NCBI GenBank assembly: GCA_003566675.1
Contig: PXCI01000142.1
Location: 1 to 36,253 of the forward strand
DNA: 36,253 bases
DNA from: Clostridia bacterium
GTDB lineage: Bacteria > Bacillota > Sulfobacillia > SLMV01
Direction of reading: 5' to 3'
The notes beneath the pieces are model-generated. The model was not told where the DNA came from and made no database searches. It saw only the letters and a program-made list of their open reading frames with translations. This document shows positions 1 to 36,253 of this stretch, one piece after another. Every line of letters starts with the position of its first letter. Position 1 is the stretch's first letter. The translations under genes were made by a program, and so were the position numbers.

Positions 1-1064
1 ATGGGCAGTCCCGTTTCGTAGCTGCCGGGATAGCCCCCCGAGGCCAGCACCACGCAGACAGCACTCTCGCCCCGCCAGCGCAGCCCCCTCACCTGGCTCT
101 CCAGGTCGCCTGCAACGCCCGAAGCCGCCAGGAGCAGGGGGACCAGGTCACTCTCCATCCGGGGAAGGACGACCTGGGTCTCAGGGTCGCCAAAACGACC
201 GTTGAACTCGAGCACCATCGGACCCTCGTCGGTGATCATCAGTCCCGCGTAAAGCACCCCGCGGAAGGGTGCACCTTCACTGGCCATCGCCTCCACCGTC
301 GGTCGCAGGATCTCCAACTCGACCCGATGGGCCAACTCCTCACCGTAGAAGGACACAGGCGAGAAGGTCCCCATCCCCCCGGTATTGGGGCCCTGTCCCC
401 CGTCGAGAAGAGCCTTGTGATCCTGGGAAGGGGCCAGGGTGACCAGGGCCCTGCCGTCGGTGATCGCCATCACGCTGAGCTCCTCGCCTGTCAGAAAATC
501 CTCAATGAGCACCCGGTCTCCGGCAACACCGAACCTCTTCTCGACCATGATCCCGGAGAGGGCCTCCATCGCCTCATCGTGATCAGCGGCCACGATGACG
601 CCCTTCCCCGCTGCCAGGCCGTCGGCCTTGATCACCGCTGGAAAGGATCTCTGCCCCAGGTGAGCTGCCGCTTCCTCGACGTCGGAAAAAACCCGGTACG
701 GCGCCGTCGGAATTCCGTATTTCTTCATCAGGTCCTTGGCGAAGACCTTGCTCGCCTCGATCCTCGCCGCGCTCTGCGAGGGCCCGAAGGCGGAGATGCC
801 CTCCTTCTCCAGGGCGTCCACCAGCCCCGCGGCCAGGGGATTCTCCGGTCCCACCACGACCAGGTCCACGCCCAGGTCCCCCGCCGATCTGACCACCGCC
901 TCGATGTCTTCGGCGTCTCCGGGCACCCGCTCGGCCACCGGAGTCATCCCGGCGCTTCCAGGCAGGGCTACGACCCGGCTCACCAGCGGGCTTTCTGCAA
1001 TGCTAACCACCAGGCTGTGCTCTCTACCTCCGCTGCCCACCACCATGATCTCGTAAGAAGCCAT
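1..1064 (-). CDS. purD: Phosphoribosylamine--glycine ligase, partial (3' end cut by window edge)
   Basis: Joins 5-phosphoribosylamine and glycine with ATP to give GAR, the second step of IMP synthesis in the cytosol. The ORF track misses it because it runs off the left edge. Reading the minus strand gives an N-terminal GSGGREH nucleotide-binding loop, a PLAAGLVDALEKEGI segment, the ATP-grasp core with an NTGGMG loop and EFNGRFGDPE metal-binding stretch, and GYPGSYETG near the edge. About 354 residues are present out of a usual ~420, so the C-terminal part lies outside. The start is taken as ATG at 1064 (MASYEIMVVGSGG) because a G-rich Shine-Dalgarno (GGGGGG) sits six bases upstream; an in-frame ATG at 1070 touches that run and is less likely. 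It follows purH by 21 bases and is the last visible gene of the operon. Confidence 0.96.
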   Translation of the reverse strand, partial: MASYEIMVVGSGGREHSLVVSIAESPLVSRVVALPGSAGMTPVAERVPGDAEDIEAVVRSAGDLGVDLVVVGPENPLAAGLVDALEKEGISAFGPSQSAARIEASKVFAKDLMKKYGIPTAPYRVFSDVEEAAAHLGQRSFPAVIKADGLAAGKGVIVAADHDEAMEALSGIMVEKRFGVAGDRVLIEDFLTGEELSVMAITDGRALVTLAPSQDHKALLDGGQGPNTGGMGTFSPVSFYGEELAHRVELEILRPTVEAMASEGAPFRGVLYAGLMITDEGPMVLEFNGRFGDPETQVVLPRMESDLVPLLLAASGVAGDLESQVRGLRWRGESAVCVVLASGGYPGSYETGLP

Positions 1065-1085
1065 CTTCATCCCCCCGTAAAAAGA

Positions 1086-2660
1086 TCAATGCACAAAGTG
1101 TCGCCTGCCGGTGAATACCATCGCCATGTCCGCCTGGTCCGCGACATCTATAATCTGCTCATCCCGGATGGACCCTCCCGGCTGCACCAGGGCCGCAATC
1201 CCAGCATCGGCGGCCACCTGCGCCACGTCCGGGAAGGGCAGCATCCCATCGGATGCCATGACCGCGCCTCGCGCTCCCTCTCCTGCAGCTTCCAGGGCCA
1301 GCCGGGCCGAACTCACCCGGTTCATCTGGCCAGCGCCCACGCCGAGGGTGGCTCCATCCCTGGCAATCACAATGGCGTTGGACTTGGTGTACATGGCCAC
1401 GGTCCAGGCGAACGCCATGTCCGCCCATGCTCCGTCCCCGGGCTGGCATCCGCCGACAACCTCCCAGGTCGAACCAGGGGGCGTCCCCTCGTCACGTTGG
1501 TTTAGAAGCATCCCGCCCTTTATGAAGCGCCCGGCCAGCTCGTCCATTTCCAATCCAACCAGGCCCGCCTCCTCCTGGCCCAGGCCCGCAAGGCAGAGCG
1601 CCCGGAGCTTCTTCCGCCTCTTCAGCCGCTCCAGGGCCTCCTCGGTGTACCCGGGAGCCACCAGCACATCGAGGAAGAGCTCCCGCTCAGCTATGAGCTC
1701 CACAAATTCCAGGTTCACCGTTCGATTGACGGCCACCACCCCACCAAAAATGGAAACGGGATCCGCATCGTAGGCCCGGCGGAAGGCATCAGCCAGGGTC
1801 CCGGCCACCGCGACGCCGCAGGGATTGTTGTGTTTTAGAGCACAAACAGCAGGCGCCTCGAACTCCGAGGCCAATCCCACCGCCACGTCCACATCCAGCA
1901 GGTTGTTGTACGAAAGATCCGGCCCCTGGACCTGGTGCAGGCGCTCCAGCGAGAGTGAAGAGGTGCTGGGCGTGACATACAGGGCCGCCGTCTGATGGGG
2001 GTTCTCACCGTAGCGCAGGATCCGGGTCCTCTTCAGGGGAATCGTCAGTTCCTCGGGATACGACATGTAGCCCGGGCTCCCCTCTCCCAGGTAGGCTGCA
2101 ATCAGGGAATCGTACCGGGAAACGTGCCGGAAGACCTCGGCCGCCAGCTCGCGCCTCATCTCGGCTGTGACATCACCGGTCTGCTGCAGCTGTTCCAATA
2201 CCCGGGGGTAATCCCGGGGACGGGCCAGGGGAATCACCGAGGAGTGGTTCTTGGCCGCGGCGCGCAGCATGGTCGGTCCCCCAATATCTATGTTCTCCAG
2301 GGTCTGCTCGTGGGACCGTCCCGCAGAAACCGTCTCCTCGAAAGGGTAGAGATTGACGACCACCATGTCGATGGGCTCGTAACTCCTCTCCCGCAGTTCC
2401 CTCGCATCCTCATCCCGGTCCCTCCTGGCCAGAATCCCGCTGTGAATCGCCGGATGAAGGGTCTTGACCCGGCCCTCCAGGAGAGAGGGATGCCCCGTGA
2501 CCTCGGACACAGGCGTGACGGGCAGACCCTCGCCCTCGAGGAGGGAGGCCGTCCCTCCGGTGGATACGATCCTCCAACCCAGGTCAACGAGGCCGCGAGC
2601 GAGGGGGATCAACCCCTCCTTGTCTGAACAGCTGATCAGGACGATGCGCCCTTCAGTCAT
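1086..2660 (-). CDS. purH: Bifunctional AICAR transformylase / IMP cyclohydrolase
   Basis: Catalyses the last two steps to IMP: formyl transfer from 10-formyl-THF to AICAR, then ring closure of FAICAR. The N-terminal MGS-like cyclohydrolase domain (about residues 1-200) shows SCSDKEGL, STGGTA, GRVKTLHPAIHSGILARR and GGPTMLRAAAKNH. The transformylase half shows RYGENPHQ, the LKHNNPCG motif and the family-typical GGSIRDEQIIDVADQ...FTGRRHFVH end. At 524 residues it is full length. The start overlaps the end of purN by eight bases, indicating translational coupling. It lies in the 3' part of the purE-to-purD operon. Confidence 0.98.
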   Translation of the reverse strand: MTEGRIVLISCSDKEGLIPLARGLVDLGWRIVSTGGTASLLEGEGLPVTPVSEVTGHPSLLEGRVKTLHPAIHSGILARRDRDEDARELRERSYEPIDMVVVNLYPFEETVSAGRSHEQTLENIDIGGPTMLRAAAKNHSSVIPLARPRDYPRVLEQLQQTGDVTAEMRRELAAEVFRHVSRYDSLIAAYLGEGSPGYMSYPEELTIPLKRTRILRYGENPHQTAALYVTPSTSSLSLERLHQVQGPDLSYNNLLDVDVAVGLASEFEAPAVCALKHNNPCGVAVAGTLADAFRRAYDADPVSIFGGVVAVNRTVNLEFVELIAERELFLDVLVAPGYTEEALERLKRRKKLRALCLAGLGQEEAGLVGLEMDELAGRFIKGGMLLNQRDEGTPPGSTWEVVGGCQPGDGAWADMAFAWTVAMYTKSNAIVIARDGATLGVGAGQMNRVSSARLALEAAGEGARGAVMASDGMLPFPDVAQVAADAGIAALVQPGGSIRDEQIIDVADQADMAMVFTGRRHFVH

Positions 2661-3279
2661 TGCGTATCCTCACCCTTCTACCCTGTCTTTGCAAACGTCG
2701 CTCAGCATACAGCCCAAGTGCCTGTGGATACAGGCGGTGTTCCAACCTCAGAATTCGCCTCGAAAGGCAATCGACATCATCTTCAGGGTCAACCGGGACA
2801 ACGGCCTGCAGGATGATCGGACCCGTGTCCACGCCCTCATCGACAAAATGGACCGTGCACCCGGAGACCTTCACCCCGTACTCGAGAGCCTGGGCCTGGG
2901 CGTCCAGTCCGGGGAAGGCCGGCAGGAGGGAGGGATGTATGTTGAAAACGTCCCCGGGAAAGGCCGCAAGGAAACTCGCCGGCAAGATCCGCATGAAACC
3001 AGCCAGGGCCACCACATCGATCCGGTACGCCTCAAGGAGCCGGAGCAGGCTCTCACCAAAAGCGTGGCGGTCCGAGGGCACCTCCAGCACCTGGACCGCC
3101 ACCCCGGCCCCCCGCGCCCGCTCCAGGGCGGGGGCGTCCCCCTGGTCGCTCGCCACCAGGGCGACCTCCATGTCCAGGTCACCCGAGGAAACGGCGTCCA
3201 GGATGGCCCCCAGATTGCTGCCCCGGCCGGAGGCCAGGACCGCCAGCCGAAACCTGTCCGCATCACCCACCGTTATCAT
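2653..3279 (-). CDS. purN: Phosphoribosylglycinamide formyltransferase (10-formyl-THF dependent)
   Basis: Transfers a formyl group from 10-formyl-THF to GAR, giving FGAR. The N-terminus carries LAVLASGRGSNL (phosphate-binding loop). The catalytic block is FMRILPASFL with FNIHPSLLPAFPGLDAQAQAL, including the Asn-His pair, followed by GCTVHFVDEGVDTGPII. The ORF track begins at a GTG at 3297, but ATG 3279 (MITVGDADRF) lies just downstream of GAGGAGGG and is the more likely start, giving 208 residues. It overlaps purM by 17 bases and purH by 8. This is the folate-dependent enzyme, not the formate-dependent ATP-grasp enzyme PurT. Confidence 0.96.
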   Translation of the reverse strand: MITVGDADRFRLAVLASGRGSNLGAILDAVSSGDLDMEVALVASDQGDAPALERARGAGVAVQVLEVPSDRHAFGESLLRLLEAYRIDVVALAGFMRILPASFLAAFPGDVFNIHPSLLPAFPGLDAQAQALEYGVKVSGCTVHFVDEGVDTGPIILQAVVPVDPEDDVDCLSRRILRLEHRLYPQALGLYAERRLQRQGRRVRIRND

Positions 3280-4288
3280 CTCCCTCCTCGATGACACCCA
3301 TCACGTGGGCCTCAACCCCGGTCTCCCGGGCCACGCCCAGCGCCCGGTCGAGATCCCCCGGCGGCACCACGGCAACCATACCCACCCCGAGGTTGAAGGT
3401 CTTGCGCATCTCCTCCTCCGCCACTCGTCCAGCGTCAGCAATGAGATCGAACACAGGGGGGCGCTCCCATGAAGACCAGTCGATGCGCGGGCGAGTCCCA
3501 CGAGGTAGCGCGCGGATGATATTGCCGGGGATCCCGCCTCCGGTGATGTGAGCAAAGGCAAGGGCTCCGCCCCGTTCAAACAGGTCCAGTACCGGGCGCA
3601 CATAGATCCGGGTCGGTCGCATCAGTTCTTCGGCCAGGGGGACCTCCAGGGGGGCGATCACCTGCTCCAGGTCCCAGCCCTTATCCCTGACCACCTGCCG
3701 CACCAGCGAGAAACCGTTGCTGTGGAGGCCAGCCGACGGCAGGCCCAGGAGCAGGTCCCCGGGCTTCGGGTCCCGGGGCAGAAGCTCCCGGTCGCCCTCG
3801 GCGATCCCCAGGGCAAATCCAACGAGTTCGTGATCGTCCAGATGATATACGCCGGGCATCTCCGCGGTCTCGCCTCCCACGAGGGCGCAGCCCGCCTCCC
3901 GGCATCCCTGGGCAAGGCCCTGTACGATCTGGAGCACCGGTTCTGGCTTGAGCTCCGAGGCGGCAATGTAGTCCAGCAGAAACAGCGGCTGGGCCCCCTC
4001 GGTCACCATGTCATTGACCACCATGCCCACGCAATCCACGCCTACTTCCCGGTGACGGCCTGTCGCCGCGGCCAGTTTGATCTTGGTGCCGACAGAGTCG
4101 GTGCACGCCACCAACCGGGGCCGACGATAGTCCCTCCAGGGCGGAAAGAAAGAGGCGGCGAAATCGCCGAAGTCATCGGTGGTCCCCTCGATCCACGTTC
4201 CCCGAATCGCCTCCTGCATGCTCGCCACAATGGCGTCGGCCCTCTCAATGTCGACCCCCGCATCACGATACGTGGTCCCCTCGGCCAT
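3263..4288 (-). CDS. purM: Phosphoribosylformylglycinamidine cyclo-ligase (AIR synthetase)
   Basis: Closes the imidazole ring of FGAM with ATP to yield AIR. Family signatures include YRDAGVDIERAD at the start, the ACTDSVGTKIKLA substrate/ATP loop, VNDMVTEGAQPLFLLDY, GGETAEMPGVY, GLPSAGLHSNGFSL and AHITGGGIPGN. The track gives 395 residues from 4450, but the first 54 are the out-of-frame reading of the purF 3' end. The family start MAEGTTYRDAG is ATG 4288, one base after the purF stop (TGAGATG), with GGGGAGG about nine bases upstream. That gives 341 residues, the normal length. Confidence 0.97.
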   Translation of the reverse strand: MAEGTTYRDAGVDIERADAIVASMQEAIRGTWIEGTTDDFGDFAASFFPPWRDYRRPRLVACTDSVGTKIKLAAATGRHREVGVDCVGMVVNDMVTEGAQPLFLLDYIAASELKPEPVLQIVQGLAQGCREAGCALVGGETAEMPGVYHLDDHELVGFALGIAEGDRELLPRDPKPGDLLLGLPSAGLHSNGFSLVRQVVRDKGWDLEQVIAPLEVPLAEELMRPTRIYVRPVLDLFERGGALAFAHITGGGIPGNIIRALPRGTRPRIDWSSWERPPVFDLIADAGRVAEEEMRKTFNLGVGMVAVVPPGDLDRALGVARETGVEAHVMGVIEEGDDNGG

Positions 4289-4289
4289 C

Positions 4290-5693
4290 TCAATCAACCT
4301 CCCCAAAACAGTCTTCGTCGGTCTCCTCGGGCGGTACGGGGTAGTCACCGTCAAAGCAGGCGGTGCAGAAATCGCTCCGCGTCCCCCCAGCCGCCTCAGC
4401 CACACGATCCTCGTCGAGGTAGGCCAGGGAATCAGCTCCCACGATGGCACGGATCTCCTCCACCGTTCGTCCCGCCGCGATCAACTCACCCTTCGAGCTG
4501 GTGTCAATCCCGTAGTAACAGGGATAGCGGTACGGTGGCGAACTGATCCGCAGATGGATCTCCTCGGCCCCCACCGCTCGCAAGAGTTCGACCAGGATCT
4601 TCGAGGTCGTGCCTCGCACGATGGAGTCGTCCACCAGGACCACCCTTCGACCCTCCACCACCTTGCGCAGGGGATTGAGCTTGAGCCGCACCCCCAGCTT
4701 CCTCAGTTCATCGCCGGGCTGGATGAAGGTCCGGCCGATGTAGCGATTGCGGACCAGGCCCATCTCGTAAGGGATTCCCGCCTGCTCAGCATATCCGGTG
4801 GCAGCCGAAAGGCTGGACGCTGGCACCCCTGACACCACATCGGCATCCACGGGGTGATCCATCGCCAAAAGCCTCCCCAGCTCCTTTCTCACCTGGTGGA
4901 CGTTATGTCCCTCCAGGTTGCTGTCAGGCCGGGCGAAGTAAATGTATTCAAAAATACACAGCGCCGACGGGGCTTTCCCGGTGATCCTCAGACTCGTCAG
5001 GCCCTCATCATCAATGCGAAGCAGCTCACCAGGGGCCACATCCCGTACGAAGGTTGCCCCGGCCGTATCCAGCGCACAAGTCTCCGAGGCCACCATCCAC
5101 CCGTCTCCCAACTTGCCCAGGCAGAGGGGCCGTATGCCGGCGGGATCCCTGGCAGCGAAGAGCTGGCCGGGCGTCAGGGCGACCATAGCATACCCTCCCC
5201 TGACCTCCTGCAAAGCCTCCAGGAGACTGGCTCCCATCTCATCAGAGCGCGCCCGGGCCGTCAGGTGAGCGATGACCTCGGTGTCCGAGGTGCTCTGGAA
5301 GATACTTCCTCTCCCTTCGAGGCAGCGACGCAGGCGCGCTGCATTGGTCAGGTTGCCGTTGTGAGCCAGCCCCAAAGATGTTGACTTCAGGCGCACCACC
5401 AGGGGCTGGGCGTTGCGCAGGGACGTGTTTCCCGTCGTCGCGTAGCGTACGTGTCCCACGGCACAATCCCCTCGCAGGGACTCCAGCGTCTCCTCCCCGA
5501 AGACCTCTGCGACCAATCCCAGGCCACGATGCAGCTTCAGACCATCATCTCCGCTGCAGGCGGCGGCGATCCCAGCCGATTCCTGGCCGCGGTGCTGCAG
5601 CGCATAAAGAGCGTAATGGGTCAGGGTCACCGCATGGGGATGCCCCCAGATCCCGGACACCCCACACTCTTCCCGGAGCGTATCTCCGGTCAT
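4290..5693 (-). CDS. purF: Amidophosphoribosyltransferase, Fe-S and propeptide type
   Basis: First committed enzyme: glutamine plus PRPP gives phosphoribosylamine. A short propeptide (MTGDTLREE) precedes the N-terminal nucleophile Cys of ECGVSGIWG, followed by the glutaminase domain with LQHRGQESAG, GHVRYATTG and HNGNLTNA. The phosphoribosyltransferase domain shows the PRPP loop VVLVDDSIVRGTTS. Cysteines at ALCIFEYIYFARPDS, RYPCYYGID and FCTACFDG match the four ligands of the 4Fe-4S cluster in the B. subtilis-type enzyme, so the protein is probably oxygen-labile. It overlaps purL by ATGA (four bases). Confidence 0.97.
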   Translation of the reverse strand: MTGDTLREECGVSGIWGHPHAVTLTHYALYALQHRGQESAGIAAACSGDDGLKLHRGLGLVAEVFGEETLESLRGDCAVGHVRYATTGNTSLRNAQPLVVRLKSTSLGLAHNGNLTNAARLRRCLEGRGSIFQSTSDTEVIAHLTARARSDEMGASLLEALQEVRGGYAMVALTPGQLFAARDPAGIRPLCLGKLGDGWMVASETCALDTAGATFVRDVAPGELLRIDDEGLTSLRITGKAPSALCIFEYIYFARPDSNLEGHNVHQVRKELGRLLAMDHPVDADVVSGVPASSLSAATGYAEQAGIPYEMGLVRNRYIGRTFIQPGDELRKLGVRLKLNPLRKVVEGRRVVLVDDSIVRGTTSKILVELLRAVGAEEIHLRISSPPYRYPCYYGIDTSSKGELIAAGRTVEEIRAIVGADSLAYLDEDRVAEAAGGTRSDFCTACFDGDYPVPPEETDEDCFGEVD

Positions 5694-7894
5694 TGCAAAC
5701 CACCCTCTCTGGCTTCAACAAGATCCGCAACCGGTATGTCGATTCGCCTCTGTCCGGTGGCAACGCGAAGGAAACTGCCCCCCACCTCACCGATGACGTC
5801 AAGTGGGCATCCGAGCTCCCGGGACCGCTCCAAGAGGGCCTCCAGGGACTCCGGCGCGGCGCTCACCAGGTACCGCGGCCCACCCTCACCGAACAGAATC
5901 TCATCCGCTCGTTCTCCGGCCTGCAATTCGATCTTAGCACCAAGCTGGGACGGCGAAAGACACGCCGCCTCGGCGAGAGCCACTGCGAGACCACCATCGG
6001 ATACATCATGGGCTGATCGGATCCATCCGCGGGCAATGCCCACCCGACACGCCTTACCCGCGACCCGTTCCGCCGCGAAGTCGACGGTGGGCACGGGCCC
6101 AGCCACCTTCCCGGCGACGATGTTCAGGTACTGGGATCCGCCCAGGGATCCCGTTCCCCCACCAAGGAGAAGAACCGCATCGCCGTCCGCTGCAAACCCG
6201 GGAGGGACGCATCGCGAGACATCCTCCAGGAGGCCGACCATGCCAATGACGGGCGTGGGATAGATCTCCCGGCCTCCCGTCTCGTTATAGAAGCTGACAT
6301 TGCCGCCGGTGACCGGCGTACCGAGGGCCTGGCAGGCCTCACCCATCCCTGCAACCACTTCGGCGAAGCGATACATGACCTCGGGCTTCTCCGGGCTGGC
6401 AAAATTCAGGCAGTTGGTCACCGCCAGGGGACGGGCGCCGACAGCAGAGAGATTTCGATAACTCTCGGCGACCACGTTCATGGCCCCCCTCCTGGGATCA
6501 AGGTGACAGAGCATGCCGTTTCCATCGACTGCGACGGCGATTCCCTGCCCAGAACCCCTGACTCGCAAAACAGCCGCATCTGCACCTGGGTTCATCGCGG
6601 TGTTGATCCCGACCATGTGATCGTATTGCTCATAGACTTCCCTTCGGGAACAGAGATTGGGATGGGAGAGCATCTGCAGAAGGACACGATTGAGATCCTG
6701 GGGTTCGGGGATCTCCCCGGCGTGGAAACCCGGATCCGGTGCAGGGGAGCGCATCGGTCGATCATAGGCGGGAGCGCCCTCCGTCAGGCTCAGAGCGGGT
6801 ATGGAGGCGACCTCTGTGCCGTCCTCCAGGATCCTCAGCTGGCCGTCCGACGTCACCTCACCGATCCGCGCGGCCTCCAGTTCCCATCTGTCGAAAATAT
6901 CCTCCACTTCACCTTCCCTGCCACGGTGGGCGATGACCAGCATCCTTTCCTGGGACTCGCTGAGCATCACCTCGTAGGGCGTCATTCCCTCCTCGCGCAG
7001 GGGCACCCGGGTCACATCGATCTCCATGCCCATCCCGGCACGGGAGGCCGTCTCTGAGGCGGCCGATGTCAGGCCCGCGGCCCCCAGATCGTTGACGCCC
7101 ACCACGGCATCACTGCCCGTCAGCTGCATGCAGGCCTCGATCAGCAGTTTCTCGCGAAAGGGATCTCCCACCTGCACGGCGGGCCTCATGGACTCCGTTT
7201 CCTCATCAAACTCCCTGGAGGCCAACAGGCTCGCCCCGTGGATGCCGTCCCTGCCCGTGCGGGCTCCGACGATGAAAACGGGGTTGCCCGCACCCGAGGC
7301 CCGTCCCCTCACGAGACGATCCTTCGGCGCCAGGCCCAGGCACATCACGTTCACCAGGGGATTCTCGCGATAGGCCTCGTCAAAATAGATCTCGCCCCCC
7401 ACGGTGGGGACGCCGACGCAGTTGCCGTAGAAGCTGATCCCCGACACCACGCCTTCAAATAGATAACGGGTTCGGGGATCCCCGGGATCACCAAAACGCA
7501 AAGAGTCCAGCAGGGCGATGGGGCGCGCTCCCACGGTGAAGATGTCCCGCAGGATCCCTCCCACCCCGGTGGCGGCCCCCTGGACCGGTTCAATGGCACT
7601 GGGGTGGTTGTGGGACTCGATCCGGAAGGCCAGGGCCAACCCCTCCCCCAGGTCAATCACCCCAGCATTCTCCCCGGGGCCCTGCAGCACATAGGGGGCC
7701 TCGGTGGGCAGCTGCTCAAGGTGCCGCCGGGAGCTCTTGTAGCTGCAGTGCTCCGACCACATCAACCCGTAAAGACCCAGTTCCAGGGGATTGGGCCGCC
7801 GGTCGAGGTCCTCACAGACCCGATGATATTCACTCCGGCTGAGACCCACGTCCTCCCAGGGGGTCGTGATTCGCTCATCCTCGCCTGATTGCAC
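5690..7894 (-). CDS. purL: FGAM synthetase large (synthetase) subunit, small-PurL type
   Basis: ATP-dependent amidation of FGAR to FGAM, working as a complex with the PurQ glutaminase and PurS. At 734 residues it is the 'small' PurL of Gram-positive and archaeal type, not the ~1300-residue fused enzyme, which agrees with separate purQ and purS genes here. Visible motifs are MWSEHCSYKSSR, FRIESHNHPSAIEP, GAATGVGGILRD, NDLGAAGL, LSESQERML and VTGGNVSFYNE. The start is GTG 7894 with GGAGG nine bases upstream inside purQ, giving a 20-base overlap. It ends in an ATGA overlap with purF. Confidence 0.98.
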   Translation of the reverse strand: MQSGEDERITTPWEDVGLSRSEYHRVCEDLDRRPNPLELGLYGLMWSEHCSYKSSRRHLEQLPTEAPYVLQGPGENAGVIDLGEGLALAFRIESHNHPSAIEPVQGAATGVGGILRDIFTVGARPIALLDSLRFGDPGDPRTRYLFEGVVSGISFYGNCVGVPTVGGEIYFDEAYRENPLVNVMCLGLAPKDRLVRGRASGAGNPVFIVGARTGRDGIHGASLLASREFDEETESMRPAVQVGDPFREKLLIEACMQLTGSDAVVGVNDLGAAGLTSAASETASRAGMGMEIDVTRVPLREEGMTPYEVMLSESQERMLVIAHRGREGEVEDIFDRWELEAARIGEVTSDGQLRILEDGTEVASIPALSLTEGAPAYDRPMRSPAPDPGFHAGEIPEPQDLNRVLLQMLSHPNLCSRREVYEQYDHMVGINTAMNPGADAAVLRVRGSGQGIAVAVDGNGMLCHLDPRRGAMNVVAESYRNLSAVGARPLAVTNCLNFASPEKPEVMYRFAEVVAGMGEACQALGTPVTGGNVSFYNETGGREIYPTPVIGMVGLLEDVSRCVPPGFAADGDAVLLLGGGTGSLGGSQYLNIVAGKVAGPVPTVDFAAERVAGKACRVGIARGWIRSAHDVSDGGLAVALAEAACLSPSQLGAKIELQAGERADEILFGEGGPRYLVSAAPESLEALLERSRELGCPLDVIGEVGGSFLRVATGQRRIDIPVADLVEAREGGLQ

Positions 7895-8579
7895 GGTTCC
7901 CAGCCTCCCTGTACCCCTTCACGATGGAGCGAAAAATGTAAGCGCCGTCGGTTTCTCCGAGAACAGCCTCGGCACATCGCTCGGGATGGGGCATCATACC
8001 CATCACGTTCCCAGCGTCGTTTGAAAGGGCAGCGATCCCGTCCCAGGATCCGTTGGGATTGTGCCGGGGGTCGGATTCGCCCTCCGGCCCGCAGTACCGC
8101 ATCAACACCCGGCCCCGCTCGCCGTTCAAATTGGGTCGGTAGTTTCCCTGGTGATGGGCGATGGGAAGACGAAGTACCTGGCCCACCTCACACTGCCGGG
8201 TGAAGGGGGTATCGATATCCTCCACCCGCACCCAGCAATCATGGCAGGAAAATCGGAGGTGGCTGTTGACCATGAGGGCACCTGGAAGTATCCCTGCTTC
8301 ACACAATACCTGGAAGCCGTTGCAGATCCCCAGTACCAGCCCGCCCCGCAGGGCGAACTCCCGCACCGCATCCATGACGGGAGTGTGGGCGGCAACCGCT
8401 CCTGCCCTGAGATAATCTCCGTAGGCAAAACCCCCGGGCAAGATTACGCAGTCCGTTTCGGGCAGATCCTGGGCGGTGTGACGGACGTAGTCGACGGGAG
8501 CGCCCAATACGTTTCCGACGACATGGTGACAGTCGCGGTCGCAGTTGGAACCGGGAAACACAATCACGGAAAAATGCAT
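7875..8579 (-). CDS. purQ: FGAM synthetase glutaminase subunit
   Basis: Class I glutamine amidotransferase that feeds ammonia to PurL. It begins MHFSVIVFPGSNCDRD. The nucleophile elbow is VLGICNGFQVLCE, preceded by VILPGGFAYGDYLRAGA, and the catalytic His-Glu pair is in GMMPHPERCAE. The ORF track extends to 8660, but the family start is ATG 8579, which has GGAGGTG seven bases upstream. An alternative ATG at 8600 overlaps the purS stop as ATGA and would add seven residues (MTEEVGG). At 234 residues the length is normal for the family. Confidence 0.97.
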   Translation of the reverse strand: MHFSVIVFPGSNCDRDCHHVVGNVLGAPVDYVRHTAQDLPETDCVILPGGFAYGDYLRAGAVAAHTPVMDAVREFALRGGLVLGICNGFQVLCEAGILPGALMVNSHLRFSCHDCWVRVEDIDTPFTRQCEVGQVLRLPIAHHQGNYRPNLNGERGRVLMRYCGPEGESDPRHNPNGSWDGIAALSNDAGNVMGMMPHPERCAEAVLGETDGAYIFRSIVKGYREAGNRAIRRG

Positions 8580-8596
8580 GCCGCCCACCTCCTCGG

Positions 8597-8833
8597 TCAT
8601 TGCTCCTGTACCTCGATGCGGTAGTCCTCCAGGACCGGGTTGGCCAGAAGTCTCCTGCACATCGCATCCACCCGACCCATCTCCTGCTCCCCTGCCAGTT
8701 CAATTTCCAGGTATTTGCCAACCCGAACCCCGCTGACTTCATCGAAGCCCAGTTGGTTCAGCGAGGCCGCCAGGGTCTCTCCCTGGGGATCCAGGACACC
8801 CTGCTTCAGTGTGACAAAAACCCGCACGAGCAT
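8597..8833 (-). CDS. purS: FGAM synthetase subunit PurS
   Basis: Small dimeric subunit that bridges PurL and PurQ and is needed for ammonia channelling in small-PurL systems. The 78 residues read MLVRVFVTLKQGVLDPQG at the start, with GFDEVSGVRVGKYLEIEL in the middle, the usual PurS pattern. The ORF track buries it in a 163-residue ORF whose first half is a shadow of purC. The correct start is ATG 8833, one base after the purC stop, with GGAGGG six bases upstream. Its stop overlaps the alternative ATG of purQ. Confidence 0.95.
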   Translation of the reverse strand: MLVRVFVTLKQGVLDPQGETLAASLNQLGFDEVSGVRVGKYLEIELAGEQEMGRVDAMCRRLLANPVLEDYRIEVQEQ

Positions 8834-8834
8834 T

Positions 8835-9590
8835 TCAACCCTCCCATGCAACCCGGCGATAGACCTCCTGGTAGGCGTCTTCGATCCCGCCCATGTCATA
8901 GCGGAAGCGATCCTTGTCCAATTTCTCGGCGCTCTCCATGTCCCACAGGCGGCATGTATCGGGAGTGATCTCATCGCCGAGAACCAGGGAACCGTCGGAC
9001 GACCGGCCAAATTCCAGTTTGAAATCCACCAGCACGAGTTTTCTTTCCGCAAAGTAGTCCCGCAGCATGGCATTGATGCGCCACGCATCCTCCTCGATGC
9101 GGACGACCTCCTCCTCGGTACAGAGGTTCAGGGTACGAATGTGATAGCGGTTTAGCCAGGGATCCCCCAGATCATCGTCCTTGTAGGAGAACTCGAGAAT
9201 CGGCCTGGACAGTTCGATTCCCTCCTCCAGGCCCAGTCTGCGAACCAGGCTCCCCGCCGCCACGTTGCGAATCACGACCTCCAGCTCGAACATCTCCAGG
9301 GCACGAACCAGGTGATACCGATTTTCCATCTGCTCCACGAAGTGTGTATTGAGTCCACACTTACCGAGATAGCGAAAGATCGCCGCCGAGATGTGAGAGT
9401 TGTAAAAACCCTTGCGCCCAATGGTGCCCTTCTTGTCGCCGTCGAAGGCGGTGGCCTCGTCGGTGAACTCCATCAGCAGCAGATCGTCCGATGGCGTACG
9501 GTAGAGCTCCTTTGCCTTCCCCCTATGTAACAGTTCGCCCTTGATCTCCTCAACGGGCCTGCTGACCAGATCGGAAATACCTTCTACCAC
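8835..9590 (-). CDS. purC: SAICAR synthetase
   Basis: Condenses CAIR with aspartate using ATP to form SAICAR. Motifs include LHRGKAKELYRT, FTDEATAFDGDKKG, VVIRNVAAGSLVRRLG, LVDFKLEFGR and GDEITPDTCRLWD. At 251 residues it is close to the family length of ~235-250, with about 18 extra N-terminal residues before the usual 'LLYEGKAK'-type start. The start used is GTG 9590, one base after the purB stop, with GGAG about ten bases upstream. It sits between purB and purS, as in B. subtilis. Confidence 0.97.
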   Translation of the reverse strand: MVEGISDLVSRPVEEIKGELLHRGKAKELYRTPSDDLLLMEFTDEATAFDGDKKGTIGRKGFYNSHISAAIFRYLGKCGLNTHFVEQMENRYHLVRALEMFELEVVIRNVAAGSLVRRLGLEEGIELSRPILEFSYKDDDLGDPWLNRYHIRTLNLCTEEEVVRIEEDAWRINAMLRDYFAERKLVLVDFKLEFGRSSDGSLVLGDEITPDTCRLWDMESAEKLDKDRFRYDMGGIEDAYQEVYRRVAWEG

Positions 9591-9591
9591 G

Positions 9592-10887
9592 TCACATCAA
9601 CTCCAATCTTTTGAATACCGTGTCAACATGGGTCAACTGCTCCTCCAGCTTGAAGCACTGTTCGAGTTCCTCGGGATCCATTCGGCTAGCCACCCGCTCG
9701 TCTTTGCCGATCAGTTCCCGGAAGGACTGCTTCGTCTCCCACGCCTCCATGGCCGCTTCCTGCACTGCGCTGTAGGCCTCCTCGCGTCGCATTCCGGCAC
9801 CGACCAGGGCCAGTAGGACCTTCTGGGAAAACACCAGCCCCCCGGTCATATCGAGGTTTTCGCGCATGCGGTCGGGATAGACCCGCATATCTCGGATCAC
9901 AATGGTGAACCGTTTCAACATGTAATCTGTGAGGATCGCAGAATCGGGTATGATCACCCGTTCAACCGAGGAGTGCGAAATATCGCGCTCATGCCACAGG
10001 GCCACGTTCTCCATGGCCGTCGAGGCATTACCGCGGAGGAGACGGGCCAGGCCGGAGATCCTCTCGGTGACGATGGGGTTTCTCTTGTGGGGCATGGCCG
10101 ATGAGCCTTTCTGCCCAGAACGGAAGGGCTCCTCAACCTCTCCGACCTCGGTCCTCTGCAGGTGCCGGAACTCGGTGGCATACTTCTCCAACAGGCTTCC
10201 CACCATGGCCAGCTGGGTCAGAAAAGCCGCATGACGATCCCGCCCGAGAATTTGTGAACTCACCGGGGCCGGATGAAGACCCAGCTCCCTGCAGACCATC
10301 TCCTCCACCACCGGAGGCACCTGGGCGTAGGTCCCCGTGGCACCGGAGATCTTTCCGAAGGAAACCTCGTCGATCGCATCTTCCAGCCTTTTTCGCGCCC
10401 GCTGCATCTCCTCAAACCACAGGGCAAGCTTGAGCCCGAACGTCACCGGTTCAGCGTGAATCCCGTGGGTACGCCCGATCATCGGAGTGTCCCGGTACTT
10501 CTTTGCCGCCTCGCCGAGGGTCGTCGTGAAGTCATCAACATCAGCCAGCAACATCTCCCCGGCTTCTTTCAACTGGAGTCCCAGGGCCGTATCCAGAACA
10601 TCTGAGGACGTCAGGCCATAGTGAATGTGACGAGACGCCTCTCCGACCTGCTCGCCGAGGGAGGTCACAAAGGCGATCATGTCGTGCCGGACCACGGCCT
10701 CGAGCTCCTCGATGCGGGAGACATTGATCCGGGTCTTCTTTTCCACCTCATCCACGGCTTCGGGGGGTATTTTTCCGAGTTCAGACCAGGCCCGCATACA
10801 TGCCCCCTCGACCCGCCGCCAGGTCTCAAATCGGTATTCGTCCGTCCACAGACGCCCCATCTCGGGCAGCGTGTATCGGGGAATCAA
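9592..10887 (-). CDS. purB: Adenylosuccinate lyase
   Basis: Removes fumarate from SAICAR (IMP pathway) and from adenylosuccinate (AMP branch). The 431-residue protein has the fumarase/aspartase superfamily signature [11 protein letters not shown], the catalytic-His block [11 protein letters not shown], and [13 protein letters not shown]. The start appears to be TTG 10887: family members begin with a 'M-I-x-R-Y-T-x-P-E-M' pattern and [10 protein letters not shown] fits only if translation begins at this codon. The TTG overlaps the purE stop as TTGA. A weak GGTGG lies upstream, so translation is probably coupled to purE. Confidence 0.97.
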
Positions 10888-11396
10888 GATTCACCACCGA
10901 AACCCTTCTTCTGAAAATCCTGATCCTTCTTGTCGACCAGTTCAGACTGCTGCCGGGAGAACTCTGCCAGCCTTCTGCGGACATCATCATCGGTGATGGC
11001 GAGAATCCTCGCCGCCAGGAGAGCACCGTTCTTTGAGCCGTTGACCGCCATGGTTGCCACCGGCACCCCTGGGGGCATCTGTGCAATGGAAAGCAGGGCA
11101 TCGAGGCCGTCAAAGGCCCACGCCTTCAATGGAACGCCTATGACGGGCAGATCCGTGTGAGCGGCTACCACCCCGGGCAACGCCGCCGAGGCACCCGCGC
11201 CGGCAATGATCACGGAAAGACCCCTGTCTCGCGCCTCTCTCGTCCACTGCACGGTACGGTCCGGCGTCCTGTGGGCCGAGCAGATGGTGGCTTCGTGCGG
11301 TAGCTCCAACGCATCAAGAATCTCCGCTGCACCCTTCATCTTAGGAATGTCCGAATCACTACCCATAATTATCCCAATCCTGGGCAATCCAATCAT
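10884..11396 (-). CDS. purE: N5-CAIR mutase / AIR carboxylase catalytic subunit
   Basis: Forms CAIR, either from N5-CAIR (class I) or directly from AIR and CO2 (class II). Motifs are [15 protein letters not shown], the catalytic-His block [24 protein letters not shown] and [22 protein letters not shown]. First gene of the operon. The track starts at a TTG (11420), but ATG 11396 ([10 protein letters not shown]) is the family start and gives 170 residues. The upstream ATG 11411 lies inside the operator and is less likely. The partner gene purK, next to purE in B. subtilis, is absent from the operon. Confidence 0.96.
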
Positions 11397-11401
11397 CCTT
11401 T

Positions 11402-11441
11402 CCCCGAACATTAACTTCAATTACAGTTTAATTGTTCGGCA
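11402..11441 (-). promoter_or_regulatory. PurBox-like inverted operator pair (PurR type)
   Basis: Two inverted CCGAAC cores, at 11404-11409 and (as GTTCGG) 11434-11439, are separated by 24 bases. The B. subtilis PurR consensus is AWWWCCGAACWWT, with paired inverted boxes about 16-17 bases apart. Counting box edges, the spacing here is about 18. The distal box lies within the -35/-10 spacer and the proximal box between the predicted start site and the ribosome-binding region, so repressor binding would block initiation. No purR gene is in the window. Confidence 0.65.
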
Positions 11442-11453
11442 AAACGCCGTCAA
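11425..11453 (-). promoter_or_regulatory. Predicted sigma-A promoter of the pur operon
   Basis: On the minus strand TTGACG (-35) is followed after exactly 17 bases by TAAACT (-10). The predicted start of transcription is about 25 bases before the purE ATG, leaving a very short leader with no room for a purine riboswitch between promoter and gene. Confidence 0.65.
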
Positions 11454-11495
11454 TCGCCAAAGACGTGATGGCCTTGTTACTGCAGATTCTAAGGT

Positions 11496-11659
11496 CCAGG
11501 GTATCGGGGTTCCGGGTTCCTTGAGCCGTGGAATTTCCGCGCTAACATTGAGTGCTTCGCAGCCTGATAGCCTGCAACATCCCTGGCATACATGGTTGCT
11601 TGAGTGGAAGATTCGACGTCGTGCAGGGACGGCTCAGTACCGGTGAATCCGATCTCTGG
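11496..11659. ncRNA. Candidate structured RNA: long imperfect hairpin, 6S-like architecture (strand undecided)
   Basis: The two ends pair over about 34 bases per side: CCAGGG/CTCTGG, ATCGG/CCGAT, CCGG/CCGG and TGAGCCGT/ACGGCTCA, separated by small internal loops. Inside is a large bubble of roughly 20-25 bases per strand, then a terminal stem (CTTC/GAAG and GCAAC/GTTGC). A long closing stem, central bubble and apical stem at ~165 nt is the layout of 6S RNA, which is adjacent to a pur gene in some cyanobacteria (recalled). No convincing promoter or T-rich terminator was found on either strand, so the strand is open and the identity is only a suggestion. Confidence 0.35.
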
Positions 11660-11765
11660 TGCAGGCGAGGAGAGGACGGTTGAGGAATTCGAAACCGTCG
11701 GTGTGCTGCCCCCCGGCGCAAAGGCTGTGCGACCGCAAGGCCGGGAGACAGCTTGGACGGAATGT
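11660..11765 (+). other. Unassigned segment with strong RNA-like secondary structure
   Basis: The plus strand carries a GACGGTT/AACCGTC hairpin. It is followed by a nested set: CCGTC with GACGG, GCTG with CAGC, and CCGG with CCGG, capped around GACCGCAAGG (a GCAA tetraloop). Fragments such as GCTGCCCCC and CCGGGAGAC recall pieces of cobalamin riboswitches, but the hallmark ACCTGCC end is missing. No plus-strand gene follows within 1.6 kb. It could also be a relic of a group II intron. No ORF here is convincing. Confidence 0.25.
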
Positions 11766-11821
11766 TCGTGTACTAGGGGCTGCAGTGACAAGGCCTCACA
11801 GTGTTACCAGATGCCGACAGT

Positions 11822-12379
11822 CTAATTCGATACCATGAGCATTTCCTCATCAATGTCACGGAGATCAAGGACCATGATGTATCGATCGCGCCCTCGACCG
11901 TATTCATCCTGCCGATACTCTTCGATGTCGAAACCCAACTTGTCCGAATACAATCTCACTGCAGGCTTATTATCGGTATCCACAGTGAGACTCATCTTGC
12001 GAAAACCCTGCTCGCGGACACTCTCACATACAGACAGCAAAAACAGGGTACCAAGACCCTGCCCCCGCAGTCCTTCAGCAATGGCAAAATCGAACAGATA
12101 ACACTTGTCGGGATCCTCCCAGTCTCGCATTAAAATGGCAATACCACTGATCCGGTTTTCATCCTCCTCTTTGAGGACGAACACATTGCCATGACGAATC
12201 TGGGGAACGAGTCCCCACTCGTCCATACCCAGATCACCGAAAATGTCCAGTTCGAAGTTGACCAGTCTCCTCAACAAGCTATGGTTGAAGTCCTGAACCA
12301 AGTATATTTTGAGTCTACCAACATCATCAAGGTCCTTGATTGCATGTGCAGGTAGTCGCGCCATCTCTTCTAGATGCAC
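11822..12379 (-). CDS. GNAT-family N-acetyltransferase
   Basis: Cytosolic acetyl-CoA-dependent acyltransferase of unknown substrate. The acetyl-CoA pyrophosphate loop is EGLRGQGLGTLFL (R/Q-x-x-G-x-G/A pattern), preceded by the beta-strand block CYLFDFAIAEG. It is followed by MSLTVDTDNKPAVRLYSDKLGFDIEE, the usual motif B with an Asn-x-x-Ala helix and Tyr-x-x-x-Gly-Phe. The 185 residues match a single GNAT domain with an N-terminal helix. The track start is GTG 12379; ATG 12364 (MARLPAHAIKD) is an alternative. It is transcribed from its own near-consensus promoter and is not linked to the pur operon. The layout resembles RimI-like acetyltransferases, but nothing shows a ribosomal target. Confidence 0.88.
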   Translation of the reverse strand: MHLEEMARLPAHAIKDLDDVGRLKIYLVQDFNHSLLRRLVNFELDIFGDLGMDEWGLVPQIRHGNVFVLKEEDENRISGIAILMRDWEDPDKCYLFDFAIAEGLRGQGLGTLFLLSVCESVREQGFRKMSLTVDTDNKPAVRLYSDKLGFDIEEYRQDEYGRGRDRYIMVLDLRDIDEEMLMVSN

Positions 12380-12441
12380 AGATCATCAATCTCCTAACGT
12401 TGGGTTCATCCGATACGGTTATTATGATGATACAGGAATGC

Positions 12442-12470
12442 ATTATACATGGTCTGTTGAATAGAATCAA
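12442..12470 (-). promoter_or_regulatory. Predicted sigma-A promoter for the GNAT gene
   Basis: TTGATT (-35), 17 bases, then a perfect TATAAT (-10) on the minus strand. Transcription would start about 55 bases before the GNAT start codon. Confidence 0.7.
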
Positions 12471-12610
12471 ACGTACCCGTCATGCGGCGTGCAAAAGAGC
12501 AAATAGTCACCAGGCCGATCCATCTCGGTCGGGACGACCGGACCATAGTAAGTGCACAGTCCAGGCCCCTCTGCCGCCCATTGAAAGGGCCTCCGTTCAC
12601 GACTACGATG

Positions 12611-12631
12611 TAAGTGAGCGCCTACTCACAT
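12611..12631 (+). promoter_or_regulatory. Probable TetR-type operator
   Basis: AAGTGAG-CGCC-TACTCAC is an inverted repeat with GTGAG/CTCAC half-sites, resembling operators of small TetR regulators. It lies about 15 bases before the start of the TetR remnant, as expected for an autoregulated gene. Confidence 0.45.
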
Positions 12632-12644
12632 TGGAGAATCAAAG

Positions 12645-12825
12645 ATGCCAGATAGCGAAGACAGGATTTCAGGGGCGCAAAAGGGAATCATCGCGGCAGC
12701 GACGCAGCAGTTCGCAGATCAGGGCTTCAGGGGAGCCCACAGTTGCCGACATTGCCCGGGGAGCCGGTCTTTCCGAGGGAGGTAAGGACGAATACTTTCC
12801 CCGCACACCCACCCTGTTCACGTGA
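12645..12825 (+). pseudogene. TetR-family regulator remnant, frameshifted
   Basis: From ATG 12645 (GGAG eight bases upstream) the sequence reads MPDSEDRISGAQKGIIAAAT-QQFADQGFRGA. A one-base frame change near GGAGCCCACAG then continues as TVADIARGAGLSEGGKDEYFPRTPTLFT. Joined, this is the canonical TetR DNA-binding domain (helix 1, T-V-x-D-I-A-x-x-A-G-L-S-E-G, Y-F, L-F). A normal TetR has ~190-200 residues; only about 60 remain before the stop at 12825. The group II intron remnant begins immediately after. The ORF-track entry 12340..12825 is the second frame with a meaningless N-terminus. Confidence 0.75.
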
Positions 12826-12827
12826 CG

Positions 12828-13040
12828 AACCTCGGCCAATGTAGGGCTTCGTCTTGTCTTGCAGACTCGCCCAGCCCTTCACGCCTCGTCCAGGGTTCGT
12901 GCTCCTCGGGTCACGGTTTTGCCTCCGGCTTCCTTCAGATCCCGCGTCACCGCGGGCACCCTTGTCTTCAGCTAGTGGTTCTACGTGGCCACTCCCCCCA
13001 GCGGACTTTCACCCCTAGCATTCGCCCATGCCGGGCACAC
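12828..13040 (-). mobile_element. Group II intron fragment (5' end, domain I part)
   Basis: Read on the minus strand from 13040, the sequence starts GTGTGCCCGGCATGGGCG, fitting the GUGYG 5' end of group II introns. It continues with blocks typical of bacterial group II domain I: GGGGTGAAAGTCC, GAACCACTAGC, AAGACAAGGGTG, GATCTGAAGGAAGC and GGCAAA. There is no reverse transcriptase ORF, no domain V and no room for them, so it is a 5' fragment of about 210 nt. Its 3' side abuts the TetR remnant. Recognition is from remembered intron sequence; the exact 3' limit is uncertain. Confidence 0.65.
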
Positions 13041-13203
13041 CACACGAGAATCGGCCTTCCCGGGGGGCGAGAAGGCCGTCTATCGGGGGACAGTATTCAC
13101 CTTGTACCAACTGGATGATGCCAGCAGAGCAGATGAAGCAGTGCACATCATCTTGAACTCACCTACCATTATAGGCACCCCGGCAGCGAAGGACATCGGG
13201 TGA
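13041..13203 (+). pseudogene. Possible decayed coding remnant beyond the intron fragment
   Basis: The plus strand reads openly from the intron 5' border to a TGA at 13203. It contains GEKAVYRGTVFTLYQLDD followed by ASRADEAVHIILNSPTIIG, which looks more protein-like than a random frame. It may be the 3' part of the gene interrupted by the intron (the TetR gene or a neighbour). I do not recognise the family and no intact start exists. Confidence 0.3.
13052..13078. terminator. GC-rich hairpin next to the group II intron insertion point
   Basis: CGGCCTTC / GAAGGCCG forms a perfect 8-bp stem with an 11-base loop. It lies 12 bases from the intron 5' end, on the intron's upstream side. Some bacterial group II introns (class C) insert next to terminator-type hairpins. 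No T-run follows on either strand, so terminator activity itself is doubtful. Confidence 0.35.
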
Positions 13204-13387
13204 TGCCCGTATTGTAACCGGTCCTCTCTAAGGTGTTCACCCGATGCGCTGCCACAAACAGGAATACCGGTCCGCCTCGCAGGAGAATCCGGGCCAGGCG
13301 GAAAAGAATAGATGTACAGGGGACAGGGTCGGGGCCTGACGAGATCCGAACGAGATAGGGACTCAAGACCACCAGGGGAGGTCCATC
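13079..13387. other. Intergenic stretch before the radical SAM gene
   Basis: Apart from the possible coding remnant ending at 13203, I see no gene. A TATAAT on the minus strand (13168-13173) has no good -35 partner. A strong Shine-Dalgarno (GGGGAGGT) just before 13388 belongs to the radical SAM gene. No clear plus-strand promoter was identified. Confidence 0.4.
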
Positions 13388-14227
13388 ATGATCAGCGCAC
13401 TACACCTGCTCATCACCTACCAGTGCACCCGGGAATGCCCCCACTGTTTCGCCTGGGCAGGACCGGTCGGCCCCACGATGACAGCCGAACAGGTCACCGA
13501 GTTCATTGAGGCCGCCGTCGCCGCCGGGGTGGAGAAAATCGCATTCGAGGGGGGCGAGCCCTTCCTGTACTATCCCATCCTGGCCCACGGGGTCCGCCTC
13601 GCCCAGGAGAGGGGCCTGGGAGCCACTGCAGTCACCAACGGGTTCTGGGCCGTGTCGGAACGCGATGCCCGTCGCTGGTTGGCACCCCTGGCCGAGCTGG
13701 GCCCCCTGGGACTCGCGATCAGCACCGATGACTATCACGGTGGATCGGAAGAGGCCCGCCGGGCGGATGTCGCCGGACATGCAGCCCGACAGATGGGGAT
13801 CGAACCCATGATCTTCCGCACCTCCATAGAAAACGTCATGTTCAGGGGGCGGGCAGCCCACCAGCTGACCGATTCGGCAACCCGGTCCGCCCCGGCCGAG
13901 TTCACGACGTGCCCCCACGAGTCTCTCCTGGAACCAGATCGAATCCACATGGATGCCGAGGGATTTCTGCATCTGTGCCAGGGACTCTGCCCGGGGCGTT
14001 CCGGGGACGGCAATCTCCGCGATCTTCTGGACCGCAAGAACCTGGAGAGGCATCCCATCGTGGGGCCCCTCGCCTCTGGAGGACCCGCGGCCCTGCTTGA
14101 TGCCTTCGATCTGAGTCTCACGGGAACCTACGCAGATGCCTGTCATCTCTGCTACCGGGGCCGGGAGGCACTCCGGCCGCATTTTCCGGAGTACCTGGGA
14201 CCCGATCGGGTCTACGGGGTGTTCTGA
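13388..14227 (+). CDS. Radical SAM protein with C-terminal cysteine cluster (SPASM/twitch-like)
   Basis: The N-terminus has the 4Fe-4S ligands Cys13-x3-Cys17-x2-Cys20 (CTRECPHC), followed by the SAM-binding FEGGEPFLYYP near residue 55 and AVTNGFW. Additional cysteines occur late: TTCPHES, CQGLC and a CHLC pair near the C-terminus. These could bind an auxiliary cluster, as in SPASM or twitch domains of peptide-modifying and sugar-modifying enzymes. At 279 residues it is shorter than typical SPASM enzymes (~370+). The start is ATG 13388 with GGGGAGGT six bases upstream. It is the only intact plus-strand gene in the left 32 kb, convergent with the response regulator. No recognisable precursor peptide is adjacent, so the substrate is unknown. 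Confidence 0.85.
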   Translation: MISALHLLITYQCTRECPHCFAWAGPVGPTMTAEQVTEFIEAAVAAGVEKIAFEGGEPFLYYPILAHGVRLAQERGLGATAVTNGFWAVSERDARRWLAPLAELGPLGLAISTDDYHGGSEEARRADVAGHAARQMGIEPMIFRTSIENVMFRGRAAHQLTDSATRSAPAEFTTCPHESLLEPDRIHMDAEGFLHLCQGLCPGRSGDGNLRDLLDRKNLERHPIVGPLASGGPAALLDAFDLSLTGTYADACHLCYRGREALRPHFPEYLGPDRVYGVF

Positions 14228-14238
14228 GAGCATCGGGG

Positions 14239-14898
14239 TCAGAGGGATATGAGCCCTTTCTTGATAGCGTACTTGGTCAGGGCCACGCGATCGTGCAGAT
14301 CAAGTTTGTCCATGATGTTGGATCTGTGGGCTTGCACCGTCTTGATGCTGATGTGAAGTTCGTCGGCAATCTCCCGGTTGGTCATCCCCTCGGCCACGAG
14401 AGTTACGACCTCTAACTCCCTCTCGGTCAGACCGTCGTAAAAATCCTGGTCCCGGGAGGACTCCGTATCACCACTTCCACCGTCAGCGATCAGCGTCTGG
14501 GCCACCGAGGGATGCATGATGGTGTTGCCTTCCATCACCCCTTCAATGGCGGAGACCAGCTCTCGTGTCGCGGTCCTCTTCACCACGTACCCCGAGGCCC
14601 CCGCCTTGAAAATCGGGTAGATGTAGCCCTCCTCGTCGTGCATGGTCAGGATCAAGATCTTGGTCTGGGGAAACTCCTCCTTGATCCTGCGAGTGGCCTC
14701 AATCCCATTGATCCTGGGCATACTGATGTCCATCAGGACCACATCCGGATTCAGTTCCCCGACCCTCTCCACGGCAGCCTTGCCATCGTCGGCCTCACCC
14801 ACCACCTCGATGTGGTCGTGCCCTGACAGAAGAGATTTGATGCCCTCTCGGAGAATCGTGTGGTCGTCAACGAGAAGCACCCGGATTGTGCGCGTCAC
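14239..14898 (-). CDS. NarL/LuxR-type response regulator
   Basis: Cytosolic DNA-binding regulator of a two-component system. The receiver domain has the acidic pair LLVDDH, the phospho-acceptor Asp in DVVLMDISMP, the conserved Thr in ILTMHD and the conserved Lys in GYVVKR. The C-terminal LuxR/GerE helix-turn-helix is LTERELEVVTLVAEGMTNREIADELHISIKTVQAHR. The ORF track begins at ATG 14931, but that extension overlaps the kinase end. GTG 14898 (VTRTIRVLLVDDH) has GGGAGGAG about five bases upstream and gives 219 residues. It overlaps the kinase gene by 32 bases, so the pair is co-translated. Confidence 0.95.
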   Translation of the reverse strand: MTRTIRVLLVDDHTILREGIKSLLSGHDHIEVVGEADDGKAAVERVGELNPDVVLMDISMPRINGIEATRRIKEEFPQTKILILTMHDEEGYIYPIFKAGASGYVVKRTATRELVSAIEGVMEGNTIMHPSVAQTLIADGGSGDTESSRDQDFYDGLTERELEVVTLVAEGMTNREIADELHISIKTVQAHRSNIMDKLDLHDRVALTKYAIKKGLISL

Positions 14899-15976
14899 GC
14901 GAACTCCTCCCTTCACTGTTGTGCATGGCACCAGGATGGGGAATCTCAGCTATGACCTCTGTTCCCTGTCCGGGTGTCGATTTGACCTCAAAGGTACCGC
15001 CCAGCAGACTGGCCCGCTCCTGCATCCCAAAAAGGCCCAGGCCGGCGTAGGGGCTCTCGCGACCCTGTGGTTCAAAACCCGAGCCATCATCGGCCACCCT
15101 CAGCACCACCTTGTCGGAGCTGAGTTTCAGGTTGATCACCACCAGGCGCGCGTCTGCATGCTTGATGGTATTGGTGATGGCCTCCTGGAAGATGCGAAAC
15201 AGCGCGATCTCGGTGTCCGCAGGCAACCTCTCGTCACTTCCCTGTACATCGAAGCGGCAATCCACGCCGAGGGATTCCAGCTTGTTCATCGCATACCAGC
15301 GCATGGCCGGAACCAGGCCCAGGTCATCCAGGATGCTGGGGCGGAGGTCGAAGATCAGTTTCCGAATCTCCTCCAGGGCTGTTTCGGTGAGATCTCTTGT
15401 GTCCTTCAACCGCTGCCGCAGCGAACGCAACCGGTCCAGGTCCGCATCAGCATCGTCGGCCAGTTCACCCAGGGAGCCGAGGGATATTTCCAGGTTGATG
15501 ATCAGGGTCGTAAGGGCCTGGCTGGTTTCATCATGGAGCTCCCGTGCGATACGCTTCCTCTCGCGCTCCAGGGCCTGCAGGGTTCGCGAGGAGGTGAGCC
15601 TGCGGCTTTGCTCCAGGTTGTCGAGGACCCTGTTGAGAATACTCCCAACCCTCGCCAGTTCCTGGTCACCGGTGATCCCCCGGGCCCGCGCCCGGTAGTC
15701 ACCCTCCTGAACTCTGCGGACGGTCTCCATCAGCTGGAACAACGGGCGGAACAAGATCCTGAGGGAAGCGTAGTTCAGGTACAGGGCAACAACGGCCACA
15801 CCAACCCCATACAGTCCAACGGCCGCTGGAGGGAGCGTTTCCAAAAGGCCCTGTCTCCCCAGGACCACAGTGATGAGAAGGGGCGGCACCAGGGTGATCA
15901 GCGAACCCGCCAGGACCTTGTAAATCATCGGCCAGCGAGCATATCTTCTCACGATCGGACGACCAAAGCTGGGCAA
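14867..15976 (-). CDS. NarX/DegS-type sensor histidine kinase, membrane-bound
   Basis: Two N-terminal membrane helices (about residues 20-42 and 48-68) enclose almost no extracellular loop. A HAMP-like linker (PLFQLMETVRRVQEGDYRAR) follows, then a HisKA_3 dimerisation domain with the phospho-accepting His in RKRIARELHDETSQALTTL. The HATPase_c domain shows FQEAITNTIKHADA, VADDGSGF and GLGLFGMQERASLLGG. The minimal sensor suggests detection of a membrane or intramembrane signal. The start appears to be TTG 15976, with GAGG five bases upstream and seven bases after the guaA stop; GTG downstream (VRRYARWPM) is an alternative. The partner is the regulator at 14239. Confidence 0.93.
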   Translation of the reverse strand: MPSFGRPIVRRYARWPMIYKVLAGSLITLVPPLLITVVLGRQGLLETLPPAAVGLYGVGVAVVALYLNYASLRILFRPLFQLMETVRRVQEGDYRARARGITGDQELARVGSILNRVLDNLEQSRRLTSSRTLQALERERKRIARELHDETSQALTTLIINLEISLGSLGELADDADADLDRLRSLRQRLKDTRDLTETALEEIRKLIFDLRPSILDDLGLVPAMRWYAMNKLESLGVDCRFDVQGSDERLPADTEIALFRIFQEAITNTIKHADARLVVINLKLSSDKVVLRVADDGSGFEPQGRESPYAGLGLFGMQERASLLGGTFEVKSTPGQGTEVIAEIPHPGAMHNSEGRSSRDAHNPGASR

Positions 15977-15982
15977 GGATCC

Positions 15983-17524
15983 TCACTCCCACTCGATCGT
16001 TCCCGGGGGCTTGGACGTGATATCGTAGGCGACCCGGTTAATCTCCTTTACTTCATTGACGATGCGTCGAGCGGTGCGATCGAGAACGTCATGGGGAATC
16101 CGGGCCCAGTCGGCGGTCATGGCGTCCTCACTGGTCACCGCCCGAAGAATGACTGCCCGGCCGTAGGTTCTTCCGTCTCCCATTACCCCCACACTTCTCG
16201 TATCGGACAAGACGGCAAAGGCCTGCCAGATTTCACGATACAGACCTGCAGCCTGGATTTCCTCGGCGAATATGGCGTCTGCCTTTCGCGCCAGGGAGAG
16301 CTTGTCCCGGGTTATCGCTCCCAGAACTCGCACTGCCAGCCCGGGACCCGGGAAGGGGTGCCGCCAGAGAACCTCATCGGACAGTCCAATCTCTGCACCC
16401 ACCAGCCGCACCTCGTCCTTGAAGAGCTCTCTGAGCGGCTCCACCAGCTCCATTTTCATGTACTCGGGCAGCCCCCCGACGTTGTGGTGGCTCTTGATCA
16501 CCGCAGAACTGCTGGTTCCACTCTCCACCACATCGGGATAAATGGTCCCCTGCACCAGGAACTGGTAGTCCCCGAGGGCTGCAGCCTGTTCCTCGAACAC
16601 GTCAATGAACTGATGTCCGATGATCTTTCGTTTCTCCTCGGGGTCCGATACCCACGCCAGGGCCGTGAGAAATCTGTCCCTGGCATCGACGGATACCACG
16701 TTCATGTTCATCTGGTCCCTGAACATTCGCTCCACCAGTTCACGTTCGCCCTCGCGCAGTAGGCCGTGATCGACAAACACACAGGTTAACCGATCTCCGA
16801 TCGCCTGGTGGACCAGGGTTGCGGCCACCGAGGAGTCGACGCCTCCGCTGAGGCCGCATAGGGCACTTCCATCGCCCACCTGCTTGCGAATCTCCTCCAC
16901 CGATCTGTGGGCGAATCTGCTCATGCTCCATCCCCCCGGGAGCCGGCAGATCCGGTAGAGCCAGTTTTCGAGGATCTTTTTCCCCTGGGGGGTGTGATGC
17001 ACCTCCGGATGAAACTGAACCCCATACAGCTCCCGCTCGGGGTCGGCCATGGCCGCCACCGGGGCATCCGGGGTCGACGCCAGACAGATAAAGCCAGGGG
17101 GCAACCGATCGACCAGGTCGCCGTGGCTCATCCAGGCATCAATCTCATCGGGGAGCCCGGCCAGGAGCTCTCCGCCCCCGGAGATCGAGACCCGGGACCG
17201 GCCGTATTCTGCGTTGGGAGCCGGACGGACGTGGTTCCGCCCTCCGAAGTGTGCCGCGACGAGCTGGTGGCCGTAGCAAATCGCGAGCACCGGCACGCCC
17301 AGGGAATACACCTCGGGGTCGGGCCACGGGGCATTCTCTGCATATACGCTGCCGGGCCCGCCGCTGAGGATCAGTCCTCCTGGCCCCCTGGATCGGATCT
17401 CCTCCGCCGGGAGGTCTCCGGGGACAATCTCACTGTACACGCCCAACTCGCGGACCCGGCGGGCGATCAACTGCGAGTATTGGGCACCAAAATCGAGTAT
17501 GAGCACCTTATCCTGTGTCTTCAC
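15983..17524 (-). CDS. guaA: GMP synthase (glutamine-hydrolysing)
   Basis: Converts XMP to GMP with ATP and glutamine. The class I amidotransferase domain comes first ([22 protein letters not shown], nucleophile Cys in AICYGHQ, HPEV). The ATP-pyrophosphatase domain has the P-loop [11 protein letters not shown], and the C-terminal dimerisation domain ends with the typical [12 protein letters not shown]. At 513 residues it is full length. The start is GTG 17524 with GGGGAGAG six bases upstream. It lies 14 bases after hpt, giving an hpt-guaA purine unit followed by the two-component genes. Confidence 0.98.
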
Positions 17525-17538
17525 TCAATCTCTCCCCT

Positions 17539-18093
17539 TCATTCCATCTCTGTGACCACGCCCAGGTAGGGTAGATCCCGGTATCTTTCGGCGTAATCGA
17601 GCCCGTATCCGACAACAAACTCGTCGGGGATCTGTCTGCCACAGTAGTCCACGCAAACCGGGACCTCACGACGTTCAGCCTTGTCCAGCAGGACACACAC
17701 TTTCAGGCTCCGTGGGCCCCGCGATGCCAGGTGATCCCTGAGATACCGGAGGGTCAGACCCGTATCGACGATGTCTTCAACGATGATGACGTGACGTCCC
17801 TCGATCGACGTATCAAGATCGTGGAGGATCCGGACAATCCCCGAGGAAGTGGTGCTAGCACCGTAGCTAGAAACAGCCATGAAATCGAGGGCCGTCGGCA
17901 CGGCCATGGATCGGGCAAGGTCCGCCATGAAGACGACCGCACCCTTGAGGATGCCAACCAGGAGCAGCGGGCTTTCAACACTGACTTTATTCCGATAGTC
18001 GCGGGATATCTCAGATCCCAAATTCTCTACCATCTGCCGCAGTTCATCTTCATCAATTAGAAGGCGAATCGGTTCCTCTTTCCAGTACTGCAC
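17539..18093 (-). CDS. hpt: Hypoxanthine(-guanine) phosphoribosyltransferase
   Basis: Salvages hypoxanthine and guanine with PRPP to IMP and GMP. The PRPP-binding loop is VIIVEDIVDTGLTLRYL. Other family motifs are VGILKGAVVFMADLARS, LDFMAVSSYG, CVLLDKAERR and DEFVVGYGLDYAERYR near the end. The track extends to an ATG at 18177, but the family start fits GTG 18093 (VQYWKEEPIRLLI), preceded by GAGGGGGGCGG. That gives 184 residues, the normal size. It is followed closely by guaA. Confidence 0.96.
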   Translation of the reverse strand: MQYWKEEPIRLLIDEDELRQMVENLGSEISRDYRNKVSVESPLLLVGILKGAVVFMADLARSMAVPTALDFMAVSSYGASTTSSGIVRILHDLDTSIEGRHVIIVEDIVDTGLTLRYLRDHLASRGPRSLKVCVLLDKAERREVPVCVDYCGRQIPDEFVVGYGLDYAERYRDLPYLGVVTEME

Positions 18094-18203
18094 AATCCCG
18101 CCCCCCTCATAGGCAAAAGGAACGCTGAAGGCTCTTTCCTTCCCACATAACCCGGGGAACACCCGACGACAATGCAATTATATCCGAATCTCCGGGCCAC
18201 TCT

Positions 18204-18644
18204 CTACCGTTCGCTCCAAAGCTGCATCAACCAGGCCGGCACCCGGTCCGGTTCGGCCTCTTCGCCACCGTAACCCTTGAGGTCCACCACCGGTGTCCCA
18301 TCAAAGGCATCGAGCCCCCTCACCCGGAGTTCCCCGTCGCCCACATGGAGCAGGCGGCACACCGTCACGCCCACGGGATTCGGCCGCGCCGGACTGCGAG
18401 TCGCGAAGACCCCCACCCGGGGGAGATCTTTCCTTCTTTGAGGATGAACCGCGAGGGTGCTGCGGCCCTCTTCGGACGTGCGGTGAAAACAGAATAGAAC
18501 CATCGCGTGGGAGAAATCCTCGAGGCCGTCCAGGGCCGGCCAATACGGCCCCTTCACCTTGATGACCGACTCTATCTCTCGCCACCCCCCTATGGGGTTA
18601 GAGGAGATCCCGTTGACAACACAGCCAATCGGTTCCAGTCTCAC
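18204..18644 (-). CDS. trmO: tRNA (N6-threonylcarbamoyladenosine37-N6)-methyltransferase TrmO / TsaA-like
   Basis: SAM-dependent methylation of t6A37 in tRNA-Thr is the known role of the family in E. coli. The signature VGVFATRSPARPNPVGVTVCRLL is unmistakable for the TsaA/VirR/TrmO fold, with LEPIGCV at the N-terminus and LDAFDGTPVVDLKGY later. At 146 residues it is the short form, lacking the C-terminal domain of E. coli TrmO, as in many Gram-positive and archaeal members. The start is GTG 18644 with GAGGTGA about eight bases upstream. It lies directly behind the groEL terminator. Whether the short form has the same tRNA target is not certain. Confidence 0.85.
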   Translation of the reverse strand: MRLEPIGCVVNGISSNPIGGWREIESVIKVKGPYWPALDGLEDFSHAMVLFCFHRTSEEGRSTLAVHPQRRKDLPRVGVFATRSPARPNPVGVTVCRLLHVGDGELRVRGLDAFDGTPVVDLKGYGGEEAEPDRVPAWLMQLWSER

Positions 18645-18659
18645 AGAAGTTCACCTCAT

Positions 18660-18694
18660 AAAAAAGTCCCCATCCCCGCGCAGGAGATGGGGAC
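18660..18694 (-). terminator. Rho-independent terminator after groEL
   Basis: On the minus strand GTCCCCATC, a short loop and GATGGGGAC form a perfect 9-bp stem followed directly by TTTTTT. It lies 15 bases after the groEL stop and separates the chaperonin operon from trmO. Confidence 0.93.
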
Positions 18695-18709
18695 CTCGCT
18701 TGTGCCTGT

Positions 18710-20365
<1,656 letters not shown>

Positions 20366-20369
20366 CTAG

Positions 20370-20657
20370 CTATTCTACCTTCGCGAGAATATCTCGCTCG
20401 CTCAGAATGAGTACTTCTTCACCCTTGAGTTTGACTTCTGTTCCCGCATACTTCGAATAGATGACGACGTCCCCCTCGGAAACCTCCAGAGGAACCTTCT
20501 CTCCGCTGTCCAGGGTCTTGCCTGTCCCAACGGCCAGAATCTCACCTTGCTGCGGCTTCTCCTTCGCAGTATCGGGCAAAACGATACCGCTGCTGGTAAC
20601 CTCTTCGTCTTCGATCACCTTGATAACAACCCGATCGCCTAAGGGCTTGATCTTCAC
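20370..20657 (-). CDS. groES: Co-chaperonin GroES (Hsp10)
   Basis: Heptameric lid of the GroEL chamber. The 95 residues begin [15 protein letters not shown], with the mobile-loop region [20 protein letters not shown]. The end has [16 protein letters not shown] and a terminal ERDILAKVE. The start is GTG 20657, with GGAGGG eight bases upstream. First gene of the groES-groEL operon. Confidence 0.98.
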
Positions 20658-20713
20658 AGCAGTTCCCTCCCTTATGTTTTAGATGGACATGGTTCGCTGG
20701 TTCGCGCTTTTTG

Positions 20714-20740
20714 TTAGCACTCTCCCGAGGTGAGTGCTAA
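20714..20740 (-). promoter_or_regulatory. CIRCE operator (HrcA binding site)
   Basis: TTAGCACTC, nine bases, GAGTGCTAA: a perfect match to the consensus, lying just downstream of the predicted groES promoter. HrcA repression relieved by heat shock is the known mechanism. No hrcA gene is in the window. Confidence 0.98.
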
Positions 20741-20751
20741 CATCAAATAAT

Positions 20752-20780
20752 ATGGTATTCTTACCCGGCTCCCACGTCAA
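20752..20780 (-). promoter_or_regulatory. Predicted sigma-A promoter of groES-groEL
   Basis: TTGACG (-35), 17 bases, TACCAT (-10) on the minus strand, with the predicted start a few bases before CIRCE. A TATTAT lies four bases nearer the gene but has no properly spaced -35. Confidence 0.55.
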
Positions 20781-20784
20781 ACCT

Positions 20785-20812
20785 ATAATTCCCCAATCAT
20801 TGGCGGAATTAT
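20785..20812. promoter_or_regulatory. 28-bp near-perfect palindrome upstream of the groES promoter
   Basis: ATAATTCCCCAATCATTGGCGGAATTAT matches its own reverse complement at all but the centre and one symmetric base pair. Its edge is four bases from the -35 of the groES promoter. It lacks a T-run on either strand, so an operator is more likely than a terminator. It is unlike CIRCE. Confidence 0.6.
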
Positions 20813-20928
20813 GCCTTGATGTGCCACCTTATCCGGTTATCATCAGCTTTCGACTCTACACACCTACATAGGGCCAAAGAGAGATAGCGAAAGCCATAAC
20901 AGTCAACCAGAGATCCCGAGGGGCCATG

Positions 20929-21414
20929 TTATGGAAGATGGAGGAAATTTCTTGCCTGTCGGTACGAGTTTTCCCGAGCTTCCTCGCGCATCCAACGGTT
21001 GAGCAGGTACATCGCCACCGCCAGGTAAGGCCCGGCGATGAGCTGATGGGTCAGGGTCGTGGGGGGCAAATCGTGGATCCAGTGGGGGAACATCCCGACC
21101 TCGATGATCCTCTGGGCCACAGCCAGAGGGAAGGCAAAGCGGAAGTAGGTGAAGAAATCGTCGAGCAGATAGAGGTGAGGAAACCCCCACTCCCGCTGCT
21201 CAGGCCACAAGAGGAAATAGACGATGTCCCCTGAAAGTTTGACAGCCGCAAAAAAGACGATGAAACGGGCGAAATGAGGAAAGTCTGGAGCCGTAGCATC
21301 CATAAACCACGCGCTGAACTGGCCCAGCACCAGTGCTGCGGCTGCGAGCAGGGTGAACCTCTGCACCCTCGGCATATCAGCCCCCCTTCCCGATGCTGCA
21401 GTCGGAAGCATCAT
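20929..21414 (-). CDS. Small integral membrane protein, family not recognised
   Basis: Last gene of the ABC-GlmL string. Hydrophobic segments lie around residues 20-37 (FTLLAAAALVLGQFSAW), 50-70 (FIVFFAAVKLSGDIVYFLL), possibly 85-102, and 122-140. Conserved-looking aromatic and charged residues (YFLLWPEQREWGFPHLYLLDDFFTYFRFAFPL) lie between. The track start ATG 21414 overlaps the stop of the preceding gene (ATGA). An internal ATG at 21375 (MPRVQRFTLL) has a better G-rich Shine-Dalgarno six bases upstream. I can assign no function; the coupling to the upstream gene suggests joint action. Confidence 0.75.
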   Translation of the reverse strand: MMLPTAASGRGADMPRVQRFTLLAAAALVLGQFSAWFMDATAPDFPHFARFIVFFAAVKLSGDIVYFLLWPEQREWGFPHLYLLDDFFTYFRFAFPLAVAQRIIEVGMFPHWIHDLPPTTLTHQLIAGPYLAVAMYLLNRWMREEARENSYRQARNFLHLP

Positions 21415-22781
21415 GCCGATGATTTCCCTGCGACGATCTCCACATTTACCACGGGAACCACCGCCCTGCGCCCGTCTCTGAGCAGCACCCTGATAGAAGG
21501 CAACTCTGCCTCGGTCTCATATCTTTGGCTCAGGGTCAACACCTCCTCCACCTCGCCGTAGGCCCCAAAATACGGAGAAGTGATGATTCGAACAAGTTGG
21601 CCGGGTTGTGGCTCCCCCTCCGCAATGCTGACCTCGGAGAAGGATTCCCCTCCATCGACCGGGACTGGGATCAATACCTCGGGCCTCTGGGCCCCCGCCC
21701 GGACCTGCGTCCTGCCGTTGATAGACAGCATCACACCCTCATACAACCTCAACACAGCGACAATCTCCCGGGGAAGACTCAGGCGGCCAAATCCCTCGGT
21801 GAGGATAATGGTCATCGATAGGTCCTCTTCTCCTGTCATCCCCGCCCCGAGTTCTGCCTTCATGAAATGCACAAGATCCAGTTCATCGAGACCACCGACG
21901 ATGATCCCACGGGCCCCATATTCCTCTGCCCGGGAAAGGACCGCCTCATCGGCTATCCCAGCCAGGGCCACCACCCGGTCTGCCACCTGGGCATCCACAT
22001 CCTCTGGGCGTATAACCCGGTCGGCATCACCGAGGACGAGAAGTTCCCCAAAGGCCTCGGCGCCCACTCCAAAGACGCCGTTAAGCACCACCGAGGGTCC
22101 CCGGATCACCACGCCCTCGTCCCCCAGGATCTTCTCCACGGTACCCGTAATGTGCGCCGCTAGGCGGGTGACCTGCATCGGCCGCACGATGTAGACCAGG
22201 CCGTTGTGCGCATCAACACGCTGGATTGTTCCTGCCGCAGGCGCGTAGGCGTAGACCATCCCAGCGGCCCCGGGGCTGGCTGCAAGAACGGCTCCCTGCT
22301 TGACCTCTTGCCCCTCCCGATACTCCATGTACATGCGCACCATGGCCGGCCATACGTCCAGCTGCCGGGCAACATTGACCACCAACACCGGATCGGCCGA
22401 CTGGGCATCCTCTCTTATCAGTATTCTACCGTGCACGGCGGACACGTATTCCACCACGCCGCCCACGGGGGACTGGACGGTCGTGGATCCTCCGAGGATC
22501 CCCTTCTTCATGCGGGCTAAGATATCGCCCTTGGTGACGCGCTGCCCCACCGCCACCTGCAAGGATCTCTGCATGTCACTGCGAGAGATCCGGGGTCGAC
22601 CCATTTCGGACTTCAGGTCCACCACGTAGGGATCTCCGGGGATGAACTCTGTCCGAGCCACGAGGGTGTCAGGGCTAACCCGGTCTCCCTCGGCCACCAG
22701 GATCTCACCCGGAAGGGGAAGGCGCCTCTCCCGCCGCACCGTCTCCCTGCGTATCACTGAATAATGTTCTCCTCCGGTCAC
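21411..22781 (-). CDS. Barrel-sandwich / KOW-like protein downstream of GlmL, function unknown
   Basis: 456 residues, no signal peptide, largely beta-rich. The N-terminal third has lipoyl-like hammerhead repeats (LPGEILVAEGDRVSPDTLVA, VAVGQRVTKGDILARMKKG, QSPVGGVVEYVS), and around 150-200 another such block (GQEVKQGAVLAASPGAAG). No lipoyl- or biotinyl-lysine motif is evident, so these are probably structural. A central alpha/beta part (VVALAGIADEAVLSRAEEYG-ARGIIVGG) and a C-terminal KOW-like module (GQLVRIITSPYFGAYGEVEEVLTL, ending VVPVVNVEIVAG) follow. The start is GTG 22781 overlapping the GlmL stop, with GAGGAGG seven bases upstream. The strict coupling suggests partnership with GlmL. Confidence 0.8.
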   Translation of the reverse strand: MTGGEHYSVIRRETVRRERRLPLPGEILVAEGDRVSPDTLVARTEFIPGDPYVVDLKSEMGRPRISRSDMQRSLQVAVGQRVTKGDILARMKKGILGGSTTVQSPVGGVVEYVSAVHGRILIREDAQSADPVLVVNVARQLDVWPAMVRMYMEYREGQEVKQGAVLAASPGAAGMVYAYAPAAGTIQRVDAHNGLVYIVRPMQVTRLAAHITGTVEKILGDEGVVIRGPSVVLNGVFGVGAEAFGELLVLGDADRVIRPEDVDAQVADRVVALAGIADEAVLSRAEEYGARGIIVGGLDELDLVHFMKAELGAGMTGEEDLSMTIILTEGFGRLSLPREIVAVLRLYEGVMLSINGRTQVRAGAQRPEVLIPVPVDGGESFSEVSIAEGEPQPGQLVRIITSPYFGAYGEVEEVLTLSQRYETEAELPSIRVLLRDGRRAVVPVVNVEIVAGKSSA

Positions 22782-24652
22782 CGCACTACCTCCTCACTAA
22801 TATCACTACGCTCCAGATAATCCGACGGGTACGCATCCAGCGTCTCCACCCAGGACCGGACGGCCTCCATGCGCCGGTCGTCTCTACGGGGGAACCGGAT
22901 TGGTCGGCCGCGGCCGTCGATGATCAGGCCCACTTCACCGCCGCGGACGTCGGCCCTCACCCGGACCCCCGGCCCGTCCCCCACGTCAAAGGAAGATCGA
23001 GGGACGATATCCAGGTGGACACTCTCATCGGCAGCGAGGGGCAGGACCTTGAAGCTTCCCACTCGGATCAGCTCAGAGGTTTCCTCCCCGGACTCTGAGG
23101 TCAGGTGCATCTCAGCCATCACCGTCCCCCGTCTCCCCTCTCCCAGGGGCGCGATCACGGTTGCCAGGGGTACGAGGCAATCACTGACCAGCACCTGTTC
23201 GGCCACATCGGGCAGCAGATCCGCCACGGCCCCCAGGTGGGGCATCATGAAGGCGCGGTCCACGTACAGCCGAACCACACCCTCGGGTTGGGTGGCGTCC
23301 AGCATCATCATGGCCGCCTGCGCCCGGCGAGGGGCGTGGGACAGCAGTCCACCGCTCCCCACAATCACATCCACCTCGTTCATGTTTACCAGGGTCTGCC
23401 CGGTACTCGTCTGCTCCAGGGCATGGTCGTAGGTGCGTGTCTGCTTGATTCCCTTCAGGCCCACTGCCAGTTCACGGTGTTCGGCCAGGGCCAACCTGAG
23501 GGCCTCGCGCCCCACGGCCTGTTCGAGCATCAGGTCCCGCAGGGTGACCGGCAGGGCCGAGGGACGAATGGTCTTGTTGTAGAGCCAGTTACGCAGGTCC
23601 CGATCCGAAACCGAAATCGGAAGCCACCGCATGATCTGCTCCTCCCCGGCCTGGGTGAACACATTGGCGACGCTGTAGCTCATCCCGATGTTGGCGCTGA
23701 CGGAACGGTTGAAGGTTCCCCCCATCACGCTGAACGTGTCTGTTGTCGCACCGCCAATGTCCACGCCGAGGACGTTCACATCGTACCTGGCCGCCATGGT
23801 GCGCATCATCTTGCCTACGGCCGAGGGGGTGGGTTGGACGTGCTTATTGGCCCACTCCAGGATCGTTTTATAGCCCGGGGCCTGCTCCATGACATGGTCA
23901 AGAAACAGATCGTGGATCTTGCCCCGAACCGGCTCCAGGATCTCCTCCTCCAGGGTGGGTCGGATATTGTCAACCGTGTGCACATCAAAGCTGTCTTTCA
24001 TGATGTGGGCAACCACATCCCTGGCATTCTGATTGCCGGCAAAGATCACGGGCAGATTCCGGTCATCCCCCAACCTGGAACGTGGGTTTGCCGACGCCAC
24101 GTATTCTGCAAGAGCTGCGACATGAGAGACGTTCCCCTGGTTGGTACCCCCGGCCAACAGGACGATGTCGGGTCGCTGGTTACGGAGCAACCTGACCCTC
24201 TCTACCACACTGCGGCCGTCATCGGTGGCGACCACCCCCATCACGATGGCACCCGCCCCCAGGGCCGCTCTCTCAGCACTCTCCGCCGTGATGGCCCGCA
24301 TCAGGCCCACGCACATCATCTGCAGCCCGCCCCCTGCGCTGCTGGTGGCCACAAAAAGGTCTGCGCCGGACCCATCGTCGGATCGGGGAGTAATCAACTG
24401 GTCGTCCTTGAGAAACCTTCTCGACATCTCTTCTTCCAGGCGCACCAGGGCAGCCCGAAGGCCAATCATTACATCCTCCTGGGGCGCCTCGACGGTGGTT
24501 TTCGCTTCTGCCCGTCCGGTGACCCGGTAGTGCTCATTGGTTCGTTCGATCAGCACAACCTTCGTCGTGGTGCTGCCCACATCAACGGCCATGATGCTGT
24601 TGTACGGGAAATCCGTCTCTGTCATGCCGATTGCGTCCTCCAATCCTCGCAT
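22778..24652 (-). CDS. GlmL/MutL-family ASKHA ATPase, long form
   Basis: The two ASKHA nucleotide-binding loops are plain: IMAVDVGSTTTKVVLIER at the N-terminus and NVLGVDIGGATTDTFSV in the middle. Family blocks include ATSSAGGGLQMMCVGLM, LLAGGTNQGN, VIFAGNQNARD and VDVIVGSGGLLSHAPR. GlmL is encoded with B12-dependent glutamate mutase in clostridia and is thought to act in mutase assembly or reactivation. This protein is 624 residues, about 160 longer than GlmL, the extra part being a beta-rich C-terminal domain (VRVRADVRGGEVGLIIDGRG). No B12 mutase subunit is nearby; it follows ABC permeases instead. The start may be ATG 24652 or ATG 24625 (MTETDFPYNS, GGAGGA ten bases upstream). Confidence 0.88.
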   Translation of the reverse strand: MRGLEDAIGMTETDFPYNSIMAVDVGSTTTKVVLIERTNEHYRVTGRAEAKTTVEAPQEDVMIGLRAALVRLEEEMSRRFLKDDQLITPRSDDGSGADLFVATSSAGGGLQMMCVGLMRAITAESAERAALGAGAIVMGVVATDDGRSVVERVRLLRNQRPDIVLLAGGTNQGNVSHVAALAEYVASANPRSRLGDDRNLPVIFAGNQNARDVVAHIMKDSFDVHTVDNIRPTLEEEILEPVRGKIHDLFLDHVMEQAPGYKTILEWANKHVQPTPSAVGKMMRTMAARYDVNVLGVDIGGATTDTFSVMGGTFNRSVSANIGMSYSVANVFTQAGEEQIMRWLPISVSDRDLRNWLYNKTIRPSALPVTLRDLMLEQAVGREALRLALAEHRELAVGLKGIKQTRTYDHALEQTSTGQTLVNMNEVDVIVGSGGLLSHAPRRAQAAMMMLDATQPEGVVRLYVDRAFMMPHLGAVADLLPDVAEQVLVSDCLVPLATVIAPLGEGRRGTVMAEMHLTSESGEETSELIRVGSFKVLPLAADESVHLDIVPRSSFDVGDGPGVRVRADVRGGEVGLIIDGRGRPIRFPRRDDRRMEAVRSWVETLDAYPSDYLERSDISEEVVR

Positions 24653-24655
24653 CTG

Positions 24656-25906
24656 TCAAAGAATCCTCCGTCTGTGTAGTAAATCTTGCACGGTCATATT
24701 CCTCGCCATGCCCGAGGGCAGGGCCGCACCCACGTAGAAAACGGCGGCCGCAACCAGGGCAGCAATGATAAAGGAGCGGGGGGTCATCACGTAGGGAACC
24801 AGGGTATACCGGATCAACAAGGTGACCACGATCCACGTTCCCACGGTGCCCGCGATGATGCCCAGAAGGGCGGTCAAAAAGCCCTCCTGAAGGAGCATCA
24901 TCCGCACTTCGTCGTTGAACGTGCCCAGGGCTTTGAAAACCCCCAAATCCCTCTGCCTTTCCAAAAATGCCAGCAGCAAAACGTTCAGAACGCCCAGGGC
25001 ACAAAAGAGCAGGATCAGGATGATCACAATCCTGCCAGAGGAAAAGACCCCGGTCAGGAGTCCCCCGGCCATCTGCTGCCCGTGGATCCGGCTGATCATC
25101 GTCGCGCCGGGCAAAAAACCCCTCGCCTTCCTTGAAGCTTCCCCGGGTGCCCCCGAGCTTAACAGGATGAAGTTGCCCCCGGACTCCCCGGCAAGGGGTG
25201 GAAGGTGGACCCCGGGCAACCGAATCATTGGGTCACCGAGAAAGGGGTCATCGGTGGCAAAGAGCCCGCAGACCTGGTAGGTGGCGCGGTGGGACATCCC
25301 CCCCGAATCGAGCCACTCCACGTTGAAATCATGCCCCACTTCCAGGCCCACACTCCGGGCTGCTTCCAGCGGGAGCAGGATCTGCCCCTCGCCGGTGGGG
25401 AGGCTCCCCTCCTCGAGCTGAAGCATCGCAGCGAACCCCGGGCCTGCCCCTTCCTCGAAGGCACCATCTTCCAGCCCGACCAGGTAATGGTGACCCAGGG
25501 GACTATACACCGGGACCCGATGGCCCGAGGCAAAGGCCCTCACCTCGGGGATGAAGTTCAGCCGGTGAATCTGATCTGTCGACCAGCCCGACTCCCGGAA
25601 AGCAACCACATCAGCAATCATGGGGATCTCAGCCACCTGGCCGCGGAAGCTCAGCTCTGTTGCACTGAAATACGAATCAGACAGGACAAACACCAGTACG
25701 GTCAGGGCAACGCACAGCGCCATGATCGCCGCCCGCCACTTCCTCCGCCGAATGCTCCTGGCCGAATAGGGGAACATGAGAGTCCAGGTGTTCTTCACAA
25801 ATCGGAAGGTGCGGGCGTTCAGATTCGCCAGCAACCGGGCCACAGGCGACAAAATAATCTCCAGGGAGGTCTGGATCCCCTTGTCGTCCCCTCGTCCGGA
25901 AGCCAC
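24656..25906 (-). CDS. ABC transporter permease, FtsX/MacB-like (B2)
   Basis: An N-terminal membrane anchor (AAIMALCVALTVLVFVLSD) is followed by a ~200-residue extracytoplasmic domain (containing VPVYSPLGHHYLVGLEDGAF). The FtsX core has three helices near the C-terminus (IVIILILLFCALGVLNVLLL; FLTALLGIIAGTVGTWIVV; FIIAALVAAAVFYVGAAL). The coupling segment ERQRDLGVFKALGTFNDEV contacts the ATPase. The track starts at 25981, but GTG 25906 (VASGRGDDKG) one base after the ATPase stop, with GGAGG six bases upstream, is preferred. That gives 416 residues. Substrate unknown; MacB/LolC-type transporters usually act on periplasmic, lipoprotein, peptide or drug substrates. Confidence 0.85.
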   Translation of the reverse strand: MASGRGDDKGIQTSLEIILSPVARLLANLNARTFRFVKNTWTLMFPYSARSIRRRKWRAAIMALCVALTVLVFVLSDSYFSATELSFRGQVAEIPMIADVVAFRESGWSTDQIHRLNFIPEVRAFASGHRVPVYSPLGHHYLVGLEDGAFEEGAGPGFAAMLQLEEGSLPTGEGQILLPLEAARSVGLEVGHDFNVEWLDSGGMSHRATYQVCGLFATDDPFLGDPMIRLPGVHLPPLAGESGGNFILLSSGAPGEASRKARGFLPGATMISRIHGQQMAGGLLTGVFSSGRIVIILILLFCALGVLNVLLLAFLERQRDLGVFKALGTFNDEVRMMLLQEGFLTALLGIIAGTVGTWIVVTLLIRYTLVPYVMTPRSFIIAALVAAAVFYVGAALPSGMARNMTVQDLLHRRRIL

Positions 25907-25907
25907 C

Positions 25908-26597
25908 TCACACCTCCTCCCTCTCGATGGCCCCGTCGCGCATGTAGACAATCCGCGAGGCATAGTTCCTGGCAGCGTCATCGTGGGAGACCACCACGAA
26001 GGTCTGCCCGCTCTCCTCGTTCAGGCGGCGAAATAGATCCATGACCTCTGCACTGCTGTGGGTGTCCAGGTTCCCGGTGGGCTCGTCGGCCAGTACCACT
26101 TCAGGCTCATTGGCCAGGGCCCTCGCCACGGCAACCCGCTGCTGCTCTCCTCCCGACAGCTCATGGGGGTAATGGTCCATGCGGTCACTGAGCCCCACGG
26201 ATTCCAACAGGTCCTGGCATCTTCTCTGTGCCTCTCGGACATCCAGGCCGATCAGCCGCATGGGAAGTTCAACATTCTCCTTCGCCGTCAGGTCTGGCAG
26301 CAGATTGAAGAACTGAAAGACAAAACCCACTTTCGTCCGCCGCATGCGGGCGAGGCTGTTCTCATTGAGGTCGCTGTACCGTTGGTCCTGCAGCATCACC
26401 TCGCCGAAGGTCGGCCGGTCCAGCCCTCCCAGTAGATTCAGCAGGGTACTCTTGCCGCAACCCGAGGGACCGGTCAGAAGCACAAACTCTCCCGGATAGA
26501 TGCGCATGGAAATACCGTCGACGGCCCTCACCCCCGCACCGACCAGAAAGATCTTGGTGAGATCCGTCGCAGTGACAATGGCAGCCTTCTCAGACAT
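25908..26597 (-). CDS. ABC transporter ATP-binding protein, MacB/LolD type (1)
   Basis: Complete nucleotide-binding domain in 229 residues: Walker A GPSGCGKST, Q-loop VFQFFNLLP, ABC signature ELSGGEQQRVAVARAL, Walker B VVLADEPTGNLD, H-loop VVVSHD. The 'N-L-D-T' D-loop and short length are typical of the LolD/MacB/FtsE group that pairs with FtsX-type permeases. The start is ATG 26597, with GGAGGTG eight bases upstream, overlapping the previous permease by eight bases. Confidence 0.96.
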   Translation of the reverse strand: MSEKAAIVTATDLTKIFLVGAGVRAVDGISMRIYPGEFVLLTGPSGCGKSTLLNLLGGLDRPTFGEVMLQDQRYSDLNENSLARMRRTKVGFVFQFFNLLPDLTAKENVELPMRLIGLDVREAQRRCQDLLESVGLSDRMDHYPHELSGGEQQRVAVARALANEPEVVLADEPTGNLDTHSSAEVMDLFRRLNEESGQTFVVVSHDDAARNYASRIVYMRDGAIEREEV

Positions 26598-28083
26598 CCC
26601 TCAACACCTCCATGGTGGTCTGCTTCAGCGCCAGGTAGGCCGGCAGCAGGCCGAACAACCCCGCCACCAGAACCGACGCCCCCACGACCATGAATCCCGT
26701 CCTCAGGGTCATGATCCCAACCTCGGCCACACTCACCGCCGACAGGGCATAAACCCCCGTCACCATCAGTCGGACGGCGACGAAGCCCAGGGTCGCCCCG
26801 ATCATCGACATCAGAACCGCTTCAATCAGAATCAAACCCATCACCTGGCTACTGGCCATGCCCACCGCCTTGAGAATGGCCATCTCCTTCCGTCGCTGCA
26901 TGACAAGGACGTACATATCTCCGACCAGCAAAAGGCCGGCGACAAGGAAAATTGCCACAACCAGCAGGGTCGACACGTCGGCGGGCACGGCGCTCTGTCC
27001 CCTCTGCTGTCGACCGATGATGGCCTGTTCAGGGACCGTCCGCACCGTCGTCCCCGGCAGCTGCTGCTGCAAGCTGGCAGCGATCTCCTTGGCCCGGAAC
27101 ATATCGTCCAGAACCACGTTCAACTGATAGGCACGCGGCGCCTGTCCCGGGGGAGCGATCGTCTCCCAGATCTTCTGCCATGTCGCCGCAGGGATGAAGA
27201 GATCTTCCGTCTCGACGTAGTGCTGGACCATGATCATGGTACCCGTGCCCCCGCCGGGACCGACCTCGAGCACGTAGCCCCCGGTTTCCGGATCCCTCAG
27301 GGGCCTGACACTGGTGGGAAAAGCAAAGAGCCCCACCACCTGCAGATCAAATTCCGTGATGTCGTCCCAGTTCCAGAGGGGATATCCCTCGGCGTCGTAT
27401 CCAGCCAGGGCGGGAACCTCGAGGGTACGGACATCCCCCACCTGTGGAACAGGATATCCGGGCCTGATTCCCTCCTCGGGGGGAAAGGCCCCGCGGTTGC
27501 CCTGGGCCAGGGCAACCAGGCTGCCCTCATCCTCAGGCTCCAGCCACCGCCCCCGGGCCAGGTAAGTTGAGACGTCCCACGTCTCATCGAGATCCGGATC
27601 CCGGGCCCTCAGGGGCGCAGGGTACCTCGCCTGTTGCCCCCCGATACCCGGGATCACCACCCTCGCTGGGAGTTTCAGCAGGGGCTCAACCGCAGCGACA
27701 CCCGCAGGAAGACCATCGCCGAGAGGGTCATCCTCTGCCGCGAAAAACAGGGTCTCACCGGAGGGGGAGATCAATCCCTCCTCGTAGATTCGCGGGTGGA
27801 AGAGCAGCAGGTCGCTCAGTCCATAATCACCGCGCAGGCCCCACTCCCAGGGAGTATCGCCGGCAGCCTGGGCATCCTCCGCGCCCACGCCGAGACGCCC
27901 GGGGTAGATCACGATGTCTGCCCCCATCAGTGTCCTGTGCTGCATCCACGACACCTCCGGATACCCTCCTCCGAGGGATAGAGAAGCCGTCATCACCCCA
28001 GCGGCAATCGCGACGCCGATCATCCCCAGAAGGTTCTTCGTCCAGTTGCGCCGAACGTTTCTGACGGCCAATTGCCAGAGCAT
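26590..28083 (-). CDS. ABC transporter permease, FtsX/MacB-like (A2)
   Basis: An N-terminal helix (KNLLGMIGVAIAAGVMTASLSLGGG), a large extracytoplasmic MacB-PCD-like domain of ~300 residues and three C-terminal FtsX helices (TLLVVAIFLVAGLLLVGDMY; LILIEAVLMSMIGATLGFVAV; GFMVVGASVLVAGLFGLLPAY). The coupling segment is RRKEMAILKAVGMASSQV. The stretch RTLMGADIVIYPGRLGV also occurs, modified, in the permease at 30129, so the two are paralogues. The track start is GTG 28092; ATG 28083 with GAGG eight bases upstream looks better. Confidence 0.9.
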   Translation of the reverse strand: MLWQLAVRNVRRNWTKNLLGMIGVAIAAGVMTASLSLGGGYPEVSWMQHRTLMGADIVIYPGRLGVGAEDAQAAGDTPWEWGLRGDYGLSDLLLFHPRIYEEGLISPSGETLFFAAEDDPLGDGLPAGVAAVEPLLKLPARVVIPGIGGQQARYPAPLRARDPDLDETWDVSTYLARGRWLEPEDEGSLVALAQGNRGAFPPEEGIRPGYPVPQVGDVRTLEVPALAGYDAEGYPLWNWDDITEFDLQVVGLFAFPTSVRPLRDPETGGYVLEVGPGGGTGTMIMVQHYVETEDLFIPAATWQKIWETIAPPGQAPRAYQLNVVLDDMFRAKEIAASLQQQLPGTTVRTVPEQAIIGRQQRGQSAVPADVSTLLVVAIFLVAGLLLVGDMYVLVMQRRKEMAILKAVGMASSQVMGLILIEAVLMSMIGATLGFVAVRLMVTGVYALSAVSVAEVGIMTLRTGFMVVGASVLVAGLFGLLPAYLALKQTTMEVLRDV

Positions 28084-28088
28084 TGCGT

Positions 28089-28826
28089 TCACCTCGCAGA
28101 GAAGTCGTCTTGCCCGTATTGTCGCACCAATTCACCGTCTTCCAGCTGGATCACCCGGGACGACCGCTCTGCCACGCCCGGGTCGTGCGTGACAAGCACC
28201 AGGGTCTGCCCCAGTCGTTTGTTCAGATCCTCAAGAGCTGTCAAAATATCGTCGCTGGTCCTCTGGTCCAGATTGCCCGTAGGCTCATCTGCCAGGATCA
28301 CTGCGGGCTCATTCGCCATGGCCCGGGCGATCGCCACCCGCTGCTGTTCACCCCCCGAGAGCTGTCGGGGAAAATGATCACCGCGATGCCCCAGCCCCAC
28401 CATCTCCAGCAGGAAATCGGCCCGCTCCTCCCGTTCGGGTCGACTCATCTGGGTATTGAACCCGAGGGGGAACCGGATGTTCTCCCATGCCGTAAGATGA
28501 TCGACCAGGTAGAAGCGCTGGAACACAAAACCCACGTCGAAGCGTCTCAACTCGGCCAGCTCCCTGTTGCGCATCAGGCCGATATCCCGCCCGCGAAGGA
28601 GGACGTCGCCCTTCGTGGGAGGCTCCAGGGCCCCCATCAGGGACAGTAGGGTCGTCTTGCCAGAACCCGAGGGGCCCATGATCGATGCAAACTCTCCCTC
28701 CACGATGCTCAGGTTGACGCCGCGAACGGCGGCAACCACTCCGGCGCTGGTCTGATACTCCTTGTAGACATTCTGAGTCTGCAGGACAGCAGGTGCCTCA
28801 ACAGACCTACCCTCTGCTGGGCTCAT
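28089..28826 (-). CDS. ABC transporter ATP-binding protein, MacB/LolD type (2)
   Basis: 245 residues with Walker A GPSGSGKTT, Q-loop VFQRFYLVD, signature LSGGEQQRVAIARAMANE, Walker B VILADEPTGNLD and H-loop LVTHDPG. It resembles the ATPase at 25908 in every motif and length, indicating duplication within the operon. It overlaps the upstream permease by ATGA and has GGAGGG seven bases before its ATG. Confidence 0.96.
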   Translation of the reverse strand: MSPAEGRSVEAPAVLQTQNVYKEYQTSAGVVAAVRGVNLSIVEGEFASIMGPSGSGKTTLLSLMGALEPPTKGDVLLRGRDIGLMRNRELAELRRFDVGFVFQRFYLVDHLTAWENIRFPLGFNTQMSRPEREERADFLLEMVGLGHRGDHFPRQLSGGEQQRVAIARAMANEPAVILADEPTGNLDQRTSDDILTALEDLNKRLGQTLVLVTHDPGVAERSSRVIQLEDGELVRQYGQDDFSAR

Positions 28827-30136
28827 CCAGATCCCTCCTTCGTTCCTACTGGCTCAGGCCAGATGTTCACCAGGGTCCACCAGTCGAAGTCCGTATCCCC
28901 CCGAAGATGGGAGCTCAGATCCCGGGAGCCGCTCAGAATCCACGCAACCCGGCCGCCCCAGAGAACGAGTGCACCCTGGGCAATGGCCCAGAGAATCATG
29001 GTGAGGACGGGCAGGGTCGGCGTCGGCCCATTCGCCGGGGCCAGGGCGAAAATGCCCAGGAGAACCACGCCCCCCAGGACGGTGCCTGCAAGGGAATCCC
29101 AGATCAGCTGAGTCCGGAACATCCTGCCGATGTCCTCCGGGCTCATACCCACCACCGCATAGATCCCAATGATCACCTGTCGATCCAGAACGATCACGAG
29201 CACTGTCAGCGTCACGGCGATGCCGACCACGAGGAACATCAAACCCACCAGGCCGCTGACGCTCGCAGAGCTGGTTCGCCCCAGGTGGGCCATCCGATCC
29301 CGCACGGCACCCCGGTACCAGAAGGTCGGTCCCACCCGGTTGATGAAGGGCGAAGGCAAACCCCCAAAAGAGGCCAGGTATCGGTTGTTCTCGGGAGAAC
29401 CCGCCGATGCCGACAAGTCGAAGGCGTAAGCTGGAGCCCGGACCCGGGGGAGACGATCCCGCAGATCCCTGACCAGGTCCTCCACCGACCCCCTGGGTGA
29501 ATGCCACAACCAGAGGGCATTGGCCCGGGGCATGAAAGCTAGGGCGGCCATCTCCCCCACATCGCCCAGAATGAACTCCGAAAAGACGTCCTCCGATCCA
29601 AAGACACCGCTCACGGTGAACTCTGCGGGACGGTAGTCGCCCGTTTCCGGGTGAAGATAACCGAAGGAAAAGGGCTCCCCCACTTCCAGAGCCAGCCTCT
29701 GCATAAGCGCCTCTGTGACCGCCACCTCGGAAACGCCACTGCCCGGAATCCTGCCCTCGGTGAAATCGATGCCGGTCCTGAACCGCACGTCATCAAGATC
29801 GACGCCCCAGGTCTCATGGGTGCCAGCGGCGGAGGTCATGTAGGTGATCACCCCGAACATGTTGTGCCTCGGCTGATGACGCACTGTCTCGATCGCACGG
29901 CCCAGATCCAGGGGTGTGCTCAGCCTCGTCGTCCAGTCAGGATAATAGACCAGCAGGGGAAAGGGCAGATCCAGGGGCTCGGTCTGGTGCGCTCCCAACC
30001 CTGCATCCTCTGACCAGATGCTGTACAGCCCATACATCACCAGGGATAGGGCAATGATAGCGATAATGATGGTGTGAGCCGTTCGGTTTGCCTTCCACTC
30101 CCGCCACACCAGGCTGAAAGACCCCTGATCACCCAT
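28823..30136 (-). CDS. ABC transporter permease, FtsX-like (B1)
   Basis: 437 residues: an N-terminal helix (TIIIAIIALSLVMYGLYSIW), an extracytoplasmic domain of ~230 residues (with FRTGIDFTEGRIPGSGVSEV), and C-terminal helices (GLVGLMFLVVGIAVTLTVLV; WDSLAGTVLGGVVLLGIFAL; LTMILWAIAQGALVLWGGRV). The coupling segment IGIYAVVGMSPEDIGRM corresponds to the 'G-V-F-K-A-L-G' segment of the downstream permeases but is more divergent. It overlaps the upstream permease by eight bases; ATG 30136 has GAGGTG nine bases upstream. Confidence 0.85.
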   Translation of the reverse strand: MGDQGSFSLVWREWKANRTAHTIIIAIIALSLVMYGLYSIWSEDAGLGAHQTEPLDLPFPLLVYYPDWTTRLSTPLDLGRAIETVRHQPRHNMFGVITYMTSAAGTHETWGVDLDDVRFRTGIDFTEGRIPGSGVSEVAVTEALMQRLALEVGEPFSFGYLHPETGDYRPAEFTVSGVFGSEDVFSEFILGDVGEMAALAFMPRANALWLWHSPRGSVEDLVRDLRDRLPRVRAPAYAFDLSASAGSPENNRYLASFGGLPSPFINRVGPTFWYRGAVRDRMAHLGRTSSASVSGLVGLMFLVVGIAVTLTVLVIVLDRQVIIGIYAVVGMSPEDIGRMFRTQLIWDSLAGTVLGGVVLLGIFALAPANGPTPTLPVLTMILWAIAQGALVLWGGRVAWILSGSRDLSSHLRGDTDFDWWTLVNIWPEPVGTKEGSG

Positions 30137-31703
30137 TGCGCATCACCTCTCCCGGCGAAAGCTTCATCATGCGGAGAAAGGGAATCGCCGCCACGAGCAA
30201 GCTCACGCAGAATACCACCCCCGCAACCAGCCCCAATCCACGGAGCAGATTCATTGCGATCGCCCACGGCCCCATGGCGTTGGACAGCCACAGGTGGATC
30301 AACATGGGACTGGCGAAAAGGTAACCCGCAAGGGTCCCAAGGGCCGAGATGACCAGGACCTCCGTAGTCGAAGAAATCAGCAGCTGCCAGTTGTGGCTGC
30401 CCAATGCCTTTAGGGTCGCCAGCTGCTTGCTGCGGGTGATCGTCAACACGTACAGGTTGCCCAGGTAAAGAAGTCCAGCCAGCAAAACCGCTGTGACCAG
30501 GAGCACTGCATCGAACCATCCTGGCGCCGACAGAAGAACCCTGTCCGAGGCGAGAAGATCGCGATAGCCGGCGCTGATGTCCTCCGGCGGTATGGCAGTC
30601 GTGACTATGGGCAGGTGATCCGACAGGGACACCATTTCTCCGGTCGTCATAACCGTGGCCCCCGGCGTCGCCTCCCGGATCCGGTCGGCCACCACGTTGA
30701 CCCGGGAGAAATCGGATACCACGACAAGATACTCCGTGACCTCGGCCCACGGGCCGCCCCCGGACTGGGCAAGGAGCCCGCCGAAAGTTTCCTCGCTAAC
30801 CCAGATCTCTGGCAGCGACAAATGCAGGGGCTCGTCAATGTAGCGGCCAGGAGGAGGTGGATCATCATCTGCAAACCGCACGATGGAACGAAGGCCCGCC
30901 GGGGTCAGGGCACTGCCGAGCCAACTGATGCGCCCGGCGGTGAACTCCAGGGTCCCAACCACGTCGAGGGAAACTTCAAGTCCCTGCACGGCATCTCCCT
31001 CCCCAGGCAGCACAAGGTGGACAGGATCTCCCGGGGCCACCGATGCATCCGCTCGAAGTGACGGCCCCCCCTGGGCCATCACGGCCCGGACACCATCCCA
31101 GCGATCATAGCCGTAGGTTTCAGCCTCGGGGCCACCGCCACGGATGATGTAGTTCTCAAGCACGCACACCGGTTCTCCCAGGTCATCTGGACCCAGGACG
31201 CGCCCCTGGACCAGCGCAGATGACAGGCCATAATGTTCATCGACGAGGGGATCCCTGGCCCGGATCTGCACCCACCAGGTGTAATCACCGCTGATCATCC
31301 TCGCAGGAATCGTCCGGTAAGGCGTCACGTGAAGGACACCCTCCACACCACGAATCTCCTCCGTCAAATCCCGAGACACGGATTCCTGGCCCATGATACC
31401 GTCCCGGACAATCCCGGGGAAGAAGTAAGCGGTAAGGCCGGGATTGTCGGGGGATCGTCGAATCATCTCCCATGCTCCCCCGGGCGTAGGCGATGAGGTA
31501 CCGGGAAGCCCCAGGGCCTCCGGAAGGACCACAATATCTCCCCCCAGGGCCGTCCGGGTCTCAAAATGCGCACCACCAGGCTCCCCCCCTGCCATGATCA
31601 GTGCCGAGACCAATACCACCGTGGCCAGCGCCACACTGATCATCGCCAGGGCGCTGCGCTGCAGGTTGCGAATCGCTGCCAACCATCCAAGGGTGAAAAA
31701 CAC
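30129..31703 (-). CDS. ABC transporter permease, FtsX/MacB-like (A1), first gene of the string
   Basis: 524 residues: an N-terminal helix (LAMISVALATVVLVSALIMAGG), an extracytoplasmic domain (with RTALGGDIVVLPEALGL) and three FtsX helices, e.g. AVLLVTAVLLAGLLYLGNLY and TEVLVISALGTLAGYLF. The coupling segment is RSKQLATLKALGSHNW. It is paralogous to the permease at 26590. The start is GTG 31703 with GGGAGG five bases upstream. Six ABC genes follow each other as A1-B1-ATPase2-A2-ATPase1-B2. Confidence 0.9.
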   Translation of the reverse strand: MFFTLGWLAAIRNLQRSALAMISVALATVVLVSALIMAGGEPGGAHFETRTALGGDIVVLPEALGLPGTSSPTPGGAWEMIRRSPDNPGLTAYFFPGIVRDGIMGQESVSRDLTEEIRGVEGVLHVTPYRTIPARMISGDYTWWVQIRARDPLVDEHYGLSSALVQGRVLGPDDLGEPVCVLENYIIRGGGPEAETYGYDRWDGVRAVMAQGGPSLRADASVAPGDPVHLVLPGEGDAVQGLEVSLDVVGTLEFTAGRISWLGSALTPAGLRSIVRFADDDPPPPGRYIDEPLHLSLPEIWVSEETFGGLLAQSGGGPWAEVTEYLVVVSDFSRVNVVADRIREATPGATVMTTGEMVSLSDHLPIVTTAIPPEDISAGYRDLLASDRVLLSAPGWFDAVLLVTAVLLAGLLYLGNLYVLTITRSKQLATLKALGSHNWQLLISSTTEVLVISALGTLAGYLFASPMLIHLWLSNAMGPWAIAMNLLRGLGLVAGVVFCVSLLVAAIPFLRMMKLSPGEVMRNG

Positions 31704-31715
31704 CGTTGCCTCCCT

Positions 31716-31742
31716 CCATCACAACCGCCCCTGCTGTGATGG
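31716..31742. promoter_or_regulatory. Perfect inverted repeat directly before the ABC operon ribosome-binding site
   Basis: CCATCACA, 11 bases, TGTGATGG. On the mRNA of the permease gene its 3' arm runs into AGGGAGG, so it could be an operator half-site pair or a leader hairpin affecting translation. A weak promoter candidate (TTGCTA, 17 bases, TAACAG; 31752-31780, minus strand) lies just upstream. Confidence 0.5.
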
Positions 31743-32198
31743 TCCACTCCCCTGTTATCCCGGTTGCAACTCAGTAGCAACGGGACGGAGTTGCCTACAG
31801 CCGAAAAGACATCCGATCGGGGGAAGAACCACTCCTCCACTGCTGATCGAGGGCCGAAAACCATGACCTGACCCCGGGCAGTGCCGAATGACAGCGGCGA
31901 GAGGGATCCCTCTACGAACGATTGGCCCCAACCGTATCACTCGATAGACCCCAGGGGCCCACCGTTTTTTGCGAAACTCCGGTCTTTTGATTCCCATTAC
32001 GCCATTTCACGGGCATGTTCCCCTTCGTCAATCCACTGATCGTTGCAAAAAGACGGCAATTGCAGTAATATTGTGTGTGCGAAGACTGATGGTTTAACTA
32101 TATTGCACTTCACTTTCAGTATCAGGGTGATGCAGAGGAGATCAATATAATCTATACTAAGCTGAGCCGTCGCCCCAGCACCGCTGCATCCCGGGGTA
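31743..32198. other. Divergent intergenic region between ABC operon and HTH-TPR gene
   Basis: About 455 bases without a credible gene; the short ORFs here lack Shine-Dalgarno sequences. Contents: the weak minus-strand promoter candidate at 31752-31780; a GTTGC/GCAAC inverted repeat (31764-31780); and a GGCCCC/GGGGCC stem with TTTTTT on the plus strand (31924-31970) that ends no known gene. AT-rich sequence near 32080-32160 carries TATAAT (32146-32151) and TATACT (32153-32158), the likely -10 region of the regulator gene, without a clear -35. Confidence 0.45.
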
Positions 32199-33608
32199 AT
32201 GTCTGCATTGACCCGTCAGTGCATTGCAAAGGAAGAATCCACCTTGCCTCACAAAGATGGTTTTGCCGAGATGGTAGGCGCCCGCATACGGGAGCTGCGA
32301 AGACAGGCAGGTATGACGCAACGCGACCTTGCCGGAGAGGACCTGAGTCCTGGCTTTCTGAGCCAGGTTGAGCGGGGTCTGACCGCCCCATCTCTGCACT
32401 CTCTTCACATCATCGCGGAAAACCTTGGCGTCAGCACATCAACCCTCATGCCCGATAGCCCCCTCGGGGAGGATGATTGCCGGCCAACAGTCGAAATTCT
32501 GCTGTCTCTTGCTGAATCCCAGCGCCTTATTGGCCAGATTGAGTCAGCCCTGGCTTCTGTGCAGCAGGCCCGCCGGGAACTGGAAGAGGAAACAACCGAT
32601 CGCAATCAGCTCAGGGCCGCCGCCTGCCTGCAGTCCGGGTTGGCTCATCTCGAAAGAAAGGCCAGCGATCTGGCCTTTTCGGATCTCACCGCGGCAGCGG
32701 AGCGGTTTGAAGCGACACCGGATCCAGAGGGCATCCTGAAATGCCTGCTGGGTATGGCAGAGATGCACTTCCAGCGCGAAAATCCCCTCCTGGCAATTCA
32801 GTTTTTTGATACTGTGATCCACCGAGCTGAGGAACTGGAAGAAGGACAACAAGATGTCTACCGGATGCTCGCCGAATGGGGACTCGGCCGAGCCTATCGG
32901 GCCCTCAAAGAGACAGAGACTGCAAGCGAATTGCTAGGCGAAGCCCTGACGCGCGCGAACGTGCAGACGGATATCACCCGGCAGGTGATGTACTCTGTGG
33001 AAATGGCCCAACAGAATCTGGCCGAAGGAAACTACGACGAGGCCCGGTATCACGCTAGCCGAGCAAGGACACTGTCAACGCTCAGCTTTACCCAGAAGGC
33101 CGAGGCTGAGATCCTGCACACCTCTGGTCTCGTCTGGGAAGATGCCGGAGAAAGAGACCGGGCCCTATCCTCTTTGTCTGATGCCGCGCAAATTGCCTCT
33201 GAGCTTGGCGACTCCATCCTTTTAGCCCAGATCCTACTCGCCAGGGGCACAATCCATCTCAGGGAAGACGACCTCTCTGAGGCCTCGGCGATCACCGCTG
33301 AGGCCCTGGCAATCATCGACGCCACATCCGAGCCGGTCCTGCGAGGACAGGCAGCCCTGCTCGCGGGGAAAGTGGCCTTTTCCAGGGATCAGCACTGCAG
33401 GGCCCAGACCCTGCTCACAGAAGCCGAGAGATGTTTCCGTGGGGCTGGGACGCTATCCATGCTGGCTCAAACCCAGGCCGAGCTGGGAAAGGTCTGTTTG
33501 GCCACGGGACAACGCGATGAGGCCCTTCACCGCTTCCGCAGGGCCAGCGACCTGTTCTCCCGGATTTCCCCGGGGGGCAGCCCGCCTCACCCACGGACCC
33601 ATCCCTGA
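32199..33608 (+). CDS. XRE-type HTH regulator with TPR array
   Basis: The N-terminal XRE/Cro helix-turn-helix (about residues 25-80) reads VGARIRELRRQAGMTQRDLAGEDLSPGFLSQVERGLTAPSL. The remaining ~380 residues are helical TPR-like repeats (e.g. AAACLQSGLAHLERKASDLAFSDL, LLGMAEMHFQRENPLLAIQFF, GRAYRALKETETASELLGEAL, ILLARGTIHLREDDLSEAS, LAQTQAELGKVCLATGQRDEALHRF). This is the layout of peptide-sensing RNPP-type regulators and of general HTH-TPR regulators; the ligand is unknown. ATG 32199 has a weak Shine-Dalgarno. TTG 32244 (giving MPHKDGFAEM) has AAGGAAG eight bases upstream and may be the real start. It is divergent from the ABC operon. Confidence 0.9.
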   Translation: MSALTRQCIAKEESTLPHKDGFAEMVGARIRELRRQAGMTQRDLAGEDLSPGFLSQVERGLTAPSLHSLHIIAENLGVSTSTLMPDSPLGEDDCRPTVEILLSLAESQRLIGQIESALASVQQARRELEEETTDRNQLRAAACLQSGLAHLERKASDLAFSDLTAAAERFEATPDPEGILKCLLGMAEMHFQRENPLLAIQFFDTVIHRAEELEEGQQDVYRMLAEWGLGRAYRALKETETASELLGEALTRANVQTDITRQVMYSVEMAQQNLAEGNYDEARYHASRARTLSTLSFTQKAEAEILHTSGLVWEDAGERDRALSSLSDAAQIASELGDSILLAQILLARGTIHLREDDLSEASAITAEALAIIDATSEPVLRGQAALLAGKVAFSRDQHCRAQTLLTEAERCFRGAGTLSMLAQTQAELGKVCLATGQRDEALHRFRRASDLFSRISPGGSPPHPRTHP

Positions 33609-33634
33609 CTCCTGGCCATCACTCAAGTCAATCC

Positions 33635-34027
33635 GTGTTGTCGCCCTCCATTGACATCCGAAGTACCACCATCGGGACGGTCAAAGGAAATCTCCACATC
33701 AGCCTTCCAGTCCACCTCGTGCGTCGGACACATCTGAAGGAACAGCGGTCGATCTCGTCGCAATTGTCATTGAGCTCTTCGCCACATGGGATCCGCATCT
33801 GGGCTCTCTGCCCCGAACCGGCCTGGGGCATGCGGTACGATTCACCGTTCACCGGGCTCTGGCTCCCCCGGTTGACCAGCAACCTGAGTCATGACGATGA
33901 TTCGAGTGGTGGAAAGGGGCTTGTGATCCTGTTCTCGATTTACCCATCGGCACCTTCTACCGTCAAAGATTTGGAATGGGTCCACGGCCTGTCAATCGGG
34001 AAGACCGGAGCCAGTGAGTATCGTTGA
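33635..34027 (+). CDS. Hypothetical protein, weak candidate
   Basis: A 130-residue ORF starting at GTG 33635, 27 bases after the regulator. Codon use looks coding-like. The stretch TIGTVKGNLHISLPVHLVRRTHLKEQRSI faintly resembles the swapped-hairpin AbrB fold (V-x-G-x-L-x-I-x-L-P-x-x-L-x-x), but this is a guess. No Shine-Dalgarno is visible before the start, and no other domain is recognisable. It could be a degenerate gene. Confidence 0.4.
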   Translation: MLSPSIDIRSTTIGTVKGNLHISLPVHLVRRTHLKEQRSISSQLSLSSSPHGIRIWALCPEPAWGMRYDSPFTGLWLPRLTSNLSHDDDSSGGKGLVILFSIYPSAPSTVKDLEWVHGLSIGKTGASEYR

Positions 34028-34132
34028 CAACACGAAGACGCTGATGCATTTGGATCTGGTGTGAATCCACCTCGGATCACCTATGATCCCAGAGACATGG
34101 GGCAAGCTCGCTCAGCAAAACGGGAAGGACAA

Positions 34133-34165
34133 CAAAAGCGCCCGGTTCTCTCTGATCCGGGCGCT
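34133..34165 (-). terminator. Rho-independent terminator of the 34173 gene
   Basis: On the minus strand AGCGCCCGG, 11 bases, CCGGGCGCT followed by TTTTGTTG: a perfect 9-bp GC-rich stem with a T-rich tail, eight bases after the stop codon. Confidence 0.9.
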
Positions 34166-34172
34166 CAATACC

Positions 34173-34586
34173 CTATTGGTCGTCTTTGCCCAGGCGCGAA
34201 AGAAGCTGCTTTGCCAGGGAATCAAGATCCGCCCCCTGGGCCAGTTGCAACAGCTGGGCAATGTCGGGGCTTGGTGGCCGTTTAGAGCCCGTATCTGTGA
34301 GGGGCCGATCGATCACCCCGGCCCGCGTAAGCTCAGAGTATTCCTCTGGGCTGAGCAGCAACACCTCCAGCAGCTTGTTGATATACAGGGCTGAAGAATT
34401 CAACTTATCCGACAGAAGCATCATATCATCGGCGATGGTTTTCATGGCCGCTAGAGGCTTGACACTTCTTGGGTTCGACCCGCCCATCGCAGCACCCAGG
34501 TCTGCCATACTACGACCTGATGGCATCGCCTTTTCTGAACTGTCATTTGCCTCGTCTTTCGGCCTGTTCTTCTCCTCCTCCGTCAC
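34173..34586 (-). CDS. Helical protein, paralogue A of a tandem pair, function unknown
   Basis: 137 residues, no signal peptide or membrane segment. The acidic, disordered-looking N-terminus (TEEEKNRPKDEANDSSEKAM) precedes a helical core LAAMKTIADDMMLLSDKLN-SSALYINKLLEVLLL and a C-terminal helix DLDSLAKQLLSRLG. Core and tail are shared with the gene at 34950 (ADDMM-x-LS-x-x-L and LAK-x-LL-x-RLG). The start is GTG 34586. The leader GGGAGCGAGGTGATTGTGTG is nearly the same as that of its paralogue. A strong terminator follows. The family is not recognised. Confidence 0.75.
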   Translation of the reverse strand: MTEEEKNRPKDEANDSSEKAMPSGRSMADLGAAMGGSNPRSVKPLAAMKTIADDMMLLSDKLNSSALYINKLLEVLLLSPEEYSELTRAGVIDRPLTDTGSKRPPSPDIAQLLQLAQGADLDSLAKQLLSRLGKDDQ

Positions 34587-34949
34587 ACAATCACCTCGCT
34601 CCCCCCTACGACACCGTCAACTACCTCATTTATACCTGTATGCAGAAGATGCGATCGCTGCAACTCCTGAATTTCAAATGCAACAAGGATTCTGCCTGAC
34701 CCGCGGGCCACCCATGTACTGGCTTCAACCGTCGCATCGGGTGAGGTGAGTGCAAGTACTGCGAGGTAATGCAGCCCGGACTTGCCGAGTTGCTTCTGTT
34801 GCAATACCCGGATGCTCAGCAGCTACGTCTGCATCCAGGTTGGATCTCTGCGAAGACCAGGCTGATTTCGGGTGAAGAAGGTGCTCCCCTACTCTCCTGC
34901 CATTTGCTTTCCCATAGCGCAATCAACCCACCTCGACTGCTCCCGGTCT
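34587..34949. other. Intergenic region between the two helical paralogues
   Basis: About 360 bases. The part next to 34586 holds the conserved leader, with GCATACAGGTATAAATGAG (about 34633-34651 on the minus strand), also found before the second paralogue. It is a candidate promoter or leader element. No gene and no clear terminator for the 34950 gene were seen. Confidence 0.5.
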
Positions 34950-35303
34950 TCATTCGTTCATTCCCAGGCGCCGGAGCAGCGCCAATTTGGCCAGATCCTC
35001 GAATCGGACACCATCACCCGCCTGCGAGGATTCCTTGCTGCCAGGGTTAGACATCGCCTGTGAGCCCGGGTCAGAAAATCCCTGCCCCCCTGTCAAATTT
35101 ACGACCGCCAGGATATTCCTCATCTGTGTAGCAGCTTGTGCCAGCTGTTCAGACAGGTGCATCATATCGTCAGCCACGGCCTTCAATCTGTGAGTCGTGA
35201 GCTCACGAGACCCTGGATCGCTCGCACCAGTTATGGAACCGATCTCAGAATCTGATCGTCCTGCTCTGTGCTCGACTGGATCTCCCTGCAAATACTCAGG
35301 CAC
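34950..35303 (-). CDS. Helical protein, paralogue B of a tandem pair, function unknown
   Basis: The core HRLKAVADDMMHLSEQLAQAATQMRNILAVV and the tail FEDLAKLALLRRLG align with the gene at 34173. The central part is Gly-Ser-rich (GGQGFSDPGSQAMSNPGSKE). The ORF track begins at 35360, but GTG 35303 (VPEYLQGDPVEH), seven bases after GAGG, matches the start context of the paralogue and gives 117 residues. It is divergent from the hydrophobic repeat gene at 35479, with about 175 bases between the starts. No known domain recognised. Confidence 0.72.
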   Translation of the reverse strand: MPEYLQGDPVEHRAGRSDSEIGSITGASDPGSRELTTHRLKAVADDMMHLSEQLAQAATQMRNILAVVNLTGGQGFSDPGSQAMSNPGSKESSQAGDGVRFEDLAKLALLRRLGMNE

Positions 35304-35397
35304 ATAATCACCTCGCTCCCACCCAAAGGCATGTCGACTCTCATTAGTACCTGTATGCAAAAAGAGAAACTCTTGCTCCCAGGTGACAGCAAAATAG

Positions 35398-35427
35398 TTA
35401 ACATCTTCACGTGCGAGTGTATATTAT
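35398..35427 (+). promoter_or_regulatory. Predicted promoter of the first hydrophobic repeat gene
   Basis: TTAACA (-35), 18 bases, TATTAT (-10). The same GTATTATGTA block occurs before the second copy (35957-35962), 51-52 bases before each start codon, where the -35 match is poor. A sporulation sigma factor cannot be excluded. Confidence 0.5.
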
Positions 35428-35435
35428 GTACTGAA

Positions 35436-35464
35436 CCGAGGGCTCAGACCCCGAAATCCCTCGG
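35436..35464 (+). promoter_or_regulatory. Leader hairpin touching the Shine-Dalgarno of the first repeat gene
   Basis: CCGAGGG, 15 bases, CCCTCGG: a perfect 7-bp stem whose 3' arm overlaps the GGGGAGGTG ribosome-binding site. It could limit translation until melted. The equivalent stem is much weaker in the second copy. Confidence 0.5.
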
Positions 35465-35478
35465 GGAGGTGAAGATGA

Positions 35479-35628
35479 ATGCCTTTGCTCGGTACAGGTA
35501 GAACTGGTATAGACGAGCTGCTCCTGTTTCTCCTGCTGGCAGGAGGAGTGGGCCGCGACCGCACCGGCATCGATGGACTGCTTCTGTTCATCCTGCTCTC
35601 CGGCATGACAGGCCGTGGTCTCTGGTAA
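35479..35628 (+). CDS. Short hydrophobic repeat protein, copy 1 (too short for the ORF track)
   Basis: 49 residues starting MPLLGTGRTGIDELLLFLLL, with a second unit DRTGIDGLLLFILLSG. Two ~20-residue units follow G-R-T-G-I-D-x-L-L-L-F-x-L-L-x-G. Each unit alternates a Gly-rich turn with a short hydrophobic stretch, too short for an ordinary membrane helix. The start ATG 35479 lies nine bases after GGAGG, the same spacing as in copy 2; an ATG at 35475 is in another frame and gives only 8 codons. Small Leu-Phe-Gly-rich proteins of this style are common among spore formers, some of them spore-associated, but a spore role here is inference. Confidence 0.75.
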   Translation: MPLLGTGRTGIDELLLFLLLAGGVGRDRTGIDGLLLFILLSGMTGRGLW

Positions 35629-35654
35629 ATACCAAGCAGAGAACTCTAGCCGAC

Positions 35655-35680
35655 GTGGGGAAGCCTACAGGCCTCCCCAC
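35655..35680 (+). terminator. Strong hairpin after the first repeat gene
   Basis: GTGGGGAAGCC, TACA, GGCCTCCCCAC: an 11-bp stem with one mismatch. No T-run follows (CCCCCCTTG), so terminator strength is uncertain. The 5' half (TCTAGCCG-C-CGTGGGGAG) recurs at the very end of the window after copy 2. Confidence 0.55.
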
Positions 35681-36012
35681 CCCCCTTGACGAAAGTGATA
35701 CATTCCGCCACCCCAGACCTACGTTCAGGGACTACATCATCCGGATAAAGGAACACATAAACGGACATAAACGGGGGTGAGCAGAGGACAGCCCCGATGA
35801 TCTCCTCTCCTGCGTACTGCCCTGCTGTTATCAGCCATGGACCTGCAGCGGCCAGGACTGTGCTCTCAGACCGGCCACGGCCTGAGGCAGTAACTGAGCC
35901 AACCAATGGCAGAACCTACTGACCAACCTCTACGAACACATTTATGTCGCCGTGTGTATTATGTAGTGAGTCTGAGGGCCAGACCCACAGATCTTCCGGG
36001 AGGTGAGAATTA
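35681..36012 (+). other. Intergenic region between repeat genes
   Basis: About 330 bases without a recognisable gene. It contains a tandem direct repeat ACATAAACGG twice (35755-35774). At its right end it carries the duplicated leader of copy 2: GTGTATTATGTA, TCTGAGGGCCAGACCC and GGGAGGTGA. The 86-residue minus-strand ORF here lacks a convincing ribosome-binding site. Confidence 0.45.
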
Positions 36013-36222
36013 ATGCCTTTGTTCGACACAGCTGGCACCGGTCGTATGGATCAACTGCTTCTGTTTCTCGTGCTGGCAGGAGGAGTCGGCGGCGTCGGTC
36101 GCACCGGCATCGAGGAACTTCTGCTGTTCCCCCTGCTTTCTGGCGACATCGGTCGCACCGGCATCGATGAGCTGCTTCTGTTCATCCTGCTCACCGGCAG
36201 CCTTGGCAGAGGCCACACCTAG
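36013..36222 (+). CDS. Short hydrophobic repeat protein, copy 2
   Basis: 69 residues, starting MPLFDTAGTGRMDQLLLFLV. Three units are visible: GTGRMDQLLLFLVLAGG, GRTGIEELLLFPLLSG and GRTGIDELLLFILLTG. It is homologous to copy 1 with one more unit, so gene size varies by whole repeat units. ATG 36013 has GGGAGGTG nine bases upstream. The sequence after the stop (TCTAGCCGCCGTGGGGAG) repeats the region after copy 1, so the whole gene unit is duplicated and the series may continue beyond the window. The minus-strand 73-residue ORF over the same bases is a shadow. Confidence 0.78.
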   Translation: MPLFDTAGTGRMDQLLLFLVLAGGVGGVGRTGIEELLLFPLLSGDIGRTGIDELLLFILLTGSLGRGHT

Positions 36223-36253
36223 CTCATCCACAGATTCTAGCCGCCGTGGGGAG

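Follow-up and report, generated by a model that had tools for sequence, protein, structure and literature searches.

A long MutL-family ATPase and its barrel-sandwich partner form an inherited module associated with membrane proteins

Introduction

What does a MutL/GlmL-type ATPase do at a locus that encodes no B12-dependent mutase? The question is raised by a stretch of 36,253 nucleotides from Clostridia bacterium (assembly GCA_003566675.1, contig PXCI01000142.1), referred to here as the window, in which a long MutL is followed by a 456-residue protein, B. Databases label these ATPases "MutL / glutamate mutase", although the long pairs described here occur in loci, and often in genomes, without such a mutase. 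A preliminary description of the locus suggested an ATP-driven remodelling or assembly unit for another client, perhaps the neighbouring ABC machinery. The ATPase fold of the long MutL is already known, whereas the mechanism of MutL-B discussed below is one that we infer. No account of a MutL-B/DUF6754 system was found in open-access full text.

The long MutL and its partner B

The long MutL (positions 22778-24652, minus strand, ATG start, 624 residues) is assigned to the ASKHA ATPases by Pfam, motifs and a structural model. PF13941 is matched by residues 20-491 (E=1.6e-112), and the phosphate-1, phosphate-2 and adenosine motifs are intact (DVGSTTTK, DIGGATTD and GSGG). The extra C-terminal beta domain noticed earlier (about residues 493-585, 22898-23176, minus strand) is seen in the single-chain model m7fe7c9e202d0 (pLDDT 87, pTM 0.86), where DSSP finds additional strands at residues 493-580, past the PF13941 match. 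The ASKHA core and conserved motifs are common to the GlmL/MutL proteins of glutamate mutase and ornithine aminomutase (PF13941; NF040745, NF040744), yet the long MutL scores under all equivalog and subfamily cut-offs (221 vs 475 bits for NF040745, 192 vs 600 for NF040744 and 151 vs 204 for TIGR01319). The closest PDB folds are acetone carboxylase beta, DnaK, PilM and diol dehydratase reactivase, and by analogy with such ASKHA proteins, GlmL included, MutL would be expected to bind and hydrolyze ATP. Diol/glycerol dehydratase reactivase, DnaK, PilM and FtsA have the ASKHA fold in common with MutL, but their whole-chain TM-scores are low and their partners are unrelated. ATPase folds of this type can dock on membrane complexes, as in PilM and FtsA.

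Partner B (21411-22781, minus strand, GTG start) has no Pfam family of its own, and transmembrane prediction found no convincing segment in either MutL or B. Pfam gives B weak matches to Biotin_lipoyl_2, NQRA_N and RnfC_N, the latter two over their cut-offs, together with a KOW match at residues 393-414; the single-chain model has a pLDDT of 87. Model and alignment place a barrel-sandwich (hammerhead) region at residues 8-205 (22167-22760, minus strand), comprising an N-terminal half and two tandem repeats, the second of which is absent from the 370-residue forms of B in the alignment. In a profile search this region matches GcvH, the biotinyl domain, the lipoyl domain and NqrA. The central alpha/beta domain (residues about 242-355, 21717-22058, minus strand) can tentatively be given a swivelling/PA-like fold from weak matches to the ZNRF3 PA domain (Foldseek, E about 0.01) and to RraA (profile search, E=0.34). 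The C-terminal KOW domain (residues about 391-451, 21429-21611, minus strand) matches the SPT5/NusG KOW in the profile search (SPT5 KOW, E=1.9e-5) and resembles NusG and DSIF by Foldseek. Lipoyl-like hammerheads without a modification lysine and a KOW-like end had been read from the sequence alone, and both features are borne out: in an alignment of 27 homologues, no conserved lysine is found among the invariant or nearly invariant columns.

Known identities for B were compared and rejected. A biotinyl or lipoyl carrier is not supported, as the 27 B proteins have no conserved lysine in the hammerhead turn. B is not NqrA or RnfC; its full-length score is 16.8 bits against a cut-off of 450, and B leaves the remainder of these proteins unmatched while adding the swivelling-like domain and the KOW domain. 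A periplasmic adaptor of the MacA/HlyD type is likewise rejected, as B has no hydrophobic segment and scores 12 against 95 bits for RND_mfp.

MutL and B are shown to be inherited together as a module of two proteins that is separate from the B12-mutase reactivases. The two genes overlap by 4 nt at a GTGA junction, as the preliminary description had stated, and B lies immediately 3' of MutL on the same strand in all 90 unique adjacent MutL-B pairs (median gap 2.5 nt). The trees of the two proteins mirror each other (r=0.875; permutation maximum 0.17), and partners were matched correctly within loci in 29 of 30 cases. The window's pair is one member of a far larger family made up of paralogous pairs, and a paralogue in the same genome is a stop-free MutL-B fusion of 942 residues. 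B occurs without an adjoining MutL in 14 of the 73 named loci with room for one. In three further genomes of the family, orthologues with 59-61% identity occur in an unchanged gene order; the reading frames of MutL and B are therefore real, and a chance-ORF reading is excluded.

Relationship to B12-dependent mutases

No mutase, aminomutase or MeaB had been noticed near the pair, which is true at the locus only. A Pfam scan of the 21-34 kb part of the window found neither a mutase nor MeaB, whereas another contig of the same draft genome carries an ornithine aminomutase with its own adjoining short MutL. This short MutL is 450 residues long, stops before the C-terminal beta domain and is 31% identical to the long MutL in alignment. 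Mutase-linked MutLs are short (430-495 residues), are not accompanied by B and fall outside the 100-row clade of long MutLs (SH-aLRT 100). Long MutLs, in contrast, are adjoined by B in most lineages; none of the 100 has an OraE-like gene within five genes, vs 12 of the 20 short MutLs. Strict co-occurrence with a B12-dependent mutase, named at the outset as the observation that would speak against the preliminary interpretation, does not hold, as 15 of the 20 genomes with the pair that were tested, two Bathyarchaeota chromosomes in single records among them, have none of PF01642, PF09043 and PF06368. No link was seen between the occurrence of B and that of methylmalonyl-CoA mutase (p=0.62). MutL-B is not a B12-mutase accessory, and the PF13941 family can be split into two branches, one tied to mutases and the other to membrane proteins.

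Association with membrane proteins

On the minus strand, nine translationally coupled genes follow one another, among them those for four FtsX permeases and two ATPases of LolD-like type; MutL and B are the seventh and eighth. The run opens with the FtsX-type permease FtsXd (30129-31703; PF02687, E=4.5e-9), followed by FtsXc (28823-30136; PF02687, E=4e-5, just under the cut-off, with four predicted transmembrane segments) and the LolD-like ABC ATPase 2 (28089-28826; PF00005, E=1e-32). FtsXb (26590-28092; PF02687, E=1.3e-8) overlaps by 8 nt the gene of LolD-like ABC ATPase 1 (25908-26597; PF00005, E=4e-36; TIGR02211 at 235 bits, below the cut-off of 308), and FtsXa (24656-25906; PF02687, E=6e-15) is separated from MutL by 3 nt. 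These neighbours are of the same kind as the FtsX-type ABC transporters LolCDE and MacB. The window's run differs in having two ATPases and four permeases together with an ASKHA ATPase and B, and no exported adaptor of the MacA type is recognised. FtsX/LolD genes adjoin MutL-B in families f1, f5, f20 and f40. Many members of the window's MutL branch are not linked to FtsX, some adjoining ABC-exporter half-transporters and some no transporter, so the client may differ among them or the FtsX linkage may be loose.

The main genomic partner of the MutL-B family is not an ABC transporter but a four-gene membrane module, DUF6754-TMb-TMc-TMd. The contigs were searched with a profile from a 12-row B alignment. 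Among relatives, B is carried by all 46 genomes with DUF6754 (PF20539; p=2.6e-26); a 300-genome phylum sample gives 23 genomes with both and 1 and 2 exceptions (p=5e-31), and 40 of 41 B-bearing genomes of other phyla have DUF6754. Conservation of the gene clusters reaches from Bathyarchaeota to Planctomycetota. The window shares with this DUF6754-associated system a long MutL followed directly by B. The window's pair is a paralogue located away from DUF6754, and at its locus the FtsX/LolD genes take the place of the quartet. A single DUF6754 copy was detected in the window's own genome (contig C362, E=1.3e-93), where TMb and TMc adjoin it before the contig ends, and its neighbours encode M20, M55 and S58 peptidases and asparaginase II. 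The complete genome of Ca. Fermentithermobacillus carboniphilus (Bacillota; G086), of the same class, has 14 DUF6754 matches; each of the ten loci that were opened holds a quartet, and several of these adjoin genes for M20 peptidases, amidohydrolases, creatininase or threonine degradation. Searches of the PDB gave no structural relative for TMc or DUF6754, and homology between the two is unsupported by profile comparison. An undescribed B family is thereby defined, and DUF6754 and three unnamed membrane families are tied to an ATPase.

Quartets often, not always, adjoin peptidases or amidohydrolases, a putative enrichment.

Proposed function and alternatives

Because the pair travels with uncharacterised membrane proteins and not with B12 enzymes, MutL-B appears to belong to a membrane machine that has yet to be described. 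We favour, at a probability of roughly 0.55, an ASKHA ATPase module that serves membrane complexes: the DUF6754 quartet in most lineages and the FtsX/ABC operon here. B would be the cytosolic partner of MutL, docking on the membrane complex at its cytosolic face so that the complex is assembled, gated or reactivated in step with the ATPase cycle. The complex served in most lineages would be the DUF6754-TMb-TMc-TMd quartet, and in the window's branch the pair would have been transferred to the FtsX/LolD exporters encoded in the same operon. The shared neighbourhood of MutL-B and membrane genes shows a functional relation, not a mechanism, and from sequence data a remodelling or assembly role may be suggested. 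Of the original proposal, the rejection of a mutase-accessory role stands and the FtsX-ABC link recurs across several of the class's families, but the main partner, the DUF6754 module, had been overlooked. Should the ATPase prove to power or assemble the membrane module, an ASKHA-driven membrane machine would extend from Bathyarchaeota to anammox bacteria and Bacillota. It can be proposed only tentatively that this is a new class of ATP-driven membrane system of Bacteria and Archaea, in which long MutL and B power or assemble quartets that a genome uses in many copies, probably to take up peptides or amides, and in which one branch has been recruited to FtsX-type ABC exporters.

Alternatively, the pair might be a common ATPase that energises a new type of transporter organised along ECF-like lines, in which each quartet is the membrane part specific for its substrate (peptides, amino acids or amides); the FtsX/LolD exporters at the window's locus would then be energised or licensed by the pair. 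The copy numbers (MutL near 5 per genome, DUF6754 from 1 to 19) and the peptidase and amidohydrolase genes beside quartets in G086 and the window's own genome point this way. Nevertheless, this reading is unlikely: FtsX/LolD systems already have ABC ATPases, no substrate-binding protein recurs, some quartets have no peptidase neighbour, and structural relatives of TMc and DUF6754 are lacking.

It is improbable that the pair is an ATP-dependent enzyme in which MutL, in the manner of acetone carboxylase or 5-oxoprolinase, transfers phosphate to a small molecule while B serves as a degenerate carrier or channel. The best overall fold match of MutL is indeed acetone carboxylase beta (E=1e-10), PF01968 (Hydantoinase_A) is marginally over its cut-off (23.2 vs 22.9 bits), B is made up of lipoyl-like folds, and related quartets have peptidase or amidase neighbours. 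However, identity to the acetone carboxylase/hydantoinase-type ATPases is only 10-11%, and no HyuB or carboxylase alpha gene, nor another catalytic partner subunit, was recognised near the pair in the scanned window part and the loci read, where neighbours were partly Pfam-scanned. The lack of a conserved lysine in B also argues against an enzyme, which would leave the strong tie to integral membrane proteins unexplained.

The divergent XRE-type HTH-TPR regulator (32199-33608, plus strand; HTH_3 and TPR) raises the possibility of a signalling switch, in which MutL-B would sense the state of ATP or of a ligand and, as a unit of the stress response, govern both this regulator and the FtsX exporters. 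XRE-type regulators adjoin FtsX-ABC-MutL-B in families f5, f20 and f40 and MutL-B in f26, and in G020 histidine kinase/response regulator-like genes lie between MutL-B genes; most other pair loci, archaeal ones included, have no such regulator, and this reading is also doubtful. Reactivation of an unlinked B12 mutase, to which the MutL domain family and the ornithine aminomutase of the same genome point, is very improbable given the short MutL already adjacent to that enzyme, the separate clade of the long MutLs, the 15 genomes without the three mutase families and the lack of association with methylmalonyl-CoA mutase.

Other features of the window

No match was found among plasmids and no relative among viral contigs, so neither origin is supported. 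By inspection, the remaining window contains purine, guaA, hpt and groESL genes. The nine-gene run ends with a 161-residue small membrane protein (20929-21414, minus strand), the first 4 nt of whose gene are also the last 4 of B; its homologues lie immediately after B in G002, G004, G006 and G020.

The MutL and B proteins

Both ORFs of the overlapping pair are genuine and match their preliminary description. MutL, the long MutL/GlmL-family ATPase (22778-24652, minus strand), has a PF13941 match spanning residues 20-491 (E=1.6e-112), followed by some 130 further residues, and a structure model places a beta domain at residues 493-580 (pLDDT 87). Its three ATP-site motifs are intact and are nearly invariant across 25 relatives. 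The partner protein B (21411-22781, minus strand) looks cytosolic and comprises barrel-sandwich repeats, a central alpha/beta domain weakly resembling swivelling/PA-like folds, and a KOW end; no lysine is conserved among B homologues, which bears out the proposed absence of a modification lysine.

Two MutL paralogues (L056:2868-4640 and L050:8184-10040) have altered ATP-site motifs (ECGN..., DVGNILTK) and, judged by sequence, may be pseudo-ATPases; the former adjoins response-regulator and sensor genes inside a MutL-B cluster. A second, diverged B-like barrel-sandwich protein of 343-356 aa (L059:3-1073, L158:3059-4090) sits in or close to the regulator-FtsX-ABC-MutL-B module.

MutL and B form a near-obligate module. 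In 90 of 90 unique adjacent pairs recovered, B is the next gene downstream, on the MutL strand, with a median gap of 2.5 nt, the partners' distance matrices correlate at 0.875 (permutation maximum 0.17), and at two-pair loci the partner matches its own subfamily in 29 of 30 cases. Among 80 named B loci, 59 have MutL, 7 are cut by a contig end, and in 14, mostly from Poribacteria and WOR-3, MutL was not found nearby. The window organism's draft genome holds four MutLs: one of ~450-470 aa adjoining ornithine aminomutase, one of 611 aa that has a 438-aa B partner, the one in the window pair (624 and 456 aa), and a stop-free 942-aa MutL-B fusion (L042:5606-8434, contig C69) with MutL at residues 16-497 and B, without KOW, at 591-940. 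This natural fusion supports contact between the two proteins, which probably touch directly. A MOT1-type molybdate transporter directly adjoins the fusion, and an ABC metal-uptake-like set lies close by.

Membrane partners and the B12-mutase alternative

The MutL-B module is separate from the mutase reactivases. A 120-row tree splits 20 short MutLs (430-495 aa, no B) from 100 long ones (SH-aLRT 100); B is adjacent in 91 of the long MutLs, these all being at least 590 aa, and 12 of the short ones have an OraE-like neighbour. B did not track methylmalonyl-CoA mutase across 121 related genomes (46/53 vs 56/68, p=0.62). A helper role for B12 mutases is rejected on the separate clade and on the absence of PF01642, PF09043 and PF06368, the three mutase families searched, from 15 of 20 pair-bearing genomes, although draft assemblies may be missing genes and the test covers these three families only; the strict co-occurrence named beforehand as refuting a non-mutase role clearly fails to appear. 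Two Bathyarchaeota chromosomes, each a single record, are among these 15 genomes, as are anammox MAGs.

Some short MutLs adjoin RNase PH and rdgB without a mutase. In several families a third, short lineage, without B or mutase (L161, L162, L167, L170, L171, L172, L174, L176), has amidase, DUF2179-like or murI genes and RNase PH/rdgB in its vicinity.

Genomically, the MutL-B module is tied to membrane complexes. A GTDB genome scan gave more than 570 B relatives, the best 80 of which come from Bacillota, Planctomycetota, Zixiibacteriota, WOR-3, Poribacteria, Bathyarchaeota and others. Many pairs are flanked by a quartet of membrane genes, DUF6754 (PF20539) followed by TMb, TMc and TMd, our labels for three families that matched no Pfam model; these neighbourhoods also hold a protein of 105-140 aa and a DUF483-like one. 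B was present in 46 of 46 DUF6754 genomes among 121 relatives (p=2.6e-26), and a 300-genome phylum sample gave 23 genomes with both, 1 with B alone and 2 with DUF6754 alone (p=5e-31), both p-values being inflated by relatedness within the samples; the spread across phyla is independent of them. In the phylum sample B was counted only at strong E-values because most weak matches resemble generic lipoyl domains. Outside these phyla, 40 of the 41 genomes with B also have DUF6754.

The single-contig genome of Ca. Fermentithermobacillus carboniphilus (G086) has 14 DUF6754 matches, and all ten loci opened (L181-L190) are quartets, several adjoining M20 peptidases, amidohydrolases, creatininase or threonine-degradation genes. 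Together with a second genome (G019) it shows quartets amplified, with 14-19 copies of DUF6754 in each genome, many of the quartets next to peptide or amide hydrolases, and the single DUF6754 copy of the window organism is accompanied by M20, M55 and S58 peptidases and asparaginase II. DUF6754 copies range from 1 to 19 whereas MutL copies stay near 5, the pattern that would be predicted for a single ATPase pair serving many quartets. The hydrolase neighbours and copy numbers offer a lead to quartet function.

The suggested link of the window pair to ABC machinery is conserved but not universal, because neighbours vary within its 29-row MutL branch: FtsX/LolD genes in 11 rows (f1, f5, f20, f40), ABC-exporter half-transporters in 6, and no recognised transporter near the other members. 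XRE-type regulators recur alongside this branch.

The general explanation, to which we give a probability of about 0.55, is an ATPase module serving membrane complexes. MutL would hydrolyse ATP, MutL-B would dock on membrane partners, and the output may be assembly, gating or transport. The stronger reading, a new ATP-driven membrane machine, is tentative and rather unlikely.

The window operon and its surroundings

Nine minus-strand genes run from 31703 to 20929 in the order FtsXd, FtsXc, ABC2, FtsXb, ABC1, FtsXa, MutL, B and U161 (FtsX-type permeases, LolD-like ATPases, the pair and a 161-aa small membrane protein). The junctions, read straight from the sequence, are overlaps of 4-8 nt or gaps of 1-3 nt, so the whole run is probably coupled. 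A 495-nt divergent region separates it from an HTH-TPR regulator. A promoter and terminator scan stayed near chance level and added little. At 34173-36231 the window has short minus-strand ORFs of hydrophilic repetitive sequence (EKQKQLIDAGATD...), with a unit of ~54 nt near 36088-36191.

Follow-up and report, generated by a model that had tools for sequence, protein, structure and literature searches.

Near the end of a contig from an uncultured Clostridia bacterium, two small protein families, one helical and one hydrophobic, are encoded back to back on opposite strands. This arrangement raises the question of what the two families do and whether they belong to one dedicated system, for which the initial annotation had offered a spore-surface assembly or a peptide-regulated trait as examples. 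The window, that is the whole stretch of 36,253 nucleotides that was analysed, is a complete contig (C96) of a MAG of 3.39 Mb in 365 contigs (G000). Judging from the sequences and their distribution, we assign a probability of about 0.6 to the reading that both families are lineage-specific endospore proteins of the coat or outer layer, made by the mother cell. Apart from this locus, a match to a Group II intron domain was detected at 12787-12956 on the minus strand of the window (Rfam RF02001, 131 bits).

The helical family comprises paralogue A (34173-34586, minus strand; 137 aa, acidic with a net charge of -5) and paralogue B (34950-35303, minus strand; 117 aa), a diverged copy of A; both have a GTG start. 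Local alignment of A with B gave a score of 111 versus 29.9 +/- 4.8 for 2000 shuffles (maximum 51; z = 16.8), and a genome-wide search with A as lone query recovered B (E = 2.9e-5). A and B are true paralogues. They share the cores ADDMMLLSDKL and ADDMMHLSEQL and the tails RLGKDDQ and RLGMNE, as had been seen before. The leaders of both genes, previously described as almost identical, do have two blocks in common, a GCATACAGGTA box and a GGGAGCGAGGTGATT ribosome-binding (Shine-Dalgarno) stretch, but the DNA between these blocks has diverged (upstream region of A: 34587-34648; of B: 35304-35362; both minus strand). The GCATACAGGTA box recurs upstream of the A orthologues, and the GCATA box before A and B resembles one before sigK in these genomes; a search for a clear -35 upstream of A and B found none. 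The profile of A had no match in PDB. The predicted structure of A showed one confident helix (residues 43-76) and low confidence elsewhere (pTM 0.27).

The hydrophobic family starts with H1 (35479-35628, plus strand), which encodes 49 aa with two GRTGID-LLLF-LLAGG repeats. Its ATG lies exactly 175 bases from the start of the divergent paralogue B, and this distance, like the positions of A, B and H1, had been given correctly. H2 (36013-36222, plus strand; 69 aa, hydrophobic, three repeats) is a tandem duplicate of H1 at a spacing of 534 bases, upstream regions included, and has its own promoter-like site; the initial annotation had missed H2. The initial observation holds, with the paralogues A and B facing tandem H genes. 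As the contig ends 31 bases past H2, further H genes may be missing. The predicted structure of H1, of moderate confidence (pLDDT 65.8), contains two helices, residues 9-23 and 30-44, both shorter than the usual membrane span. The models of A and H1 would be consistent with a structural role of these proteins, which is not proof of one. Searches with A, B and H sequences in Pfam, NCBIfam and PHROGs revealed no family above cut-off, in agreement with the earlier description of both families as being of unknown function. No intrinsic terminators above chance were detected in a scan of the regions after H genes, and literature searches brought up no clear precedent for small, hydrophobic spore proteins built of repeats like these.

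For the comparison within the family, eight genomes from five genera, all incomplete, were examined; the same eight are also all the genomes covered from the order. Whole-genome searches detected A as a single match per genome, with one orthologue each in G004, G005 and G006 (54, 56 and 46% identity to A across the three), whereas B was seen in the genome of the window only. The relatives with A are the 'Clostridia bacterium' MAGs B1Sed10_227R1, T1Sed10_160 and B1Sed10_244R1, and the B1Sed10 and T1Sed datasets come from high-salinity soda-lake sediment (PMC6146748). Wherever A is present, which is in four genomes, it is divergent from H genes, and the order H genes, A, HTH-TPR gene, FtsX/ABC genes is kept in these four genomes from three genera. 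The run of H genes facing A comprises four genes in G005, five in G006 and at least three in G004. One H gene of G004 (near L010 8850) has a promoter and a ribosome-binding site with no ATG, GTG or TTG at the expected place, so that it may start elsewhere. For A and H pairs, dN was below dS wherever dS could be estimated, the estimates being rough for the short H genes; for A of G005 and G006, where synonymous changes have reached saturation, the difference is 58% at third positions versus 17% at the first two. The low dN and the excess at third positions indicate protein-level constraint on the A and H genes.

The initial annotation had asked whether the two families co-occur across genomes. 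The answer is mixed. A was never found without H; H, however, also occurs away from A in two genomes: G004 carries three tandem copies on C194, a single one on C99 and another with a broken frame on C178, and G005 has one copy on C88. Since A matches once per genome, these H copies have no A alongside, and the H family is dispersed, the cluster next to A being the main one. The C178 copy is broken between its two repeats (L074, about 6058-6108) and is either a pseudogene or an assembly error.

A, H and the HTH-TPR gene are present in four of the eight genomes. SpoIVA was found above its curated cut-off in exactly these four, which also have matches to the sigma-K model for sporulation sigma factors; the match in the genome of the window lies below the sigma-K cut-off and may represent sigma-E. 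The other four lack A, H, the HTH-TPR gene, SpoIVA and the sporulation sigmas. This split has an exact probability of 1/70 before allowing for relatedness, in a set of genomes that are related and incomplete. A search of 146 further genomes of the class, taken irrespective of spore formation, gave no convincing match to A or H. Two matches there, to A in G112 (E = 0.0099) and to H within a 409-aa frame in G081 (E = 0.0035), were taken as chance.

Most H genes are preceded by an individual promoter-like site of the form AC-N16/17-CATATTATGTA. In the window, these sites are TAAC-N17-TATATTATGTA for H1 (35399-35430, plus strand; exact pattern match 35401-35430) and ACACAT...GTGTATTATGTA for H2 (35936-35965, plus strand; exact pattern match 35938-35965). 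In 12 of 13 aligned H upstream regions, a (C)ATATTATGTA-like block with invariant TATTATGTA lies 16-17 bases after a -35-like block that is rich in A(C) and mostly reads T(A/C)AC; the remaining one (L009 10649) has a degenerate box. A (G)GGAGGTG ribosome-binding site lies downstream of the promoter block. Between promoter and ribosome-binding site, many H genes display a GAGGGC...GACCC stretch (e.g. window 35438-35453), which may form a small hairpin in the 5' region or reflect shared descent.

A search for ACAT-N13-18-TATTATGTA across the eight genomes gave 12 exact matches, every one in the four sporulating genomes and 11 directly before H genes, while the reversed pattern, used as control, gave 0 matches in the same genomes. 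As the pattern was drawn from H genes, their recovery is by construction; the informative part is that almost nothing besides H genes matched, and part of the likeness among the H promoters is shared descent of duplicated genes. The twelfth match (L075, on C45 of G004) has no H gene after it and lies in DNA that looks AT-richer, possibly as contamination or chance. In Clostridioides difficile, the -10 regarded as canonical for mother-cell sigma factors is CATATTAT, and sigma-K has AC as its -35 (PMC3789822). By sequence, the H site AC-N16/17-CATATTATGTA appears to fit this mother-cell (sigma-K-type) consensus, as defined in C. difficile. A reading of the H promoter as a weak sigma-A site, TTAACA-N16/18-TATTAT, is also possible; the third -35 base in the aligned H sites is never the G of TTGACA.

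In all three relatives, the next gene beyond the H genes is YsxE-like, with GuaB and MurC after it in G004 and G005; this YsxE-like gene was not seen in the genome of the window itself. In two relatives it matched TIGR02904 (E = 1.5e-10 and 6e-8), and the gene of the third is homologous to these; the scores of 32-41 bits are far under the cut-off of 263.6. YsxE and CotS are bacterial spore kinases (TIGR02904; PMC2860764), and the divergent homologue at this locus is a neighbour of the H genes, neither A nor H. Together with the presence of spoIVA and sporulation sigma factors and the mother-cell-type promoters before H, this neighbour supports the spore-related guess.

On the other side of A lies the HTH-TPR regulator (32199-33608, plus strand), a conserved neighbour. 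It had been placed about 2 kb upstream, which holds for the distance of its start from A; the gene is, however, convergent with A, and 564 bases separate the ends of the two genes. Back to back with the HTH-TPR gene are FtsX-like permeases with ABC ATPases, in two sets (24656-31703, minus strand), which adjoin it in the three relatives as well. In the relatives, the HTH-TPR gene is also directly upstream of a subtilase. No subtilase remnant was found between the HTH-TPR gene and A in the window; the large S8 subtilase orthologue of this genome is on contig C24 (L044 5705-8557), and the 9.4 kb around it contain no A or H gene. Given this arrangement, the HTH-TPR gene is likely tied to the FtsX/ABC genes, and in relatives to the subtilase, rather than to A and H. 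NprR and PlcR are regulators of the RRNPP type, which the HTH-TPR gene resembles in its N-terminal HTH, its C-terminal TPR and its protease neighbour in relatives. The protein matched HTH_3 and TPR_12 above cut-off, all its matches being generic HTH or TPR ones, but its matches to PDB sequences span the HTH alone and not the TPR part of solved RRNPP receptors. On unsystematic inspection, no gene for a partner signalling peptide was noticed. Nothing in support of a peptide-regulated trait was found; the HTH-TPR gene has generic matches and probably goes with the FtsX/ABC and subtilase genes.

The same neighbours could nevertheless suggest that H encodes secreted peptides, bacteriocin-like or for signalling, which the subtilase would process, FtsX/ABC export and the HTH-TPR protein regulate; in three genomes, the genes for the subtilase, FtsX/ABC and the HTH-TPR protein lie no more than a few kb apart. 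We consider this unlikely: no leader or double-glycine cleavage motif was recognised in H by eye, the subtilase is on a separate contig in the genome of the window, H copies elsewhere are without these genes in the stretches read, and the HTH-TPR gene is set apart from H. Still less probable are toxins of the type I toxin-antitoxin style, with A unrelated to their control. Ldr and Ibs are type I toxin repeats composed of tandem small hydrophobic ORFs, and H resembles them in that its proteins are short and hydrophobic and its genes recur in tandem, at about 530 bases per unit and with individual promoters; the broken copy on C178 would also suit such genes. Yet H proteins are two-helix repeat proteins with two or three hydrophobic stretches and not one membrane helix, they are limited to sporulating genomes with a promoter of apparent mother-cell type, and A always adjoins an H cluster as a conserved companion gene. 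No Rfam antisense family was detected at the locus, by a search that is blind to novel antisense RNAs.

A third explanation accepts sporulation and separates the families: A and H would both be sporulation genes with independent functions and an inherited adjacency. This is a sub-case of the spore reading, with which its probability overlaps, and we regard it as a possible but doubtful account. The neighbourhood is syntenic throughout, with GuaB and MurC close by in two relatives, and the adjacency of A and H alone is therefore weak evidence; moreover, H occurs elsewhere without A and the upstream boxes of A and H differ. Against it, A has not been seen without H, and the head-to-head arrangement is kept even as the subtilase and the count of H genes vary.

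The link of the A/H module to spores is well supported, while the coat location of the proteins and the partnership of A and H are inferred. According to the spore reading, the mother cell would produce the H proteins (43-69 aa) in many copies during sporulation, under sigma-K, perhaps sigma-E. Each H protein would form two or three short Leu/Phe-rich helices with charged residues at their borders. By packing at or within the outer membrane of the forespore, or between proteins of the coat, the H proteins would give the outer layers of the spore a hydrophobic component. A, acidic and helical, might bind H as assembly partner or scaffold, in this genome together with the diverged B. YjcZ and other tiny TM sporulation proteins are small lineage-specific spore coat proteins, very short, hydrophobic and multi-copy. 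H resembles them in these features and in its tie to sporulation, but differs by its internal repeat with charged borders and by having no Pfam or NCBIfam match. More speculatively, and with a rather low probability, H could be a new spore building block whose short hydrophobic helix repeats with charged borders self-assemble into a water-repellent layer, evolved in a haloalkaliphilic lineage, with A/B as dedicated chaperone or scaffold.

To our knowledge, hardly any work has been done on spore coats beyond Bacillus and Clostridium. If the spore reading is true, the locus would contribute a pair of new protein families, as well as a promoter that can be recognised and that marks genes expressed late in the mother cell of a Firmicute lineage from soda lakes. 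It would also yield a specific candidate for a hydrophobic layer of the spore.
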